Virus record (IMG/VR): IMGVR_UViG_3300046796_000370
Location: 1-64,000 of that record
Origin: a virus
Length of the DNA stretch: 64,000 bases
Strand: one strand, 5' to 3'
This document shows, piece by piece, positions 1 to 64,000 of the stretch (positions within the stretch are counted from its first letter, which is position 1; every line of letters begins with the position of its first letter). A model generated the notes under the pieces. That model was not told the origin of the DNA. It saw nothing but the letters and a program-made list of their open reading frames with translations, and ran no database searches. The position numbers and the translations under genes were made by a program.

Positions 1-1
1 A

Positions 2-205
2 GGGATGAGCAGTGCAGAGAAACAGGTCATCATGAATCCATACTGGCCACCCGGTCGTATCGATGCTGCGGCGCGTGGTTACATGGTAAAGATGTTCTTA
101 GCGGAGTTATGGGACAAGTGGAGGAGGCTAGAAGGTCTAGAGGTAACACCGACTTATCACGAAGCAATTCAAGGCCACCGGCATGGGAGGAACGCAGCAG
201 AATAG
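2..205 (+). CDS. 3' end of a truncated gene, possibly a Tas (Nop-domain) protein
   Basis: An open frame runs in from the window edge and stops with TAG at 203-205. The first visible ATG is at 5, but the frame is open before it, so the true start probably lies upstream. About 66 codons are visible. The segment PGRIDAAARGYMVKMFLAEL followed by WDKWRRLEG reads as amphipathic helices rich in basic and aromatic residues. The first degenerate repeat of the array begins at 201, inside the stop codon. In TIGR-Tas loci the tas gene lies next to the array, and a basic C-terminal helix pair would suit a Nop-type RNA-binding protein, so a Tas C-terminus is the favoured guess. No catalytic motif is visible in this fragment, so the class (Nop only, HNH or RuvC) cannot be told. 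Confidence 0.45.
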   Translation, partial: GMSSAEKQVIMNPYWPPGRIDAAARGYMVKMFLAELWDKWRRLEGLEVTPTYHEAIQGHRHGRNAAE

Positions 206-1470
206 CCAAAGTTGGTTAGAAACCCATAGGAACGAAGCGAGCCATACCGGATGAGCAACCCAGTGAGGCACAGCGAGCCATCAGAGGTTAGAAACCCACA
301 ATCATGCAAGCGAGCCAGAGGTTGGTAGAAACCCCAAGACGGTGAGCGAGCCATCAGGAGTAAGAAATCCAATGGAATTTAGCGAGCCAGAAAACGAGAG
401 GACACCATCATCCTCCAGCGAGCCAGATAAACGTAGCAACCCAACCATGGCCAGCGAGCCAGAATACGAGAGAATACCAAGTTGTCCAGCGAGCCATCGA
501 GGCTAGAAACCCAAGATCACGCAAGCGAGCCATTCGACCGTAGTAATCCAAGAGAGGGAAGCGAGCCATGCTCCTGCAGAAACCCCTATCATAAGAGCGA
601 GCCAAGACATGGATAGAAACCCGTAGGAGGAAAGCGTGCCAAGGAACTCAAGAAACCTAAAGGTGATTAGCGAGCCATCTTGGATCAGTAACCCAAGCAA
701 CGTGAGCGAGCCATAAGTGGTAGGTACCCAGTCGGACAAAGCGAGCCACGTAAATCGAGAAATCCGTGATGCGTCAGCGAGCCATTGAAAGCAAGAAACC
801 CAATCGTCACGAGCGAGCCACTGCGCCAGAGCAACCCAAGCACATTCAGCGAGCCAACCAACCATAGAAACCCAGAGCCAATCAGCGTGCCATCAGTCGC
901 GAGAAACCCAATCATCGACAGCGAGCCATTGCGATCTAGTAACCCAGATCTGATAAGCGAGCCAGTCGACCTTAGAAAACCCATAAACCGCAAGCGCGCC
1001 ACAAATGACCAGAAACCCACGTTGCAGGAGCGTGCCATAGATTGGGTAGAAATCCATAGGAGAAAAGCGAGCCACAATACATAAGGAACCCCAGAACTCG
1101 TAGCGAGCCACGTTGTACAGAAATCCACAAGACTTAGCGGGCCTTCATCATATAGCAACCCAAATCGGCCAAGCGCGCCAAAGAAGATTAGAAACCCACG
1201 ATGCAGCAAGCGAGCCAGAAAAGCACAGAAACCCATTGGGCATCAGCGAGCCATCCGGACGTAGAAACCCACAAGTGATAAGCGAGCCAACGATATCGAG
1301 AAACCCACAACGTTGAAGCGTGCCATGTCTATCCAGTAATCCATAGATGCAGAGCGTGCTATCCACTACTAGGAATCCAATAGGAGCAAGCGAGCCATTC
1401 AAAGCTAGAAATCCAAACCACGGAAGCGTGCCATCCCATCCTAGAAACCCATCACAATAAAGCGAAAGAC
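201..1470 (+). repeat. TIGR-like array: 35 units of about 36 nt with dual short spacers
   Basis: Two conserved 9-nt boxes alternate through the region: AGCGAGCCA and AGAAACCCA. They are separated by non-conserved spacers, mostly 9 nt, range 8-10. The GCGNGCC core of the first box recurs at 237, 273, 310, 346, 382, 418, 454, 489, 525 and so on to 1426: 34 clear copies, with degenerate copies at 201 (AATAGCC) and 1462 (GCGAAAG). Successive copies are 34-37 nt apart, average 36.0. This gives 35 units and 70 spacers. The fourth base of the core varies: A in 25 copies, T in 6, C in 2, G in 1. The second box often drifts (AGCAACCCA, AGTAACCCA, AGAAATCCA). Published TIGR arrays yield 36-nt tigRNAs with two short spacers each, bound by Nop-domain Tas proteins; period and layout agree. 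The strand is assumed from the flanking genes. It is not CRISPR, because the repeats and spacers are far too short. Confidence 0.85.
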
Positions 1471-1476
1471 ACTACT

Positions 1477-1842
1477 ATGCGCCGTGAATCTAAAGGCAAC
1501 ATCATCAAGGCAGTTGTCATAGGTGCTTTAATCCCACTATCGCTAGCATCAGTGTTGTTAATCAGACAACACGCTGCATCTGTTGTGGCACCTAAGACAG
1601 CCTCTGCAAAGCCAGGAGGACCGGTGATGCCAATACCTGCTCCGGTATTTCCGGTCCCACCTCCAACCCCGGTCAAAGTTGAAATAATAACGAAATCTGA
1701 ACCTGAACTTGATCAACCGGTGGTAAGATCCAAACAGGTTATGTTGACACAACCTAATCTGGTTACTGACACAGTATGTGGAAAGTTGGGTCGCACCTAT
1801 TATACGAAGCATGGGTGGCGATACTGGCGTTGCAATAAGTAA
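1477..1842 (+). CDS. Membrane-anchored proline-rich hypothetical protein
   Basis: This 121-residue protein is not recognised. Residues 1-10 are basic, followed by one hydrophobic segment (about 11-30, AVVIGALIPLSLASVLLI) that would act as a signal anchor. A proline-rich stretch follows (about 45-70), and the C-terminus has two cysteines in the pattern C-G-K-x-G ... W-R-C. The likely topology is N-in with a short periplasmic domain. The start lies 7 nt after the last degenerate array box, so the gene leader and the array end share sequence; no strong SD is seen. It is followed by a cluster of hairpins. A link to the array is possible from position only. A small spanin-like role is an alternative but would be far from the lysis genes. 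Confidence 0.55.
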   Translation: MRRESKGNIIKAVVIGALIPLSLASVLLIRQHAASVVAPKTASAKPGGPVMPIPAPVFPVPPPTPVKVEIITKSEPELDQPVVRSKQVMLTQPNLVTDTVCGKLGRTYYTKHGWRYWRCNK

Positions 1843-1843
1843 A

Positions 1844-1956
1844 TTTGCGGGCCTCGTGGAGCCCCGCAAACGGGCCGCCCGTGCGTTTTGACTAGGGGGC
1901 GCCTAGGGTGGTACCGCCCCCTGGTAACACCGCTGTACGGGCCGTTTGCACGGCCC
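1844..1956 (+). terminator. Cluster of four GC-rich hairpins (terminator and leader region)
   Basis: Four stems follow one another. Stem 1 pairs TTTGCGGG (1844-1851) with CCCGCAAA (1863-1870). Stem 2 pairs ACGGG (1870-1874) with CCCGT (1878-1882) and is followed by GCGTTTTG, a short U-run. Stem 3 pairs AGGGGGCG (1894-1901) with CGCCCCCT (1915-1922). Stem 4 pairs GGGCCGT (1939-1945) with ACGGCCC (1950-1956). The first two can end transcription of the array and the 1477 gene. The last two lie against the next promoter and may be operators or REP-like elements. Confidence 0.55.
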
Positions 1957-1963
1957 CTTGCGC

Positions 1964-1976
1964 TCAAATGCTTTAC
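1964..1976 (+). promoter_or_regulatory. Early promoter-like element (ATGCTTTAC family), copy 1
   Basis: TCAAAT followed by GCTTTAC matches the motif found at six other sites before early genes. No TTGCA box stands at 16-17 nt here; a TTGCAC at 1946 lies closer, within stem 4 of the preceding hairpin cluster. The element lies 36 nt before the ATG at 2012, which argues against the longer frame that would start at 1946. Confidence 0.5.
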
Positions 1977-2011
1977 GGTATATGGTACTAAACACAGATA
2001 GGAGTGTCACC

Positions 2012-2788
2012 ATGGCTAATGAATTACAGACAGCATTGTCACAAGAACTGACATCTCAAGAATTGTTGGATATGGCTGAACAAGACTCTGGGGCAGGTGT
2101 CAGCTTTAAACCAGAAGACCAGTTACTCCCACTCATATATGTGCTACAAACCGGTTCACCGGCTGTTGAAAAACGAGGTGACAGTTATGTTGAAGGTGCG
2201 AACCCAGGAGACTTCTGGTTGCGCAATGCCATCATCCCCATTCGTAATGGGGAAGAAGGTATTATAGCCATCCCGGTTGAGATGGTACGCACATGGATTG
2301 AGTGGCTTCCTAACCGGGGTGGATTTGTGGCACGACATGACTCTCCGCCAGAAGACATGACTCAGCGCACTGTTCGTGGTGATGATGGCCGGGAACGACA
2401 GAGTCTCGTGCGGGGTGGTAGTGGGAACATTGTTCAAGATACCCGTGAGTTCTATCTACTGGTGGATGGTCAACCGTATGTACTCCCATGCACTGGTACG
2501 AAACATACCTTTGCGCGAAGCTGGAATATGTTATTTCATCAGTTCCTGCACCCTAAAACCGGTAACGTCATGCCAAGTTTTGCTCGCAAGTACCGTTTGA
2601 CAACGGTTCCTGCGAGCAACGCAGTGGGAAAATGGTTTGGACTCAAGTTTCAAGACCTTGGTCCAGTTACGGTGCCAGAATATCAAGCCGCCAAGACCCT
2701 TTATCAAGCTGTTCAAAAAGGAGAGAAAAGGGCAGAATCACCCACGGCCCATGCTGGTGACAGTGGAAATGACGAGATACCGTTTTAA
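2012..2788 (+). CDS. Phage protein with an SSB-type acidic tail
   Basis: The 258-residue product has no clear catalytic motif. Its C-terminus ends DSGNDEIPF, closely resembling the acidic tip of bacterial single-stranded DNA-binding protein (DDDIPF), which recruits replication and repair partners. The central part, PCTGTKHTFARSW ... SFARKYRLTTVP ... WFGLKFQ, looks like a conserved phage fold of beta strands. The start at 2012 has GGAG at 2001-2004 and lies just downstream of the promoter element; the longer frame starts inside that promoter. It heads the replication half of the genome. A single-stranded DNA-binding or recombination accessory role is inferred from the tail and the context. Confidence 0.6.
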   Translation: MANELQTALSQELTSQELLDMAEQDSGAGVSFKPEDQLLPLIYVLQTGSPAVEKRGDSYVEGANPGDFWLRNAIIPIRNGEEGIIAIPVEMVRTWIEWLPNRGGFVARHDSPPEDMTQRTVRGDDGRERQSLVRGGSGNIVQDTREFYLLVDGQPYVLPCTGTKHTFARSWNMLFHQFLHPKTGNVMPSFARKYRLTTVPASNAVGKWFGLKFQDLGPVTVPEYQAAKTLYQAVQKGEKRAESPTAHAGDSGNDEIPF

Positions 2789-2842
2789 CCCCGAGCACAG
2801 CGGGCAGGTAACCTTTACGAACTTGTAATCCATAAAAATGTG

Positions 2843-2855
2843 CGTTATGCTTTAC
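2843..2855 (+). promoter_or_regulatory. Early promoter-like element, copy 2
   Basis: CGTTAT followed by GCTTTAC, 31 nt before the ATG at 2886. The upstream -35 is weak (TTGTAA at 2823, with short spacing). It shares the ATGCTTTACGG core with copy 1. Confidence 0.5.
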
Positions 2856-2885
2856 GGCATATGCACAAACTAATGATGATGTATC

Positions 2886-3602
2886 ATGTCTAATCAGATA
2901 GGCAAATACACAATTCACCCGGCACTAGAGATATTTCCTTTGATGAAAGATATGGAATTTTATAAATTGTTGGCTAATATCAAGGAGAATAATATAAACC
3001 ATCCTATTATGATTCGTGATAATATGATTATTGATGGCCGTAGTCGAATGCGAGCTTGTTTGGAAATTAATATGGTGCCGTATGTCATAGAACTTGATTC
3101 TGCACTGGATGAGTTCGATATTATAGAATTAATTTTCAAAAATAATATTAAGCAACGAAATCTTGATGTTGGGCGACGTGCAATGATAATAGCTGAACTT
3201 TGTCAAAAGAATATACAACTTCGTAACAGACTTGCAACATATGCTAATGTTAGCCATGGCACTATGGTGAGAGCTGTAAGATTAATCAGACCAGCACATA
3301 AAAAACTTGCTGTTCTTGTGAGAGAAGAACAAATAACCTTTAATAAGGCGAATGTTCAAGCCTTTCACAATGAACAAAACCATGTTCAGGTTCAAGAAGA
3401 ACCAAAACCTCAAAAGGAACTAACCAAGACCAAAGAACCAAAGGTTTGCGCGGAGTATGTAAAAATACCTCGCAAGGAACTCATTTCTATCATTCGTAAA
3501 CTTGAGGATCTAGGGCTGAAAAATATGGCGACGATATCCATACCGTCGATTACCATAGAAGCCGGTAGACTCAGGAAATTTTACAATGATCAGAAAGAGT
3601 AG
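2886..3602 (+). CDS. ParB-like nuclease-domain protein
   Basis: This 238-residue protein has an N-terminal ParB/sulfiredoxin-type domain. Segments include a strand giving the target preference (residues about 34-48, HPIMIRDNMIIDGRSR), the conserved G-R-S-R turn, and the helix NNIKQRNLDVGRRAMIIAEL typical of ParB-like proteins. A helix-turn-helix-like stretch (about 115-135) follows, then a charged linker (about 165-190) and a short C-terminal domain. Family members bind DNA, and some have nuclease or CTPase activity. The gene is clearly AT-richer than its neighbours, with many AAT, ATT and ATA codons, which suggests separate acquisition. It follows promoter copy 2; no strong SD was seen. Confidence 0.65.
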   Translation: MSNQIGKYTIHPALEIFPLMKDMEFYKLLANIKENNINHPIMIRDNMIIDGRSRMRACLEINMVPYVIELDSALDEFDIIELIFKNNIKQRNLDVGRRAMIIAELCQKNIQLRNRLATYANVSHGTMVRAVRLIRPAHKKLAVLVREEQITFNKANVQAFHNEQNHVQVQEEPKPQKELTKTKEPKVCAEYVKIPRKELISIIRKLEDLGLKNMATISIPSITIEAGRLRKFYNDQKE

Positions 3603-3604
3603 CG

Positions 3605-3636
3605 CCTGGGAACACGTTTCTATGTTCCCTACCAGG
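3605..3636 (+). promoter_or_regulatory. Hairpin overlapping the Shine-Dalgarno of the next gene
   Basis: GGGAACA (3608-3614) pairs with TGTTCCC (3623-3629) around an 8-nt loop. CCT at 3605-3607 can extend the stem to AGG at 3634-3636, which is the start of the SD AGGGAG (3634-3639) for the ATG at 3647. There is no U-run, so translational control is more likely than termination. Confidence 0.4.
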
Positions 3637-3646
3637 GAGTAATCCT

Positions 3647-4528
3647 ATGTTTAAGTTGCTTGAATCAACATCCGGGACCCTTACTCCAGAGATTGCAGTA
3701 AGGTTTGAGACGATGACACCGTCTCCAACTGAGCGAGATCTGAGTGAGGGCCGGGTAGAGTATTTGCTTGAAAGGGCAAATGCGGGGCTTCTTGTTCCGT
3801 TCAACTTTGCTTGTGCAGAAGTAGGTGCTGACGTGTTTCGAGTTAACGGGCAGCACAGTTGCGCGATGCTAAAGAAACTGGGTGGTAAATTCCCATCCGA
3901 TTTGAGGGTGCACATTGACAGGTATCGATGTGAAACCATGGACGATCTGGCAATCTTGTTTAGGCAGCTAGATGGTAGGCAATCGAGCCGCACATCGCTC
4001 GATGTTTCTGGAGCATATCAAGGCTTGCAACCTGATCTAAAGAGTGTTCCCAAGCCTATCGCTAAGCTTGCAGTTGAAGGAATTGTTTGGTATAAGCGAA
4101 CAGTGGAAGGCATTAAAAAGCTGACTACTAGTGATCAAGCATACGCTATGTTGCAGGATACTGACTTGCATCCGTTCTTTCTTTGGATCGGAAATGGCCA
4201 CATTCTGTCGAGTAAAACGAGAGAATGTAAGAACATACCGGTTGTAGCTGCTATGTTCGCTACTTTCCAAAAAGACCAAATGAACGCACAAGATTTTTGG
4301 AAAGATGTGTGCAAAGGTGGTGTAGAAATCGACGGTGACCCAGCCACAGCGTTGGATGAGTTCTTGGTGCTGGTGCTGGAAAAGAAATTTAAGACAACCC
4401 TTCCACCTGCCCAGATTTACCAAGGATGCATCTTTGCCTGGAATGCTTTCTGTGGGAATAAAACCATTAAAGATGTTAAGTATGGTACGAATAAAGGGTT
4501 CCTCGAGCTAGAAGAAAAGCATGCTTGA
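3647..4528 (+). CDS. Conserved phage protein with an NGQHS motif (DGQHR/ParB-like)
   Basis: The product has 293 residues. The N-terminal third contains YLLERANAGLLVPFNF and then FRVNGQHSCAMLKKL. This resembles the DGQHR signature of ParB/DndB-type proteins but with NGQHS. The remainder is helical and unrecognised. The SD AGGGAG (3634-3639) sets the start. The 3' end overlaps the helicase gene by 8 nt, so the two are translationally linked. DGQHR proteins occur in DNA modification and regulation loci, so a DNA-related role is plausible. The family assignment is tentative. Confidence 0.5.
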   Translation: MFKLLESTSGTLTPEIAVRFETMTPSPTERDLSEGRVEYLLERANAGLLVPFNFACAEVGADVFRVNGQHSCAMLKKLGGKFPSDLRVHIDRYRCETMDDLAILFRQLDGRQSSRTSLDVSGAYQGLQPDLKSVPKPIAKLAVEGIVWYKRTVEGIKKLTTSDQAYAMLQDTDLHPFFLWIGNGHILSSKTRECKNIPVVAAMFATFQKDQMNAQDFWKDVCKGGVEIDGDPATALDEFLVLVLEKKFKTTLPPAQIYQGCIFAWNAFCGNKTIKDVKYGTNKGFLELEEKHA

Positions 4529-6071
4529 CCCCACCATCTTCCTCGGTCCCCCGGGAACGGGGAAGACCACCACGTTACTAGACACCGTGCTCCTAGAAAT
4601 GGAGCGCGGTATTCCACCTGACCGTATTGGGTTTTTCACATTTACCCGACGTGGAGTGGAGGAGGCTATTTCGCGTGCTAGTATGCGATTTAATCTGCCT
4701 CGCTCTGCATTCAGATATTTCAACACACTTCACAGTGCGGCATTCAGACACTTGGGCCTGACTACTGATCAAGTAATGGTTGGGAATAAAATACGTGAAT
4801 TTGGCTCCACGTATGGGCACGATATCCACGGAGGTCAATCATTTGATGATGGGATATATACCAGTTTCTATGGAGATGATTTAGTGCTATTCCTAGAAAA
4901 TCTATCTAGGATAACACTAACACCGGTTGAGATTGTCTTTCATCAATATGATTACATGTTTCCAAATGTTCAACATGCGTGGCAGGTGATAAAAGATTAC
5001 CGGGAATATAAAGAGAAAAATAAGCTTCTTGATTTCACAGATATGTTGGAACATTTTATTAAACAAGAAGACCCTCCCCGGTTAGAAGTTGTAATGGTGG
5101 ATGAGGCTCAAGATCTTAGTGAATTACAATGGTGTATGGTGGAACATTTATGCAGATCTGCTAAGCGTATCTACATTGCTGGTGACGATGACCAGACTAT
5201 TTTCACTTGGGCAGGAGCATCAGAGAAATTTATCAGTATGCCAGGAGCAGCACAAGTTTTGAAGCAGAGCTACCGTGTCCCAGGCAAAGTGCATGATCTT
5301 GCGAATAAGATTATTCGCAAGGTCATCAACAGACGTGAAAAGGTCTGGTTGCCAAGGGATGCTGAAGGCAGTTATAGTATCGTTAATGGAATAGCAGAGC
5401 TAAGCCCTAGAGATCTGAACGCCCAAGAGAGCGTTATGCTTTTAGGGCGTACAGTGAAAATGTTAAGGAAGAAGTTCGTACCGTATTGCCGACATTTTGG
5501 CTTATTATATCGTTACTTCGATGCTAACAGCATCAAACCATCGATTGCCAAAGCAATCACAGCTTGGCGTGAATTGCAAGACGGTAGGTCAATACCATCG
5601 CCCCAGATCGTCTCAATTTACAATCTACTTCCGTCGGAAGGACATGGTAAAAAGCCTGGAGTTGCATATGGCTACAAAACCCGGCTCAATAGTATTTCCG
5701 ATCAAAAAGATCCTCCACATTTTAATCTGCAACAATTAAAGGATAACTATGGGCTATTGGCAGAGGGACCGTGGGAAGAGTTGTTTGTACAAATTACACC
5801 AGAAGAGATAACCTATTTCAAAAAGGTATTGGCCAATGGATTTCATCTTGGTGACAAGCCAAAGATTCATATCTCTACTATACACCGCGTTAAGGGAGGG
5901 CAGGCCAACACGGTCGTACTGCTGTCTGATACGGCAAAGCCATCGGAGCAGTTTGCGAGTAATATAGAAGAAGAAACGAGGGTGTTCTACACGGGGATTA
6001 CACGAACGTACCAAGATCTTATCGTTATAGCTCCAGAAAAGAAATACCACTTTGGAGGATTGTTTGAATGA
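4521..6071 (+). CDS. UvrD/Rep-like SF1 DNA helicase
   Basis: The 516-residue product has the full set of superfamily 1A motifs. Walker A is GPPGTGKT at residues 9-16. Motif Ia is FFTFTRRGVEEA. Motif II is DEAQD at 194-198. Motif III is AGDDDQTIFTWAGA, motif IV is QSYRVPG, motif V is STIHRVKGGQA, and motif VI is RVFYTGITR. These couple ATP hydrolysis to DNA unwinding; the short length is nearer to phage Dda/UvrD-like enzymes than to host UvrD. It overlaps the upstream gene by 8 nt and the downstream gene by 4 nt (ATGA), so it belongs to one operon. Its likely role is replication or recombination. Confidence 0.92.
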   Translation: MLDPTIFLGPPGTGKTTTLLDTVLLEMERGIPPDRIGFFTFTRRGVEEAISRASMRFNLPRSAFRYFNTLHSAAFRHLGLTTDQVMVGNKIREFGSTYGHDIHGGQSFDDGIYTSFYGDDLVLFLENLSRITLTPVEIVFHQYDYMFPNVQHAWQVIKDYREYKEKNKLLDFTDMLEHFIKQEDPPRLEVVMVDEAQDLSELQWCMVEHLCRSAKRIYIAGDDDQTIFTWAGASEKFISMPGAAQVLKQSYRVPGKVHDLANKIIRKVINRREKVWLPRDAEGSYSIVNGIAELSPRDLNAQESVMLLGRTVKMLRKKFVPYCRHFGLLYRYFDANSIKPSIAKAITAWRELQDGRSIPSPQIVSIYNLLPSEGHGKKPGVAYGYKTRLNSISDQKDPPHFNLQQLKDNYGLLAEGPWEELFVQITPEEITYFKKVLANGFHLGDKPKIHISTIHRVKGGQANTVVLLSDTAKPSEQFASNIEEETRVFYTGITRTYQDLIVIAPEKKYHFGGLFE

Positions 6072-6460
6072 CTAAAAAGCCCATACTCTGCCTCGATTTC
6101 GATGGGTGCATACATTCATACTCTTCTGGTTGGAAAGGGGATGAAGTAATATCAGACCCACCGGTACCGGGGATATTTGATTGGTTAGAAGCTGCACTCA
6201 TATATTTTGAAATACATGTGTATTCCAGTCGATCAAAAACATATCAAGGTAGGGTTGCGATGCAAACCTATATTAGAAAACATGCAGGCCCCCATAGTAC
6301 AATCGCAGCACGACTGTACTATGCTAACGAAAAGCCTCATGCATTCTTAACTATCGATGACCGGTGCATGAGGTTTGATGGAGACTGGCATAACCCTATG
6401 TTTGACCCGCAAACATTGCTAAAATTTGTGCCGTGGTATAAGAAACAGGTGTCTTCATGA
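6068..6460 (+). CDS. HAD-superfamily phosphatase
   Basis: The 130-residue protein opens with CLDFDGCIHSY, the HAD motif I (DxDG) in which the first Asp is the phosphoryl acceptor. YSSRS near residue 57 serves as motif II. LTIDDRC near residue 97 supplies the acidic motif IV. It has no large cap domain, so a small phosphate monoester or a DNA or protein end could be the substrate. It overlaps its neighbours by 4 nt on both sides and leads the putative base-modification cluster, where a nucleotide or sugar phosphatase would fit. Confidence 0.8.
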   Translation: MTKKPILCLDFDGCIHSYSSGWKGDEVISDPPVPGIFDWLEAALIYFEIHVYSSRSKTYQGRVAMQTYIRKHAGPHSTIAARLYYANEKPHAFLTIDDRCMRFDGDWHNPMFDPQTLLKFVPWYKKQVSS

Positions 6461-7347
6461 CCTTGGTTGATATAAAAGATCCAATTGAACGGTTTGTCGC
6501 TTTTATTTATGAGCGTGAAGCCATACGTGTGCGGCGTGAACGTGGAGATCCATGGCCATGGACAAGTGAGACCATACTCCAACAATACCGGTTCACTAAT
6601 ATAAATAGGGAAAATGATAAGGTATCAAAACATTACCAAAAGACTATCCGAGATCATTATGGCGAAGAATCTGCTGTACTTCCAGCCACTATGTTGTATC
6701 GTTGGTTTAATCGACCAGAAACTTGTGATGCATTCTTTAGTCAGCCAGATATGTTGAGTAATCTGACTGTATTTGAAAAATATCTCATAGATCGTGATTG
6801 GCCCATATTAATCTGTTGTTTAGATAAATTACCAACTCCTCATGTAACTGGAGCGTATATTATTAATGGAATGCCTGGTTATTCTAAAGGACAAGGGGTG
6901 CTCGCATATTTTCATGAATGGTGCAAGAAACCATGGCTCACACAATGGGAAGTATGGCGCAAAAATCCACCGCTATTAGCTGAAATAGATGAATGGATAA
7001 ACGGGGAGGGGTTAGGTTCGTTTATGAGAGCCCAGATTGTGGCCGATTTGAAGTATCTACCATGTATGCCCACTGTACCCGACTGGTGGACATGGGCTGC
7101 GCCTGGGCCTGGAAGTATGCGCGGGTTGAATATCGTACTTGGTAGGTCAATGGATCAGTCATGGGCCAAGGGCGAATGGTTAATGGAACTCAACCGGTTA
7201 AGTGCTATTGTGAATCCAAGACTTGAAGAATTAGAAATTAATAGACTGCACAACCAAGATCTCCAAAATTGTCTTTGTGAGTTCAGCAAGTTCACTAAGG
7301 TAGCTACCGGGGTCGGGCGTCCAAGACAGGTGTTCAGACATGTATGA
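6457..7347 (+). CDS. DNA base hypermodification protein (aGPT-Pplase/HMUDK-helical type)
   Basis: The 296-residue product carries the signature of a phage family tied to thymine hypermodification. It has IYEREAIRVRRERGDPWPWT, then ILQQYRFTNINRENDK, a central VTGAYII, the pair FMRAQIVADLKY and PGPGSMRGLN, and the C-terminal CEFSKF ... GVGRPRQVF. This alpha-helical, glycosylase-like fold is known from the alpha-glutamyl/putrescinyl thymine pyrophosphorylase and 5-hydroxymethyl-dU DNA kinase groups, which act on modified bases in DNA. A P-loop kinase partner is not visible in this window. It overlaps the HAD gene by 4 nt and the glycosyltransferase-like gene by 8 nt. The family call is from memory of the motifs, so the exact clade is uncertain. 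Confidence 0.75.
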   Translation: MTLVDIKDPIERFVAFIYEREAIRVRRERGDPWPWTSETILQQYRFTNINRENDKVSKHYQKTIRDHYGEESAVLPATMLYRWFNRPETCDAFFSQPDMLSNLTVFEKYLIDRDWPILICCLDKLPTPHVTGAYIINGMPGYSKGQGVLAYFHEWCKKPWLTQWEVWRKNPPLLAEIDEWINGEGLGSFMRAQIVADLKYLPCMPTVPDWWTWAAPGPGSMRGLNIVLGRSMDQSWAKGEWLMELNRLSAIVNPRLEELEINRLHNQDLQNCLCEFSKFTKVATGVGRPRQVFRHV

Positions 7348-8083
7348 TGATCTGCACATAATGATACCGTCTAGATCCAGGCCCTGGAACCAAAAGACTA
7401 TCAGTAATTTGTCTCATGACCTATGGCAATACATCAGTATTGTTGTGCCATTTGATCAATACGATACATATCGTGCAGCCTTGTCTATAGAACTAGATGT
7501 TATTCCATTTGGGGGAACCGGTATTGGATTGAAGCGCGAGTTTATGTTGCAGAGTATGCCAAAAACCGGTAAGTTGATTATGTTGGATGATGATTTAACT
7601 TTTTATAAACGGAATGATGAAGGTAATTTCACCAAAGCGACATTAGAAGATACACTCACAATGATTACTGATCTATGGGTACTAATGGAACAATATCCAT
7701 ATGTCGGGTTAGTTGATAAGTTCATGAGCCAGACTAAGCCGCGCGGCTATGCTGAATGCCAGCGGTTCAATCAAGTGCTCGGCTTTAACCGGGATACCAT
7801 GCCGTGCCCGTGGCCTAAATTCAGATTAGACTTTGGGCATGAAGAGCATGACATGCACCTCCAGTTTCTTACACGTGGAATTAAGACCGCTGTTAGCACT
7901 GAGTGGTCTAAGACTGATACTCATAATGCCAACGGTGGATGTAGCGATTGGCGTTGTTTTGAAAGGTATCAGCAAGAACAAGCGAAGATACTTGCCCTAT
8001 GGCCGACAATCGTAACAGCTAAAGATGAAAAGGATGTACGTTATAATTGGAGAGCAGCAAAAAGACTTGGGGGTATAGTATAG
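7340..8083 (+). CDS. GT-A-like glycosyltransferase, first of two
   Basis: The 247-residue protein begins MIPSRSRPW, a Rossmann-like first strand with a basic loop, and has MLDDDL at about residue 78. That is a DxD metal and nucleotide-sugar site of GT-A fold enzymes. A later FGHEEHDMHLQF resembles the acceptor-side acidic helix of such enzymes. It resembles its neighbour at 8138 in layout (PSR/PTRGR start, LDDDL, downstream E-D-M-D helix), so the two are likely paralogues. The target could be hydroxymethylated bases in phage DNA, given the thymidylate synthase homologue and the aGPT-type gene beside it. Sugar donor and acceptor cannot be read from sequence. Confidence 0.7.
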   Translation: MYDDLHIMIPSRSRPWNQKTISNLSHDLWQYISIVVPFDQYDTYRAALSIELDVIPFGGTGIGLKREFMLQSMPKTGKLIMLDDDLTFYKRNDEGNFTKATLEDTLTMITDLWVLMEQYPYVGLVDKFMSQTKPRGYAECQRFNQVLGFNRDTMPCPWPKFRLDFGHEEHDMHLQFLTRGIKTAVSTEWSKTDTHNANGGCSDWRCFERYQQEQAKILALWPTIVTAKDEKDVRYNWRAAKRLGGIV

Positions 8084-8137
8084 TTCAACTTGCGGTCAGT
8101 CTTATCTAGTGTTAGCATAACATATGGGGAGGCTTCA

Positions 8138-8932
8138 ATGGCAATGCGTATCATAATTCCTACACGAGGGCGTACAGCTAAACAGCTTACGCTTCAGCTT
8201 TTACCGGGGGATACACGCAAACGTACGACACTTGTTTGTCCTCCAAAGGAATTATTCAGTTTATCGTCATTGCGTGATGATATTGAAGTGGTGGCACAGC
8301 CAGACCCTACTTGGACCATAGCACAAAAGCGCAAGTGGATTTGTTTTGAATGGCTTGAGCGGGGTTATGATAAGATTCTCATGCTTGACGATGATCTTAG
8401 GTTTGCAACCAGAAAGAGTGATGCCGATTGGCACTTGAAGGAAATTGCTGGTGTTCAGCTTGCAGATGAAATACAAAGGCTTGAAGATAAACTAGGGCCA
8501 GAGTTCCCTCACGTGGGCTTTGGGCCACGTCAGGGTAACAACACTTTGAAAGAAGCAGGATGGAAATCACCCGGTAGAATGCAATATTCGCTCGGCTATT
8601 ATTTACCGGTAGTGTTGAAAGAGTGTGAATTAGGGCGAATTGAGACGAGAGAAGATATGGATGTCACATTGCAGTTACTTCGTAAAGGTTATCCTGATGC
8701 CGTGTGGCACAATACTGTGAATGACCAACGTGAGTTTGATGCTTCTGGTGGTGCCAGTGATGAACGCACTATTGAACGTTCTAACGCTGATGCAAAGAAG
8801 CTAGCAGAATTACATCCCGGCTATGTGTCTACGACTGAAAAGAAGTACACAGCTTCAGTTCCTCGAGTTGAAGTGATCTGCCAATGGCAAAAGGCACTCG
8901 AAGATGGAGTGAAGTCCCGTGTATCAGTGTGA
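8138..8932 (+). CDS. GT-A-like glycosyltransferase, second of two
   Basis: The product has 264 residues. It opens MAMRIIIPTRGRTAKQ and carries KILMLDDDLRFA with a clear DDD metal site near residue 83, then a C-terminal EDMDVTLQLLRKGYP segment typical of GT-A enzymes. The ATG at 8138 has the SD GGGGAGG just upstream. The longer frame would need a TTG at 8090. It shares its plan with the 7340 gene, which suggests tandem duplication or two consecutive transfer steps on the same modification. It overlaps the kinase gene by 14 nt. Confidence 0.7.
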   Translation: MAMRIIIPTRGRTAKQLTLQLLPGDTRKRTTLVCPPKELFSLSSLRDDIEVVAQPDPTWTIAQKRKWICFEWLERGYDKILMLDDDLRFATRKSDADWHLKEIAGVQLADEIQRLEDKLGPEFPHVGFGPRQGNNTLKEAGWKSPGRMQYSLGYYLPVVLKECELGRIETREDMDVTLQLLRKGYPDAVWHNTVNDQREFDASGGASDERTIERSNADAKKLAELHPGYVSTTEKKYTASVPRVEVICQWQKALEDGVKSRVSV

Positions 8933-9722
8933 TCTCTTATCAGCATTACGTATACTATCGTATATTTCAAAAGAATACCCGCCAGTTGATGTACCGGAAT
9001 GTCTTTATGGTCATGAAGTAGATATGGCCGGTTTTACTCATTCTAAATTGACACTGGCCGTGCATAAAGAAACTGATACTGCAGACTTTGCATATGAGCA
9101 AGCTGTGTTTATGATGCATCTGGGCGAAAATGTATGCCCACGGATATTCGCATTAAACAATACAAGCTATGTAATGGAATATCTCACTCCACAATGGCAT
9201 AATCAACGCACACTTTGTATAATGGAAAAAGTGTTGACAGACCATGTATGGAATAGGTCGCTAGTAGATGCACCATTCACAAAACAAATAGGTGATGAAT
9301 CATGGCGACAAGAACTCCTATCAACAATTGGAGTTACTGTGCCAGACTGGGCATTGCACGATGACATCTGTCTTATCCATGGTGATGCAACGCTTGATAA
9401 TACACTGACTAATAGAAAAGGATATATCCGCATTGCGGACCCAATTCCACCACACCGGTTAATGCGACCTAGCATTCGTGCGATAGACCATGCCAAGATG
9501 CTACAGTCTATGTTGGGTTGGGAAGTAATATTGCGTGGAGTAGACTATAAGCCATACTTGTGGCCAAAGTTTGCACAAGACTACGAAGTTTTGAAACGAG
9601 CAGTGTTCTGGTGTATGGTGGGTCTAAAGCGTATCGCTCTGCGCGATACGACTAATACTAGCGCGGGGAAGTGGGCCATACGGATAGCCGGGGAGTTGGA
9701 ATCATGCGTGCAATCATTTTAG
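8919..9722 (+). CDS. APH-like small-molecule kinase
   Basis: The 267-residue product starts at GTG, with GGAG 10 nt upstream. It has the aminoglycoside phosphotransferase/choline kinase catalytic loop LIHGDATLDN (about residues 150-160), with catalytic Asp and Asn, followed by the metal-binding IADP at about 171. Enzymes of this fold phosphorylate choline, ethanolamine, sugars or antibiotics. The gene overlaps a nucleotidyltransferase by 19 nt. A kinase followed by a nucleotidyltransferase is the layout of LicA/LicC-type pathways that make CDP-activated head groups. The pair here may make an activated donor for the nearby transferases; the substrate is unknown. Confidence 0.7.
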   Translation: MYQCDLLSALRILSYISKEYPPVDVPECLYGHEVDMAGFTHSKLTLAVHKETDTADFAYEQAVFMMHLGENVCPRIFALNNTSYVMEYLTPQWHNQRTLCIMEKVLTDHVWNRSLVDAPFTKQIGDESWRQELLSTIGVTVPDWALHDDICLIHGDATLDNTLTNRKGYIRIADPIPPHRLMRPSIRAIDHAKMLQSMLGWEVILRGVDYKPYLWPKFAQDYEVLKRAVFWCMVGLKRIALRDTTNTSAGKWAIRIAGELESCVQSF

Positions 9723-10393
9723 CTGCTGGTGAAAGCCGCCGCTTTAAGGAAGAAGGATACACCACACCAAAGCCGTTCCTCAATATTGAATGGCGCGGGT
9801 ATACTTGTCCTATGTGGGAGCATGTGTTCTGGACACTTCCACCTAAGTTTTGGGGAGGACAAACATTGTACGGTGTTCCGCCTAAATGGATAGGAGAAAT
9901 GAATAATGCGATAGTGATGGTACATACGAAAGGTCCAGCACACACGGCTCTTCAAGTGATGAACAAAATTTCTTTAGACGATACTCTGATATTAGATGCT
10001 GACATATTAAATTTCACTAATGATTTATTGGCGATTACAACGATACATTGTCCAGCAGTTCTTGTCAGTAAAAGTTCTAACCCAGCATTTTCATATGTTG
10101 ATGCTTTAGGTTTCTTTAATTTAATTAAAGAAAAGGAACGTATATCACAATACGCAGTAAGAGGAGCATATTGGATTCCTAGTAAATTTATAGGAGAATT
10201 TATGACTATTGCAGAAACACTGGTTGAAACAATGAAAGAACCATATATCAGCCATGTATTCAATCAGCTAACAGGTGAAAAAATCGCAAAGGAGACTACA
10301 TATCAACCGATAGACTGGGGAACACCACTAGACGTAAGGCTGAGCGGTGCGCACATCGTGGGAGGAAAAGATGTTTGTGATAACAGCGACTAA
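9704..10393 (+). CDS. Sugar-phosphate/phosphocholine-type nucleotidyltransferase
   Basis: The 229-residue protein begins MRAIILAAGESRRF, the nucleotide-binding loop (LxAGxxxR) of the nucleotidyltransferase GT-A-like family, followed by PKPFL, the usual PKP substrate motif. LILDADIL near residue 97 supplies the metal-binding Asp. The C-terminus, PIDWGTPLD, resembles the closing strand of MobA/RfbA/LicC-type enzymes. The ATG at 9704 has GGGAG at 9691-9695. It likely makes an NDP- or CDP-activated small molecule from the product of the upstream kinase. Confidence 0.8.
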   Translation: MRAIILAAGESRRFKEEGYTTPKPFLNIEWRGYTCPMWEHVFWTLPPKFWGGQTLYGVPPKWIGEMNNAIVMVHTKGPAHTALQVMNKISLDDTLILDADILNFTNDLLAITTIHCPAVLVSKSSNPAFSYVDALGFFNLIKEKERISQYAVRGAYWIPSKFIGEFMTIAETLVETMKEPYISHVFNQLTGEKIAKETTYQPIDWGTPLDVRLSGAHIVGGKDVCDNSD

Positions 10394-11378
10394 CGTCAGA
10401 GATGCCTTACCAAAAGCAGTTCAATATCTTCTTGCTCAAGGACGAACAGAATACACCCGGCTAGGAAAAGCTTTCGTAGCTCCTGGTCCAGTAACTATCC
10501 ACTATCTGTATCCTAAACAACATGTCCTATTAAATCCGGTCAGAGATGCCAACCCATTTTTCCATTTAATGGAAGCTATATGGATGCTAGCCGGTAGGGA
10601 TGATGGTAAGTTTTTGGATCCATACATCAAAGATTTCAGTAAGACATATGGTAATGAAGATGGCACTATTATGGATGCCTACGGATATAGATGGCGATAT
10701 GGTTTAGAAGATATAGACCAGTTAGATGAAATTGTTACGCAGATGCGTAAGGACGCATCTACGAGACAAGCCGTGTTGCAGATGTGGGGAGCCGGTAGGT
10801 GTGACCTTGTCGTCAATTCGGCTAAGCCCTGCAACCTCGTTGCAGTCTTCCGTATACTTAACGGAAGGCTCAACATGACAGTGTTCAACCGGTCCAACGA
10901 TGTTATCTGGGGCTGCTGTGGAGCTAACGCAGTTCATTTTCCAATATTACAGGAGTACCTTGCCGGTAAGATCGGGGTAGGTCTTGGTGAGTATTGGCAA
11001 GTCACCACTAACCTGCACTTGTATGAACACCATATCAATATGCTTGGATCTAGAATATCTAATGAAGATCTCTTATCAGAACAATTATCTGATAATACAC
11101 CATATGGAAAAACACAACCGTTAATAGATGATGAAGCTAATATAGATGACGATATTAAGGAGACTATAGATTGTATCGAAATCATACAGTCTGGTTCAGA
11201 CGGATATAATGGTACCATAGTCAATTCATTTTTGCGTGACACCGTTGTCCCTATGGCCTTGGCACATCAAAGGTTTAAAGATAAATATCTCCAGGGTGCA
11301 TACGATGCTCTTGGTATGGTAAAGGCGGATGACTGGCAAGAAGCTGGTATTGCATGGATAGTGAGGAGATCGAAATGA
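10371..11378 (+). CDS. Thymidylate synthase homologue (possible dUMP/dCMP hydroxymethylase)
   Basis: The 335-residue product has the thymidylate synthase fold: ANPFFHLMEAIWMLAG, DAYGYRWR, KPCNLVAVF with the catalytic Cys at residue 154, and RSNDVIWGCCGANAVHF. In true synthases the Cys is followed by His and the RSxD strand by GxPFNIA; here Asn follows the Cys and the loop is GCCGANA. Such changes are common in phage hydroxymethylases, which use formaldehyde-level folate to make hydroxymethyl pyrimidines. The ATG at 10371 has GGAGG at 10361-10365. Its stop overlaps the next start (ATGA). It is the natural first step of the modification pathway, though plain dTMP synthesis cannot be excluded. 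Confidence 0.82.
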   Translation: MFVITATNVRDALPKAVQYLLAQGRTEYTRLGKAFVAPGPVTIHYLYPKQHVLLNPVRDANPFFHLMEAIWMLAGRDDGKFLDPYIKDFSKTYGNEDGTIMDAYGYRWRYGLEDIDQLDEIVTQMRKDASTRQAVLQMWGAGRCDLVVNSAKPCNLVAVFRILNGRLNMTVFNRSNDVIWGCCGANAVHFPILQEYLAGKIGVGLGEYWQVTTNLHLYEHHINMLGSRISNEDLLSEQLSDNTPYGKTQPLIDDEANIDDDIKETIDCIEIIQSGSDGYNGTIVNSFLRDTVVPMALAHQRFKDKYLQGAYDALGMVKADDWQEAGIAWIVRRSK

Positions 11379-11971
11379 CTAGTGCAGATCCTGTCTATCT
11401 TGATACTCGGCTCGCTGGACAACTTAAACGATATCATGTCTGGCCTCATATCCAACCACAAACGGTTGCATCACATAGTTGGAATCTATTACGAATATAT
11501 TTCTCTATTACTCATCAACCAGATGAGCATGTGGTTTACCACATGATCTTTCACGATATTGGTGAAATTAGCACTGGGGATCTTCCTTATCCTGTTAAGA
11601 AAGATAACCCAATGTTAAAAGAACAAGTGGATCTAATAGAACAAAAATCATATTACCGACAACTCCAATATTGGAATGCTTATCAACCGGTTGTGTTGAC
11701 AGAAGAGGATAAGATTCTTGTTAAACAAATCGAGCTTATTGAGATGGCTGAATGGGGTATGGATGAAATGAACCTTGGCAACAGCCATGGCTTCATCGTA
11801 GCTGACCGGTGTCTAAGAGCTCTGTACGATCAAGAGCCGAGCCCACCGGTCGTACGCTATGTGATTATACGTATACGATTGTTTTTTGCGCAGCAACGCT
11901 TTACACTAATGCCACCATTATCCGATTGGTGGCATACGAACGGTTGGGAAGAAAAACATGGATCCGAATAA
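11375..11971 (+). CDS. HD-domain 5'-deoxynucleotidase (YfbR-like)
   Basis: The 198-residue protein has H33-type ASHSWNLLR, FHDIGE with the HD pair, and a distal D-K-I segment. This is the metal-binding set of YfbR-like nucleoside 5'-monophosphatases. The ATG at 11375 has GAGGAG at 11363-11368 and overlaps the synthase stop by 4 nt. In hypermodifying phages such enzymes drain unmodified dNMPs; here it could remove dTMP or dCMP and favour the modified nucleotide. That role is inferred from its position. Confidence 0.8.
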   Translation: MTSADPVYLDTRLAGQLKRYHVWPHIQPQTVASHSWNLLRIYFSITHQPDEHVVYHMIFHDIGEISTGDLPYPVKKDNPMLKEQVDLIEQKSYYRQLQYWNAYQPVVLTEEDKILVKQIELIEMAEWGMDEMNLGNSHGFIVADRCLRALYDQEPSPPVVRYVIIRIRLFFAQQRFTLMPPLSDWWHTNGWEEKHGSE

Positions 11972-12431
11972 AGAACAATTTGGTGGGACACATTATCAAA
12001 CTCAGTATCAGCACTGGGACCTTGTTGCCCGGGTTGGCATGGATTATTTTGCAGGGAACGCAACCAAGTACGTGTCACGATATCGCAAGAAAAATGGAAT
12101 ACAAGATCTACAAAAGGCGCGACACTACCTCGACAAACTGATAACGGTTATTCAGTTTGATAAGATATCGAAACGGTTACTGGAACCATCTGCAATAAGA
12201 CAAGAGGTTTTACGATTTGCTGATGCTAACCAGTTAAATGAGTATGACCAAATGTTCATTTATAAGATGTGCACATTCATAAATCTTGAAGACTTATTAA
12301 ATGCCCGCAAATGGCTGACACGTATATTGGGTGAGGCACGCGATAAAGAGCTAGTATCTAAACTATACGCAGAGCTTAATGTCCCCGGCACGCCAGAAGA
12401 TGGTGGAGAACATTCAAAGTTTGCATCATAA
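11958..12431 (+). CDS. DUF3310 protein with a C-terminal extension
   Basis: The 157-residue protein begins with the DUF3310/SaV-like pattern EQFGGTHY, then DYFAGNATKYVSRYRKKNG and DLQKARHYLDKL. This small helical domain is widespread in phages near nucleotide metabolism genes and may relate to nucleotide binding or kinase activity. The last 80 residues are an extra helical part. It overlaps the HD gene by 14 nt and ends inside the next promoter region. Its biochemical role is unknown. Confidence 0.75.
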   Translation: MDPNKEQFGGTHYQTQYQHWDLVARVGMDYFAGNATKYVSRYRKKNGIQDLQKARHYLDKLITVIQFDKISKRLLEPSAIRQEVLRFADANQLNEYDQMFIYKMCTFINLEDLLNARKWLTRILGEARDKELVSKLYAELNVPGTPEDGGEHSKFAS

Positions 12432-12455
12432 CTAATTTATGGTAAAATGCTTTAC
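12421..12455 (+). promoter_or_regulatory. Early promoter, copy 3
   Basis: TTGCAT (12421-12426), 16-nt spacer, TAAAAT (12443-12448), then GCTTTAC. It is the cleanest example of the family, with both sigma-70-like boxes. It lies 22 nt before the GTG start of the DUF3846 gene. Confidence 0.7.
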
Positions 12456-12476
12456 AGCTAAACAAAGGAGCATACT

Positions 12477-12803
12477 GTGTCTGATGAACGTTGGCTTATT
12501 GCCGTACACCCGACTGGCGAAATCAAAAAGAAAGCAATAAAGAAAACACCAACACTCGAAGCTCTGCAAGAAATCGTGGGTGGGTCTATTGAAGTAGTAC
12601 CGTATTTTAACACCTATGAAATGAGCCCGTGTATTGCATTCTGTAATGAAGAAGGCAAGCTGAAGCATATGCCGGTAAACCAACCTGCTCAAGTTCTTTG
12701 GGCAATGTGTGGCGGCAAGGCAGCATTCGCAGCATATGCGGATGTGCTGGTCGGTAACATCGCGATCGTTGTTGGATCCAAACAGTTTCTTCAAACGCTG
12801 TAG
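12477..12803 (+). CDS. DUF3846-like protein
   Basis: The 108-residue product starts at GTG, with AAAGGAG directly upstream (12464-12470). The segment TLEALQEIVGGSIEVVPYF is typical of DUF3846, a small phage and plasmid family of unknown function. NEEGKLKHMPVNQPA follows, as expected for the domain. It stands alone under promoter copy 3 and is followed by a strong hairpin. Confidence 0.75.
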   Translation: MSDERWLIAVHPTGEIKKKAIKKTPTLEALQEIVGGSIEVVPYFNTYEMSPCIAFCNEEGKLKHMPVNQPAQVLWAMCGGKAAFAAYADVLVGNIAIVVGSKQFLQTL

Positions 12804-12827
12804 GGTGGGCGCTGGCGGGCGCTAGCC

Positions 12828-12856
12828 GGGGGTGCTACAGGGGTAGCGCCACCCCC
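12828..12856 (+). terminator. GC-rich hairpin after the DUF3846 gene
   Basis: GGGGGT (12828-12833) pairs with ACCCCC (12851-12856), and inside it GCTAC (12834-12838) pairs with GTAGC (12843-12847) with a 3-nt bulge. There is no U-run. The 15-nt core GCTACAGGGGTAGCG also occurs at about 62534, inside the 62482 gene. It may attenuate transcription or protect the mRNA end. Confidence 0.45.
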
Positions 12857-12924
12857 AGCCGAACGTACAGGCGGGCCATTTGGCAGGCGTGGCGGGCCAT
12901 CAAAAACCAGGGGGCAACACTGCC

Positions 12925-13134
12925 ATGGGCAGTCTAACAAAGGTTCCATTCCGTCTTATCGAAACACCGTGCTGCCACTCTCTACTCTGCTATGTCAACC
13001 CCCGGTTACCGAACTATTGCTCCGAATGTGGTGAGCGGATTTATGCGAGGCTCAAAACTGGTGAGGGTATATTAGAGAGTAAAACTGGATGGCTCAGGTT
13101 GGAGGATGATGATGAGGAACTTGAAAGAGCTTGA
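12925..13134 (+). CDS. Small zinc-ribbon protein
   Basis: The 69-residue product has CCHSLLC and, after 9 residues, YCSECGERI, a two-knuckle zinc ribbon. The ATG at 12925 is preferred over a TTG at 12880, which lies in the hairpin-rich leader; a run of G at 12909-12914 may serve as SD. It overlaps the next gene. Such ribbons often bind nucleic acid or partner proteins; no specific role is visible. Confidence 0.6.
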   Translation: MGSLTKVPFRLIETPCCHSLLCYVNPRLPNYCSECGERIYARLKTGEGILESKTGWLRLEDDDEELERA

Positions 13135-13513
13135 TCATATAAGAAGCCTTGTTAATGAGCTTCGAATATATGGTGCCGTTGGTGACTCTGATTACGGAGT
13201 ATTTCTATTTCGAAATTTAGTTATCATTGCAACATCAGGTTATGGGTGGGACCATGTAAGTGTATCTCATCACCACAGAACTCCTACTTGGGAAGAGATG
13301 GAACAAATAAAGAACTTATTCTTTAATAAAAATGAAACAGCATTTCAACTCCATGTTCCTAAAGCTGAATACATAGATGGAACGTTGCTGGGTGGTAGAG
13401 CAAAAAACTGTCTTCATATATGGAGACCTATAAATATAGATATACCTCGTCCCCCTGATTGGATGGTTGGTAACAAGGAGCAAGTTGACGAATTTAAAAA
13501 GAGCCTCAAATGA
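13112..13513 (+). CDS. Conserved phage protein (DUF7694-like)
   Basis: The product of about 133 residues has GWDHVSVSHHHRTPTWEEM, then NLFFNKNETAFQLHVP and CLHIWRP, a pattern recurring in many phage genomes without known function. GGAGG at 13101-13105 favours ATG 13112 among three in-frame ATGs (13106, 13109, 13112). It overlaps the zinc-ribbon gene upstream and the DNA polymerase gene by 4 nt, so it is co-translated with the replication genes. Confidence 0.65.
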   Translation: MRNLKELDHIRSLVNELRIYGAVGDSDYGVFLFRNLVIIATSGYGWDHVSVSHHHRTPTWEEMEQIKNLFFNKNETAFQLHVPKAEYIDGTLLGGRAKNCLHIWRPINIDIPRPPDWMVGNKEQVDEFKKSLK

Positions 13514-15522
13514 CACGCACAGCAAAAGCAAGCCTAGACCAAGGTAACCTGTTCGCGGTACAAAGCAGTTGGTCTCTTCCAACTGCTTTACCTGACTTAT
13601 CTCAAGAAACTGAGGTGGCAATTGACACAGAGACGTGCGACGCCTCGCTCTCCGAAGGCAACGGACCGGGGTTCTACAAGTATGCTGGAAAAAAAGAAAG
13701 TCCGAACCCTGGCTTTATATCCGGAATCTCTATTGCTTGGCGAGATCAAGCAACTTATATCCCCATTAGACACGACAGGAAAAATTACTTCGATCACGAT
13801 GTTATACGAAGATGGCTCAAAGCTTGTTTTTTACAGAGTCAAACCAGATTCATCTTCCACAACTTTGCCTACGACTGCGGATGGTTGGGAGCTGTATTTG
13901 GAGTAGCCCCACCGGCCAAGGTGGATGACACCATGGCCATGGCATCCATGATAGATGAAAACCTGTCTTCATTTAGTTTGGATAATTTGTGCCTCTGGCA
14001 AGGCATCACCGGTAAAGATGAAACACTGCTGCGTGAATCATGTAAAGATCGAGGTATACCTGATAATAAGGTCAAGCAATATTTACATGAACTAGGGGCC
14101 GAATTTGTCGGGCCATACGCTGAGCAAGATGCGGTCAGCACGCTGAAACTGGCAGCGAAATTACGACCTCTTATCACGAAAGAAGGATTAGATATTGCAT
14201 ACCAAGTTGAACGTGACCTTATGCCAATCACATTAAAGATGAAGCAGCGTGGTATCCGGGTTGACACAGCAAAAGCACACCGGCTCGCTGCTCAAATCAA
14301 AAAGCAATGTGAAGAAGACTGTGCAACACTTAGTAGGTCCCTCAAGCAACGAGGAGCATCAATAAAAGAGATAAGATCTAACCGGTGGATGCAAGCACAG
14401 TTTGACAACCTGGGCTTGCAGTACCCAAGAACAGCGCCAACAGAACATTATGGGGATGGACAAGCCAGTTTTGATAAGATTTTCATGGCTAACCATCAAC
14501 ATTGGTTTCCACGCACCGCCCATAAGATCAAACATTCATACGATATAGCTGATAAATTTCTAGAGAAATTCATCATTAAATATGCCCACAATGGGCGTGT
14601 ACATCCATCCATCAACCAGTTTCGTAGCGAAACGGGGGGAGCTCGCTCCCATCGTTTTAGCTACAGTGATCCACCCTTGCAGCAGATGCCCAGCCGGGAT
14701 GATGAGTACGCACCATTGGTTCGATCTTGTTTTATACCTGAAGATGGTGAACAATGGGGCAGTATCGATTACCGGCAACAAGAATATCGACTCATTGTAT
14801 ACCATGCTGAATTACAAAATTGTACAGGAGCCAAACGTGCTGCTGATCAATATCGCAGCAATCCTGATACTGATTTTCATAATTATGTTGCAACTATCAC
14901 TCGCCTTCCACGGCCCAGAGCTAAGGATGTTAACTTCGCAACGAGCTATGGTGCAGGAGTATCTAAGTTTGCACTCATGACCGGTATGGGTATAGAAGAA
15001 GCACGAGAGGTGATGGAATTGTATTATAGAGAACTACCATTCGTTCGTGAAGTATCCAATTGGTACAGCCGGTTTGCAGCCGAGAATGGATATATACAGA
15101 TGCTTGATGGAGCGCGTAATCATTTCAGTTTATGGGAACCTGCGTATAGAGACTTTTACAAGGAGAAAAATTCTAATGCCAAGGTATACCCCTGTGATGA
15201 AAAAGAAGCGCAAGCCAGACGTAATGATCCTTTACATCCATGGTATCGTGAACGTATGAAACGGGCATTCACACATAAAGCATTTAATCGTATCATACAG
15301 GGAAGTGCTGCACGGCAGATTAAGAGAGCTATGGTAAACATCGAGCAAGCTGGGTATCGACCAATATTACAAATTCATGATGAGCTCGGCTTTAGTTTTG
15401 CAAACAAGAAGGATATGATTACGTGCGCCAAGATAATGGAGGAAGCAATACCGACCATAACAATTCCGATGCTGACAGATATAAAGTGTGGATCTGATTG
15501 GGGAACATTAAAGAAGGCGTAG
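13510..15522 (+). CDS. Family A DNA polymerase with 3'-5' exonuclease
   Basis: The product has 670 residues. The exonuclease domain has IDTET (D39, E41), FHNFAYDCGWL and YAEQDAVSTL. The polymerase domain has motif A at SIDYRQQEYR (D420), motif B in RAKDVNFATSYGAG, and motif C QIHDEL (H623, D624, E625). All catalytic carboxylates are present, so a working replicative polymerase is expected. The 5' nuclease domain of host Pol I is absent, as in T7-like enzymes. It starts by ATGA overlap and ends in a hairpin at 15522. Confidence 0.95.
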   Translation: MTRTAKASLDQGNLFAVQSSWSLPTALPDLSQETEVAIDTETCDASLSEGNGPGFYKYAGKKESPNPGFISGISIAWRDQATYIPIRHDRKNYFDHDVIRRWLKACFLQSQTRFIFHNFAYDCGWLGAVFGVAPPAKVDDTMAMASMIDENLSSFSLDNLCLWQGITGKDETLLRESCKDRGIPDNKVKQYLHELGAEFVGPYAEQDAVSTLKLAAKLRPLITKEGLDIAYQVERDLMPITLKMKQRGIRVDTAKAHRLAAQIKKQCEEDCATLSRSLKQRGASIKEIRSNRWMQAQFDNLGLQYPRTAPTEHYGDGQASFDKIFMANHQHWFPRTAHKIKHSYDIADKFLEKFIIKYAHNGRVHPSINQFRSETGGARSHRFSYSDPPLQQMPSRDDEYAPLVRSCFIPEDGEQWGSIDYRQQEYRLIVYHAELQNCTGAKRAADQYRSNPDTDFHNYVATITRLPRPRAKDVNFATSYGAGVSKFALMTGMGIEEAREVMELYYRELPFVREVSNWYSRFAAENGYIQMLDGARNHFSLWEPAYRDFYKEKNSNAKVYPCDEKEAQARRNDPLHPWYRERMKRAFTHKAFNRIIQGSAARQIKRAMVNIEQAGYRPILQIHDELGFSFANKKDMITCAKIMEEAIPTITIPMLTDIKCGSDWGTLKKA

Positions 15523-15543
15523 TCCTCGGAAGTACCCGAGGAC
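15522..15543 (+). terminator. Hairpin just after the polymerase stop
   Basis: GTCCTCGG (15522-15529) pairs with CCGAGGAC (15536-15543) around AAGTAC. An A-rich stretch follows rather than a U-run, so it may stabilise the mRNA end or act with a protein factor. Confidence 0.5.
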
Positions 15544-15628
15544 ACAGCAAAATAATTCTATCTTAAGGCTTGCATCATTCTATAAGACGTGTTACATAGA
15601 TTATGTTACAGAACCAATAGGAGGATAC

Positions 15629-16153
15629 ATGAACGCACCCCTACCCGGTCAACCTATGAATCCAGGTCAACCCGTCCAACCTCGTCCGCCTGGGGCACCT
15701 ACTCCGGTCGCTGCGAAGCCGCCTGTGGCTCCGGTTTCTGCCTCTGCTGCAACCCCGGCCCCTACTGATACTCCTGTGGCTGACACAAAGCCCAAGAGGG
15801 TGAGGAAGGCTAAAGAGCCCAAGCCCGAAGGCGAAGCTGGTGCCCCGCGACCTCGACTGCACAAATATGCTGATGAACTAATTATTACCGTACTCAAACC
15901 CGGCTCCAAGGCTCGTGCTGCCAAACTTCGGTTTGATGAATACGTTACCGGCATGACTGTTGGGGAATACGTCAAGAAGATTGAAGAGAAGTACAAGCGA
16001 ACTGCGGGGCAAACCCAAGCAGATCTACGCTGGGACGCGGTGGATCATGATTTTATCCACATTGGTCCCACCGTGATTGATGTACCGCCGCCTCCGCCCC
16101 CGGCTCCCAAGCCGACACCTGCTCCGACCACAACTCCACCGGCCGCAGCATGA
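15629..16153 (+). CDS. Proline/alanine-rich protein with a small conserved core
   Basis: The 174-residue product has AATAGGAGG as SD. Residues 1-60 and 150-174 are proline- and alanine-rich linkers, with a KPKRVRKAK basic patch at about 54. The core (about 75-145) includes LHKYADELIITVLKPGSKAR and MTVGEYVKKIEEKYKR, suggesting a compact alpha/beta domain. The basic patch suggests DNA or RNA contact. The family is not recognised. A TTGCAT at 15570 upstream may be part of a promoter, but no ATGCTTTAC core is present. Confidence 0.6.
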   Translation: MNAPLPGQPMNPGQPVQPRPPGAPTPVAAKPPVAPVSASAATPAPTDTPVADTKPKRVRKAKEPKPEGEAGAPRPRLHKYADELIITVLKPGSKARAAKLRFDEYVTGMTVGEYVKKIEEKYKRTAGQTQADLRWDAVDHDFIHIGPTVIDVPPPPPPAPKPTPAPTTTPPAAA

Positions 16154-16160
16154 TAGATTA

Positions 16161-16326
16161 GGCGTGGTCGCCTTTTAACAGCGCCCGCGAAATAGGCGCG
16201 ACAGGTCGCCCCCTAAACACCTGTCATTCTTTGGGAAGGAGCTGCCCGCACAGCGGGTGCGAGCCGGGAACACATGCATCCCTGAGAAAGCTAGCATGGG
16301 CTTTCCCCTTCCCTCCTAAATTTTTT
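16161..16326 (+). ncRNA. Structured intergenic RNA region
   Basis: A chain of stems: GGCG/CGCC with TTTT (16161-16176), GCGCC/GGCGC (16181-16199), and GACAGGT/ACCTGTC (16200-16206 with 16219-16225). Then comes a domain closed by GGGAAGG (16233-16239) and CCTTCCC (16307-16313) holding three inner hairpins: CCCGC/GCGGG, GGGA/TCCC and GAAAGC/GCTTTC. This is a four-way junction followed by TTTTTTT at 16320-16327. It could be a terminator, a cis-acting leader of the 16340 gene, or a small RNA. No tRNA T-loop is present. Confidence 0.5.
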
Positions 16327-16339
16327 TGAGGTTAGAATC

Positions 16340-17047
16340 ATGAAGTTGATAGTGATAGATACCGAGACTTCTGATTTAGACCCTGCTAAGGGAGCGAAGT
16401 TGCTTGAGCTTGCCTGGATGGAAATAGAGCAAGATGGACCGGTATGGAAGAAAACATTTCACACCGATTATTACTTTCAACACACTGGGCCTATTTCTCC
16501 ACAGGCGCACGCAGTCCATCACATACCGGTTTGTAAGCTGACTAAACAATCCGGGGCTTATGATAGAGAAACTGGTATCAAGTTTCTTTTAGAACACATA
16601 CAACCTGATTCTATACTCGTTGCGCATAATGCAGCATTTGATTCCAAGTTTCTACCCGAAGTCACCCGACCATGGCTCTGTACCATTCGTTTGGCAAAAC
16701 ATATCTGGCCAGAAGCTCCCGGTTATTCTAATCAGGTGCTGAGGTATTGGCTCAATATCAACCCTGTTGATATCGAGCCAATGGTCAAGCATAAGCATCC
16801 ACATCAAGCCTTATATGATGTAGCTACAACCACAGGTTTACTATTCAAAATGTTGGAAAAGCACACCATCGAGCAATTGATGGTTATGTCTAATTCACCA
16901 GTACGGCTCAAAGCTCTTAACTTTGGCAAGCATAAAGATACACCGATTGATCAGGTGCCAGTGGATTATTTACAATGGATGCGAAAACAGGGTAATCTTG
17001 ATCCTGATCTTGCTCACACCATAGACTCTGTCCTACAGCGGCGATGA
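16340..17047 (+). CDS. ExoX-like 3'-5' exonuclease (DnaQ fold, DUF3820 tail)
   Basis: The 235-residue protein has VIDTETSDLD (DEDD motif I), AHNAAFDSKFL (motif II) and HQALYDVATT (motif III, H...D), so it is a DEDDh-type exonuclease. The C-terminal NFGKHKDTPIDQVPVDYLQWM is a DUF3820-like domain often attached to ExoX-type enzymes. It probably trims DNA during repair or replication. It follows the structured RNA region and overlaps the next nuclease gene by 4 nt. Confidence 0.88.
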   Translation: MKLIVIDTETSDLDPAKGAKLLELAWMEIEQDGPVWKKTFHTDYYFQHTGPISPQAHAVHHIPVCKLTKQSGAYDRETGIKFLLEHIQPDSILVAHNAAFDSKFLPEVTRPWLCTIRLAKHIWPEAPGYSNQVLRYWLNINPVDIEPMVKHKHPHQALYDVATTTGLLFKMLEKHTIEQLMVMSNSPVRLKALNFGKHKDTPIDQVPVDYLQWMRKQGNLDPDLAHTIDSVLQRR

Positions 17048-17460
17048 AGGATGGGGGTCTTCGACCACTATTCCGTAGTCGCTTCAGCACATGGCAATGG
17101 ACATCTATTGAGACTGCCGGTAGTGCGAGTGGAGTACCAGACTCCGAATTCTGCACACCGGTTGGTGTCCAGGGTTGGCTAGAATTCAAATTCACTAAAA
17201 TCTTTCACGTCCAAATCAAACCACTGCAAGTCGCCTGGATATCCAAACGATACCGCTACGGCGGTAACGTCTGGATTGCAGTGCGGCGAACGCCTACAGC
17301 CCTGATTCATGATGGGACTGATGAACTATGGTTGATGCGTGGTGATCAAGCCAAGGCATTAGCCGAAGGTGGATTGATAAACATTGCTGGTATGCGATGG
17401 GGAGGAGGACCGGGTGGGTGGAATTGGGATGAAATAAGCTCAATGTTGCAATCCAAATAG
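17044..17460 (+). CDS. PD-(D/E)XK nuclease
   Basis: In the 138-residue product, residues about 22-50 read IETAGSASGVPDSEF ... GWLEFKF. This gives the order E, PD, E-x-K of the PD-(D/E)XK core, as in T7 endonuclease I-like or VRR-NUC-like junction resolvases. The rest alternates beta strands and a helix, as expected. Paired with the exonuclease upstream, it suggests processing of recombination or replication intermediates. Confidence 0.75.
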   Translation: MKDGGLRPLFRSRFSTWQWTSIETAGSASGVPDSEFCTPVGVQGWLEFKFTKIFHVQIKPLQVAWISKRYRYGGNVWIAVRRTPTALIHDGTDELWLMRGDQAKALAEGGLINIAGMRWGGGPGGWNWDEISSMLQSK

Positions 17461-17481
17461 GTGTGTGCTAAAATGCTTTAC
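17446..17481 (+). promoter_or_regulatory. Early promoter, copy 4
   Basis: TTGCAA (17446-17451), 17-nt spacer, TAAAAT (17469-17474), then GCTTTAC. Copy 3 has a near-identical core (AAAATGCTTTACAG). It drives the group of small regulators and the helicase that begins at 17505. Confidence 0.7.
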
Positions 17482-17504
17482 AGGTTAACAAAGAGGTGCA
17501 CACT

Positions 17505-17870
17505 ATGATATTCTATATGGATGTACGGGTACGGGTACCCACAACGAAGGTGGGACAGTTTATCAATTCGTTGCCAAACTGGGCACAGGTGGCAGGGATC
17601 GATAAGCTGGCTGATATGGTGCCACCAGCAAAGAAAGCACAGAGAGTGGGGAGACCGCGGCGTGTGAATGGTGCATATGTCCCGCAACCGGGAACTACAA
17701 TTGAATCTGTGTTGAAGGAGATATCAGAAAAACCAATGCGGGCATTTGAGGTCATGGCTGTATTGAAGAAACATAATAAGCAAGCTGTATCTTCGGCACT
17801 TGGGTCTTTAGTAAGGCGTGGGGCAGCACTTCACCAGGAGGATGGGACCTATGTTGGCAAGAAACCATAA
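17505..17870 (+). CDS. Possible winged-helix regulator
   Basis: The 121-residue product has an N-terminal strand-rich segment (MDVRVRVPTTKVGQF), a basic linker with KKAQRVGRPRRVNG that resembles an AT-hook, and a C-terminal part (about 75-120) with helix-turn-helix-wing character: AFEVMAVLKKHNKQAVSSAL then RRGAALHQEDG. A GTG at 17496 is an alternative start; the ATG at 17505 has GAGG 8 nt upstream. It is the first gene after promoter copy 4, a usual place for a regulator. Confidence 0.5.
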   Translation: MIFYMDVRVRVPTTKVGQFINSLPNWAQVAGIDKLADMVPPAKKAQRVGRPRRVNGAYVPQPGTTIESVLKEISEKPMRAFEVMAVLKKHNKQAVSSALGSLVRRGAALHQEDGTYVGKKP

Positions 17871-18120
17871 GCGGACGTTGCATGTCTACAAGTCATATAA
17901 CTTCATAGACAAGGACCCTGTTATCGACTATATCCGCACCAAGGTCTTTGCTGATAGTGGTACCATTAACGAAGTCTCAGAATCCAGTGGTGTCACAAAA
18001 ACAACTCTTTACAATTGGTTCAACGGTAAGACTAAGCGCCCGCAATTTGCGACTGTGGCCGCTGTATTGATCGCGTGTGGTGAAACGCAGTTAGATCTTA
18101 AGAAGATACGGGGCAAGTAA
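17851..18120 (+). CDS. Cro/CI-type helix-turn-helix regulator
   Basis: The 89-residue product has GTINEVSESSGVTKTTLYNW, a clear helix-turn-helix, followed by FNGKTKRPQFATVAAVLIAC, the family helices 4 and 5. GGAGGA at 17838 favours ATG 17851 over ATG 17842. The gene overlaps the preceding one by 20 nt. It may bind operators near the early promoters; the target is unknown. Confidence 0.75.
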   Translation: MLARNHKRTLHVYKSYNFIDKDPVIDYIRTKVFADSGTINEVSESSGVTKTTLYNWFNGKTKRPQFATVAAVLIACGETQLDLKKIRGK

Positions 18121-18121
18121 T

Positions 18122-18343
18122 ATGGCAGTATCTATCGTTATCCGCAGCGTATTAGTCCAATCTGTTACTGAACGATTTGATACTAAATGGGTCTGTGGGC
18201 TTGGGAAAGAAGCTATCTTCCGTAAGGAGTCAATGGGCTGGTATATCCGCCTTGAAGATTCATGGGAAGCATTATTTGTGGGTTATGAAGAACCTAATAT
18301 AACGGCTGGAGATAGAGTTAAGATTACAATAACAAAGGAATAA
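18122..18343 (+). CDS. Small hypothetical protein
   Basis: The 73-residue product is predicted to be mostly beta (MAVSIVIRSVLVQ ... GWYIRLEDSWEALFVG). It is packed between the regulator (1 nt apart) and the helicase (2 nt apart), so it is surely part of the operon. The family is not recognised; an OB- or SH3-like small barrel is possible. Confidence 0.6.
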   Translation: MAVSIVIRSVLVQSVTERFDTKWVCGLGKEAIFRKESMGWYIRLEDSWEALFVGYEEPNITAGDRVKITITKE

Positions 18344-18345
18344 AT

Positions 18346-19791
18346 ATGAACCGATATCAACACCAAGTAACCGCACTGGATTTACTCCAAAAGAACGATG
18401 TCTATGCGTTGCTTATGGAAATGGGCACCGGTAAATCTCGTGTAGTGATTGATGATTGGACAATGCGCAATACCCAAGGTCGTATGGACTTGGTTGTGAT
18501 TGCTCCCAAAGGCACGTATCTTAATTGGTTCACAGAACTAGATACATGGCTACCGACTGATTTCAGCTATTGCCGAGCTGCGTGGCGCAGCGGAGCCAAC
18601 AAGGCCCAGCAGAAAGAGCTTGCTGACTTAATCTATGCGACTAAGCCACGATGCTTGATCATGAATATTGAAGCATTGAACCGCAAAGGCCCAGCACGAG
18701 ACTACATTGAAAAATTTATCGGCCATCGGAATGTCATTGGTGTTATCGATGAGAGCACCACTATCGCACACCAAGAAGCACAGCGAACACAGTTCATATT
18801 GAACAGCTTGGCGTACAGGTTCAAGGCCCGTAGGATTTTGACCGGGTTGGTAGCGCCAGAGAGTCCGATGGATTTATTCACGCAATATGCGTTCTTAAGT
18901 CGTAGTATCATTGGCCTGAAGAACTTCTGGGACTTCAAGCATCGCTATGCCATTACACAGAAGGTCAACTTCACACCGGCTCATCTGCGTGTGGAAGGCA
19001 AACGCACCAGGGAAGCGACGGTTATCATAGGTTATAGAAACTTGGAAGAACTCAATAAAAAGATCATGGCTCGTAGTTACAGAGTGACTAAGACGGAAGT
19101 CCTTGACCTTCCGCCTAAGATCTATCAATTTTGGGATGTTGATCTGACACCAGAGCAAGATCTGGCATACCGGCAGATACGTGATATAGCTACGACTAAA
19201 TTGGCGAATGGTGAATATGCTACCGCCAGTATGAAGCTTGACCAGCTAAGCAAGATGCAACATATCTTGTGTGGGCATGTGCATACCGAAAATGATGGAA
19301 TAGGTCACATACCAGAAAACCGTACCGAGGCTGTTGTCGAAATACTTCAACAGCACAGCGGCAAGGCTATTATCTGGGCTCCTTACCCGGCTGCTTTGCG
19401 CAAGATAACTGCTAAGCTTCGTAAGGAGTTTGGTGATGATAGCACAGTGACATTCTGGGGGGAGACCACGCTTGATGAGCGCGTGGAAGCTCGTGAGAAA
19501 ATACAAGCCGACGATGCTTGCCGGTTTATTGTCAGCAATCAATCAGTTGGCAAGTTCGGCAATACCTGGACAGCGTGTAATCTCGTTATCTACTACGCCA
19601 ATAGTTTCGATAACGAAGACCGCCAGCAAAGCGAGGACAGAGCACATCGTATAGGACAAACCAAGTATGTGACTTACATCGATCTACGGGCACCCGGTAC
19701 AATAGATGAAAAACTGATACAGGTATTGCGCAAGAAAATCAGTATGTCGTCTACTCTACAAGGCGACGAATTCCGGCAATGGCTTATTTAA
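18346..19791 (+). CDS. SNF2/DEAD-box-type helicase
   Basis: The product has 481 residues. Walker A is MGTGKS (residues 26-31), motif Ia VVIAPKGTYLNW, motif II VIDES, and motif III RILTGL. The C-terminal domain has IIWAPY, then motif V FGNTWTACNLVIYY and motif VI RQQSEDRAHRIGQ, the SNF2 signature. Phage proteins of this kind remodel or branch-migrate DNA (UvsW-like) or act in replication. Four neighbouring nucleases and helicases support a recombination role. Confidence 0.9.
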   Translation: MNRYQHQVTALDLLQKNDVYALLMEMGTGKSRVVIDDWTMRNTQGRMDLVVIAPKGTYLNWFTELDTWLPTDFSYCRAAWRSGANKAQQKELADLIYATKPRCLIMNIEALNRKGPARDYIEKFIGHRNVIGVIDESTTIAHQEAQRTQFILNSLAYRFKARRILTGLVAPESPMDLFTQYAFLSRSIIGLKNFWDFKHRYAITQKVNFTPAHLRVEGKRTREATVIIGYRNLEELNKKIMARSYRVTKTEVLDLPPKIYQFWDVDLTPEQDLAYRQIRDIATTKLANGEYATASMKLDQLSKMQHILCGHVHTENDGIGHIPENRTEAVVEILQQHSGKAIIWAPYPAALRKITAKLRKEFGDDSTVTFWGETTLDERVEAREKIQADDACRFIVSNQSVGKFGNTWTACNLVIYYANSFDNEDRQQSEDRAHRIGQTKYVTYIDLRAPGTIDEKLIQVLRKKISMSSTLQGDEFRQWLI

Positions 19792-19849
19792 CAACGAGCA
19801 ATTTATGTGGTACCATAGGTATAAACCTAGTAAAGAGTGAGTATTACAA

Positions 19850-20089
19850 ATGACAAACTTAGCAACGGATAGTAGCCAGACACAGAGATCAAAACGCAGA
19901 TATCCGCATGGAGCACCAAGAGACCCTACAAAAGTATTTACGATCATAGATCTGAGAGATAAGAAACACTGTACTTGGCGAGAAATTAGCCAGATACTAC
20001 AAATGTCACGACAAGGCCCTTTTTTACTATATCAAAGATGGAAAATCTGGGCAGAGGAGTACTGTGATGAACAAAAAGGAACTGGTTGA
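19850..20089 (+). CDS. Small helix-turn-helix protein
   Basis: The 79-residue product has CTWREISQILQMSRQGPFLLY, which looks like a helix-turn-helix recognition pair, preceded by a basic N-terminus (QRSKRRYPHGAPRD). The SD is AAAGAG about 10 nt upstream. It overlaps the next gene by 23 nt. It is probably a DNA-binding regulator; the family is unknown. Confidence 0.55.
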   Translation: MTNLATDSSQTQRSKRRYPHGAPRDPTKVFTIIDLRDKKHCTWREISQILQMSRQGPFLLYQRWKIWAEEYCDEQKGTG

Positions 20090-20528
20090 AATAGAATTAA
20101 AAATAATCACAAGCATATTTAATGAGCAAAAATGTATTGAAGCAATGGCTGTTTTTGTTAAGGGCGATGACCATGCTATGATGCCATTGTCAATGGAGGA
20201 TGATGAAGAAAAAGATATTATGAGTACTGCTATTAGAGCAGTCACTAAACACTTAGAACCAGATGCTGTTATTTTCATATCAGAAGCTTGGGCTACGACG
20301 GTTAGAGAGTATAACATTGCTAGCAACGTTAGACCATCTAATTACCCAGATAGAGTTGAAACTGTAATGGTCCTTGTAGAATTTAAAACTGGTGAAAAGT
20401 ATTCATGCAGTGCAAACATCATTAGGAATGGTACACCAAGATTAAGTAAATTCACTATATCTCAAGCTGATCAAAACATGGGCCGGTTTTCGGGCTTCTT
20501 CCCACCAGATCCTAAAAGCGTACAATAA
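20067..20528 (+). CDS. Conserved hypothetical protein at the end of the early region
   Basis: The 153-residue product starts at ATG 20067, with GAGGAG at 20054-20059. It includes an acidic segment (MEDDEEKD), then AVIFISEAW and VMVLVEFKTGEKYS, suggesting an alpha/beta fold. The family is not recognised. Its stop overlaps the last late gene on the other strand by 17 nt, so transcripts from the two halves converge here with no visible terminator between them. Confidence 0.6.
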   Translation: MNKKELVEIELKIITSIFNEQKCIEAMAVFVKGDDHAMMPLSMEDDEEKDIMSTAIRAVTKHLEPDAVIFISEAWATTVREYNIASNVRPSNYPDRVETVMVLVEFKTGEKYSCSANIIRNGTPRLSKFTISQADQNMGRFSGFFPPDPKSVQ

Positions 20529-20724
20529 GTGAGTGACTGGTAAACCCACGAACTTTGCCGTATGAAGATACTGTGTATGAAATTTGCTTGGAACCATGGC
20601 CTAAGGATGAGACAGCATGGGGCGGTTTGACTGGCTTTAATCGATAGGTGCCATCAGCTCGCACCGTCATGGTTGGATAAACCGGGGTATATCCGTATTT
20701 ATTAGGAGCCCAAGGTGATCGCAT
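20512..20724 (-). CDS. Small protein at the end of the late operon
   Basis: The 70-residue product is basic and rich in Ser, Tyr and Pro. AAGGAG stands 6 nt before the ATG at 20724, and the gene follows the large fibre gene by 9 nt. No family is recognised. A minor fibre-associated protein is plausible from position only. Confidence 0.5.
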   Translation of the reverse strand: MRSPWAPNKYGYTPVYPTMTVRADGTYRLKPVKPPHAVSSLGHGSKQISYTVSSYGKVRGFTSHSLIVRF

Positions 20725-20733
20725 GTTGTCTCC

Positions 20734-23700
20734 TTAAGGAATAGACCCAGACCACCAGCCCTGCCGGGGTGGAGTTACTGGAGGAAGTGGGGGTTGGTAT
20801 GAAGGAGCCTCACTAGACATCCACGGAATATTAGGTGGAGGAACATAGGGTGGTGGGATAACTATATCTGGTGATGGAATGGAGTCTGATATCCAATAGT
20901 CCTTTATAACACCGGCTACACCGGTAGCTGTTATCCATTGATCTTGTTGAGTAACACGCAATGTGCCGATAGCGGTACCATAGACAGCGCCAGCAGCTGA
21001 TAATGTTTGAGAGTACTGATTAACATTTAGAGTACCGCGAATTGAAACTGTGCCGGTTGCTTGTAATGATTGGCTCTCTTGCACAGAACTAAGAATACCA
21101 GAAACAACCACTTTGCCGGTGGATACAATTGTCTGGGTTACTTGGATGCTATTCAATACACCAGAAACAGTTACCTTGCCAACAGATACAAGTGTCTGAT
21201 TTGCTTGTGGGGTACTAAGAGTACTACTGACAATTGGTGATCCAGCAGCAGCAAGTGTCTGTGCTGCTTGCGGAAGATTTAGACTACCGAAACATACGAC
21301 TGGAACTGTACCGGTAGCTGATAATGTTTGTGATGCTTGAAGAAGATTGAGTGTACCACTGATACCAGAAATAACAGAACCACCGGCAGATAGAGTTTGC
21401 GCGGCTTGCGGGGCACTAAGAGTGCCTCGAACAACAGGGCCACCGATTGATACTAGTGTCTGGTTTGCCTGTGGGGCAGAAAGCGTGCCACGGACTTGAA
21501 CTGTACCAGCGGAAACTATCGTTTGATTTGCTTGTAGAGTACTAAGAGCGCCACTGACAACAGGCCCACCAACAGAAACCAATGTCTGGTTAGTCTGTGG
21601 GGCAGAAAGCGTGCCACGAACTAGAACAGTACCAATTGCCACCAGGGTTTGCGATGCCTGCTGGACACTGAGCGTGCCGTTAATCGTAACGACGCCAGCG
21701 GCGACTAAGGTCTGGTTAGCCTGTATGACGGTGAGCCCGCCAGAGATGCCGGTTGTCTCCCCGACACTGCCAGCGGCGGCGAGCGTCTGATCGGCTTGGA
21801 CGATACCCGCTGGCGCAGCGACACCACGGACCTCAATCGTCCTTACTAAAATTGCATTGTTCGAAGCCCAATGCAGATAATTCGAAGCGGTCTTGTCGAC
21901 CGTCGCCGCGTCATCACCGCCTGCGGCCAAGTACCATTGATCATTCCCTACTCGAAACGTGTTTCGTAGATTAACGGAACCGGGGGCGTAATACTGACAA
22001 TGAATATAGTTCTTGGTCTCGTCGTAAGCCTCTGGCAAATCGACCCAGTCCGAAACATAAACCAGCGTCGATCCGTCACTTGTGATATTGCCGCCGCCAA
22101 ACGTGACGTGTGCGGGCGTATTGGCAAAATCTTGCGGATCACCACTTATCGCCTGCTGCCCGAAATAAATCTTGCATGTCTCGCCTGCGCCAAAGACCGC
22201 AAATTCCAGTGTGAGCCGAACCTGTGTGCCAGACCCAGCGGCTAGGTTACCCGCTCCAACTTGGACAACGTGAGTTTCATTACCCCAATTGGTATCGGTC
22301 GCATCGAACGTATTGTTGTAGACCGTCGTCGGAGTGCCACTTGCGCCAACCGTGCCGAGATGACCCTCAACAATAGAGCCGCCAGCCGCCGCAATCGTGT
22401 CGTCGGCCTCAATAAGGTTGAGCGTGCCGGTGATGGTGCCCGGAGCGCCGCTGATGGATGAGCCATCCCATCGCGTATAGCCAGAGCCAGGGGGAGTTCC
22501 TAAAAATGTCCCATCAAAATTAAAAGTGGCAGCATTAGAATTATCATACAGAGATACTCCTAAGCAGGCATCGGTGGTATCAAACCCACTAGCTGATAAT
22601 GAGCTGGACCACGCACCTCCTTGAGTAATATTTCGAATTTGAAAAATTGGCCCAGTTCGATCAAGTGCAAATGCAAGCCAATCTCCTTGAGTAAAACTTG
22701 AAACCGTGGCACCGGACGTCCCACTGTGATAGATATTACCACCACCATTCCAACCGTATGAAGTTGCAGAAGACCCTACATATGCAGTTAAAGATTCACC
22801 AGTCGTGCCTATTCCTATAAGATGAATTACGGTACTAAAATAATCAATATGAACCTCTGCATAAACTTTAGTTGCTCCTCTAGTTGATTGAGAATAAGTA
22901 GTTGCATATCCTGAGCCACTAATTTTTGTTGCGGTTAAGTTACTATTTGAGAGTGCAACACTAGCTGGGCAATAGAAAAGAATTGTACCAGCAGCAGCGC
23001 CGTTCGTTCCCGTCGCGGCCAGGGTGTCGTCAATCTCGGTCCTGGCGAGCGTGCCGCGAACAACTGGTCCACCCGCCGCTGAAAGGGTCTGCACGGCTTG
23101 CGGGAGAATCAGATCGCCATCAACAATAGAGTTACCGGCTGCTGAAAGTGTTTGCGCAGCTTGAGGTAGAATAAGATCACCATCAACTATCGGTGACCAG
23201 TTCGTCGTAGTAATACTACTTCCAACTCGGAAGAAAGCATTATCTGAGTTGCTTGATCCTGCAGTAGTCTGTTCTTGCCACTCCAGCTGGAAGAATAAAT
23301 ATTCATTAGCAAGAGTTATAGCAGGAGCCGCCCAACTGATACCAGAATTAGTATTAACAGTTGTTGATATTGTTTGTGAAGTACCAAAAATTTCACCAGA
23401 TGTTAGTTCACGTGCGCCAGTACCACTGACATTGGTACTCGCCCAGACCCGCATTCCCAAGCGGCCGACCATACCGGCCGTGCTACCACGCAAGTTCCAA
23501 ACGAATGTCCAAGTACCAGAAGCAAAAGTTCCATAATAAGTAGACGAAGTACTGAAACAATCACCGGCAGTGGTGCCTGTTGCTCCAGTACCTGCTGTTG
23601 GACCTGTTGCTCCACTAATATATGATGTGGTTGCCGTAGTGCCAGATGTACCAGAAGCACCAAGCCTCGAACGACAATAACTGCTAATCGCCAATTTGCC

Positions 23701-23820
23701 GGGAGCATAACCGAATGTGCACGCTGCATCTGTAGGCGCAGATCCACCATCCTGCAGAACCCCAAACCAATCTGGTGTGGTTGCAGCGGTATTAAGAACG
23801 TAGAAAACCTTAGTCGCCAT
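20734..23820 (-). CDS. Large repetitive tail fibre or surface protein
   Basis: The product has 1028 residues. A beta-rich N-terminal domain (about 1-210) is followed by a motif of about 22 residues of the form G-x-L-x-x-x-Q-A-x-Q-T-L-x-A-x-G, present about 18 times; 14 copies are consecutive near the C-terminus. Two globular insertions lie between repeats: a concanavalin/SPRY-like one (about 285-435) and a second beta domain (about 475-650). The C-terminus is proline-rich. Copies at 23030-23190 and 20950-21770 share near-identical DNA, so the array can expand or shrink. This pattern fits a receptor-binding or surface-decorating protein. Part of the gene (about 21650-22470) is visibly GC-richer than the rest. 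Confidence 0.7.
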   Translation of the reverse strand: MATKVFYVLNTAATTPDWFGVLQDGGSAPTDAACTFGYAPGKLAISSYCRSRLGASGTSGTTATTSYISGATGPTAGTGATGTTAGDCFSTSSTYYGTFASGTWTFVWNLRGSTAGMVGRLGMRVWASTNVSGTGARELTSGEIFGTSQTISTTVNTNSGISWAAPAITLANEYLFFQLEWQEQTTAGSSNSDNAFFRVGSSITTTNWSPIVDGDLILPQAAQTLSAAGNSIVDGDLILPQAVQTLSAAGGPVVRGTLARTEIDDTLAATGTNGAAAGTILFYCPASVALSNSNLTATKISGSGYATTYSQSTRGATKVYAEVHIDYFSTVIHLIGIGTTGESLTAYVGSSATSYGWNGGGNIYHSGTSGATVSSFTQGDWLAFALDRTGPIFQIRNITQGGAWSSSLSASGFDTTDACLGVSLYDNSNAATFNFDGTFLGTPPGSGYTRWDGSSISGAPGTITGTLNLIEADDTIAAAGGSIVEGHLGTVGASGTPTTVYNNTFDATDTNWGNETHVVQVGAGNLAAGSGTQVRLTLEFAVFGAGETCKIYFGQQAISGDPQDFANTPAHVTFGGGNITSDGSTLVYVSDWVDLPEAYDETKNYIHCQYYAPGSVNLRNTFRVGNDQWYLAAGGDDAATVDKTASNYLHWASNNAILVRTIEVRGVAAPAGIVQADQTLAAAGSVGETTGISGGLTVIQANQTLVAAGVVTINGTLSVQQASQTLVAIGTVLVRGTLSAPQTNQTLVSVGGPVVSGALSTLQANQTIVSAGTVQVRGTLSAPQANQTLVSIGGPVVRGTLSAPQAAQTLSAGGSVISGISGTLNLLQASQTLSATGTVPVVCFGSLNLPQAAQTLAAAGSPIVSSTLSTPQANQTLVSVGKVTVSGVLNSIQVTQTIVSTGKVVVSGILSSVQESQSLQATGTVSIRGTLNVNQYSQTLSAAGAVYGTAIGTLRVTQQDQWITATGVAGVIKDYWISDSIPSPDIVIPPPYVPPPNIPWMSSEAPSYQPPLPPVTPPRQGWWSGSIP
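20950..21770 (-). repeat. Repeat array inside the fibre gene, about 66-69 bp per unit
   Basis: The DNA coding for the G-x-L/Q-A-x-Q-T-L units recurs about every 66-69 bp. Near-identical copies include those with GTTTGCTTGTGG- and GTTTGCCTGTGG-type cores at about 21198, 21457 and 21517. It is a substrate for recombination within the gene. Confidence 0.7.
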
Positions 23821-24121
23821 CAGCTATCCATGTAAACGTATATGAACATGAAGGGCAATTGGCAATATTATCCGGGTGTTGTGGCCAGACATTACACCCG
23901 GTCAAATAGTATGGATGCTGATTAGGAGGCTCGTGCCCAATGCAAAAGCCATCGCCTTCGGGTGCACCGACATGTAGTTCATACAAAGGGCACATGCCTT
24001 TGACCGGTGGTTCACGCCGCATGGAGTCGTCAGTCTCTAAATCAGATCGGCCCGCCCATCCAGGCGAGCCGACACAACATTCACCACAACGGTTGCAGAA
24101 GCCAGATCTAATCCATGACAT
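23810..24121 (-). CDS. Cysteine-rich protein (CxxCxxCC motif)
   Basis: The 103-residue product contains FCNRCGECC near the N-terminus and further pairs CPLY, FCIG, GCN and NCPSCS. This spacing resembles the YkgJ-type zinc/iron-chelating domain. The ATG at 24121 overlaps the stop of the preceding gene (TAATG), which decides the start over the longer frame to 24232. It overlaps the fibre gene start by 11 nt. It could be a metal-binding virion component or an enzyme; the function is unknown. Confidence 0.6.
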   Translation of the reverse strand: MSWIRSGFCNRCGECCVGSPGWAGRSDLETDDSMRREPPVKGMCPLYELHVGAPEGDGFCIGHEPPNQHPYYLTGCNVWPQHPDNIANCPSCSYTFTWIADGD

Positions 24122-24513
24122 TAAGCATTCCCAGCAGTGACCGTAAAGCTTGTGACAGTTACAGTTTGACCAGTGGCGATGTTTGGATTGTTTAGCACTA
24201 GATCGGTCGAGCAATTCCCCTGCACATGACAAACCGACGATCCATCATACATACGGAAACATAGTGCGTTCGTACCAGCCCCACCACCACTTGCTGCAAC
24301 AGACCATGATCCTGCGATAGTAGTCACACCACCAGAACTGGTGAGAAATGATGCCGGAAGCACGATAGTAGCGAGCAACCCGGTAGGATCAGCCGCCGCG
24401 CAGTTTGCTGGTTCAGCACCAGAGAATATCTTCAACGTGCCACTGGCACCGACCGTGGTTTGGATTTGCGAAACTTGGTTATTTCGCAGCGTGGTCCCAT
24501 ATTGGAAGGCCAT
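24121..24513 (-). CDS. Small virion or fibre-associated protein
   Basis: The 130-residue product is rich in Gly, Ser, Thr and Ala with little charge. Its middle reads TLKIFSGAEPANC and its end GQTVTVTSFTVTAG, typical of small beta-sandwich virion proteins. The SD is AATAGGAG before the ATG at 24513. It lies between the lysis genes and the surface protein. Confidence 0.6.
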   Translation of the reverse strand: MAFQYGTTLRNNQVSQIQTTVGASGTLKIFSGAEPANCAAADPTGLLATIVLPASFLTSSGGVTTIAGSWSVAASGGGAGTNALCFRMYDGSSVCHVQGNCSTDLVLNNPNIATGQTVTVTSFTVTAGNA

Positions 24514-24812
24514 TGATTTCTCCTATTGGGTCTACCATAGTGCTGCCATAATTTGGTGCTAGAATCTTAATGTGTAAACGGGTAGTCACGTCCGGATGGA
24601 TTTGGATCGGCCGCCACTCTCCGTCCTTGCGCACACCGCAGTACACAGAAGGCCGAGGACATATATTCACCAAGTGTAACAGTCCTCGGCCTTTACTGCT
24701 CAAAACCGCAAAATAGGGTGTTTTTAGGGGGTGCACGGCCCCTACCCCCACCTGCGTTAATGGCATTACAACCAGGTTTTACGCATCGTTAAAACTGGTC
24801 AAACCCTTGCAC
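24514..24812 (-). other. Intergenic region with two hairpins and a doubtful frame
   Basis: AGGCCGAGGAC (24650-24660) pairs perfectly with GTCCTCGGCCT (24682-24692), an 11-bp stem with a 21-nt loop. GGGGGT (24727-24732) pairs with ACCCCC (24744-24749). TAATGGCATTA, an 11-bp near-palindrome at 24758-24768, recurs at 63079. A minus frame of 95 codons (24479-24766) spans the region, but it would overlap the next gene by 35 nt and crosses both stems. I treat it as non-coding, but a small gene is possible. Confidence 0.5.
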
Positions 24813-25919
24813 CTACGGCGTTTTACGCAATATCTTTACACCAGGCTCCCCGGTGGTCATTTGTGTGACATTTACTATGACACCACGCGGCGCAGTAATG
24901 ACTATATCCACATGCTGCTCAGCCGGTGGTTCTGGTGGCGGACGTTCGTCTGGAAGATGAGGTGGGTCTGGTGTAGCTGTTGAGCGGCCAGCTAGAACAT
25001 CAACAATAGCACGACAAATTTCTTCAAAGTTCTTATTGTATAGGTCTGCGTCTGCAGATGAATCCACAAAGCAAGTTTCAATTAGGATAGCTGGTTGTTC
25101 AGTATTATTAAGGAAAAATAAATCCGTTCGCTTCTTAGGACCACGATCAATAAAATCGCCTGCGGAACTAATCGCCGCCGACATGTTTGCGGCCAAGGTG
25201 GATTGAGTGACGTACAGTACTTCAGTACCCATGGGCTTAGATGTATCTTCATAAGCATTAAAATGAACACTGATGTCAAGATCGCGGGTTTGCTCATTAT
25301 GAAAATCGACAATACGGTTCAGATTTTCATTTTGGCTGGTTGATACGTTGTCATGAAAAGTTGTAACTTCAATACCGGCAGCGTGCAAGTAATCTGCAAC
25401 AGCATCCACTACTTCACGAGCTTCATCTACCTCATCTAGTATACCGCTTGCTCCCCTGATGTATTTGCCATGGCCAGATGATATCACAACGCTACCGTAT
25501 GGCATTGTAGCCTCCGCATCATCAAGCAAAGTAACTTCTACTTCGTCATCTGTATCGATACCAAGCTCTTTCATTAAGCCAGGACTCAAATCAGCCACCC
25601 GGCCGGTGTCTACGTGTGGTCCCCAGTCGGCAGGAGAAACGGTTCGAATTATTTTTCCTGTCTTAATAGCTCGGACCATTACCTTGGCGGTGAGTAGATC
25701 GTCTCGAGACGTACCAGGAGCTTCGTAATCCCAACGACATGCGATATAGTTTACCTCGGGGTCTAATCGCCTCGCTAACCCGGTTGTGCCGGGTGGCTGT
25801 GTAGGTAGAAATAGATGTGGTGCCATATCCACATTATAGATGAATGCCAATCCTTCACTAGGCGATACACCGGTATCGTCAGGGCCACCAAACCATGAGC
25901 ATGTGCCGCGGACTTTCAT
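24813..25919 (-). CDS. Endolysin: N-acetylmuramoyl-L-alanine amidase
   Basis: The product has 368 residues. Residues about 145-315 form an Amidase_3 domain: VISSGHGKYIRGASG with the first zinc His, DISVHFNAYED with the second, and ILIETCFVDS with the catalytic Glu. It cleaves the amide bond between MurNAc and the stem peptide. The N-terminal half (about 1-135), with KIIRTVSPADWGPH and DLSPGLMKELGIDTDDEVEV, resembles a double-psi beta-barrel domain and may bind the wall. The C-terminus is a proline-rich linker and a short strand segment. No signal peptide is seen, so holin-dependent export is expected; the small membrane gene at 25916-26149 overlaps its start. Confidence 0.88.
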   Translation of the reverse strand: MKVRGTCSWFGGPDDTGVSPSEGLAFIYNVDMAPHLFLPTQPPGTTGLARRLDPEVNYIACRWDYEAPGTSRDDLLTAKVMVRAIKTGKIIRTVSPADWGPHVDTGRVADLSPGLMKELGIDTDDEVEVTLLDDAEATMPYGSVVISSGHGKYIRGASGILDEVDEAREVVDAVADYLHAAGIEVTTFHDNVSTSQNENLNRIVDFHNEQTRDLDISVHFNAYEDTSKPMGTEVLYVTQSTLAANMSAAISSAGDFIDRGPKKRTDLFFLNNTEQPAILIETCFVDSSADADLYNKNFEEICRAIVDVLAGRSTATPDPPHLPDERPPPEPPAEQHVDIVITAPRGVIVNVTQMTTGEPGVKILRKTP

Positions 25920-26149
25920 AGCGTTGGTGTTCCTTGTCGGCAGTCACGTATATCAGTTACTAGCTTTGTTATCAATTCAAATTGTGCCTTATTGCGTTCA
26001 CTCGCGTTAGTTGATACTTCACCAAGAACATAAGTAGCAAAGGCAAGAAAGCCTACATTCACCATCAACAAGGCGATGGCCAACGGCGTACTCTTCATAG
26101 CATTGAGCGCGGTATTTGCTACCTCAGCACTCTGCTCTGTAAAGTTCAT
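25916..26149 (-). CDS. Holin-like membrane protein
   Basis: The 77-residue product has one hydrophobic segment (PLAIALLMVNVGFLAFATYVL, here cut for reading: PLAIALLMVNVG and FLAFATYVL) after a short polar N-terminus. A charged C-terminal helix follows. The ATG at 26149 overlaps the stop of the collagen-like gene, and the end overlaps the endolysin start (ATGA). Size, topology and tight coupling to the amidase support a holin role. A single membrane segment would make it a class III-type holin. Confidence 0.65.
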   Translation of the reverse strand: MNFTEQSAEVANTALNAMKSTPLAIALLMVNVGFLAFATYVLGEVSTNASERNKAQFELITKLVTDIRDCRQGTPTL

Positions 26150-27060
26150 CAGAACGTACCGCAATCTATTGTTAGGTTAGTGTCACTGGGATGCACATGG
26201 TCTTCGCGAGAAAAATTAGTCGAAGTACCAATCGCAGCAGTACCATTCATCAATGGTAATACGGTGGATGGTGAACCTGCACCTGCTGGTCCTGTAGGAC
26301 CTGTTGCACCAGTAGGACCCGTTGGACCTGTTGCACCAGTAGGACCTACGAGTGATGTACCAGCAGGCCATGCTCCTCCAGCCTTTGGTCCAAAGATAAA
26401 ATTCGTAGTTGTATTGATATAAAAATTGCCATTGACCCCTAATCCAGAAGTTGGATTAACAGTGCCATAGAGAACTGTGTTTCCGTCTACACCGGCAGGA
26501 CCAGTTGCACCAGTAGATCCTGTAGTACCAGTTGGACCTGTAGGGCCAGTTGGACCTGTAGGGCCAGTTGGACCTGGGACTGTAGAAGCTGGGCCAGTAG
26601 GACCTGGGGGACCAGTTGCTCCAGTTGGACCGGTGGGACCTGCTGGACCTGGAGGCCCTGCTGGTCCGCCGCCACCTCCAACAACCGTGGTGTCTACAAA
26701 GTTTTCTTCTGTCCAAATTTGAGAAATATAATCCCAATGATACGTGCCAATAGATTTATTTGAAATAGTTCTGGTTGCATGACCAAGCAAAATCAAACCA
26801 GCATTATTCTGTAATACGATAGTATGAGCACTTACAGGATTCCAAATTACTTCTTTTGTAATATCCCAACTCGGCCCAACACCTAAAGATGTAACAGTAA
26901 CATTATATGAAGAGCTACCGGTAAATAGAACACGGTTTGTATCGACAGTATCTGTTGATGGAGCTATCGCAACTACTTGAGAAGTATTCCCATAGATATC
27001 TATAGGAACAGTTACTGGACGTGCATCACCAATGGCGCAATTTGTAAGAGTTAGCGTCAT
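26149..27060 (-). CDS. Tail fibre protein with collagen-like repeats
   Basis: The 303-residue product has a beta-rich N-terminal head (1-125). Two G-x-y collagen-like stretches follow, about 128-195 and 240-265, made of GPTGPTG, GPPGP and GATGP triplets. A small trimer-type domain separates them, and a C-terminal [10 protein letters not shown]-type motif is common at fibre tips. Collagen-like stalks hold trimeric fibres. It is not an animal-derived gene; such repeats are frequent in phage fibres. Confidence 0.8.
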
Positions 27061-27063
27061 TGG

Positions 27064-27330
27064 CTACATCTTTTTTAAAAAATCCACTAACGTCAATGGT
27101 GGTTGACCTTCTAGCGCAAGCAAACGATTTTCATGATCAAAAAGCACTGTTGATTGTGGATCCGCCGTTGGTTGTATAGGGTCGGGTGGTATATAAGGAT
27201 CTGGTACCCCACCATCCACAAGCCACTGTTCATATTCAATACGATCACGATTAGCTGGGTCATTTGGAATCCATGCGCTATCTGCGATGCGAATCACAGT
27301 GTCAGTTGCAGTAAGTTGATAATCTGACAT
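27064..27330 (-). CDS. Small tail-associated protein (XkdW-like)
   Basis: The 88-residue product includes IEYEQWLVDGGVPDPYIPP and then HENRLLALEGQPPL. This resembles small phage proteins after fibre genes that pair a short YEQWL segment with a C-terminal helix. The start at 27330 is chosen over one 5 codons earlier because the preceding gene stops there. A chaperone or fibre-assembly role is inferred. Confidence 0.5.
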   Translation of the reverse strand: MSDYQLTATDTVIRIADSAWIPNDPANRDRIEYEQWLVDGGVPDPYIPPDPIQPTADPQSTVLFDHENRLLALEGQPPLTLVDFLKKM

Positions 27331-27331
27331 G

Positions 27332-28669
27332 TTAGAGCCTTGCATCTAGCTTGAGGACATTATCTGTTTGTAGCTGAAATCTCTCACCAGCATTGACCGC
27401 TGCACCTCCACCCATCACCCATGCCCAACGACCACCGAACAAACCGACAGTTACGTCAATAGTAGGTGAAATAGTAAGATTAGTATCCCCCCCGGTATAA
27501 AATCGACGAACATTTACAGAAGGTAGAGGCACCGTTACCGTTGGTATTACTCGCATAGGCATGTAAATAATGTACGAAAACATCAGTTGCGTCGCTGATT
27601 CCGCTTGGCCTTGAATACCATATCCAATATATCTAAGATATCGCTGACACGCCACTAGTTCATCAGCATAGGTCGGCAAAACAAATGGAACCATGCTTGC
27701 GGGCGGTAGCACCGTGCCAGGAACAATAATCACACCTGTAATATTGAAAGAGTTTGATGTTGATGCAGCAAGATTCATAGTTGCTGCCGTACCTAGCAAA
27801 TTACCAGCCTGCCATGTATTCGCTGTGGTGCGATAAGTTGTTCCAGCAGCCACGCACCAATTTACAACTAATCCTAATACAGTTCCAATTGGCCATGTTC
27901 CCGTAGTATCCCCTGGAATAGTTACCGTGCACCACTGCCAAGTATTCGCGGCAGTAATCGCCACATCGACTACATAGCTTCGATTAGCGGCAGCATTTCT
28001 AACGGCGACAGCAATATTTCCGGTGATGGTGCAATATGCCCAAAATCCTATCGACATAGGCTGCGCATTCGCAGTGCCCCATCCAAGCCGTGCAACGCGT
28101 GTCCCCTCAATAGTCTGACAAGCATATACAGCATCACCAGCAGACAGCGATGCAGCCGCAGTAGATATTAGAACATTCATTTGATAAACAAAACCAGGAA
28201 CGCCACATGGCGTTTGCTGAGCAGCAGTAATTGCTGGAGTTCCTCCTGTTCCAGCACCAAATCCATCTAATATGTAAGCGTAAGTACGGAAACCAGTTAT
28301 TCCAGTCGTACCAAGTTCCTGACTTATCGACATTGAGCCATTAATCGATAGAATAGGATATACTGTTTTAGAATCTAAAATTTGCTTCGACGTAACCAAT
28401 GACCACTGTGTCGCATTCCATGCACCTGCTGTCACATTTACAAGAGCAACATATAGATTCCCTAAATAATTAATCGGTTGACCAGCGTTATAATTCGCTG
28501 TTGTTGAAAAAAATGGAACACCAACCAAATCTCGAGGAGTCTGCGAAGAATCTACAACACCAAACTGCTTATCAGCAAAATTGACATATGGCACACCTTC
28601 TTGCTGAGCACCAACAGCCGGGCGATTACCGAATATAGCAGATCGAAGAACTTTAAGGATACTTGTCAT
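27332..28669 (-). CDS. Tail fibre or structural protein
   Basis: The 445-residue product has an N-terminus (VPYVNFADKQFGVVDSSQTP) of the type used to attach to a baseplate. The long remainder is rich in Ala, Thr, Gly and Asn, with no repeats, and contains FNITGVIIVPGT ... LVACQRYLRYIGYGI, a pattern common in phage fibre/lectin-type domains. It is a receptor-binding candidate. Confidence 0.6.
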   Translation of the reverse strand: MTSILKVLRSAIFGNRPAVGAQQEGVPYVNFADKQFGVVDSSQTPRDLVGVPFFSTTANYNAGQPINYLGNLYVALVNVTAGAWNATQWSLVTSKQILDSKTVYPILSINGSMSISQELGTTGITGFRTYAYILDGFGAGTGGTPAITAAQQTPCGVPGFVYQMNVLISTAAASLSAGDAVYACQTIEGTRVARLGWGTANAQPMSIGFWAYCTITGNIAVAVRNAAANRSYVVDVAITAANTWQWCTVTIPGDTTGTWPIGTVLGLVVNWCVAAGTTYRTTANTWQAGNLLGTAATMNLAASTSNSFNITGVIIVPGTVLPPASMVPFVLPTYADELVACQRYLRYIGYGIQGQAESATQLMFSYIIYMPMRVIPTVTVPLPSVNVRRFYTGGDTNLTISPTIDVTVGLFGGRWAWVMGGGAAVNAGERFQLQTDNVLKLDARL

Positions 28670-29001
28670 TAATATGTTCCTGGATCAAGAGTCAAGTTAA
28701 CTGTACCGTTTACCGTAAACGTTCCATTAACAGTTAAAGGACCACCAACAGTTCCACCGGTTAATGGGAGATAGTTTCCTAAATCAAATGGGGCTCCATT
28801 AATGTAGAATGCAATAGCGTTGATTGTACCAGGACCTTGATTACCACCGGCCGGGGCTCCAACAACGATACCACCGTTAAAAGAAAGCCAAGATCCATAA
28901 AATGTCCATGGTGATGGAGATGGGAGTGGCCCACCCGGCCCATACCCAAGAGGACCGGTGGTTTGCTGAGTTGGCGACGATAATTTAGCCACGACAGTCA
29001 T
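28669..29001 (-). CDS. Small fibre-type structural protein
   Basis: The 110-residue product has a Gly/Pro-rich start and a C-terminal LPLTGGTVGGPLTVNGTFTV, the PLTGG-TV-G-L repeat seen in many phage tail fibre proteins. The ATG at 29001 overlaps the preceding stop (ATGA). Confidence 0.6.
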   Translation of the reverse strand: MTVVAKLSSPTQQTTGPLGYGPGGPLPSPSPWTFYGSWLSFNGGIVVGAPAGGNQGPGTINAIAFYINGAPFDLGNYLPLTGGTVGGPLTVNGTFTVNGTVNLTLDPGTY

Positions 29002-29309
29002 GATGTTGCCCATTGAACAGCGGTGAATTTATGCGAAGCACTCGGCGCACTCACTGTTACTGGAGTAGTCGTATACGGTATAACTGTATATGATTGACCG
29101 GGTTGTAATGCTATGGTCGTTCCATTAGCCTGAAGCGTGGCATTGGTGACTTGATTTACATACAGCACTTCTGCCGTAGCAAGACCTTGATCAGCAGCTA
29201 TGGTTGGGTTAACAATATACCCACCAGCCTGATTCGTAGCGATTGCTATGACCGCTGTACCAGGAGTCACAGATGTAATAACTGCAGGACCAGAAATAGG
29301 AGTTGCCAT
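28998..29309 (-). CDS. Small virion protein with a shared beta domain
   Basis: The 103-residue protein consists of one domain: GGYIVNPTIAADQGLATAEVLYV, IALQPGQSYTVIPY, then SHKFTAVQW. The same domain is found in the N-terminal part of the 30770 gene and the middle of the 46700 gene. It may be a capsomere- or tail-surface module. The function is unknown. Confidence 0.55.
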   Translation of the reverse strand: MATPISGPAVITSVTPGTAVIAIATNQAGGYIVNPTIAADQGLATAEVLYVNQVTNATLQANGTTIALQPGQSYTVIPYTTTPVTVSAPSASHKFTAVQWATS

Positions 29310-29321
29310 GTGATTTTATCC

Positions 29322-30761
29322 TTAAGCTGTCCATCCTGGAGACTGAACAATACCGGGTTGTGTACCGGGGAAGATTGTAGTGACACCCGTTAAAAAGCTA
29401 ATACCACCCCCCGCTGAACATGAGTATTGTAGACAATTAGGAACACCACCTGTAAATACAACTGCCGGTTCCCAAACCCCAATAGCACCTGCCCCGCTAG
29501 CAATTGCTGTCGCACCTGTGATTATTGGAGTACCCGCAATATTAAATACAAGATTAACAGTCTCTAAATTATCATGATATCCTAATTCCATAAATCCTGA
29601 TAATGAACATTGAAAAATAGCTGGTGAATTTGTTGCACCACTATACTGACAATTACCGTAAATCCCAATCCAACCATGATAAGAAGCAATTGGTGGACAA
29701 GCACCTGATGTAGGAGCAGTGAAATTACAATTAAAGACATTTAATATTCCTCCATCAGATACTGCTTGTTCATAGTATGATTTAAAAGTAAATCCATTTA
29801 CTGTTATATTTCCCTGCCCTGCCGTATAACAACTACGACCGACAGAAGAATAAGGTGAAATATACGATCCTGAACTCGTTGGAGAAGCATCTATTACCAC
29901 ATTACCCGGATTTGCTGAATTTCCTACAATATTCCACGCAGCAATATAAGCCTCACTTTCAGCAAACCCATCTACATATAAACCATCAGCCACACGTAAT
30001 GTAATCGTATTTTGTGAAATATATCGTTGTTTTATCACAGCCATCGCACCAGAAATAGTGCGGAAAGCATCTGTTGTGGTATTAGCAAACCCAGAGTTAT
30101 TGTCATTACCATCTGTTCTAACATAGAATGTGGTCTGTGGAGGTGTTTGTGGAATTGGAGGAATTAACGCATTGAAGTTAACACCATTATAGATAAAAGT
30201 CATTTCTTGGCTAGAAATAAGATTGCCACCAACCATTGGACTGCCATCTGTCCGCACAGCAGGAACAGCAGCAATACCATTTAGTTGAAGTTGAACTGGA
30301 CCAGGGTTTGTATTCTTAACTTTAATATTGAATAACATCCCCACTGCATAAGATGCAGGAACTGGGATAGTAGGACATACAATAAGCCCCGGTGTTGTAG
30401 AAACATCTGTACCGACATAAACAAGTGATGTATTAGCAGGACCAACACCAGCTTGAACAAAAGCAGCCAGAGTGCCAGCGGTTACCAGATTAGCAAAAAT
30501 ATCCGAAGCACTCCAAGACTGTGCCGTTGTACCCTCTTGGGCACGAACAATCGTACAAGTGTCACCCACACGCGCAGTGACATGTACAATTTCATTTATA
30601 GTCTTGGTTGCCTGATCATAGAATGTGGCACAAAAATAGTCACCACCAGTTGGTGATGGAAATTTAACCCCCGTACCGGCCGCAAGTGCAACAGAAGTTG
30701 TAGATGGAGCTATGCTCCCTGCGATTGTAGAAGAAGCATTATTACTCCAAAGTATCGCCAT
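29322..30761 (-). CDS. Tail spike-like protein with beta-helix character
   Basis: The 479-residue product has an N-terminal domain (about 1-105) ending in ATVRAQEGTTAQ-like residues, common in baseplate-attached fibres. The second half begins FYVRTDGNDNNSGF and DAFRTISGAMAVIKQ, a start typical of right-handed beta-helix pectate-lyase-like spikes. It then runs through repeated short strands (NITVNGFTFKSY, ILNVFNCNFTA). It could cleave or bind host polysaccharide; no catalytic residues can be named. Confidence 0.65.
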   Translation of the reverse strand: MAILWSNNASSTIAGSIAPSTTSVALAAGTGVKFPSPTGGDYFCATFYDQATKTINEIVHVTARVGDTCTIVRAQEGTTAQSWSASDIFANLVTAGTLAAFVQAGVGPANTSLVYVGTDVSTTPGLIVCPTIPVPASYAVGMLFNIKVKNTNPGPVQLQLNGIAAVPAVRTDGSPMVGGNLISSQEMTFIYNGVNFNALIPPIPQTPPQTTFYVRTDGNDNNSGFANTTTDAFRTISGAMAVIKQRYISQNTITLRVADGLYVDGFAESEAYIAAWNIVGNSANPGNVVIDASPTSSGSYISPYSSVGRSCYTAGQGNITVNGFTFKSYYEQAVSDGGILNVFNCNFTAPTSGACPPIASYHGWIGIYGNCQYSGATNSPAIFQCSLSGFMELGYHDNLETVNLVFNIAGTPIITGATAIASGAGAIGVWEPAVVFTGGVPNCLQYSCSAGGGISFLTGVTTIFPGTQPGIVQSPGWTA

Positions 30762-30769
30762 GTTATGTC

Positions 30770-32035
30770 CTAACCGATATGAACGGTGTAGTTAAACTGA
30801 TAGGGTAGTTCTAACGCACCTATATCCACAGCTTCTTTAAACTCAGCCATCATCGGTAATGGTTTGTACGATACATATGTTGATCTTAATTCATTCAATG
30901 CAATAACATTATGATTTGGTGCATTTGTACCAAGAAATGGCCCAAATCCATTACACCCAAATGTATTAATCATTTCACCGCCTGTCACTGTTCGCTTCCC
31001 TAAAACAAAGCGAATAGTGATATTGCGGTTGACACCTATAGAGATACTAATCTGTTCGGTATTAGCAATACTCCAATCATCTTGGTCTTCATTAATTTGC
31101 CCTAAATCATTAGCGCCCCAATCGCCATACGCATCTTCAGGCCACCAATTGCGTATTCTGCCATCAGGACAAAACAGAAACCGCCATATACGACGCTTTA
31201 ACCATCTTGTACTAAAATAATTACCGTCACCATGATAAAAGTGCCATGTCAGAATACGGCGATAAAGATCATCATTTGTTAAAACTACATCACCAACCGA
31301 TACCTGCTCCAACATATTAACCGCAGATACTTCCACAACCGGTGGTGTATCATACGGTCGCCAATTTAGCGCCCATGTATTGAGTGGTCCTATTTGGAGT
31401 GGAAGACCCGTGCCAATAGATGGCCGCGCCATTCCATATACACCTTGTCCCACCCAATCAAGCAATGCCTTTTGAACAATAGGACCAGTGTATATCGGTA
31501 AATTTAATGCATTGAATGTATCAACATAATCCTGTTGCATTGTATTCTGAGCTTGCACAAAGCCCTGAAGATCATCATCATCAGAATACTCTTGGTATAG
31601 GTATGATGAAATAACTGTAGTTAATCCCGTCACACCTGCCGGAGGAAACTCACCTGTGCCACCAAGAGCACTTTGTCCACTACCCGGTTGACCGGGGACT
31701 AATGACGGAGGGTATGTAATCTCATATGGTGAAGAAAATATGGCAGTAAACTTGTGACCAGAAGTAACAGCATTGACCCAAACATTTGATTGTGCAGGGA
31801 CAATAAACGATTCTCCCGGCATTAGTTCTACGTTATCATAATTATTCTGTAAATGAGCATCTGAAATAAGACTAATAAACAACGATTCTGCTATATGAAT
31901 ATTTTGGTCTACTGCATCCAGTGGGTTGATTATCAACCCACCATTCACTCCCATATTGGTATTGGCTACTTGGATGGATATACCACCGGTCAACACAGTC
32001 GAAGTTAACCCTGGTGATAAGAATTTATATGTCAT
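30770..32035 (-). CDS. Baseplate or tail-tip protein next to baseplate J
   Basis: In the 421-residue product, the first 105 residues carry the shared domain (GGLIINPLDAVDQ, VELMPGESFIVP, GHKFTAIF). The rest includes ALLDWVGQGVYGMARP, LTWHFYHGDGNYFSTRWLKR and NITIRFVLGKR, as in tail proteins of the I/DUF2612 class. It overlaps the baseplate J gene by 4 nt. This position is typical for the protein linking the baseplate to the fibres. Confidence 0.6.
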   Translation of the reverse strand: MTYKFLSPGLTSTVLTGGISIQVANTNMGVNGGLIINPLDAVDQNIHIAESLFISLISDAHLQNNYDNVELMPGESFIVPAQSNVWVNAVTSGHKFTAIFSSPYEITYPPSLVPGQPGSGQSALGGTGEFPPAGVTGLTTVISSYLYQEYSDDDDLQGFVQAQNTMQQDYVDTFNALNLPIYTGPIVQKALLDWVGQGVYGMARPSIGTGLPLQIGPLNTWALNWRPYDTPPVVEVSAVNMLEQVSVGDVVLTNDDLYRRILTWHFYHGDGNYFSTRWLKRRIWRFLFCPDGRIRNWWPEDAYGDWGANDLGQINEDQDDWSIANTEQISISIGVNRNITIRFVLGKRTVTGGEMINTFGCNGFGPFLGTNAPNHNVIALNELRSTYVSYKPLPMMAEFKEAVDIGALELPYQFNYTVHIG

Positions 32036-33450
32036 CCTTCTATCACCGTCACACGGCCATTTTCAGTATAGAAATAACTGAATGGATCACCAAAAATTAC
32101 ATTTGTTCCAGGAGCAGGAGACGTACCCACACCACCAATAGATACTTGAAATAACAAATTAACGATATACTCTGGTTGTAGCACACCCGCCACAGCTTGA
32201 AGAAATACTTGATTCAACACATTGAAATTAATAGGCGATGTGCCTGCTGGCAGTGAATTAATATAATCCACAATAGCTGGAACAGCCGCTTGTGCCATAG
32301 CTACAGGTGAAACAAAATTAGGTGAGATTGTTATCCAAGTTACCGTGATATCTACTAACTCTTGCGGTGGATTAACATATGGTATTAAAAATGAATCTGG
32401 GTAATCTGTTATGGTGACATATAAGTTGATAGGATTTGGAGCTACTGTCCCACCATATTGATATCGTCCCCATATGGTTGCATCTAATGGAACACTAAAT
32501 CTTTGTGCATCAAGCACCGTAATAGGAAGAACTTGATTGTTAAGAAACGGCATACCGACTACATCAGCAATAATCTCTAAATCACCAGTTTGTAGATTAT
32601 GATTATTAGCAGTAGTGATAACAACCGGGTTGGTGTTGGACACCCCCGCGATTTTTATCGTAGCGCCAGATAATCCCGGTGTATAAAAATCAGCTTGCCA
32701 GATAGCAGATGCAACTTGATATGAATCACCCCCACCCACGATTATAACAAACTGATCACCTTCTTGTTGTACTGAAATTAGACGCTGTTGGACACCCGGT
32801 ACATTCCCAACTAGCGTCTTTAGATACCGCGCCATCCCTGTACTAGCCGCAAGCCCAGCCGTGAAGCATCGTTCACGAAATACGCTGATAGGCTCACCAG
32901 ATGTAGATGGAATACCAGAAACTGGATTTGTTACCGTAAGAATGATATTAGAAGGAACTGATGTTGCTAATTGAACAACTATATTTGCCTGAACTGGCCA
33001 CGCACCTGAATCTGTTGCAAGTGCATACATTGGGAGCGAATTACCATCTTCACCAATGATACCACCATGCTGACATACGTATTGATATGTACCATCAGAA
33101 ACCGTAAATCCCTGTGCTATGACATATCCGGGTGGCCCAGTAAACTGAACATAGACAGAAGTATTAGTGATCGGTTGTGTATCAACTCCATACAAAATAC
33201 CAAGCTGATTAAGCAGAAATGCATTCGCACCAAACGGTGTTACAGAGTTCACTAGATCGACGAGGAAACTATCACTTTCTACAAGAGCATAAACATCGGT
33301 ACTAGAGATATCTTCGATAAGAGAACCCGGTAGATTCGCTGTATAGTCTGGGTTTGTGCCAGCAACAAGCGAAATTAACTGCGACCGCAAGTCTGCCGGT
33401 GATACCGGTTGCAAGCCTTGAGAAGTCATAACTAATGGGAGTACAGCCAT
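32032..33450 (-). CDS. Baseplate J-like protein
   Basis: The 472-residue product begins with the typical LRSQLISLVAGTNPDYTANL and LIEDISSTDVYALVESDS, then LGILYGVDTQ. The middle has FRERCFTAGLAASTGMARYL, and the end has an extended beta segment. P2 gpJ-like proteins form the baseplate wedge. The gene lies between a gpW-like gene and a tail-tip gene, the usual order. Confidence 0.85.
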   Translation of the reverse strand: MAVLPLVMTSQGLQPVSPADLRSQLISLVAGTNPDYTANLPGSLIEDISSTDVYALVESDSFLVDLVNSVTPFGANAFLLNQLGILYGVDTQPITNTSVYVQFTGPPGYVIAQGFTVSDGTYQYVCQHGGIIGEDGNSLPMYALATDSGAWPVQANIVVQLATSVPSNIILTVTNPVSGIPSTSGEPISVFRERCFTAGLAASTGMARYLKTLVGNVPGVQQRLISVQQEGDQFVIIVGGGDSYQVASAIWQADFYTPGLSGATIKIAGVSNTNPVVITTANNHNLQTGDLEIIADVVGMPFLNNQVLPITVLDAQRFSVPLDATIWGRYQYGGTVAPNPINLYVTITDYPDSFLIPYVNPPQELVDITVTWITISPNFVSPVAMAQAAVPAIVDYINSLPAGTSPINFNVLNQVFLQAVAGVLQPEYIVNLLFQVSIGGVGTSPAPGTNVIFGDPFSYFYTENGRVTVIEG

Positions 33451-33456
33451 GATACC

Positions 33457-33849
33457 CTAAATAGGTTGAAAACGAGGATAGCCAGGTCGGGTCTGAACAC
33501 CAATCCTAGAACCATAATTAGTAAGAACAGAGATATTATAAGAAGGAGCAGGTCTTCCGTCGTCATCTATAGCATCAGGCAATATGGTTAAGATTAATGA
33601 TGCGAAGAAACCTGCAAACTGTTGTTGAGTACGAGCCATATAATAATTAGGGAATACTTGTGTTACAACAGATTGATGTGCAGGTATGCCGTAATTAGCG
33701 AAGAATGGAGATTCACCTAAATTTAATTTGAGTACTTGTGCAAGCGCGGTAAGATAAACAGAATCATTGAAGCCATTAACATCAGTATTAACTTGCCACC
33801 AAGTTTTCTTTCCTGTCAGCACGTCTTGCGTTCGGCCATATGTACGCAT
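33457..33849 (-). CDS. Baseplate wedge protein (gpW/gp25-like)
   Basis: The 130-residue product has ALAQVLKLNLGESPFFANYG, the helix and loop shared by gp25/gpW wedge proteins, followed by a beta region with DAIDDDGRPAPSYNISV. It abuts the spike gene by a 1-nt overlap and precedes baseplate J. Confidence 0.7.
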   Translation of the reverse strand: MRTYGRTQDVLTGKKTWWQVNTDVNGFNDSVYLTALAQVLKLNLGESPFFANYGIPAHQSVVTQVFPNYYMARTQQQFAGFFASLILTILPDAIDDDGRPAPSYNISVLTNYGSRIGVQTRPGYPRFQPI

Positions 33850-34760
33850 TATCCGATCCGTGCTAATGAGTTTTTACTTGGCCCTTTTTCAGTCATAATC
33901 CTAGCATACTGTCCCTTCTTACCGTCTCCACCAACATAAACCTTTTCACCAACAGGAACATTAAGTGTTATCTTTTTTCCTTTTGAATCTACAGTAATGT
34001 TATGATCTGTATCTTTTGATTGCACAGTAGCCAATGCATCTTTATCAAAACTAAAGTTCGTTTTATCGTTATCTTGTTGTTGCTGTTGTGATTGATCTTG
34101 CCCAGACTGACTACCCCCAGCATTGGCAGTATCCAACACTGTTGGTGTCAATAAACTCTGAACTGATACACCACGAGCCTTAGCCATTATCCTACGTTGC
34201 ACGTTCATAGCAGCGGCACGTTGACCTTGTGCATGTTGAATATTACGTGGAATAACTGATTGTTGTTGTCCACTAGTTCCTTGTTGACCTTGTTGACCCT
34301 GTTTCTGTTGTTGAGCTTGCTTAACAAAAGCATTAACGATCCACCCAGCAGGACCAGCCATATGGGTCAACTGATCGACAATACGAGAAGGATTAGCTAC
34401 TTGACTAAGACCATGGAATACCAAAGATGTTAAATTACTACGAGGATAAAAATTCGTATTACCACCAGCATCACCAGTTGCACCACCTTGGTAATAATCA
34501 CCAGGAGCCGCATGGCCTTTATCACCAACTTGTGTAGGCTCACGTGAATATTGAGAATGACCCTTCGGTATTTTAACGATCGGTGGTGTAAATATTCCAT
34601 TTGCAGTTTCAAACGCTACCTTGATAAAGTCCTTTGCCACTTCAACTACATGAACAGGCATCGCTTTCGTTTGTTGTTCACGATGATTATTACTCTGGTT
34701 TCGCTGCCACTGGTTAAGGCGCGCTTGAAAGTGATGTTTATGTGAATCATATTTACCCAT
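33849..34760 (-). CDS. Baseplate spike/assembly protein V-like
   Basis: The 303-residue product has an N-terminal basic part, then an OB-fold-like stretch (VAFETANGIFTPPIVKIPKG ... QVGDKGHAAPGDYYQGG) similar to gpV/gp5 spikes. A Gln-rich low-complexity linker (about 145-230) follows. The C-terminal strand repeat, DHNITVDSKGKKITLNVPVG, is of the spike beta-helix kind. It punctures the outer membrane in contractile-tailed phages. The Gln-rich linker is unusual. Confidence 0.7.
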   Translation of the reverse strand: MGKYDSHKHHFQARLNQWQRNQSNNHREQQTKAMPVHVVEVAKDFIKVAFETANGIFTPPIVKIPKGHSQYSREPTQVGDKGHAAPGDYYQGGATGDAGGNTNFYPRSNLTSLVFHGLSQVANPSRIVDQLTHMAGPAGWIVNAFVKQAQQQKQGQQGQQGTSGQQQSVIPRNIQHAQGQRAAAMNVQRRIMAKARGVSVQSLLTPTVLDTANAGGSQSGQDQSQQQQQDNDKTNFSFDKDALATVQSKDTDHNITVDSKGKKITLNVPVGEKVYVGGDGKKGQYARIMTEKGPSKNSLARIG

Positions 34761-35284
34761 TATGGATCAACCTCAAAGGCACCATTTCGATATACCAGTG
34801 TAGATGTTTTGAACACACCAGCCACCATATTTAATCGACGACTGAGAAATCCCATAATATTAACTGGACCAGGATCAGTAGACATTGGAACTGTAAACTT
34901 AATTGGATTGATGTGCATACCGCGATAGAGTCCATTGTAGGTAGTCGGGGTAAATCCTTCTAGTGTGTAATCAACGATTGTGCCAGGAGCAGTAGCCAGT
35001 GCATCAGGTGGTAATGGAATTGGCCAAGTAGTTGGATCTACCATCGTAACTTCTAACACGAGTTGAAATGGATTAAATACCACTGAAGCAAGTCGCCTAG
35101 CCGGTGGTGTTGTAATGAGTGGAACTGTTGTTATCCAAGCACCATTAGAATCATTAACATTAATATAGAACCGCTGTGCAGATACATTCCATGTAACAAT
35201 TATCTTATAGTCATTTCCATCTAATGTAGCAGCAAATTCATATGGGTTTATATTAGAAGGAATAAATGGAACTACAGTCGTCAT
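34760..35284 (-). CDS. Baseplate or tail-plug protein (DUF6983-like)
   Basis: The 174-residue product starts IPFxPSNxxPYEF-style (FIPSNINPYEFAATLDGNDY), then IVTWNVSAQRFYINV, a plug-type beta domain. The middle (about 108-150) contains LEGFTPTTYNGLYRG and FTVPMSTDPGP, matching a segment in the sheath gene at 44566, so a module is shared. It probably forms the inner tail-tip ring. Confidence 0.65.
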   Translation of the reverse strand: MTTVVPFIPSNINPYEFAATLDGNDYKIIVTWNVSAQRFYINVNDSNGAWITTVPLITTPPARRLASVVFNPFQLVLEVTMVDPTTWPIPLPPDALATAPGTIVDYTLEGFTPTTYNGLYRGMHINPIKFTVPMSTDPGPVNIMGFLSRRLNMVAGVFKTSTLVYRNGAFEVDP

Positions 35285-36063
35285 TACGACATCCCAGTAA
35301 ATGGAAATCCTGATATAGGAGTAGCTGCTGGAAAATTCATAAATGTAGATGTTGGTGCTCCTAGAGATGGGAACGCATTTCCTCCAGATATAGCTCCCAT
35401 AGTTTGTGGATTAGCTCCTGTTGCTATATTCCCAACAAGTGTACCAACTTGAGTACCAGTTACAGTTCCATCACTAAATACTTTGTTTGTCAATTTCTGC
35501 ATCAATAAATTCTGAACACCCGCTAATTCAGCAAGTGCCACTAACGGTCTTTCAAAATCAAATCGCCACGCATTTTGCGGTATGGAGTTATTGCCGCGTG
35601 AATTATCTGTCAATGATGTTAAGATCATGTTTTGGTATACATAAGATGGAGTTACAACTGTGTACGTCCCACCTTGAACATTGTGAGCATCCAATGTTGC
35701 TTTCAAAGCTGTCATTACCGTGTTCTTAATTTCCCATGCATTCGGTTTTCGCATCGGTGTATCCATTATTACCGATACAGTTAGAGGTTCACGTATCGTG
35801 GCGTTTGCAGCAACATATTGATTTGCAAATGGATACTTTCCTATAGTCTGGGAAACCAGTGTTCCACCCGGCAACACATTGAATGCACCAAACGCATTAT
35901 CTAAATCATCTATATCATATGGCAAAAGTAACGCTGATCCTGTCACATGAAATAAACTGAGTAATGGCAACGCACCACCAGGAATCTGACTGGCGGCACC
36001 ACCAGTCATAATTATAGGGCAAACTTGATAAGATAATTGAACCGGGGTATTTGCTGTAGGCAT
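35284..36063 (-). CDS. Tail protein, hub or Dit-like
   Basis: The 259-residue product has an N-terminal beta region with IREPLTVSVIMDTPMRKPNAW and a central ALKATLDAHNVQGGTYTVVT. ILTSLTDNSRGNNSIPQNAW and RFDFERPLVALAEL follow. This order (tip-region strands, then DNSR...Q..W.FDFE) is typical of tail-tip proteins in these myoviruses. The last 60 residues are Gly/Thr-rich. It is co-linear with the plug and the tape-measure-like genes. Confidence 0.55.
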   Translation of the reverse strand: MPTANTPVQLSYQVCPIIMTGGAASQIPGGALPLLSLFHVTGSALLLPYDIDDLDNAFGAFNVLPGGTLVSQTIGKYPFANQYVAANATIREPLTVSVIMDTPMRKPNAWEIKNTVMTALKATLDAHNVQGGTYTVVTPSYVYQNMILTSLTDNSRGNNSIPQNAWRFDFERPLVALAELAGVQNLLMQKLTNKVFSDGTVTGTQVGTLVGNIATGANPQTMGAISGGNAFPSLGAPTSTFMNFPAATPISGFPFTGMS

Positions 36064-37814
36064 TAGGATGACATCGCATTTGCTGATGTGTGTATATTCG
36101 CTCCAGCAATATTATCTATCCGTAGCGAAGCCGTTCGTGAACTCTGCCAATTGTTTGAATCTAAAGCACCCCCACCTCTTCGACCCCTGCCACCTACATT
36201 TGTCTGGTTAGAAGATAACATTGCCATCATATTACCACCACCGGGATTAGATTTTTGAGCAGCACCAGCAAATTTGGAACTGGCATCTATACTACTTGAC
36301 CCACCTCGCATACCTTGTATATCATAATTCTGAAATGCGTCTCCAGCTCTACCCGGTGTATTCAATATGGGTGGATCCCAAGGTGTTGGCATGTTAAACG
36401 TACGAGCACCACCAGTTCCCCAAGGAATAGTAGGAATGGCAGATGCACCAGAAGCTCCAGATGCACCAGAAGCTCCAGATGCACCAGAAGCTCCAGATGT
36501 AGACGGAATTAATGGTATCCCAGGCATTACCTTACCTGGAAATGGAGCAGGAACAGGCAAGCTTCCTGGCGACACCCCCGGTGTCAATGGTGTCTTTCCA
36601 CCGGGTAATATAGAAGGTGTCGAAGAAGGTGAAGTCATATTAGGGGGTATCGGAGGAGTGTCACCAGCACTGAAATCTTGACTCCCACCTGGAGTTTTAC
36701 TATTACCAGTATCTCCACCACCACCCGTAAAACTCTGTACAAATTTCCAAAACCAACTATTTAAGAGTGCACCTATTTGTGAAACCAAATCACCAACTTT
36801 AGTACCTAATTCAACAAACCATCCTTTTAATGTTTCAAGTGGTTTTTCCATTTCATCAAGTGGTTTGAAAAGATGTTCTGATAACCAAGCTTTATTTCTT
36901 TCTAAAAACTCATCTGCCCATTTATTCGCATCTTTATTTGTTGACAAATTAGTCAAGAACGTCATCTTTTCTGCTACCCAAGTCAATCCTTTAGCAAGAG
37001 GCACTAATGCTTCCGCCATTCTATTAATGAAATTATCAGAAAAGTTCTTCCACGCTTGACCTAAATCAGTCCAAGCATCCTGGGCCGTCTTTGTCATTTC
37101 AGCAGGTTTGTTTTTCATCAAATCCTGCATCTTATTCCACTCTCCACGACCACCTTCACCGGTCACTCGTGCGATAACATCCTCACCAATAATATTTCCT
37201 GCACCTCTTGCCAAAGCCTCCTGCATCGGGTTTGCAGATGTCTCTCCTATTTTAACTAAATGCTCCATAAATTTTTCATACATTCTTTCAACTTTATCTT
37301 TTGGGTCATAATCTCCTTGAAGAACACCTTGTAATCCTCTCAATTGAGGAATTACACCAGCTTTTCCTAATGCAATATTTGTTAGAGCAGTTCTTGAATT
37401 AGGATCTACAACACCACCAGCACGAATCGCAGCCTGATTAGCTCCCTGATCGCCTCCTAATAGTGATTGCTGTCGACGTTGCTGAACAACAGCTTCTGTT
37501 AACTTATTGATTCCATGCATCCCAGCACCAGTGCCTAGCATTGCACCGATACCATATATGAGTGTGAACCATCTGCCAAAATGAGTTGTGATTTGATTAA
37601 TGGTTCCTAAAGCTGTTCTAGTAGCATTCTGCACACCTTGAACAGCGGTCGTTAGTGTTTGAATTTGTTGTGATGTTTGATTAACGACATTTTGGACACC
37701 TTGAAATTGCGTCAACAATTGTGTCATCGTATTCGACAAAGCTGTCACATTCTGCTGAAATGCAGCAAACTGTGAAGCATTAACTTGAACTGTTAGTGTG
37801 GGTTGTCGGGCCAT
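36063..37814 (-). CDS. Tape-measure-like tail protein, second and smaller
   Basis: The 583-residue product has an N-terminal coiled-coil helix (NVTALSNTMTQLLTQFQGVQ), a glycine-rich membrane-like segment (FTLIYGIGAMLGTGAGMHG) and a long helical middle. A Pro/Gly-rich linker follows with GASGASGASGASGASGAS-type repeats at 36430-36500, then a basic tail. The layout mirrors the large tape measure at 39147. It could be a partner ejected with it or a hub-linked scaffold. Confidence 0.55.
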   Translation of the reverse strand: MARQPTLTVQVNASQFAAFQQNVTALSNTMTQLLTQFQGVQNVVNQTSQQIQTLTTAVQGVQNATRTALGTINQITTHFGRWFTLIYGIGAMLGTGAGMHGINKLTEAVVQQRRQQSLLGGDQGANQAAIRAGGVVDPNSRTALTNIALGKAGVIPQLRGLQGVLQGDYDPKDKVERMYEKFMEHLVKIGETSANPMQEALARGAGNIIGEDVIARVTGEGGRGEWNKMQDLMKNKPAEMTKTAQDAWTDLGQAWKNFSDNFINRMAEALVPLAKGLTWVAEKMTFLTNLSTNKDANKWADEFLERNKAWLSEHLFKPLDEMEKPLETLKGWFVELGTKVGDLVSQIGALLNSWFWKFVQSFTGGGGDTGNSKTPGGSQDFSAGDTPPIPPNMTSPSSTPSILPGGKTPLTPGVSPGSLPVPAPFPGKVMPGIPLIPSTSGASGASGASGASGASGASAIPTIPWGTGGARTFNMPTPWDPPILNTPGRAGDAFQNYDIQGMRGGSSSIDASSKFAGAAQKSNPGGGNMMAMLSSNQTNVGGRGRRGGGALDSNNWQSSRTASLRIDNIAGANIHTSANAMSS

Positions 37815-37817
37815 GTG

Positions 37818-39146
37818 CTATAAAGGAAGATTAGGGACCGGGTTTTGTTTCAGTTGTTCAGCTACAAGTTCTGGTGTTAAAGAAATCAAACCACCAACTG
37901 GATTACCTTCAATAATCGTACACCAGCTATTGCCATCAGGATTACGAAAATCACCAATATGACGAACATGCTGTACCCGAATTGTTGTTGGTATCGTAAT
38001 ATTGCTTATTTGAGCACTGGTTGCGAAAGGTAAATTACCTTCTGGTCCAACATTATATATCGTTGCCGGTAGTGTGACATCTGTATTAATGTCTATATCA
38101 TTCCGCATTACGACTTTAACTTGTACAAGATAACGACCTACCCACGTTGGCTGACCAATAAGATCACCAGCAGTTACATCTGTAGTTCCAAATGCTTTTG
38201 TTCCATCCCAAATATCTAAAGACAAACCCTTAGAACTTGCAGCAACACCTAAATAGTTCTTATCACCTTGTGTTGCACCAAGTATCGACTGACTTAATTT
38301 ATTTAGATAACCTATATACTGAGTCATATTCTGATACATACCAGCATCTTGATAAGCTAATTTCAGCGATGGATGAATAGCTATTCGCAAAGGTACACCA
38401 GAAAGTGCTTTAGAAAGAGTTTGCTGAATAGCACCAGACAATGGCATATTTGGCAACAAATTGTGAATTAGATTAAGCGGGTTGGTGATGCCAGGAGTGC
38501 CGCCGCCAATAAAATTAGATATAGTTCCACCTATAAAATTAGCAAATCCACCCCCACCTCCACTTCCACCAAGCCCACCTCCACCAGCTTCCATTCCAGT
38601 TACCGTTGGTCTCAATGCTGCAAACGAAGTTCTCGATCTAGCATATCGCATCCGATCAATAGACCGCGCACCAGTACGAGTTAACGATTGAGCACCAGCA
38701 CCACCTCCACTGTCACCACCACCTCCACTGTCACCACCACCTCCTCCACCTCCACCTCCACCACTATCTTTACTATGCGCAGCAGCAATAACAAATCCTA
38801 TGGACATATTGGTTCCAACCCAATTGCCATAGCATTGTTGAATAGTTCCACGAAGTAATAGTCCTTGATGGCGAGATTGATATACCGATAATGGTAACCC
38901 GATTTTACTCATACCACCTTCTATAGTGATTTGCTTATCAATTAACTGATTACAGTTTTTGATCTGTTCCCACGAAACACCATGAATTTCTAAAGTAGAA
39001 TTATTAGACGGGGCATCTCTTGTTGACCATAACTCTAACATCATTTCTATTTGCTGGGCATTAGGATCATTCTGACCATTAGGAAATGAATCCCAAGGCC
39101 CATACAAACCACTTCCACCATCAATCGTTATACGGTAATATCGCAT
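37818..39146 (-). CDS. Baseplate hub (gpD-like) with glycine-rich linker
   Basis: The product has 442 residues. The N-terminal domain has ITIDGGSGLYGPW and TLEIHGVSWEQIKNCNQLID, resembling gpD/gp27 hub strands. It is followed by a glycine/serine-rich linker (about 130-155, with long G runs). A basic SRTSF segment follows, and a second Gly-rich patch (about 185-200). The C-terminal part, LIGQPTWVGRYLVQVKVVM and IRVQHVRHIGDFRNPDG, returns to hub folds. The linker is exceptionally long and rich in glycine. Confidence 0.6.
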   Translation of the reverse strand: MRYYRITIDGGSGLYGPWDSFPNGQNDPNAQQIEMMLELWSTRDAPSNNSTLEIHGVSWEQIKNCNQLIDKQITIEGGMSKIGLPLSVYQSRHQGLLLRGTIQQCYGNWVGTNMSIGFVIAAAHSKDSGGGGGGGGGGDSGGGGDSGGGAGAQSLTRTGARSIDRMRYARSRTSFAALRPTVTGMEAGGGGLGGSGGGGGFANFIGGTISNFIGGGTPGITNPLNLIHNLLPNMPLSGAIQQTLSKALSGVPLRIAIHPSLKLAYQDAGMYQNMTQYIGYLNKLSQSILGATQGDKNYLGVAASSKGLSLDIWDGTKAFGTTDVTAGDLIGQPTWVGRYLVQVKVVMRNDIDINTDVTLPATIYNVGPEGNLPFATSAQISNITIPTTIRVQHVRHIGDFRNPDGNSWCTIIEGNPVGGLISLTPELVAEQLKQNPVPNLPL

Positions 39147-42100
39147 TTATTCTACTGATTCTTCAGCATATTGCTCAGCCGGTGGTTGCTGCTCAGGAGA
39201 AATATAATGCATATCTTCCCTCTGAGATTTCAACCGTTTCAATTCTGCACCATACGCCTTTCTAGCCGGCTCACCTCTATCACGAGTAAGTCCGAACCAT
39301 TTAGTACCAGCACCTCCCTGTTTAGCACTAACTCGAAATGCTTCAAAATTACCAGCACCTACCTTACTAAACAAAGATGAATATTTTAATTTCGTATATT
39401 CTGTCACTGCCCCAGTTTGCTCTTCCAATGTTGATGCTCCACCTTTACCACCACCATTAAGATGCTTAGCTGTATTTGGGTCCATTCCCAACTTAATACC
39501 CTCTTCAACATCATTTTGATTCATCTGATAGTAACCATAATCGGCTGCACGTTCACCTTCCTTTTTAACATTCGCATTAGCTGCTATGATTTTACCGCTC
39601 GGCAATTTAATCGGTACAGGGCTATTATATTCTTCTCTATAAGCTTCCTTTTGACTAAACCCAGTTTCAGTTTGTCCAATAGCATGAACAGCAGCCTTTT
39701 GTCTTTCCTCTGGTGTTGCATCATCTCTTAATGGGGCTGGTTTAGCCTCGATGGTCTTTTGATTACGTGGAATTCTAGCTGCCCCAGGTCGCCTTATTAT
39801 GTCTGGGCGAGAATGTTCCTCAGGAACAATAACACTAGAATCAGGTTCTATGTTAACATCATGGTCAGAACGATTATCTATTGTTGCTCCTTTGTTTAAA
39901 GACCCACCACCATGATGATCTTCTTCTTGTACACCATTTGGTGAACCATGGTTCTTTACTTTAATTTTATGATCCTCCGCCTCATCACTATCACCGCTAT
40001 GATCTGATTCTCCCTGTTCTCCAGGCCATGGCTTTGTAGTAGCAGAAGGTTTAGTCCCAGGTGTTTGAACTGGTGCATTTTCTGGCCACGGGCTTGATGC
40101 AGGAGCAGTAGAAGGTCCTACATTAGATGATGCAGGCGGGTTGTTTTGAATATCAAATTCATTTTTTGTCATAATAGAAGCACGGCCATTTGGCTGAATA
40201 GACAAAACCAATGAACCAGTTTTCGCTTTCGCTAATAGAGCGGCTCTAAATGCGGGCCATTGTGCAGAAGGAATACCAAAACAACCAGCCGTATACAGTT
40301 CATCAAGACTTCGTGCGCTCCAGGGATGTATCTGTATCCCCACACGAGGATTACCAGGAAATTTAGGATCAGGAATTACACCACCGGGTGCACCAACAGT
40401 AGCAACAGATCCAATGCGTTGACCAACTGGCCCAATATCACCTTCACCAATATGTAATGGAAATGTACCGTATGGAATACTGCCACGTTGCCCACCACCA
40501 GACGCCCATTGAAATGTTTGCCCATCGATTGTAACATCACCTTGCGTATGATAAGGACGATCCAATTGGTTTGGTGAAACACCTAATTGATTACGAATAT
40601 GTGTAGGCACCGGATCTCCAGGCCACACTGGAGGTTGACCTGGAATAGCAGTAGAACCGGGGGTACCTGGGACACCAGGAGTTGCCGGGGGTTGAAAATC
40701 TCTTCCTATTCGACGAAGAGTACCTGCGGGACCAGAAGGATCAACAGTACCACGCTGATGTGACGTAGATGGATGACCACCTGCTATAAACTCTTGATAA
40801 ACAGGATTGGGTCTTCCGTTAATTGTTTCTGGAATTTCTTCATAATGAACATGTCCTAGGCCCACAGTACCAATTCGTTGACCTTGTTGAACTCTAGATC
40901 CTGGTGCAAGCTGTTCAACGGCGGCATGTGCAGCATATCTTCGGACAACGTTATCATCTCCTTTAATAACGATGTAATGATCATAACCTCCTGGATCGTA
41001 ACCAGTATAAAGAACAGTTCCACCATTCATTGAAACAACTGGGCTTCCATTAGGAGCATGGAGATCGTTGCCTGAGTGAGCACGACCACCTCCACTTCTA
41101 GAAGCACCATAAACATTAGATGATCCAATTCCAAAATTATCTACTCCAGGAATTGGAGAAACTAAACCACCAGAACTTCTTTGTTCTGCAGGTCCTCTGG
41201 GTACAGCAGAAGTTACAGGAGCAGTTGGAACTGGATCCCCTGGCCAAACAGGTCCTCCACCAGGAGCAGTAGGGGTGCCATCACGTCTAGCTTTTGCTAA
41301 TCTTTCATTAAATCCACGCAACCAGTATGTATAATTCTGAGTTGGGTCACCAGCCCATGGTAATCCACGCACCGCTTCACGACCATGAGACGTTTGCTGA
41401 GATATCAGCATACGTGCCATACGATCTTGCGCAGCTTTATCGCCATTCTTAGCGCGATTACGCAAATCCATAAAAACAGGATCTTTATCTAAACCTGTTG
41501 ATTTCATACGAGAAAGCCAATAACCCTCCATATACTTTTCTTGTAGCTTGGGACTCGCTAATAATTGCTGGCGAGTTGGTGGTTGTTCACCAAAATACCT
41601 CGCAGCATTAGCAACATCTTCCTCATTATATTGGTAAGCACCAAAGTTTTCATGATACGAATAACGCATTTTACCACGTTGATTATTCATACTGTATTGA
41701 AAACTCGACTCCTGTTGTTGTATCTGACTACGCACAGCATCAATAACACCACGAGGTAATCCTGTTGCTTCTTGAGTTGCTGCAAAGTCATACTCAGTTG
41801 GTGCAGCTTCACGAGCACCGCGCCCCGGTCTTGCAGAAGGCGTAGGTTCTAAAGGTAAAGGTTCACCGGGTTGACCGGGTGCTTGTCGAGTTCCTGGAGT
41901 TTTACCAGGACGAAACGTAGGACCAGTCGGTCTACTAGGTTCACTAGGACCACTTGGTACCGTACTCCTAGGACCTACCCCTGGTCTAAACGAAGGACCA
42001 CTAGGTCTTATTCCTGGTCTAAACGTAGGGCCAGTAGGACGAGTATATCTGGTATCTCTACTATCACGTTGCCCAGGTCCTACTCCAGGTCGAAATCTTG

Positions 42101-43397
42101 GCCCAGGACTGAAAGGTAACCCCTCTGCTTTTGCAGAAGTAACTATAGAAATGTTGGCATTTCTTAAATAATTTTTTAATCGATCAATTTGTTTCCCAAG
42201 ATATGTTATCAATTTCTTTAACTCAAGATTTAGTTCAGTAAGTTTTAGTTTTACAGATTTAATCGTCTTTTTAATTGTAAGAGTAGTATCAGCCGTTATC
42301 CAAGACGACCAATCTGTAGGATCTAAAGGCTTAGGCTTTCCTACTAATCCCTCAGTAATCTTATCTGTGGCTTTTGTCAATATTCTAGCAGTTTCTGTCA
42401 ATACCCAAACTACATTAAGTTCAGTAAGAATATTGATAAATTGATTTGCTGCACCATCCGTTAGCGCTCCCCACTTACGACTAACTTCTAACCACGCCTC
42501 CATTGATTCAGGGGTAGCTTGTAAACCAGGACGAGTAGCATAAAAGCGACGTACCAATAACTGTAGTCGTTCTGGAGACATTTGCCGCAATGATAAAAGA
42601 AACTGAGGGCTCGCAAGTTTAAGTAGTGGACTACCGGGTGGGAGTTGTAACCCAGAAGTAGTATTAGTCAGCATATGTTGCTGCAATGCCACAAGAAGAT
42701 TAACCATAGTTTCTGCCATATCGGCAGATTTCTTAACTTTGAATAATTGAAATATAGCAGCTTGATTACTCGCAAAATCATTATGTATCCTAAATATAGA
42801 TTCCAAAAACATAGGATCTTCTGGTAATTCATTAAATCCAATACGAAATGCACGTAGTCCGCCTACACTGGCACCTATAGCTCTAGCCTGCAAAAGATCC
42901 TTATAGAATGCATCATAAAAAGTTGACGCTAACCATTTCAGAGTACCAATAATCAAAGCAATTGCAGAACCCGCACCGGTTATCGCCATTCCCGCATAAC
43001 CAGCAGCAGACCCTAACGCAATATATCTACCAAAAGTCATAACTGGTCTAATCGATCTTAAAAATCCAGTAACATTTAATAAGTTCGCAATCGGTCTAAC
43101 TGTACGAACAAATGAACGAACATGTGGGCCAAATGTCCACAACATACGATCTACCGAATAACGTATTGTTCTTTCAAATCGAACAAACAATTGATTCATT
43201 TGTTGGAAACGACTAGTAAGATTATGAGTAAAGGTTTGTCGAAATGTTGGAAAAACTGTTGGTGTAGCTGGTCGTTGTGCAGCGGCCATCTGCGCATTGA
43301 GTTGTGTAGTCGCAGCCAGAAGATTATTCATCTGTGCCGCGAAGTTATTCACGGACGTCGCAAACTGCGGCGGTATGGCAACTCTCATTACTGCCAT
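39147..43397 (-). CDS. Tape measure protein carrying several peptidoglycan-active domains
   Basis: The product has 1416 residues. The N-terminus is helical with a hydrophobic segment (about 130-160), as in tape measures. Pro/Gly-rich linkers separate the domains. Near residues 530-720 lies a lysozyme/transglycosylase-like part with E at QQQESSF (about 565). Near 770-860 is an M23 endopeptidase (HSGNDL, HVHYEE). Near 975-1075 is an L,D-transpeptidase-type segment (IHPWS ... TAGCFGI). Near 1237-1390 is a second lysozyme-like domain (GQTETGF ... YGYYQM). It sets tail length and probably opens the cell wall at infection. It follows the tail chaperone frames, as expected. Confidence 0.85.
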   Translation of the reverse strand: MAVMRVAIPPQFATSVNNFAAQMNNLLAATTQLNAQMAAAQRPATPTVFPTFRQTFTHNLTSRFQQMNQLFVRFERTIRYSVDRMLWTFGPHVRSFVRTVRPIANLLNVTGFLRSIRPVMTFGRYIALGSAAGYAGMAITGAGSAIALIIGTLKWLASTFYDAFYKDLLQARAIGASVGGLRAFRIGFNELPEDPMFLESIFRIHNDFASNQAAIFQLFKVKKSADMAETMVNLLVALQQHMLTNTTSGLQLPPGSPLLKLASPQFLLSLRQMSPERLQLLVRRFYATRPGLQATPESMEAWLEVSRKWGALTDGAANQFINILTELNVVWVLTETARILTKATDKITEGLVGKPKPLDPTDWSSWITADTTLTIKKTIKSVKLKLTELNLELKKLITYLGKQIDRLKNYLRNANISIVTSAKAEGLPFSPGPRFRPGVGPGQRDSRDTRYTRPTGPTFRPGIRPSGPSFRPGVGPRSTVPSGPSEPSRPTGPTFRPGKTPGTRQAPGQPGEPLPLEPTPSARPGRGAREAAPTEYDFAATQEATGLPRGVIDAVRSQIQQQESSFQYSMNNQRGKMRYSYHENFGAYQYNEEDVANAARYFGEQPPTRQQLLASPKLQEKYMEGYWLSRMKSTGLDKDPVFMDLRNRAKNGDKAAQDRMARMLISQQTSHGREAVRGLPWAGDPTQNYTYWLRGFNERLAKARRDGTPTAPGGGPVWPGDPVPTAPVTSAVPRGPAEQRSSGGLVSPIPGVDNFGIGSSNVYGASRSGGGRAHSGNDLHAPNGSPVVSMNGGTVLYTGYDPGGYDHYIVIKGDDNVVRRYAAHAAVEQLAPGSRVQQGQRIGTVGLGHVHYEEIPETINGRPNPVYQEFIAGGHPSTSHQRGTVDPSGPAGTLRRIGRDFQPPATPGVPGTPGSTAIPGQPPVWPGDPVPTHIRNQLGVSPNQLDRPYHTQGDVTIDGQTFQWASGGGQRGSIPYGTFPLHIGEGDIGPVGQRIGSVATVGAPGGVIPDPKFPGNPRVGIQIHPWSARSLDELYTAGCFGIPSAQWPAFRAALLAKAKTGSLVLSIQPNGRASIMTKNEFDIQNNPPASSNVGPSTAPASSPWPENAPVQTPGTKPSATTKPWPGEQGESDHSGDSDEAEDHKIKVKNHGSPNGVQEEDHHGGGSLNKGATIDNRSDHDVNIEPDSSVIVPEEHSRPDIIRRPGAARIPRNQKTIEAKPAPLRDDATPEERQKAAVHAIGQTETGFSQKEAYREEYNSPVPIKLPSGKIIAANANVKKEGERAADYGYYQMNQNDVEEGIKLGMDPNTAKHLNGGGKGGASTLEEQTGAVTEYTKLKYSSLFSKVGAGNFEAFRVSAKQGGAGTKWFGLTRDRGEPARKAYGAELKRLKSQREDMHYISPEQQPPAEQYAEESVE

Positions 43398-43398
43398 A

Positions 43399-43704
43399 TC
43401 ACGCTTTCCACATCGCTATCATATATCGTTGCTGCCATTGAAGCCGGGTACTATGAGGCCATGATAATTCAAATTGATCGAAGAAGCTGCTAAACCCTTC
43501 ATCCATTACCCATGACAAACAAGACTGAATTACTGATTCACTGCCATTGGCTGATTCTCTCCAATAGTCTCTTCCCGCATCGATGTCTGCAATAAATTCA
43601 TGTATTCCGTAATACTCGATAAGGTAGTTTGCGCGCCCCAGAGTGTGCTCAAGCCTTCCAGCGCCACTGTCAATTCGGCTTTCAGGTGAATCGACGAGGC
43701 ACAA
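43399..43704 (-). CDS. Tail assembly chaperone extension, -1 frame
   Basis: The frame covers 101 codons, lies -1 relative to the 43530-44105 frame, and overlaps it by 175 nt. Its only start-like codon at 43704 is TTG with no SD, and the frame is open upstream to a TGA near 43775. It continues 131 nt past the stop of the first frame and ends 2 nt before the tape measure gene. This is the G/GT layout. No canonical slippery heptamer was found; GAATTTA at 43593-43599 is the closest. Confidence 0.55.
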   Translation of the reverse strand: MCLVDSPESRIDSGAGRLEHTLGRANYLIEYYGIHEFIADIDAGRDYWRESANGSESVIQSCLSWVMDEGFSSFFDQFELSWPHSTRLQWQQRYMIAMWKA

Positions 43705-44105
43705 GTAAAATATATGATGCAGTTCTCCACTTGTGCTGCAATTTCTGCATCGATAAATTCACGCTTTTTCGCTACATCCCATGGCATAGGTTCCCAACCA
43801 GTTTCACTTCCTGGCGCAACAATATTTGTGAGCCGGTAAATTTCAGCCATAAGAGATTGCTGGGTACGTTCCCATATACCAAGAGCTTGTGCTTCTTGTT
43901 TTAGCAAAAGAGCCGCAACGCGCGGCCCTGTCACTGGTCCTAATCCATTAGTGTAGATTGCTGTAAACGTGCGAGAAATCACAAGAAAGTTAGCTTCAAA
44001 TACTTCACGACCTATAGGTGTAGAATGAATATAAATGTCACCAACATCTGTATTTTCTATTTTCACAACCAGATTAAGTTTCCGGTTTAACTTAATGGTC
44101 GCCAT
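43530..44105 (-). CDS. Tail assembly chaperone (G-like)
   Basis: The 191-residue helical protein (LLLKQEAQALGIWERTQQSL, REFIDAEIAAQVENC, HLKAELTVALEGL) lies directly between the tail tube gene and the tape measure gene. That is the position of the tail chaperone pair. A C-terminal extension in the -1 frame (43399-43704) is probably added by ribosomal frameshifting. Confidence 0.65.
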   Translation of the reverse strand: MATIKLNRKLNLVVKIENTDVGDIYIHSTPIGREVFEANFLVISRTFTAIYTNGLGPVTGPRVAALLLKQEAQALGIWERTQQSLMAEIYRLTNIVAPGSETGWEPMPWDVAKKREFIDAEIAAQVENCIIYFTCASSIHLKAELTVALEGLSTLWGAQTTLSSITEYMNLLQTSMREETIGENQPMAVNQ

Positions 44106-44116
44106 GTACGCTCCTA

Positions 44117-44554
44117 TTAGCTAAAGAACCCCGTGTTCACGTTGTAGTAACCTCGAGCCGTCACCACCATTGCAGCTTCCATTCCTGCAAACGCCATCTC
44201 TCGAATACTTTCAAGAGCGACGTTGTTGATACTAAATACAGGAATTACATCTGTATCAGGCCAGATTGTTGCAACCCCCATCAGCGTTGTATTTTCAAAT
44301 TGAAGCTTAAATAAATTCGCCAATGCAGAACTTCGAACAATGGACATTGTTATCGAAGCTGCCATATATGGGGCCGGGCTGCTAACCAAGCTCACCATGG
44401 CCGGTAGTAGATCTGTAGCATTTCCCTCTAATGCCAATCTAATTCCTTCAGTTGTGAGGAAATTAGATGTAACATTAAGTTCAGGAAAATTGGCAAATAC
44501 TACCGACGCCCGGAGCCGGTTTAGGACCCCAGGAGGTGTGAATGCGAATGCCAT
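44117..44554 (-). CDS. Tail tube protein
   Basis: The 145-residue product is mostly beta: VLNRLRASVVFANFPELNV then LSPAPYMAASITMSIVR. Size and place, between the sheath and the chaperone, match the tube protein of contractile-tailed phages (gpFII/gp19-type). A strong AGGAGG stands upstream of the ATG. Confidence 0.7.
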   Translation of the reverse strand: MAFAFTPPGVLNRLRASVVFANFPELNVTSNFLTTEGIRLALEGNATDLLPAMVSLVSSPAPYMAASITMSIVRSSALANLFKLQFENTTLMGVATIWPDTDVIPVFSINNVALESIREMAFAGMEAAMVVTARGYYNVNTGFFS

Positions 44555-44565
44555 GATATAACCTC

Positions 44566-46065
44566 CTAGAGTGAGACTAGGTCTGTTGCGACCACATTCA
44601 CAAGAATGTGTATGAACCCACGGGCAGGGATAAATAAAGTTGAAAGCCCGTCATACTCCCCGATTTTATAGTCACCTGGATTCGCCAGCGTATAGTTCAA
44701 GAACGGAACAGCGTTAACATCACATTCACCAGCAAATTCACCACCATTGATAGCATTAGTAAGATTTGGCCCATCATACACTGTCATCTTAATATGGCCC
44801 AAGACCATGCCGAAAGTGCTGGCACTTACCATGGTGTCATAAAGAACAGTCTGCAGATAATTGATACCATCCTGGTTATAGTAAAGCGGAGCTAGCGGGT
44901 TATTAGATCCGTTGATAATAGCATTACTCAGGTTCAAATTGATTTCAATTTGAACCCAATCTATTGTATACCACCAGTTGAAATAATCATGTCCATCCAA
45001 CGTAACTCCCTCATAAACCATAGTAAAACTGATACCACCTTCAGCACCAGTTGAGATATAATTCGTATTTGCTGCCTTAAAGCTCACGAGCAATGGGCCA
45101 TTGTTCTTCTGCGGATATTGTGTCACACCATAGACATACTTGAATGCCATAGGAGCAACACGATTTGTATTAGATGGCCGAAAAGCTATCGCATTATAGA
45201 ACATTGCCGCAAGTGTAAATTCACCACTAGAATCAAGAAGATTTGCCCCAGCAGGATCATACAATGTAGGCGCCTCAACCATTTGAATTACATTCTTATA
45301 AGTCGGCCCCAATGTCAACATAGTTGTCGGCAAAACCGTAATCCAGAAATATTCCATCTTTTCTGGAGCTTGATACTGTTTCAATAGATTCATCCATGCC
45401 GTAGGTGCTGGAGCCGGTGTAGGGAGTCCAGGCCATGCCGGAATTGCTAATGGGTCTGAACCAAATTCACGCGGCATCAAGAACCCATAAATCGTCTTTG
45501 GATTGTTATTCAGCCAAGTCTGTAAAGCAGTGACTTTATTATTGATGGAACTTTGATAACCTAGTTCCAAAATCCATGGGCCTATCATATTACCTTGACC
45601 AAAATACGTCGTGGCCATTTGCGAAAGCTCATTAGCATTTTGCAATGTGGCCGTTCCCATAACAGATGTGGTTCCAGGGCTAGACACCAACGGATATGTG
45701 AATGTCTTTACTCCTGTCACTGTACATGTAAAATAGCCATTGTATCCAGTTGGGGTAAACCCAGTGATTTCTAAATGAAAAGTATCACCAATCGTTGGCG
45801 GACCAGGAAGATTGGCAGTTGTCGTAACAGTCACTACTCCCGCTGCCCAGACTGCAGATGTAATGGCCATGGGTGGTTGAAGCCATTGATTTAGATCAGA
45901 AAGCTGCGTCAATAACTCAGTGTCACCAGAAGTCATCGTAGTCGCACCAAAGGACACAAATGCACCGGTCCTCTGATAATTAATCGGGGTAGGTGCCTCA
46001 ATGATTGAAACGTGAACCGTTACAATCGCATTGGGGTCCGTGCTAAACTGCGTTTGAATAGGCAT
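44566..46065 (-). CDS. Tail sheath protein (DUF3383-like)
   Basis: The 499-residue product has an N-terminal strand region, then an inserted beta domain (about 70-135) with FHLEITGFTPTGYNGYFTCT and FTYPLVSSPGT. This matches part of the plug gene at 34760. The body has YGFLMPREFGSD, AMFYNAIAFRPSNTNR, QYPQKNNGPLL and EGVTLDGHDYFNWWYTIDWV, as in the DUF3383 sheaths of several myoviruses. The sheath contracts to drive the tube into the host. Confidence 0.8.
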   Translation of the reverse strand: MPIQTQFSTDPNAIVTVHVSIIEAPTPINYQRTGAFVSFGATTMTSGDTELLTQLSDLNQWLQPPMAITSAVWAAGVVTVTTTANLPGPPTIGDTFHLEITGFTPTGYNGYFTCTVTGVKTFTYPLVSSPGTTSVMGTATLQNANELSQMATTYFGQGNMIGPWILELGYQSSINNKVTALQTWLNNNPKTIYGFLMPREFGSDPLAIPAWPGLPTPAPAPTAWMNLLKQYQAPEKMEYFWITVLPTTMLTLGPTYKNVIQMVEAPTLYDPAGANLLDSSGEFTLAAMFYNAIAFRPSNTNRVAPMAFKYVYGVTQYPQKNNGPLLVSFKAANTNYISTGAEGGISFTMVYEGVTLDGHDYFNWWYTIDWVQIEINLNLSNAIINGSNNPLAPLYYNQDGINYLQTVLYDTMVSASTFGMVLGHIKMTVYDGPNLTNAINGGEFAGECDVNAVPFLNYTLANPGDYKIGEYDGLSTLFIPARGFIHILVNVVATDLVSL

Positions 46066-46099
46066 GGTTCACGTTCCTTTATAAGAAACTAAGCACGGC

Positions 46100-46690
46100 T
46101 TAGCGCCTTCTGCGAGACCGAGGAGACCCCTCTGGTTCATCCACAGATGCTTCTTCAACTATTTCTTCAGGAGGAGCTGCTTCTGCAGAAGCTTCTTCTA
46201 CCATAAGACCACCGGGCAAGAACCCACCGCCCAAGGTTGTTCCAGACATCGTAACATGCGTAGTAGAAGTCCCATTAGATAGTGTGTAAGTATTTCCTAC
46301 AGCACCAGCAACTTTCGACGTACAAAGAATCACAGTTGCCGATTGTGCTGAATACGTCATTAAAGAAATATTAGGGTCTATTGAACCTTGCAAATAAGTC
46401 AAAAGATTAGTCGTAGTCGCAGCAGCAGAACCACCGACTGTCACATTCGTGCCAAATGCCACTGTCGTACCATTGACAACAATATTCTGCGTTGTCATAG
46501 TATTGTCATTTAGTGTAATCGTGCCGGTCGCATAAATCGAACCAGAAACTGTACCAGCCGCATATGTTGGCTTATTTGGCACGTCATTAGACGTTACAGT
46601 CGAAAGTACAGTCACGCCTCCCGGTTTCTGGGCCTTGGCCAGAATTGGGTATTCAGCCCGAAAAATTGGAAGCATTGTTGTCTGTGGCAT
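46100..46690 (-). CDS. Structural protein upstream of the sheath, with an Arg-rich tail
   Basis: The 196-residue product has a central domain (QNIVVNGTTVAFGTNVTVGG, then VAGAVGNTYTLS) that is often found in phage virion proteins. The C-terminus is acidic (EEASAEAAPPEEIVEEAS), then basic (RSRRRR). It follows the adaptor genes and precedes the sheath. A decoration or tail-completion role is possible. Confidence 0.55.
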   Translation of the reverse strand: MPQTTMLPIFRAEYPILAKAQKPGGVTVLSTVTSNDVPNKPTYAAGTVSGSIYATGTITLNDNTMTTQNIVVNGTTVAFGTNVTVGGSAAATTTNLLTYLQGSIDPNISLMTYSAQSATVILCTSKVAGAVGNTYTLSNGTSTTHVTMSGTTLGGGFLPGGLMVEEASAEAAPPEEIVEEASVDEPEGSPRSRRRR

Positions 46691-46699
46691 GATAAACCC

Positions 46700-48016
46700 C
46701 TAAGTTGCGTCTATAAACCAACGTGGGTTATAGAACTGAACTTTAGCATGTTCTATTAACTGACGAGCCATGTCACGGCTAACTGACTGACAATAATTAA
46801 TATCAAATTCTATGTATTTCCGTTTACTGATAATCTTCATTTCCGGTTGTACATCCTTTTCATCATTTATAGCTGGGCTTTCTGCAAGCCCAATATAATT
46901 CCAGTCACGAGAATATTGTGTCACAAAATTCATAAAATCAATTGCTTTTTCATTATTCACACCAAACAAGTGAATCTTTACTGTTTCCCGACATAGTTGA
47001 CTAGATTGGAGCCTTGGTCCTAAATATGCATTCATTTGAAGTACGCTGGTATCTTCAATATGCACAGATCCAAACGGAGGCGGTAAGTTATCATCAACTA
47101 GAAAAGATGGATATAAAACAAACGGACATGTAAATCCCGGATACGGTGGCACATAGATCTGCATATACAACCAAATAGGGAGAGAATTAGAAACTGAAAG
47201 TGTAGGATGAAAATTAGTAGGATCCTCAACAATCTGTGTTACATTCTTACTTTTCAACGCCCTACCACGATAATGGTAAAGATCGGCCTGTTCATATAAC
47301 CAAGCCCTAGAATCAAAAGCAAATATTAAATCATCATAATGACAGAGGTATAAAAAATCTGGCCCTATTTGATTAAACTGTTGAATTTCTGATAACGATG
47401 TAAAAACAACCTCATTAACATCAAATGTTGAATCTTCCTCTTGATTAGTAGTTGTTGCATAGTGAAATGAACCAACTACATCTACATCTGTAGGCAAAGT
47501 AACAGAAGGAGTAGTTCGCTGCAACATACATACGAATTTGTGTTTTCCACTCGCAGCACAAACCCATGCACCAGGAGTACAGTTAGCCGGGATATCTATA
47601 TTACTTCCAGGCTTTAATTCACGTGTGGTGGCAGTAGAATAAGAATAAGCTGGACCAGTAAAGTCCACAAAAAGAGACTCGACGTTGCTAAGCCCTTGAT
47701 CATTAGCACTAAGAGGATTATAGATAGTACCACCAACGATAAAATGTGCAAGAGGCCCACCAGGGGAAACTTGTATTGCTTCACCATCTTGGACCGTCTG
47801 CGTGGCTAATCCCGGCATTGGTAAGATACCAGGAGTTGTAACCGGGTTTGGACTAGACGGCACTCTTATCCAATAATTCATACCATCGAGAGGAAAGATG
47901 TATTTACGATATAGAGAAAATGATAACTGTTGATTAGCTGATAACTGTCGTACACCAGCTTCAAGCGTAGCGCCTAACGGAGGTTTAGAGTTTAAGGCAT
48001 CAGTTACTGAGGCCAT
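46700..48016 (-). CDS. Large structural protein with the shared beta domain
   Basis: In the 438-residue product, residues about 85-170 carry the shared domain (GGTIYNPLSANDQGLSNVES, ELKPGSNIDIP, GKHKFVCML), as in the 28998 and 30770 genes. The rest includes HTIYVPP-type strands and FEFDINYCQSV-like C-terminal segments. It sits between the head-tail adaptors and the sheath side. It may be a tail terminator or collar protein. Confidence 0.5.
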   Translation of the reverse strand: MASVTDALNSKPPLGATLEAGVRQLSANQQLSFSLYRKYIFPLDGMNYWIRVPSSPNPVTTPGILPMPGLATQTVQDGEAIQVSPGGPLAHFIVGGTIYNPLSANDQGLSNVESLFVDFTGPAYSYSTATTRELKPGSNIDIPANCTPGAWVCAASGKHKFVCMLQRTTPSVTLPTDVDVVGSFHYATTTNQEEDSTFDVNEVVFTSLSEIQQFNQIGPDFLYLCHYDDLIFAFDSRAWLYEQADLYHYRGRALKSKNVTQIVEDPTNFHPTLSVSNSLPIWLYMQIYVPPYPGFTCPFVLYPSFLVDDNLPPPFGSVHIEDTSVLQMNAYLGPRLQSSQLCRETVKIHLFGVNNEKAIDFMNFVTQYSRDWNYIGLAESPAINDEKDVQPEMKIISKRKYIEFDINYCQSVSRDMARQLIEHAKVQFYNPRWFIDAT

Positions 48017-48364
48017 TTAATCTTCTACCCATGTACGAAAAGACTGTGAGTATAACCCAGTATCAATAAAACTAGGGCGAGAATCTTTTATTGAAGCTTT
48101 AGTTGGAACCCCAGTAATAAATCCATCATAAGCTCTTCTTGCCAAATTTCGCTGAAATCTTTTCACTATTTTATCAGTAGTTTTATCTGAAAACCCTCTA
48201 CTTTTTTTAGTAAGTCGTTTCATCATCATTACTTTTTCAATTTCTTCACCAAAAGCTTCTTCTATTAAATCACTTATATAGTCTTCTTCCATTATATAAA
48301 AATTTTCAACAATATGATATTTTTCTTCTAATATCTTAGCTATAGCAACTGTTGTGATGCTCAT
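48017..48364 (-). CDS. Head-tail connector-type protein
   Basis: The 115-residue product has an acidic helix (FYIMEEDYISDLIEEAFGEE) and a basic stretch (KRLTKKSRGFSDK), then RLFQRNLARRAYDG-like helices and the end FIDTGLYSQSFRTWVED. Phage virion morphogenesis proteins commonly end in I-DTG-L-S. It is the usual neck-region size. Confidence 0.55.
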   Translation of the reverse strand: MSITTVAIAKILEEKYHIVENFYIMEEDYISDLIEEAFGEEIEKVMMMKRLTKKSRGFSDKTTDKIVKRFQRNLARRAYDGFITGVPTKASIKDSRPSFIDTGLYSQSFRTWVED

Positions 48365-48367
48365 CTT

Positions 48368-48688
48368 TTATTTTCCAGTTAAATCTTTCTTTAGCCGTTT
48401 TTCAAACTGCTCTGCCCAAAGAGTCCTGGCATGAGAAGGACCAGCCGCACCACCACGCCGCCACTCACGATATTGGCGTTCCATTTCAGAAGAAAACCCA
48501 TGTTCATTTTTAGAAACCGCTTTAATCGTTACAGATGGTGCCGTTTTAGAAGGCAGCGTTGCGACCTTAGAAGATTTCTTAACCAGTTGCTTCTTCATTG
48601 GTAATGCAGAAATAATACCTACTCCTGACAATGAGGTTACTGTTCGAACAGGATATGTAATAGATTCAAACCCAAAATTTATTTTCAT
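48368..48688 (-). CDS. Small neck-region protein
   Basis: The 106-residue product starts at 48688, inside the stop of the preceding gene (ATGA). It has a long basic stretch (MKKQLVKKSSKVATLPSK) and a C-terminal helix ending FEKRLKKDLTGK. The family is not recognised; head-tail joining is inferred from position. Confidence 0.5.
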   Translation of the reverse strand: MKINFGFESITYPVRTVTSLSGVGIISALPMKKQLVKKSSKVATLPSKTAPSVTIKAVSKNEHGFSSEMERQYREWRRGGAAGPSHARTLWAEQFEKRLKKDLTGK

Positions 48689-49200
48689 ATTGTAATACCC
48701 CAGAGTGAACCCCATTCACCAGCAAGCATAAGATACATACGGCCCCATGGGGATTTCATTAACTGAAGATCTAATAATGTCATATTTTTTATTGTTTCAG
48801 GAATATATAAACTATCAGATGTCCCTTGATCATGAGCAGAAGTAATAATCCCAAACGAAGCTGAATAAATACCTAGCTTATTTCGTAAGTCAGTCCAATA
48901 TGTACTCGGTGGTACATCTTGCGCAAACTCAACTAAGAACGCCCCACCAAGATTATAGACAGCAATCGCATAAATAGATGGTGATGTTGGTTGGCTAGGA
49001 ATAGTTGCTAATCCAATATATGCTAGATTTAAAGCTGTATCATATGCCATTTGAAGTGTAAAATCATTAGGCATAGCTTCAGGTGGCACACCCATAATTT
49101 CAGACACCCACACCACAAATCCAGCATAAGTTGGACCACCCACTGGATAGTCTGGTCCAGTCACAGTTACTTGCGCTGAATGTAAAACTACGTTGGGCAT
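48685..49200 (-). CDS. Head-tail adaptor-like protein
   Basis: The 171-residue product includes MPNDFTLQMAYDTALNLAYI and LVEFAQDVPPSTYWTDLRNK. Its C-terminal LLDLQLMKSPWGRMYL is common in myovirus adaptors. It overlaps both neighbours. The function is inferred from order: capsid genes, this group, sheath. Confidence 0.55.
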   Translation of the reverse strand: MPNVVLHSAQVTVTGPDYPVGGPTYAGFVVWVSEIMGVPPEAMPNDFTLQMAYDTALNLAYIGLATIPSQPTSPSIYAIAVYNLGGAFLVEFAQDVPPSTYWTDLRNKLGIYSASFGIITSAHDQGTSDSLYIPETIKNMTLLDLQLMKSPWGRMYLMLAGEWGSLWGITI

Positions 49201-49724
49201 CAGTGTCTACTGCGACGACTCTGTTCAAGTGGTTCTGACCTAGTAACACGAACACCTTCAGCTACATGAATTGTATCTTCAGCAAATCCAGCCCGAGGTT
49301 CATCCTCAGTCACACTCATTTCCAACTGACGCAATGGTGCACCAATTTGCTCTTCGATCTGTGAATTCACAGCAAGCGCCGCTTCTTGTTGAATTGTTTT
49401 ACCTTGTGCGATTAAAGCTTCTTCTTTCTTACGCATCAACCTACCTAGCTTTTCAGCAGAAATTGGCTTACCAATCGAATAACAAAGACTACTGAATGCA
49501 TCAATCTTTGATATTTCATCAATCGGTATTATACCATAATGCCGATATTGATCAATAACATAATCAATTTCTTGTGTTGATAAATCAGTTTTAGAACCAT
49601 TGGGTGCAATTCGAATTTGACCACCAATCGGAATTGTTTGATAAATCACACCATTACGTTCTAAGGCACGATAAGCAAATTGATGAATTTGCTTAGAGAA
49701 ATTACCAATATAAAGCTCAGGCAT
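49200..49724 (-). CDS. Conserved virion or morphogenesis protein
   Basis: The 174-residue product starts at 49724, with GGAGGA just upstream; a TTG start 4 codons earlier would sit on the SD. It begins MPELYIGNFSKQIHQFAYRA, which recurs in related phage genomes before neck genes. The middle is predicted helical, and the C-terminus is Arg-rich. Confidence 0.55.
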   Translation of the reverse strand: MPELYIGNFSKQIHQFAYRALERNGVIYQTIPIGGQIRIAPNGSKTDLSTQEIDYVIDQYRHYGIIPIDEISKIDAFSSLCYSIGKPISAEKLGRLMRKKEEALIAQGKTIQQEAALAVNSQIEEQIGAPLRQLEMSVTEDEPRAGFAEDTIHVAEGVRVTRSEPLEQSRRSRH

Positions 49725-49777
49725 TACTTCCTCCAAAAAGGTTGCACCGGACGCTTGCAGTCGCCCCTACAGTTTGA

Positions 49778-49795
49778 AGCACGTTAGTTCGTGCT
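49778..49795 (-). terminator. Weak hairpin in the 49725-49821 gap
   Basis: AGCACG pairs with CGTGCT around TTAGTT. The gap lies between the small Trp/Pro-rich gene and the neck genes. No U-run is seen on the minus strand; it may partly attenuate late transcription. Confidence 0.25.
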
Positions 49796-49821
49796 AGTGC
49801 ACAGTCTCCCGTGAAACAAAG

Positions 49822-50175
49822 TTATTTCTTCGATGGTGTTGGAACCGGACCAGTTGGAAGAGCAAATACAAACCATCCAGTCGTTGCTGTCCAACCATAC
49901 TTTATCTGCCACCCCGGCACATCCGGAACACTAGGCTTCGGTGGTGGATTGCCCCATCCCCACGGCGGTTCAGCAATTGGAACCGTAGGAAAGCGTTCAC
50001 CGCTACCGCCCCAAGTACCAGGAGGTGGTTCTGATGGAGGTTGCTGCGGCCACGTACCAGAGCCAGGGTTCCATCCTGCAATAGGAAGTGTCGGACGTGG
50101 ATCGCCCGGTCCCCAAATTACAAGATCACCCGGTACTGTAGAAATCGGAGTATCACTCTTTGCATAGTAAGCCAT
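49822..50175 (-). CDS. Trp/Pro-rich small virion protein
   Basis: The 117-residue product is rich in P, G and W (WNPGSGTWPQQPPSEPPPG, EPPWGWGNPPP). The SD is AGGAG 8 nt before the ATG. An overlapping plus frame of 118 codons is its antisense shadow. Similar Pro/Trp-rich short proteins occur beside capsid genes; the role is unknown. Confidence 0.55.
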   Translation of the reverse strand: MAYYAKSDTPISTVPGDLVIWGPGDPRPTLPIAGWNPGSGTWPQQPPSEPPPGTWGGSGERFPTVPIAEPPWGWGNPPPKPSVPDVPGWQIKYGWTATTGWFVFALPTGPVPTPSKK

Positions 50176-50227
50176 ATTCTTCTCCTTGTTGAGTATACGA
50201 ACGATTTCCTTTGTAGAGAAAAGAAAC

Positions 50228-51256
50228 TTACTGATACAGCATAGTTACTACGGTGATAGCTTCAGGACGAACTCCCCAACCTGAAGTACACCGAAGCTCA
50301 GCCAACACGTCGATAGCACCACCAGCCAGCGGGACCGGGATTTCCTTTGGTGCCGCCATATCGCAAAGCTGAAGCGTACATGCTTCCATGGACGGGGTCA
50401 GCTTTGCAAACTCATTGGTATTGATCTTCGAGCCCTTGGGCTGCTCAACCTCAGGCATAACAACGATGACCGCATCATTGTTACCGCCACCGACACCCTT
50501 GCCGATCAGAGTATCATCATAAGCCCAGATGATCTCATCATCATTCATTTCAAGCACATCCTTGACAAGACCTGCCGTGGATGCAACACCACCACCCTTA
50601 CGCTGATAGCTAGTGAGTTGGACAATATTCTGGTACTCCATGGCGCCGAGGGTACGCTGTGGCCCAACGAATACGAACTTACGCCCAATGCCAAGCTGAT
50701 TGGTTCGGCTCTTAATGGCACTCACCACAGAAATGAGGAAGAATGCCATTTGTCCGTTATCATAGGTCACCACCGTTGAGTTACCTGCACTATCTGCCGG
50801 TAGTGTGATAGCTGTGGATCCAGCCGCATTCAGCAAGCCCTCGCCATTAACCGGGTTGAACCCGTATAGCAGCGCATTCCGCATAAGCTGGAACGTTGCC
50901 TGCCGCATCCCAAGCCGGTGAGCATCTACAATGGATAGACCCCATCGAGACATAGCAGCAGTGTCGTGATGATCGTATTCTGCCCGTACCCGCAGTAGAT
51001 AAGTCGGGGCACTGATTTGAGATAGTGAGAAGGCAACACCCGGCAACTGATTGTACGCGGACTGACCAGCCGCCATTCTGGTGCGAATATCAACGCGCTT
51101 GATGTAGGCATACAGGTCACCTTCCGATAGCCTGACCATAGGTGCACCAGAAGCAAGCAAGTCAAATGCACCAGACGCCTGAGAATATGGCATCAGTGTA
51201 TCAGGCATCATATAAGATGGATGAACCTGCACAAATGCCGGGGAAATCGCAACCAT
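50228..51256 (-). CDS. Major capsid protein (DUF2184-like)
   Basis: The 342-residue product has RVDIRTRMAAGQSAYNQLPG, LRVRAEYDHHDTAAMSRWG, HRLGMRQATFQLMRNALLYG, then NGQMAFFLISVVSAIKSRTN and the C-terminal LCDMAAPKEIPVPLAGGAID. This order is typical of DUF2184-like HK97-fold capsid proteins of myoviruses. It lies between a cement-type protein and the neck genes. A GC-rich stem with AGGAG stands before the start. Confidence 0.8.
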   Translation of the reverse strand: MVAISPAFVQVHPSYMMPDTLMPYSQASGAFDLLASGAPMVRLSEGDLYAYIKRVDIRTRMAAGQSAYNQLPGVAFSLSQISAPTYLLRVRAEYDHHDTAAMSRWGLSIVDAHRLGMRQATFQLMRNALLYGFNPVNGEGLLNAAGSTAITLPADSAGNSTVVTYDNGQMAFFLISVVSAIKSRTNQLGIGRKFVFVGPQRTLGAMEYQNIVQLTSYQRKGGGVASTAGLVKDVLEMNDDEIIWAYDDTLIGKGVGGGNNDAVIVVMPEVEQPKGSKINTNEFAKLTPSMEACTLQLCDMAAPKEIPVPLAGGAIDVLAELRCTSGWGVRPEAITVVTMLYQ

Positions 51257-51304
51257 GGTTATTCTCCTATATTAGGCCCAGGGAGGCCCCGGCCTTGTGA
51301 TAGA

Positions 51305-51925
51305 TTACAGCAAGCAGAGTGCCGCTGCTCCATTGTACGCCCAAGTTGTCAACCCAGTTCCAGCCGAGTAAGATGGAACCATACACCCTGTTGCCTTGAT
51401 AGCAAGGATTTTCACCGCCAAAGCAGTAGTAGAAAAAGCGATGATTTTATTGTTAGTAAAGTCCCATGAAACTTGTGCGTTGATAAGACCGCCTTCCAGC
51501 GTTATCAGTGTAGGATCAATTTGCAACGCTACACGGATACCAGAACCAAGGCGATAGAAATTCACCAAACCACCATTCCCAACTGTAGGAACCGGTGATT
51601 GAGGTGTATTCACCGCCGCAAAGTTTTGATCGAATACACTGAACCCGGTAAGGTTCGCATATGTCGTTGCGCGCGCGATGATGCCACCCAGCGGAACAAC
51701 CGGGCGAGGTGTCGCACTAGGTTCATACGGAATATTTTCCGAGATGGCAACACCACCAAACATCGGAATAGTTTCCGCTGCGGCTAGAGTGCCACCCGAA
51801 AGTGCGAAGCGAGCTGAAGGATCCGGCATTGCCGTCCCCACAATGAAACCATCTGACTCGATGGTGAACATTCCAGCCGCAGTGGTCTGAATGTACGGGT
51901 TGAATTGGATGTTAGCGACAGCCAT
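51305..51925 (-). CDS. Capsid decoration (cement) protein
   Basis: The 206-residue product is rich in Ala, Gly and Thr with few charges, beginning NIQFNPYIQTTAAGMFTIES. It includes PVVPLGGIIARATTYANLTG and a C-terminal VKILAIKATGCMVPS. Size and position before the capsid gene fit structural cement proteins, which stabilise the capsid. Confidence 0.65.
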   Translation of the reverse strand: MAVANIQFNPYIQTTAAGMFTIESDGFIVGTAMPDPSARFALSGGTLAAAETIPMFGGVAISENIPYEPSATPRPVVPLGGIIARATTYANLTGFSVFDQNFAAVNTPQSPVPTVGNGGLVNFYRLGSGIRVALQIDPTLITLEGGLINAQVSWDFTNNKIIAFSTTALAVKILAIKATGCMVPSYSAGTGLTTWAYNGAAALCLL

Positions 51926-51960
51926 TGGGAGTCCCTCTTTTCAGGCGCAGACTAGCGCGA

Positions 51961-52986
51961 TTAGACCGAAGACAAGGTACGAAAGGCAGCTACTCTGCGA
52001 CCCGGACGACCCATCTGCTTGACAAACGATTCTTTGCCATAGAAGACGTTAGAACGCATACCGGTCGCAGGATCAACCTTAGTAACCATACGTAGTTCAC
52101 CTGCCTCCAGATCTACCGGGTTGGCAGCAGCAGTCGTCGCGTCTGCATAGACCTGTTCTTCGATCTGGCCGAAAGTTTCATCGTCCATCCGAGAAAACTT
52201 AGTCTTGCTCCACCTTGGCGAATGGATCTTTAGGTCCTTTGCCAACCGCTTGCGATAATCCATTACATCTTCACCCTCCAAGGGCCGAGGAGCGTGTTTC
52301 CCAAAGCCCTGGAAAACAGCATCGGCTTTAGCCTGAGCATCAGCAAACGCTGCGTGCTCATCATCGGACCGAGGCTTCATCATTGACTGCAACTTGGCAA
52401 TAATTGCGGCCTGACTGAGCAGTTGCTGCTTCAAGTCGCCGATATCGTCTGCCTTGGCCACAGCATCATCCTTCTTATCATCGTCATCATCATCCTTATG
52501 CAATGACCGAGTCTTCATAGTCAATGCATCGTCTTTTTTATCATCATCGTCATCGTCATCATCGTCATCATCAGCCTTCTTGGCTGCGTCAGTCTTCTTA
52601 CTATCACCCTTTTTCTCAGGCTCGTGCTTGATTTCAAGCTCGCCATCGTCGGACTTTTTAGCATCGGCCTTCTTAGAGTCTTTCTTCAAAGGCGGCGGAG
52701 GTACTTCAGAAGCATCTGACTTTTTCTTACTTCCCGCCGCATCGTCGAGGATTTTATTCTTGACGGCCGTTGTATCGGCCTTCTTATCATCGTCATCGTC
52801 ATCGTCGTCGGCCTTCGACTTTGCATCGTCGCGTTTCGACTTCTTATCATCGTCGTCATCTCCCTTGGTGACAGGGTTCTTAGACCCCTCACCAGTCTCA
52901 AGCGCATCCATGCGCTTGACAATCGCATCCATCTTCGCGATGGCGTCAGCGATGAGATTATCGCTGCTGACATTAGCTGCTGGCAT
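51961..52986 (-). CDS. Scaffold-like protein with long Asp/Lys runs
   Basis: In the 341-residue product, residues 40-170 are built from Asp runs and Lys pairs (for example KADDDDDDDDDD at about 140-150) with short spacers. The C-terminal half (about 175-341) has a helical coiled-coil segment (LKQQLLSQAAIIAKLQSMM) and a folded end. The ATG at 52986 has AGGAG upstream. It lies between the protease-type gene and the cement gene, so it is probably the scaffold. The opposite strand is open for 182 codons, which is a composition artefact. Confidence 0.7.
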   Translation of the reverse strand: MPAANVSSDNLIADAIAKMDAIVKRMDALETGEGSKNPVTKGDDDDDKKSKRDDAKSKADDDDDDDDKKADTTAVKNKILDDAAGSKKKSDASEVPPPPLKKDSKKADAKKSDDGELEIKHEPEKKGDSKKTDAAKKADDDDDDDDDDDKKDDALTMKTRSLHKDDDDDDKKDDAVAKADDIGDLKQQLLSQAAIIAKLQSMMKPRSDDEHAAFADAQAKADAVFQGFGKHAPRPLEGEDVMDYRKRLAKDLKIHSPRWSKTKFSRMDDETFGQIEEQVYADATTAAANPVDLEAGELRMVTKVDPATGMRSNVFYGKESFVKQMGRPGRRVAAFRTLSSV

Positions 52987-53017
52987 GATCAACTCCTCTT
53001 AGTTAGCAGCGACAATT

Positions 53018-54127
53018 TTAACGCACCATTAGATCTCGTCTCGATACAAACTTATCGAGCCTAGACGCTAATGCACTCAGCCCCACCGCCAAGTCATTAA
53101 TGCCGGGTGGGATGGTCGGCATATTTTCTGTAGGTTCTACACCTGTTCCAACAAGTGCAGCACTGGGCTCAGGAAGCTGATCTAGCTTTGCAGTAACCGC
53201 CATTTCACGCGCTTCACCGGTTGACGTTTCGGAGTCAACGCGAATACCGCTGGCAGGGCCGCTCTTATCCCAAACACCCTTTTCACAAATAGCCAGATGA
53301 TCTACAAAGCTGGGATTACCTTCAACCAGCAGAGTACTACCATCACCCATTTCAATGTTATAATTAACTTTAGGATCACGAAACACCACACTAGGTGATG
53401 TTGACATATCTTCTGATAAGATGGCATGAGCAGCAGCAGCATCATAAATCTTAGCTATTCCCCAAACATCATCACCTTTGATATACGGCACAAACATCGT
53501 CCCTACAACCCGCTTAGAGAATTCATCAGAATTAAGAATCTGTGAACCTGGATGCTGCCAGATAATAGGGAGCCCATTACAACGCCGTAAAAACTCAGGT
53601 GTAAGATAAATACTTTCACGTCGAAATACCCACTCATCAAGCTTAGGGCGATAGCTGAAACCAGTTCCACTAATACGCATATCAAGTAAACATACATGTT
53701 CAACAAACTGTGGTGAAGTAAGTTCTTGATCCCGTATGGCCTCAGCTATTTCCAGTTCATTCATACCGTGTAGCTTGCGCAAGGCAATACGAAGACCAGG
53801 ATGTATCTGTGTTGTTTCTGCATGTTCAGGGTGCAGCCAAACATGAGAATCATGCTCATGGTTCAATTTAGGTACAAATTCATCTGGACAATTATGCAGA
53901 TAAGTCGTATAATCCACACCGTCTTTAATTCTTCGACAAAGCAACTTTCCTACGTGGCCGGGGTTGTAACCAGTTTCTTCTACGCATTCTCTTACCGCAC
54001 AGTTTTCTAAAGACTCACCTTCCTTTTGACCACCACCAGGGATACACCACCCCAATCCATCAACACGACGGCACAACAAGATGCGGCCAGATTGTGCCCT
54101 GAATAGAATACCTGCCGCAACGGTCAT
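53018..54127 (-). CDS. NUDIX hydrolase fused to a DUF2213-like head maturation protease
   Basis: The 369-residue product begins with the NUDIX box GGGQKEGESLENCAVRECVE followed by ETGY (about 31-54). Such enzymes cleave nucleoside diphosphates linked to another group. The second half (about 145-320) has FRRESIYLTPEFLRRCNGLP, IIWQHPGS, VVGTMFVPY and the end DHLAICEKGVWDKSGPASG. This is the DUF2213 pattern found in capsid maturation proteases. It lies at the start of the capsid genes, as expected for a protease. The NUDIX fusion is unusual. Confidence 0.75.
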   Translation of the reverse strand: MTVAAGILFRAQSGRILLCRRVDGLGWCIPGGGQKEGESLENCAVRECVEETGYNPGHVGKLLCRRIKDGVDYTTYLHNCPDEFVPKLNHEHDSHVWLHPEHAETTQIHPGLRIALRKLHGMNELEIAEAIRDQELTSPQFVEHVCLLDMRISGTGFSYRPKLDEWVFRRESIYLTPEFLRRCNGLPIIWQHPGSQILNSDEFSKRVVGTMFVPYIKGDDVWGIAKIYDAAAAHAILSEDMSTSPSVVFRDPKVNYNIEMGDGSTLLVEGNPSFVDHLAICEKGVWDKSGPASGIRVDSETSTGEAREMAVTAKLDQLPEPSAALVGTGVEPTENMPTIPPGINDLAVGLSALASRLDKFVSRRDLMVR

Positions 54128-54489
54128 TAACCACCAGGTTCCTTAGGGTGCGGGTTGCTCGGTTGCATCCCATCTTTGGTCCTAGGCTTAACATCTACCG
54201 GTTGACTCTGCGCCTTGCGCTTTTCAAAGGCATCCATACGAGCACTAAGGGCGTCGCACATCTCTGATATCTTCTTGGCCCCTTCGCTCGTAAACCCCAT
54301 TTTTTGATTATCGTCGCTTTTAGACTTGCCAGCAGTCTTCATAGCTATTGCTACAGCTTGTTCTTGCGGACGTCCAGAATGTCGCAATTCAGATATATTC
54401 TTACTAACAGTTTCTTTGGACTTGCCAGCGGCTAAAGGCATAGCTACTCCATAGATTAAAGACGTAGCTACCCCAGGAATTAGAGCCAT
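54127..54489 (-). CDS. Small protein with a GKS...AVAIA motif
   Basis: The 120-residue product contains [20 protein letters not shown] and [15 protein letters not shown], a short helical motif that recurs in phage proteins near heads (DUF6496-like). The C-terminal half has a coiled segment and a Pro-rich end. The function is unknown; it is tightly coupled to its neighbours. Confidence 0.6.
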
Positions 54490-54491
54490 AC

Positions 54492-54869
54492 CTACTCCGG
54501 GGACGTTATATCAGCACCGGGCTCTACAACAACAATTCTAAATACACGAGTTTTCTGTTGTATAACTGGAGAGCCAGGATTCCCAGAACGAATTTTAAGA
54601 TGTCGAATAGAACGAGCAGTGTCAGTTGGAACAACCATCGTAGCCCCAGGAACTACAGTCACTGTAACTGGACTACCGTTACTATGGTACAAATCATAAT
54701 AATTAATACCATCAGTTGAAACAATAAAAGAAATTACAGCCGAATCCCATTCTGCTGGCATCGTAATACGAACAGGATGCAAAACTCCTGTGTCTAACGC
54801 ATCAGAAACAGATTCACCAGCCTGAATAATAGGGCCATCTAAAACCTGTAATGGAGGAATAGGAGCCAT
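54492..54869 (-). CDS. Small beta-rich virion protein
   Basis: The 125-residue product includes [33 protein letters not shown] and [11 protein letters not shown]. This is the pattern of a capsid-side beta-sandwich found in many phages (a carbohydrate-binding-like domain). Its ATG overlaps the stop of the preceding small gene (TAATG). Confidence 0.6.
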
Positions 54870-55033
54870 TAAAATCTACCTAGTAAATACAGAATTAAGA
54901 TGATAACTAATATCACCCCAAGAGCACCATTAAGACCATGACCATAACCATAGCCTGGACTAGAGATCCATGGTCCATTACCACCAATCAAAATAACAAC
55001 AATAATGATAACTAGGATTAAACCAAGAGACAT
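54869..55033 (-). CDS. Short membrane protein (DUF3309-like)
   Basis: The 54-residue product starts at ATG 55033 and reads MSLGLILVIIIVVILIGG, a polar GYGYGHGLNG loop, then ALGVILVIILILYLLGRF. Two hydrophobic segments flank a Gly/Tyr loop, the pattern of DUF3309, a short family common in Alphaproteobacteria and their phages. It lies between two structural genes without gaps, which supports it being real. Confidence 0.7.
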   Translation of the reverse strand: MSLGLILVIIIVVILIGGNGPWISSPGYGYGHGLNGALGVILVIILILYLLGRF

Positions 55034-55035
55034 GG

Positions 55036-55272
55036 TTATCTTCCAGGTTTACCAATTGCAGTACTCAAGCGTCGAATATTCTTTAATATCGGTGATCCTT
55101 TAGATTGCCTTTGCAAATACTGATATGCTGATTTTAAATACTTCTGCGTTTGCCCAGGCTCTTCCTCAGTTTCTTGTAGCTTGCGCCCAATGTACTTGAT
55201 ACCTTTTTCCGGCACCTTTGGATTCTTATTAATGAACCTAAGCGCACTGACAACTTTACTTCGCTGTGGCAT
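55036..55272 (-). CDS. Small basic protein next to the portal gene
   Basis: The 78-residue, Lys/Arg-rich helical product (RKLQETEEEPGQTQKYLKSA) overlaps the portal stop by 17 nt. It is not recognised. It may be a portal-associated or head protein. Confidence 0.5.
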   Translation of the reverse strand: MPQRSKVVSALRFINKNPKVPEKGIKYIGRKLQETEEEPGQTQKYLKSAYQYLQRQSKGSPILKNIRRLSTAIGKPGR

Positions 55273-56797
55273 TTTTAATATGCTCTATCAACTTGACTAC
55301 AGCGGTATCAGCTCTTGCCATCTTAACCTTTGGCAGACTCGGTGTCGCTGGTTCTATCTCATCACCACCTTCACCACCTGCTTGCAACGCCTGTTCACGC
55401 GATTGCTGCACCATATCATGTTCTTTTTTAAGGTGTTCAACCAACACCTCATAATCCAATTCTAATGGGCTGGAATACAGAAGCTTGTTATTCGTAACTG
55501 CATCAGCAATCCATTGAATGAGCCGCGCCTTGTTCTCTGGGTCAAAACCAATTTCCAAAATCTGATAAATACTGATTGCAGCTTTCATTTTAGTGTCATC
55601 GACCTTAACTTGGTCGGAATCAGGCTCGCGCAAGTATGAAGGCCACACAGCCGTATAGCAGTTCGTCCATTCGTAAAAAGCTTCCCGGTATGTCATACTC
55701 CTGTATTTTTCCGGGTATTTCTTACGCAGCGACTTAAAGAAGGCCGGAGTCCAAGCCCGGTGCATCACTATACGATCTAAGAACCGGTATACCGGGTCCA
55801 TGGTCTCCCGGAGTCGGTCTATATAGCGAGCAACCGCTTTCGCGTCTTCCGAACCTTCCCCAAACCCCTCGGCGAAAGACTCTTGGGTGAGGAGCTTTAC
55901 GGGCATATCAACCGCGTTGGAGATATTCTCGAGAATATTGCGACGGGCAAGAACATGAGGACCTTCAAGGTTTTGCATGTTAAGCGATTCAATTTCTTCT
56001 TCCGGTGTGATATTGATTACGTTGCCGGTTTCTGCTTCTTTAACAATGGAACGCTTAAAAGAATTGGCCCACGCCATGATATTATCAACAAAGTTGCCGG
56101 GTTGCTTAATCTTAGCAACGAGAACACCGACTTTAGTCTCAACAAGATCATCAGCAATAAGGCTCTTAATATATGACTTTAATGGGTAGAAAGCACGCTG
56201 ATAAGCACTACGACCGACAAAGCCAAAAGCAGAAGTAGTATAGCCAAGGTATATGGGCTTTTCATTGGTGACAGTCACAGAGCGAGAAGGGTGGTACGCT
56301 GTACCAGATACAGCAATTTGTTGATACTTCATGAAGTCCATAGCATTGGGATTTTGGTTAAGAACGAGAGAACCAGATGTATTAAGAGGGTCCAATATAT
56401 TAAAGCTAAGATTAAGATCAGGTAGATCCCAATAGTCAATCGGCTCATTGCTCTTTAACCCATCTACCAAGACTGCGATAGATGCAACCCCATAAATGCG
56501 ACTGACAGTAAGAAGATTATGAACAAGAAAATCACCACCAATGTTTTTCCACTCATTTTCAAAAGCACTCACACAAAATTCAGCAGGGCTGTCAGGAACC
56601 TTGATGTTGCGTTTTTGTGCTAAAGCGAGGGACACTGGGCCTTCGGTAATACGTGCACCAAGCGGGTGATAGAGGTAAATCTCTTTGCATGTTTGATATG
56701 AAATCACATCCCCAGGAATGATATCCGGAGCTACCAGCAGCTCTTGAAGAGCGTTACCGGGTGTCGTTCCAACAACAGAATAGGGAATTGAAGTCAT
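55256..56797 (-). CDS. Portal protein (DUF1073-like)
   Basis: The 513-residue product contains YLYHPLGARITEGP, SRIYGVASIAVLVDG, YWDLPDLNLSFNILDPLNTS, GRSAYQRAFYPLKSYI, VLARRNILENISNAVDMPVK and LLTQESFAEGFGEGSEDAKA. This is the DUF1073 portal pattern. The dodecameric ring is the entry point for DNA and the base of the head. It lies in the usual order: terminase, small genes, portal, protease, scaffold, capsid. Confidence 0.85.
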   Translation of the reverse strand: MTSIPYSVVGTTPGNALQELLVAPDIIPGDVISYQTCKEIYLYHPLGARITEGPVSLALAQKRNIKVPDSPAEFCVSAFENEWKNIGGDFLVHNLLTVSRIYGVASIAVLVDGLKSNEPIDYWDLPDLNLSFNILDPLNTSGSLVLNQNPNAMDFMKYQQIAVSGTAYHPSRSVTVTNEKPIYLGYTTSAFGFVGRSAYQRAFYPLKSYIKSLIADDLVETKVGVLVAKIKQPGNFVDNIMAWANSFKRSIVKEAETGNVINITPEEEIESLNMQNLEGPHVLARRNILENISNAVDMPVKLLTQESFAEGFGEGSEDAKAVARYIDRLRETMDPVYRFLDRIVMHRAWTPAFFKSLRKKYPEKYRSMTYREAFYEWTNCYTAVWPSYLREPDSDQVKVDDTKMKAAISIYQILEIGFDPENKARLIQWIADAVTNNKLLYSSPLELDYEVLVEHLKKEHDMVQQSREQALQAGGEGGDEIEPATPSLPKVKMARADTAVVKLIEHIKNATAK

Positions 56798-56799
56798 GA

Positions 56800-56976
56800 T
56801 TACCTAATCGGTGAACCGTAAACTGATATCCCTAGAATGCCTGTCAAAATAAACAAAATCAACCAGCCACCAAATGGTGCCCAAGGTTGACCAGAAGGTC
56901 GCCAAGGGTTCATTCCCCAGATACCAAAAATCAATGTGAACACGTAGATTATCCAAAACCAGATATTTGCGCCCAT
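56800..56976 (-). CDS. Short tryptophan-rich membrane protein
   Basis: The 58-residue product starts at ATG 56976, with GGGAG 7 nt upstream. It has two membrane segments (IWFWIIYVFTLIFGIWG and GGWLILFILTGILGISVY) around a NPWRPSGQPWAPF loop. The stop is 2 nt before the portal start, so it fits the operon. It may be a membrane-active lysis or entry helper; the function is unknown. Confidence 0.65.
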   Translation of the reverse strand: MGANIWFWIIYVFTLIFGIWGMNPWRPSGQPWAPFGGWLILFILTGILGISVYGSPIR

Positions 56977-56980
56977 GATG

Positions 56981-57307
56981 TCACTCCCGCATTAACAGAG
57001 TAACAAGCTTTTGTTCAGCATCATTATATTGTGCTTCTAATAAGCGCGCATAGGCTTCAGGATATCTATCACGTAACATGGCGCGCGTGGCATCATTCAT
57101 ATGAAGAAAATTCATAGCTACTAGTACACGAAGCAATTTCTGACCATCAGCATTAATGATCTCCGGTTCCTCACCTTTAAGGATAACCGGGGGTGATGGC
57201 CACCTAGAGTTCCACCGAGGATCTTCTTCATTTCGCATGGTAGTAGGGACCCGATCCGCCCTAGCAACATCGGGTCCCCTGGGGCAGCCGATGGCCGCTT
57301 CCACCAT
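56981..57307 (-). CDS. Small structural-region protein
   Basis: The 108-residue product has a Pro/Arg-rich N-terminus and a helical C-terminus (LLRVLVAMNFLHMNDATRAM, then LLEAQYNDAEQKLVTLLMRE). An internal ATG at 57238 is possible, but no SD supports it. The function is unknown. Confidence 0.5.
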   Translation of the reverse strand: MVEAAIGCPRGPDVARADRVPTTMRNEEDPRWNSRWPSPPVILKGEEPEIINADGQKLLRVLVAMNFLHMNDATRAMLRDRYPEAYARLLEAQYNDAEQKLVTLLMRE

Positions 57308-57313
57308 TACCGC

Positions 57314-57649
57314 TCACGCGGTAACTGGTTCAGTGAATGAGAAATACAATGGAGCCGAGTATACTGGGCCATTGTGAACTTGTACAGGAACCACGGCTGG
57401 CGCAAAGAGCGAAGGTTTAACGATCGTTGTAACTTCAGTTGAAGATACTAACGTCGTAGGCTCATCAAAATCACCAAACTTGATAATTGTCTCTGCATTG
57501 AAACTAGATCCAATGCAAGATAGCGTCAGATCATCACTCCCAGAAACAACCGTATCAGGTGACAATGAATCTAGGCTAAATGCAGCCTCCTGCATCCGCC
57601 GATGATGATCTTGCCCAAGTTTCCACTTTATGTGCAGACGTTGGCTCAT
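57314..57649 (-). CDS. IPT/TIG-domain protein, first copy
   Basis: The 111-residue product ends in an IPT/TIG-like immunoglobulin fold (about 25-111): LTLSCIGSSFNAETIIKFGD, TLVSSTEVTTIVKPSLFAPA and the end NGPVYSAPLYFSFTEPV. It closely resembles the C-terminal half of the neighbouring 57646 gene, so the pair is a recent duplication. Confidence 0.7.
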   Translation of the reverse strand: MSQRLHIKWKLGQDHHRRMQEAAFSLDSLSPDTVVSGSDDLTLSCIGSSFNAETIIKFGDFDEPTTLVSSTEVTTIVKPSLFAPAVVPVQVHNGPVYSAPLYFSFTEPVTA

Positions 57650-58182
57650 TGTGCCACAGGCTCCGTAAAGGTAAAGTCAAGTGGTGCCGTATAGATCGGC
57701 CCATTACGAACGAGCACCGGTACAACAGCAGGAGCAAAGAGCGATGGTTTCACACCGGTTGTTATCTCGGTATCAGAAACCAAGGTCGTCGGTTCATCAA
57801 AATCACCAAACCTAATGACCGAACCCGCCGTGAATCCTGTGCCAATACACGACATCACGAAATCTGGGTCACCAGACACCGCCATAGCCGGGTTGAGTGA
57901 CGCAAGCGTCGGTGGTACTCCATATTCGATCTCGAATGTAGCACCTTTGGGAATGCTCTTAACAGTTAGTTCCTTGAATAGGACAAGCCCATTCGATAAC
58001 AAATCACTCCCAGCGCCAATATGAGAAGTTGTAAGATGTATATTAAAGAGCACACTGGTACCATCCGTTAAACTGAAGTAGTCATCATCATAACTGGTTG
58101 GTGAGGTTATCATCGTAACTCTGGCAAGTATGCCATCAGTAGCGATGATGGTGCCAACTTCAGCTTCTGTGATTGTGGGCAT
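57646..58182 (-). CDS. IPT/TIG-domain protein, second copy
   Basis: In the 178-residue product, residues 1-85 are a separate beta domain (SLTDGTSVLFNIHLTTS), and residues about 90-178 are the IPT/TIG fold shared with the 57314 gene (FGDFDEPTTLVSDTEITTGV). Such Ig-like domains decorate phage heads and tails and bind carbohydrates or surfaces. Confidence 0.7.
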   Translation of the reverse strand: MPTITEAEVGTIIATDGILARVTMITSPTSYDDDYFSLTDGTSVLFNIHLTTSHIGAGSDLLSNGLVLFKELTVKSIPKGATFEIEYGVPPTLASLNPAMAVSGDPDFVMSCIGTGFTAGSVIRFGDFDEPTTLVSDTEITTGVKPSLFAPAVVPVLVRNGPIYTAPLDFTFTEPVAQ

Positions 58183-58185
58183 GAT

Positions 58186-59490
58186 TTACCACCCCTCCCA
58201 GTTCCCAAGACTGATCGCTATACCGTAGGTAAAAGCGTCAAGCAGATCGTCATGGCGATCCTCGACGTCACCTACACGAAAGCCCATAACCTGACCAAGA
58301 AGATGGTTCTTGGTTACTTGCTTAAAAGAAATGATGCGATTAAACGCTGTTTCTAGTAGCTTGACTTTGCCACGATAGACATAACCAGAAACGTTCAAAG
58401 CACGTTCGGCCTTACCAAGCTGTGTCAGCTTCTGCGGCATCTCGTGAACTTGATAATTGCGACGGCGCGCTTGCTGAAGAAGAATGCTGCCAGAAGCTTT
58501 GTCCTCAACAAAGCAACCACGCGATCCTAGCCGTGCTTTGCAGCTTACAGAATACTCTTCGAGATTTCTATAAACCGCAGGCAACCAATATTCAAGAACC
58601 GAGCCCTCGATCTGCAGGTATTCATAATCAATAATCTTGAGCCACTTTTCCTCGCCTAGTTGCTCATAGGCCCAGTAGACTACACCTGTTCCGTCGTTCT
58701 CTTTACCGGTTTTGACGGCAGTGTCCATCGTAGCGAAAACGTACATGCAGCGTGAAGGGAATGGTTCAGGCTTCCCATCTGTTAGCAAGTTTGCTAACGA
58801 AAAGAAGGCTTCACCAGACCAATCTACGAATTCAGCCAAGTACTCTTGTGCGTATACGAGCGGGTGGTTATCCGCTTCAAGTCGAGCCAGCTCGTCCGCG
58901 GGTAGGAATGGGTTACTATGGGATGGGGCGTGATATTCTGTGAAACCGTATTGGGGGAGATTGCAGATGCGCCAGAAGAAATTGTCCTCGTTGATTCCGT
59001 TGGTGTTGGAGGCGACGATGGCCGCGCCACGGAAGTCGAGTAAGGTCGGCCGGATGGCCTTTTCCCAAACAGCCGTTGCATTAGGTTTCGTAAACGCAGC
59101 TTCATCGATAATGACAAGGTGGTAATGCCTAGATCGTCCTGCTTTTTCATCTTCTAGGGTCCACAGTTCGATACGTCCGCCGGTGTTGGTGCGCAGAAGA
59201 CCGAGGTTGCGAGAAGACGATTGAATGGCCGGGGCTAGAGTGACCTCATTCTCGGAATAGGCTTCGGATGCGTAACGATAGTTTGGGACAAACCATCCCA
59301 CAGAAGCGCCCTTGGCTGCAAGATCGCAGGCCACGGTTTTAAGGAAGACGGTCTTACCCCAACGCCGACCGCAGCGGATTGCACGAAACCGGGCTCTAAG
59401 GTTAAACGCCTCAATTTGACCGGGGTGGAGGTCTGGGAGTTCGATATCGTACCCAGACTTTATGTCACGTGCAAGAGGTTGATAGTTCAT
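58186..59490 (-). CDS. Terminase large subunit
   Basis: The 434-residue product has Walker A CGRRWGKT (residues 40-47), Walker B LVIIDEAAF (about 125) and a coupling motif near ASNTNG. The nuclease acidic residues are in FATMDTAVKTG, CFVEDKAS and DRHDDLLDAF. Packaging ATPase and headful or cos nuclease are both present. The ATG at 59490 is preferred over a TTG at 59529, which would reach into the divergent promoter. It is the first gene of the long minus-strand late operon. Confidence 0.92.
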   Translation of the reverse strand: MNYQPLARDIKSGYDIELPDLHPGQIEAFNLRARFRAIRCGRRWGKTVFLKTVACDLAAKGASVGWFVPNYRYASEAYSENEVTLAPAIQSSSRNLGLLRTNTGGRIELWTLEDEKAGRSRHYHLVIIDEAAFTKPNATAVWEKAIRPTLLDFRGAAIVASNTNGINEDNFFWRICNLPQYGFTEYHAPSHSNPFLPADELARLEADNHPLVYAQEYLAEFVDWSGEAFFSLANLLTDGKPEPFPSRCMYVFATMDTAVKTGKENDGTGVVYWAYEQLGEEKWLKIIDYEYLQIEGSVLEYWLPAVYRNLEEYSVSCKARLGSRGCFVEDKASGSILLQQARRRNYQVHEMPQKLTQLGKAERALNVSGYVYRGKVKLLETAFNRIISFKQVTKNHLLGQVMGFRVGDVEDRHDDLLDAFTYGIAISLGNWEGW

Positions 59491-59503
59491 GAGGCATTCA
59501 CTG

Positions 59504-59539
59504 TTGCATTCCACAACTTGGCATGGCAATATGCTTTAC
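59504..59539 (+). promoter_or_regulatory. Early promoter, copy 5
   Basis: TTGCAT (59504-59509), 17-nt spacer, CAATAT (59527-59532), then GCTTTAC. It faces right into the HNH gene and lies just upstream of the terminase start on the other strand. Confidence 0.7.
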
Positions 59540-59561
59540 ACACAACCCAAAGGAGATTACT

Positions 59562-60221
59562 ATGTCGAGAAAACTTATGGGACCTGGGGTCCTAATAATA
59601 CCGCCAATGTTGGTGACTCTTGGTATCGGGTACATTGCGTGGAAAAGCATCAAATGGCTGCGCAATGGAGAATACGATAGGGGCTTAGCCGGGTTGGGAT
59701 TTGCTATTATCGCTGGATTGTTTTGTCTGGGTATCTGGCAAGACAACTATATTCCGTTTATTATCAGCGTACTGTTATACATCCCAACGCTGCTTATCAT
59801 ATGTATCGCAAGCTGTATTCACTGGGTTTGCAGAAAAGGGCCTGAACCGGGGTTGAGATTACCGGTCCAGGAAAGTCAGGGAGGAACGCCAAACAATGTG
59901 CTTCCGTTCATACGTGCAACCCGTGAAGAGCGAAACAGGGTTATGGCTCTACAGGGTCATAAGTGCGCGAACCCGTATTGTAACATGGATCTAAGGGGCG
60001 GTGCGCCCCATTGGGATCATATTGTACCAAGAGCACGGGGCGGAACAGACAGCTTGCACAACATGCAATGGCTTTGTGATGGATGTAACTTGAGCAAGAG
60101 TGCTCAGGATTGGCCGGTGTTTCTAACTCAGTACGCAGCCGGGTTGGGAATAACGCCTGACGTCAACAGCGTGCCGATCCAGCGATGGTTTGCTATGAGG
60201 CAGAAGGTGTGCCGCTATTGA
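59562..60221 (+). CDS. Membrane-anchored HNH endonuclease
   Basis: The product has 219 residues. Three hydrophobic segments lie at about 8-30, 40-60 and 65-95. A linker follows, then an HNH domain at about 140-190: CANPYCNMDL, WDHIVPRARGGTDSLHN (catalytic DH, N) and MQWLCDGCNLSKS with the second zinc pair. All HNH residues are present, so it should cut DNA near the inner membrane. The ATG at 59562 has AAGGAG; the longer frame starts inside the promoter. The usual free HNH proteins lack the membrane part. Confidence 0.85.
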   Translation: MSRKLMGPGVLIIPPMLVTLGIGYIAWKSIKWLRNGEYDRGLAGLGFAIIAGLFCLGIWQDNYIPFIISVLLYIPTLLIICIASCIHWVCRKGPEPGLRLPVQESQGGTPNNVLPFIRATREERNRVMALQGHKCANPYCNMDLRGGAPHWDHIVPRARGGTDSLHNMQWLCDGCNLSKSAQDWPVFLTQYAAGLGITPDVNSVPIQRWFAMRQKVCRY

Positions 60222-60235
60222 GAATGTATTCACAG

Positions 60236-60271
60236 TTGCGGTCCATAGCCGGTTGTGGCATAATGCTTTAC
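60236..60271 (+). promoter_or_regulatory. Early promoter, copy 6
   Basis: TTGCGG (60236-60241), 17-nt spacer, CATAAT (60259-60264), then GCTTTAC. It drives the structured leader and the small genes from 60436. Confidence 0.65.
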
Positions 60272-60425
60272 AAACAGTTAACCCGGTTGAATGTACTTTC
60301 AGTCGGCTAGCGGCGAGGTCGGTTGCTCCCAGAAAGGTATCCTGCGGATTCAACCGGGTGGTGTGCCTTAGAGGCGCGCCGTCATAGTAACCGTTCAAGG
60401 GTACCGATCGCCGCACCACCAGAGG
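60272..60425 (+). ncRNA. Structured 5' leader RNA (possible cis-regulator)
   Basis: ACCCGGTTGAAT (60281-60292) pairs perfectly with ATTCAACCGGGT (60348-60359), closing a domain that holds an inner TACTTTC/GAAAGGTA-type stem. A second stem pairs GGTGGTG (60357-60363) with CACCACC (60414-60420). The two stems share bases 60357-60359, so they compete. The SD GAGGAG follows at once at 60422. Two mutually exclusive folds next to the SD are what a riboswitch or RNA thermometer looks like; no known class is recognised. Confidence 0.5.
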
Positions 60426-60435
60426 AGTAAGGAAC

Positions 60436-60648
60436 ATGAACATAGCACAAGACGAACGTGTGTGTACGATATATCGTAATCACGACCGCACACACAAAGA
60501 TATCAGCATATTCGAGGCACTCGATGCCTTTAGAATCCATATGTGTGATAGCAAAACCGTCGGTGTGACATTGCTATATAAGGGGTATATCACCCTAGAA
60601 TGGCACGCCAGTAAAGGTGTCGTCTATCCTAGAAAAGAGTTGGTGTGA
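60436..60648 (+). CDS. Small early protein, paralogue 1
   Basis: The 70-residue product (IFEALDAFRIHMCDSKTVGV, then GYITLEWHASKGVVYP) starts at ATG 60436 after a GGAGTAAGGAAC SD. It resembles the 60882 product in its second half (LEW..KGVVYP against MEW.KGKGITYP). The family is unknown. Confidence 0.6.
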   Translation: MNIAQDERVCTIYRNHDRTHKDISIFEALDAFRIHMCDSKTVGVTLLYKGYITLEWHASKGVVYPRKELV

Positions 60649-60679
60649 TGTATACGGTTCAAAACGAAAGGGCAAAGCT

Positions 60680-60889
60680 ATGAACAAGGGAAAACCAACA
60701 TACTACGACGATAACTATGGCTTCTATGATATAGAGAGCGAAGAGGATGTCACTTTCTATCACGAAACGCAGAGGCAGAGCGTGCAGAAAAAGTGTGCCG
60801 GGTGTGGGAGGAGTGTTAAGATAAAGCGTGAATACGCCTATTGCAACACATGCGCGGACAAGCTTGAACGGGGAGGGGGCCTTGGCTGA
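60680..60889 (+). CDS. Small zinc-ribbon protein
   Basis: The 69-residue product has an acidic N-terminus (YYDDNYGFYDIESEED) and a CAGCGR ... CNTCAD zinc ribbon. The SD is weak. The end overlaps the TTG start of the next gene. Partner binding by the ribbon is likely. Confidence 0.55.
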   Translation: MNKGKPTYYDDNYGFYDIESEEDVTFYHETQRQSVQKKCAGCGRSVKIKREYAYCNTCADKLERGGGLG

Positions 60890-61115
60890 CAAGTTCTCGG
60901 TCTGCCAGTTTTTCGTAGATGGCAACTACGAATACGTGCGGCGCTACGTCGGAGCTGAGGAAGCTGTCAAAGCGTTCCAGCACTACACAAACTCGGTTGC
61001 CGTGAAGATGGGCGTGATTGACCGGGTGATTCTCACCGACGGTGGTGACTGCGTCAACATGGAATGGGTGAAGGGCAAGGGGATCACGTATCCGCCTGAG
61101 TTGGTAGGGAGGTAA
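60882..61115 (+). CDS. Small early protein, paralogue 2
   Basis: The product has 77 residues. The start is TTG at 60882, with GGAGGGG upstream; the longer frame reaches back into the ribbon gene. KFSVCQFFVDGNYEYVRRYV is followed by DRVILTDGGDCVNMEWVKGK and TYPPELVGR. It is a paralogue of the 60436 gene, found here as a pair around a zinc ribbon. The function is unknown. Confidence 0.55.
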   Translation: MADKFSVCQFFVDGNYEYVRRYVGAEEAVKAFQHYTNSVAVKMGVIDRVILTDGGDCVNMEWVKGKGITYPPELVGR

Positions 61116-61119
61116 GAAG

Positions 61120-61332
61120 ATGCCTTGGGGGCCAGGAAAATACGATGATCTATGTACCACTGCGTTTGATGGCGCGAAAATAAAAGGCAGAGGAGGTGTG
61201 ATCGTTATTGTAATAGATGGGGATAGGGGTAGTGGGTTTTCTGTTCAAGCTGATATTCAAACATTAACAGCACTGCCACTGATTCTAGAAGACGTTGCTA
61301 AGGAAATACGTGAAGCTGGTGGTACCGGTTAA
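61120..61332 (+). CDS. Small conserved phage protein
   Basis: The 70-residue product begins MPWGPGKYDDLCTTAFDGAK, then GGVIVIVIDGDRGSGFSVQA. This short protein recurs in many phages without a known function. It ends 4 nt into the convergent small terminase gene. Confidence 0.65.
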   Translation: MPWGPGKYDDLCTTAFDGAKIKGRGGVIVIVIDGDRGSGFSVQADIQTLTALPLILEDVAKEIREAGGTG

Positions 61333-61697
61333 TCGGGACCATGGCCGTTGCCCTTAGCTCGTTCAGCCGGGGTGATGACCTTGGGGGAGTCGTCGACCGA
61401 AGTATCACCTGAGGGCATGATGATGTTAGTTCCAGGGAGGGCGGGCAGACCGCCATGGATTCTGATGTTAAGGTTGGCGTTGACATCCTGGGTCTGCTGG
61501 GCCAAGCGCGGGTGTTCGTACACAGCGACCGCCTTCGCAGCATCAATCCTGACGGGCATTGGTAGCCGGGGATCCCATACAACTTCGTTCAAAAAGTCTT
61601 TGGGCGGAATACCATATTTATCGTATTTGTGCTCAACAACGCCCTTAACGTCAGCATCAGCTGACGTCAAAGGCGTGTATGGAGGAAATTTGGGCAT
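61329..61697 (-). CDS. Terminase small subunit-like protein
   Basis: The 122-residue product contains PPKDFLNEVVWDPRLPMPVR and IDAAKAVAVYEHPRLA, a helical pattern seen in small terminases of this phage type, followed by a Pro/Gly-rich C-terminus. It stands alone on the minus strand, away from the large subunit, among early plus genes. DNA recognition at the packaging site is expected. Confidence 0.6.
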   Translation of the reverse strand: MPKFPPYTPLTSADADVKGVVEHKYDKYGIPPKDFLNEVVWDPRLPMPVRIDAAKAVAVYEHPRLAQQTQDVNANLNIRIHGGLPALPGTNIIMPSGDTSVDDSPKVITPAERAKGNGHGPD

Positions 61698-61823
61698 AGG
61701 ACATGGGCGGGAAGACCTGCCAGCGTGGAAGGTTCCAGGGATAGACGTGGCATAGGCTCTGCGTCCATCAATGGGACAAGGGACATAACACAGTTTGCCG
61801 GGTTTGACAAGGGGTATTTTGCA

Positions 61824-62063
61824 ATGGCAAGAAATAAGAGCCGGTGTTTCATTGGTGGAGATATAGGGTGGAGATATATGGGTTATGTGGATAAAATGCC
61901 TGAGGCGGTGAGAAAACGATTAGCGAATAGCCGGTATAATATCTGCGCTGCGTGTGTGACTGAAGAAATGAATGGCCGTGGTGGTGTGAAAAATGAGGAA
62001 GCATGGTTTAAGGTTATAGAGTACTTCGAAAAACGTATAGAGGATGAAGAAGATGAAGGATGA
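61824..62063 (+). CDS. Small cysteine-containing protein
   Basis: The 79-residue product starts at ATG 61824 after AAGGGG. The reading RCFIGGDIGWRYMGYVDKMP contains the first Cys, and NICAACVTEE is a CxxC pair. The end is acidic (EEDEG). It overlaps the next gene. The function is unknown. Confidence 0.55.
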   Translation: MARNKSRCFIGGDIGWRYMGYVDKMPEAVRKRLANSRYNICAACVTEEMNGRGGVKNEEAWFKVIEYFEKRIEDEEDEG

Positions 62064-62301
62064 TACCGAGCCGGTGCGACGAGCGATGATAGAAAGCGGC
62101 CAGCCGCAGAAGGATTTGGAGCGGGTGATGGAGGCGGGAGGTGACCGGTGGGATACACAGGAGTTGCAGCGAGATTTTGAGGTAATAGGGTTCTTAGCAC
62201 CATATGTAGTGGTGCGAAGGCGGGTGGATGGAGTAAGGGGAACGATGGAGTTTACTCACAGTCCAAGGTGGTATTTTGGGTTTAAGGAGGTAGGGGGGTA
62301 G
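62053..62301 (+). CDS. Small conserved protein with an EFTHSPRWYF motif
   Basis: The 82-residue product begins MKDDTEPVRRAMIESGQP and contains WDTQELQRDFEVIGFLAPYV and MEFTHSPRWYFGF, a pattern shared by short phage proteins. ATG 62053 is chosen for SD spacing over ATG 62044. It is followed by a plus-strand terminator. Confidence 0.6.
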   Translation: MKDDTEPVRRAMIESGQPQKDLERVMEAGGDRWDTQELQRDFEVIGFLAPYVVVRRRVDGVRGTMEFTHSPRWYFGFKEVGG

Positions 62302-62405
62302 GGCCTTGGATCTCGTCTCATCATTCTGGGATAGAGGGGTCTCACCTTGTCTGGTGGGTATTGAGAGCGAAAATAGAGGATGACTGTGTTTTCTGGTAAG
62401 AAAAA

Positions 62406-62428
62406 GGGTGCGGCATAACACCGCACCC
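62406..62428 (-). terminator. Rho-independent terminator for the 62482 gene
   Basis: GGGTGCGG (62406-62413) pairs with CCGCACCC (62421-62428). On the minus strand the stem is followed by TTTTTCTTAC, a proper U-run. Confidence 0.8.
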
Positions 62429-62450
62429 TGTGGTATGGACCTTGATGTGG

Positions 62451-62479
62451 GGTGCAGGGCCATGGCCCTGCACCATTTT
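62451..62479 (+). terminator. Rho-independent terminator for plus-strand genes
   Basis: GGTGCAGGGC (62451-62460) pairs with GCCCTGCACC (62465-62474) around CATG, followed by ATTTTG. It ends the 60436-62301 unit and may work in both directions. Confidence 0.75.
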
Positions 62480-62481
62480 GA

Positions 62482-63009
62482 TTACGCTACAGGCGGGCTA
62501 GCAAGGGCCGTGGTAGCGGGCTGATTGGTGCCCGCTACAGGGGTAGCGGCCACGGGCAAGGCGCCCTGTTGCCCGTACAACAAGCCATTGGCTTGCAGAT
62601 ACACGCCGTAGGTGTAGAGCCAAATGAGATGCGCCGTAGCGCCGTAAGTACCGGTTGCCTTGAACCCAGCGGCGACAGCCGCTGTGCAGAACGCCTCGTA
62701 AGTGAACGTGCCATTACCGGCCGCCGCCAAGGGTGCAAGGACCTTGGTGTACATGACGTGGCCCGGGGTATTGGGACGCCACGGGTTAGCACCCTGTAGG
62801 GTGAGCGTGGTAGCAGGCACGAACAGGTTACCAGTGCGTTGCGCTCGGAGACACAGAGCGTTGGCGATATGGTGCCCGCCTTTGGTGGCAATACCCATCG
62901 GCGCTTGGTGCGGTGCTGCCGGGATGGTGACCGGGGTGACCGGGGGTGCCTTGGGGGCGACGGACTTGGGAGCAACGGACTTGGCGAGCTTTGCAGTGGA
63001 CTTGGACAT
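62482..63009 (-). CDS. Alanine/proline-rich hypothetical protein
   Basis: The 175-residue product has a Lys/Ala/Pro-rich N-terminus (about 1-35). The core (about 40-145) includes GIATKGGHHIANALCLRAQR, VPATTLTLQG and FTYEAFCTAAVAAGFKATG. It reads like a small DNA- or protein-binding domain but is not recognised. It has its own promoter (63099-63111) and terminator. The other minus frames in this GC-rich stretch are shadows. Confidence 0.55.
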   Translation of the reverse strand: MSKSTAKLAKSVAPKSVAPKAPPVTPVTIPAAPHQAPMGIATKGGHHIANALCLRAQRTGNLFVPATTLTLQGANPWRPNTPGHVMYTKVLAPLAAAGNGTFTYEAFCTAAVAAGFKATGTYGATAHLIWLYTYGVYLQANGLLYGQQGALPVAATPVAGTNQPATTALASPPVA

Positions 63010-63078
63010 GGTATGGTACTTTCAGGTTGTGCCCCTAGGGGGCGGTTGCGCCAGCACCTAGCTGGCATGCATGTAACC

Positions 63079-63111
63079 TAATGGCATTAGGGCTCGTTGT
63101 AAAGCATTTTA
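63079..63111 (-). promoter_or_regulatory. Early promoter, copy 7, with an operator-like palindrome
   Basis: On the minus strand TAAAAT (63111-63106) is followed by GCTTTAC (63105-63099). The -10 sits in GCATAAAATGC, an imperfect palindrome. TAATGCCATTA (63089-63079) lies just downstream; the same near-palindrome recurs at 24758-24768, so it may be an operator. The transcript runs to the 62482 gene. Confidence 0.6.
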
Positions 63112-63186
63112 TGCAGAAGAATTTGCATGGCTGGTATGCGGAAGACACAGGGGTTAGTGACCACATGTTGGCACGGTATTTGCTAC

Positions 63187-63228
63187 GCGAGCGCGCGCTC
63201 GCGCGTTGTTTAAATGTGACGTGCAAAT
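63187..63228. repeat. Palindrome plus 29-bp direct repeat, copy 1
   Basis: A perfect 18-bp palindrome of CG alternation (CGCGAGCG/CGCTCGCG) at 63187-63204 runs into a 29-bp sequence that starts CGCGCGTTGTTTAAATGTGA and ends ACGTGCAAAT. That 29-bp part is identical at 63864-63892. Confidence 0.75.
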
Positions 63229-63282
63229 GCATGGCAGTTATGCTGACATAACTGATATGCAAAGATGAGTTAGCACGAAGAT

Positions 63283-63364
63283 GCATGACAGGGATGCGGA
63301 CATGACAGGGATGCAGAAAGACAAGCATGACAGGGATGCAGAAAGACATGCATGACAGGGATGC
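63283..63364. repeat. Four iteron-like copies of CATGACAGGGATGC
   Basis: Copies start at 63284, 63301, 63326 and 63351, so the spacing is 17, 25 and 25 bp. Three copies extend to GCATGACAGGGATGC, which has GCAT/ATGC ends. They lie between promoter copy 7 and the terminator at 63432. Confidence 0.75.
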
Positions 63365-63431
63365 GAGATTGGAATGACGGCGGAAAGAAGGCAGACGCTA
63401 TCCGCGGATTCTATCCAAAAGATTGAGAAAG

Positions 63432-63458
63432 AAAAAGAGCCGACCCGAAGGTCGGCTC
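63432..63458 (-). terminator. Rho-independent terminator of the 63462 gene
   Basis: GAGCCGACC (63437-63445) pairs with GGTCGGCTC (63450-63458) around a 4-nt loop. On the minus strand it is followed by TTTTTCTTTC. Confidence 0.88.
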
Positions 63459-63461
63459 CGA

Positions 63462-63707
63462 TCAACGATGGATCTTCATGTGTTGATGAAGCTTACCCGC
63501 TGTAAGAACCTTGTTGCACGCAGGACATTCGCACCAAACTCGCTTAGCATCTTGGTTCTTGCCTGGAATTTTGGGATCTACCCATACCCGGACATTACCG
63601 ACAAAGCGTGCACCAAGACCTTCTGCCGGAAGATGCTTCTTAGGATTAAGCCCAAGCGCCGCATACAAATCGTACCAGCGCATACGATGAAGATTATCAA
63701 GTACCAT
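63462..63707 (-). CDS. Small protein with a C2H2-like zinc finger
   Basis: The product has 81 residues. The ATG at 63707 has AAAGGAG upstream. The C-terminal CPACNKVLTAGKLHQHMKIH gives C-x2-C-x11-H-x3-H, close to a C2H2 finger, which is rare in phages. The N-terminal half (MRWYDLYAALGLNPKKHLPA, then VGNVRVWVDPKIPG) looks like a small beta domain. It could be a DNA-binding regulator of the adjacent repeats. Confidence 0.65.
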   Translation of the reverse strand: MVLDNLHRMRWYDLYAALGLNPKKHLPAEGLGARFVGNVRVWVDPKIPGKNQDAKRVWCECPACNKVLTAGKLHQHMKIHR

Positions 63708-63788
63708 AGTAAACTCCTTTATGTGCAGCCCCAAAAACACAATGCCATATGGAAGCGGTCATTGCAAGTGTGATGTGGTCATTTGAAT

Positions 63789-63833
63789 TGATGTCATTTT
63801 GAACTGATGTCATTCTGATCTACTGATGTCATT
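63789..63833. repeat. Three copies of TGATGTCATT upstream of the C2H2 gene
   Basis: Copies lie at 63789-63798, 63805-63814 and 63824-63833, spaced 16 and 19 bp. They lie 82-126 bp upstream of the start of the 63462 gene. They could be an operator or iterons. Confidence 0.65.
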
Positions 63834-63853
63834 CATACGTGAAGACCCTTAAA

Positions 63854-63892
63854 CGTGCGCGCACGCGCGTTGTTTAAATGTGACGTGCAAAT
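63854..63892. repeat. Palindrome plus 29-bp direct repeat, copy 2
   Basis: The palindrome CGTGCGCGCACG (63854-63865) differs in sequence from that of copy 1 but is still a perfect palindrome. The attached 29 bp (63864-63892) are identical to 63200-63228. Confidence 0.75.
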
Positions 63893-63958
63893 TTTGTAGA
63901 ATCTTTCATAAGAATCTTATCTCTGTACGATTGACTCGGTAGAAAAGAATAAGAGAAA

Positions 63959-63995
63959 GACGAGCTGACCGGGGGATGGACCCGGCCAACTCGTC
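63959..63995 (-). terminator. Hairpin at the right window edge
   Basis: GACGAG (63959-63964) pairs with CTCGTC (63990-63995), and inside it CCGGG pairs with CCCGG. On the minus strand it is followed by TTTCTCTTATTC, so it may terminate a gene lying beyond the window. Confidence 0.55.
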
Positions 63996-64000
63996 AGGGC

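What the first reader, a model, noticed from the sequence alone, without database searches (positions are those of the whole stretch)
201..1470. A 35-unit TIGR-like dual-spacer guide array in a phage genome
Seen: two 9-nt boxes alternate with 8-10-nt variable spacers, giving a mean period of 36.0 nt over 35 units and 70 spacers, with degenerate boxes at both ends. Known: TIGR-Tas systems use arrays with about 36-nt units that are processed to tigRNAs with two short spacers and bound by Nop-domain Tas proteins; they occur in phages. Inference: this is such an array and an RNA-guided system is encoded at or just left of this locus. The box sequences show no clear C/D motifs, so the repeat type may be a new variant.
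Basis: partly seen in the sequence, partly recalled or inferred. Interest (0 to 1): 0.95.

Follow-up and report, generated by a model that had tools for sequence, protein, structure and literature searches.

The report
Phage TIGR-Tas guide-RNA system, 49 guides
A bacterial virus carries a recently described RNA-guided DNA-binding system, with one effector gene and three arrays encoding 49 dual-spacer guide RNAs; it is an unusually large but clear member of the TIGR-Tas family published in 2025, and its targets remain unknown.

Summary
In detail: window 204-1464 holds 35 units of edge repeat AGCGAGCCA, 9-nt spacer A, loop repeat AGAAACCCA, 9-nt spacer B, mean period 36.03 nt. The effector gene lies across the start and end of the circular 77.8-kb virus contig. 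It encodes 333 aa, its stop codon overlaps the array's first half-repeat, and it is intact on another contig (L002). NCBIfam names it TIGR_Tas_endo (E=5e-32, above the curated cut-off). Its nearest solved structures, by sequence profile and by predicted fold, are TasR and TasH. The edge repeat is identical to the core of the edge repeat of Salicola phage CGphi29, whose 36-nt tigRNAs were shown experimentally. Two further arrays of 4 and 10 units lie in the same genome, giving 49 guides for one effector. The effector has no nuclease domain, so it is TasA-type. The same repeat pair occurs in about 90 stretches of viral DNA, mostly in records that also hold a tas gene. Natural targets could not be found: all searches gave chance-level matches. 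New member of a known kind.

The parts
204..1464 (+). TIGR array 1: 35 units (edge AGCG|AGCCA, 9-nt spacer A, loop AGAAACCCA, 9-nt spacer B). Starts with half-edge AGCCA 204-208, ends with half-edge AGCG 1461-1464.
1..205 (+). 3' end of the tasA gene (333 aa in all). Its 5' part is at the other end of the circular contig, G000:C1:77036 onward (L001:13036). Stop codon TAG 203-205 overlaps the first half-edge repeat.
   Evidence: intact copy L002:5001-6002
218..226 (+). first loop repeat AGAAACCCA (of 35)
236..244 (+). first complete edge repeat AGCGAGCCA (of 34)
2886..3602 (+). ParB-like protein gene 1.4 kb downstream of the array on the same strand; ParB-like genes are reported near some tasA genes, but membership of this operon is not shown
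   Evidence: TIGR00180 E=3e-7, below cut-off; phrog_4715 E=0.0019; not conserved near tas in relatives

Best explanation
This is a phage-encoded TIGR-TasA system. One 333-aa Nop-type effector without a nuclease domain is encoded between a 4-unit array (G000:C1:76875-77022) and the 35-unit array (window 204-1464). A third array of 10 units lies 4.2 kb upstream (G000:C1:72468-72829). The arrays are most likely transcribed with tas on the + strand and cut in the middle of each edge repeat (AGCG|AGCCA). That would give 36-nt tigRNAs of the form 5'-AGCCA-[A]-AGAAACCCA-[B]-AGCG-3'. A TasA dimer would bind one tigRNA through the symmetric AG (box D) and CCA (box C) motifs. [quoted passage not shown] Lacking a nuclease, TasA would act by occupying or bending DNA (blocking transcription or replication, or assisting recombination) at up to 49 sites, probably in the host or in competing mobile elements. 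Shown here: the array anatomy, the tas gene, its family and predicted fold, and the absence of a recognisable nuclease. Inferred from the characterised homologues: transcription, processing, dual-strand targeting. Speculative: the biological role and the targets. The confidence given is for the identification as a TIGR-TasA system; for action by DNA binding without cutting it would be about 0.6.
For: Array anatomy and truncated edge ends. Tas gene: NCBIfam TIGR_Tas_endo 111.6 bits, cut-off 100. Sequence match to TasR 9mty E=2.5e-6 singly and 3.2e-31 by profile; TasH 7.6e-22 by profile. AlphaFold model pLDDT 86, whose best Foldseek matches are TasR and TasH, then IS621 and ISCro4. Residues 1-176 of the model contain no beta-strand, so neither a RuvC nor an HNH fold is seen. 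SpTIGR has edge AAGCGAGCCA. Cultured Microcystis phage Mvi-JY20 has a tasA homologue followed by an array with ATGCGAGCCA/ACGAAACCCA repeats and a terminator. The repeat pair alone retrieved 90 viral stretches; of 37 such records, 29 carry tas. In 34 tas loci every array parsed with this consensus is on the tas strand. Mechanism of homologues: PMC12045711.
Against: Pfam Nop PF01798 does not match in this genome, nor does any other Pfam model match this protein, so the Nop relationship rests on TasR/TasH homology and fold. No terminator was predicted on the + strand directly after array 1, although TIGR arrays typically end in one. No targets were found. No RNA or protein expression data exist.
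Confidence: 0.94

Rival explanations
1. The array is a CRISPR or CRISPR-like array with another effector.
For: Regular short repeats with variable spacers in a phage genome.
Against: Two different 9-nt repeats alternate with 9-nt spacers; a CRISPR array has one longer repeat and longer spacers. The adjacent gene is Tas, and no Rfam family matches in the window.
Confidence: 0.01
2. The region encodes a repetitive protein.
For: 36 nt is 12 codons, and long antisense ORFs (183 aa) run through part of the array.
Against: Spacer lengths of 8-10 nt shift the repeats among all three frames. Each of the six frames has 6-24 stops. Spacers are unconstrained while the repeats are nearly fixed.
Confidence: 0.01
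3. An IS110-type transposase remnant with bridge-RNA-like repeats.
For: phrog_4285 'transposase' and weak Transposase_20 hits in 20 of 24 relatives; IS621 and ISCro4 are the next structural matches.
Against: No recombinase domain is seen. Matches to TasR/TasH are far stronger than to IS621 (3e-31 against 0.26). Bridge RNAs are single units, not 36-nt arrays (PMC12045711).
Confidence: 0.03
4. A real TIGR-Tas locus, but decayed and non-functional.
For: Some loop repeats are degenerate (e.g. AGGACACCA, AGAATACCA) and no terminator was found after the array.
Against: tas is intact over 333 codons on another contig, and the array is identical in both records. Edges are near-invariant over 34 copies, as expected under selection.
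Confidence: 0.04

Closest known systems
SpTIGR-TasH of Salicola phage CGphi29 (NC_020844; PMC12045711)
   Same: Edge repeat core AGCGAGCCA identical; both repeats AG...CCA; 36-nt unit; array downstream of tas in a tailed phage.
   Different: SpTasH carries an HNH nuclease, which the window protein lacks. SpTIGR has 10-nt repeats and 8-nt spacers (9 and 9 here) and about 11 units (35+4+10 here). Loop AAGACAACCA against AGAAACCCA.
TIGR-TasA systems, e.g. Flavonifractor plautii FpTIGR (PMC12045711)
   Same: Solo Nop-domain effector without nuclease; 9-nt spacers; 36-nt tigRNAs reported for FpTIGR.
   Different: The paper gives 5-15 units as most usual; here 49 in three arrays. The FpTIGR sequence itself was not compared here.
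TasA-like locus of cultured Microcystis phage Mvi-JY20 (PP438412)
   Same: tasA homologue followed directly by an array with edge ATGCGAGCCA and loop ACGAAACCCA.
   Different: Effector 241 aa and about 25% identical; 8-nt spacers; clear rho-independent terminator. The record does not annotate it as TIGR-Tas.
IS110-family transposases (IS621) with bridge RNA
   Same: Distantly related RNA-binding fold.
   Different: Recombinase domain and single bridge RNA; no arrays.

Membership tests
TIGR-Tas | Array of two alternating 8-12-nt repeats with short (about 9-nt) spacers, units about 36 nt | tested here: met
TIGR-Tas | Adjacent gene for a Nop-domain Tas protein | tested here: met
   NF052498 above cut-off; TasR/TasH profile and fold matches. 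Pfam PF01798 itself did not match.
TIGR-Tas | Box D and box C motifs shared between edge and loop repeats | tested here: met
   AG...CCA in both repeats; near-invariant; same in SpTIGR
[quoted passage not shown]
   AGCCA ... AGCG in arrays 1 and 3; array 2 begins with a full edge and ends with AGCG
TIGR-Tas | Rho-independent terminator after the array (typical feature, not universal) | tested here: not met
   none on the + strand after array 1; a gene follows at 1477. Described in PMC12045711 as typical, so not treated as defining.
TIGR-Tas | Processing into 36-nt tigRNAs bound by Tas | not testable with these tools
   needs small-RNA sequencing; the predicted product is 36 nt
TIGR-Tas | tigRNA-guided dual-strand DNA recognition | not testable with these tools
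   needs biochemistry; in-silico target search gave chance-level results
TasA subtype | No nuclease domain (neither RuvC nor HNH) | tested here: met
   no Pfam hit; model has no beta-strand in residues 1-176; single-sequence match to TasR limited to residues 137-222 of its 331
tasParB operon subtype | parB-like gene in an operon with tasA | tested here: inconclusive
   ParB-like gene at 2886-3602, separated from the array by two genes; not conserved in relatives
CRISPR-Cas | Single longer repeat with longer spacers, and cas genes | tested here: not met
   dual 9-nt repeats and a Tas gene

The most novel reading that the evidence does not exclude
TIGR arrays in phages are adaptive guide libraries renewed unit by unit: spacer A and spacer B are inherited together, order is kept, and related phages carry largely different units. 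The 49-guide TasA system here would then be a large, evolving, nuclease-free RNA-guided repressor aimed at hosts or rivals. In one group of related phages, 39 of 165 distinct units are shared between distinct arrays, with adjacent shared pairs in the same order 46 times and in opposite order 5 times. The acquisition mechanism and the targets are unknown.
Probability: 0.2. Interest if true: 0.8.

Novelty: new member of a known kind. Interest (0 to 1): 0.45.

Why it matters
TIGR-Tas was described in 2025, and its targets, its biological role and the way its arrays grow are open questions. This genome offers one effector with 49 guides. A public set of about 90 stretches with the same repeat pair, together with a cultured Microcystis phage that has a related locus, would let the target and array-growth questions be tested.

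Tried and rejected
Self-targeting: no unit of arrays 1 and 2 (39 units) matches its own genome with 0-1 mismatches in any geometry. Targeting of other TIGR-bearing phages: a first 1.1 Mb gave 40 units matching in the published geometry (A followed by rc(B)), against 27.5 +/- 5 for shuffled pairing. After removing redundant DNA this was 27 vs 21.6 +/- 4.4, and in 2.19 Mb of new DNA 79 vs 65.4 +/- 7.2 with up to 80 in shuffles, so it is not established. Target of the duplicated array-3 unit: 16 exact hits among 257 Gb of genomes, eight in Bradyrhizobium. The eight are one orthologous gene, so there are about eight independent hits, close to the roughly 7.5 expected by chance for an 18-mer; one viral hit. 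Targets of three conserved units of another phage group: 0, 3 and 2 viral hits, chance level. Close relatives of Tas in bacterial genomes: none with the single-sequence patterns. Plasmids: none. The antisense 183-aa ORF with matches in 123 loci is only a translation of the repeats.

Full report
Observation. A parse of the window confirms 35 units between 204 and 1464. The array runs half-edge AGCCA, then repeated [spacer A, loop AGAAACCCA, spacer B, edge AGCGAGCCA], and ends with the half-edge AGCG. Mean period is 36.03 nt. Exact edge and loop boxes are found nowhere else in the window; 25 and 12 copies compare with 0.36 and 0.57 expected. The repeats shift among all three frames and stops occur in every frame, so it is not a coding repeat.

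The gene at the left. The window is bases 1-64000 of a 77,961-bp virus record. Its two ends share 126 identical bases, so the contig is circular (about 77.8 kb) and was cut inside a gene. Joined across the cut, the gene encodes 333 aa and stops at window 205, with the stop codon overlapping the first half-edge repeat. A second IMG/VR contig (L002) carries the gene intact, with an identical array.

More arrays. The same repeats form a 4-unit array directly upstream of tas (G000:C1:76875-77022) and a 10-unit array 4.2 kb further upstream (72468-72829), which contains a duplicated unit. The total is 49 predicted guides.

Family. NCBIfam calls the protein TIGR_Tas_endo (111.6 bits, cut-off 100). 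A profile of 24 viral relatives finds TasR (9mty, E=3e-31) and TasH (E=8e-22) among solved structures, and IS621 only at 0.26. The AlphaFold model (pLDDT 86, pTM 0.80) matches TasR and TasH first, then IS110-family recombinases. The N-terminal part is helical with no RuvC or HNH domain, so it is TasA-type. The NCBIfam word 'endonuclease' should not be taken literally here. Pfam Nop itself is not matched.

Repeats compared with known ones. In Salicola phage CGphi29, whose tigRNAs were sequenced (PMC12045711), the edge repeat is AAGCGAGCCA and the loop AAGACAACCA. The edge here is identical over its nine bases. Both repeats here start AG and end CCA, the positions of box D and box C as defined in that paper; edge position 5, at the predicted cut, is free to vary. 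The cultured Microcystis phage Mvi-JY20 has a related locus annotated only as a hypothetical protein.

Distribution. The repeat pair alone retrieves 90 stretches of viral DNA. Of 37 records found that way, 29 contain a tas gene. In 34 tas loci all arrays parsed with this consensus are on the tas strand, many starting 7-40 nt after the tas stop. Neighbouring genes are not conserved, so tas and its arrays appear to travel as a cassette (inference). Array 1 is among the longest found (median about 7 units).

Array evolution. In one group of related phages, arrays share whole units in conserved order but most units differ. Many homologous units differ by one to three substitutions. This points to fast whole-unit turnover with A and B inherited together, consistent with a joint A+B target. 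No acquisition machinery was identified.

Targets. With the published geometry (8-nt 3' overhangs in TasR, which implies A followed by the reverse complement of B on one strand) no target could be established in the virus itself, in 2.85 Mb of non-redundant TIGR-bearing viral DNA, or in the collection scans. Guides of 18 nt match by chance in collections of this size, so these scans have little power without knowing the host.

Verdict. An ordinary-in-kind but large and complete TIGR-TasA system in an uncultivated tailed phage. What it binds and why is unknown.

Noticed in passing
G000:C1:72468-72829 (L001:8468-8829): Third TIGR array with an internal duplication of one whole unit and the following spacer A (AAATCTACA...AACTGCGCT...GCGTATCGC), suggesting growth by recombination.
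   Followed up: partly
L005:3794-4880 (Microcystis phage Mvi-JY20, PP438412): A cultured cyanophage carries a TasA homologue and TIGR array annotated only as hypothetical protein, close to the terminase gene.
   Followed up: partly
L024-L049, L072, L074, L121: Related phages share TIGR units in mosaic, collinear fashion: a data set for studying array turnover.
   Followed up: partly
Mycobacterium phage records, e.g. MG944221, NC_024368: 76 Mycobacterium phage records hold distant Tas homologues, often annotated as transposase or DNA-binding protein; whether they have arrays was not checked.
   Followed up: no
L001:6771-8321: Two secreted-looking proteins with C-terminal VPGPVVGAGIPG...RRR tails resembling PEP-CTERM sorting signals, unusual in a phage; a homologue of one lies near tas in L097. 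NCBIfam gave no hit.
   Followed up: partly
window 2886-3602: ParB-like gene downstream of the array; ParB-like genes are reported in operons with some tasA genes.
   Followed up: partly
L057 (467 aa), L058/L059 (426-429 aa), L061/L063 tas genes: Larger Tas relatives with N-terminal extensions, some possibly TasH-like, beside arrays with similar repeats.
   Followed up: no
window 21458-21635: 63-nt repeat (2.8 copies) within a 1028-aa reverse-strand gene, likely a protein repeat.
   Followed up: no
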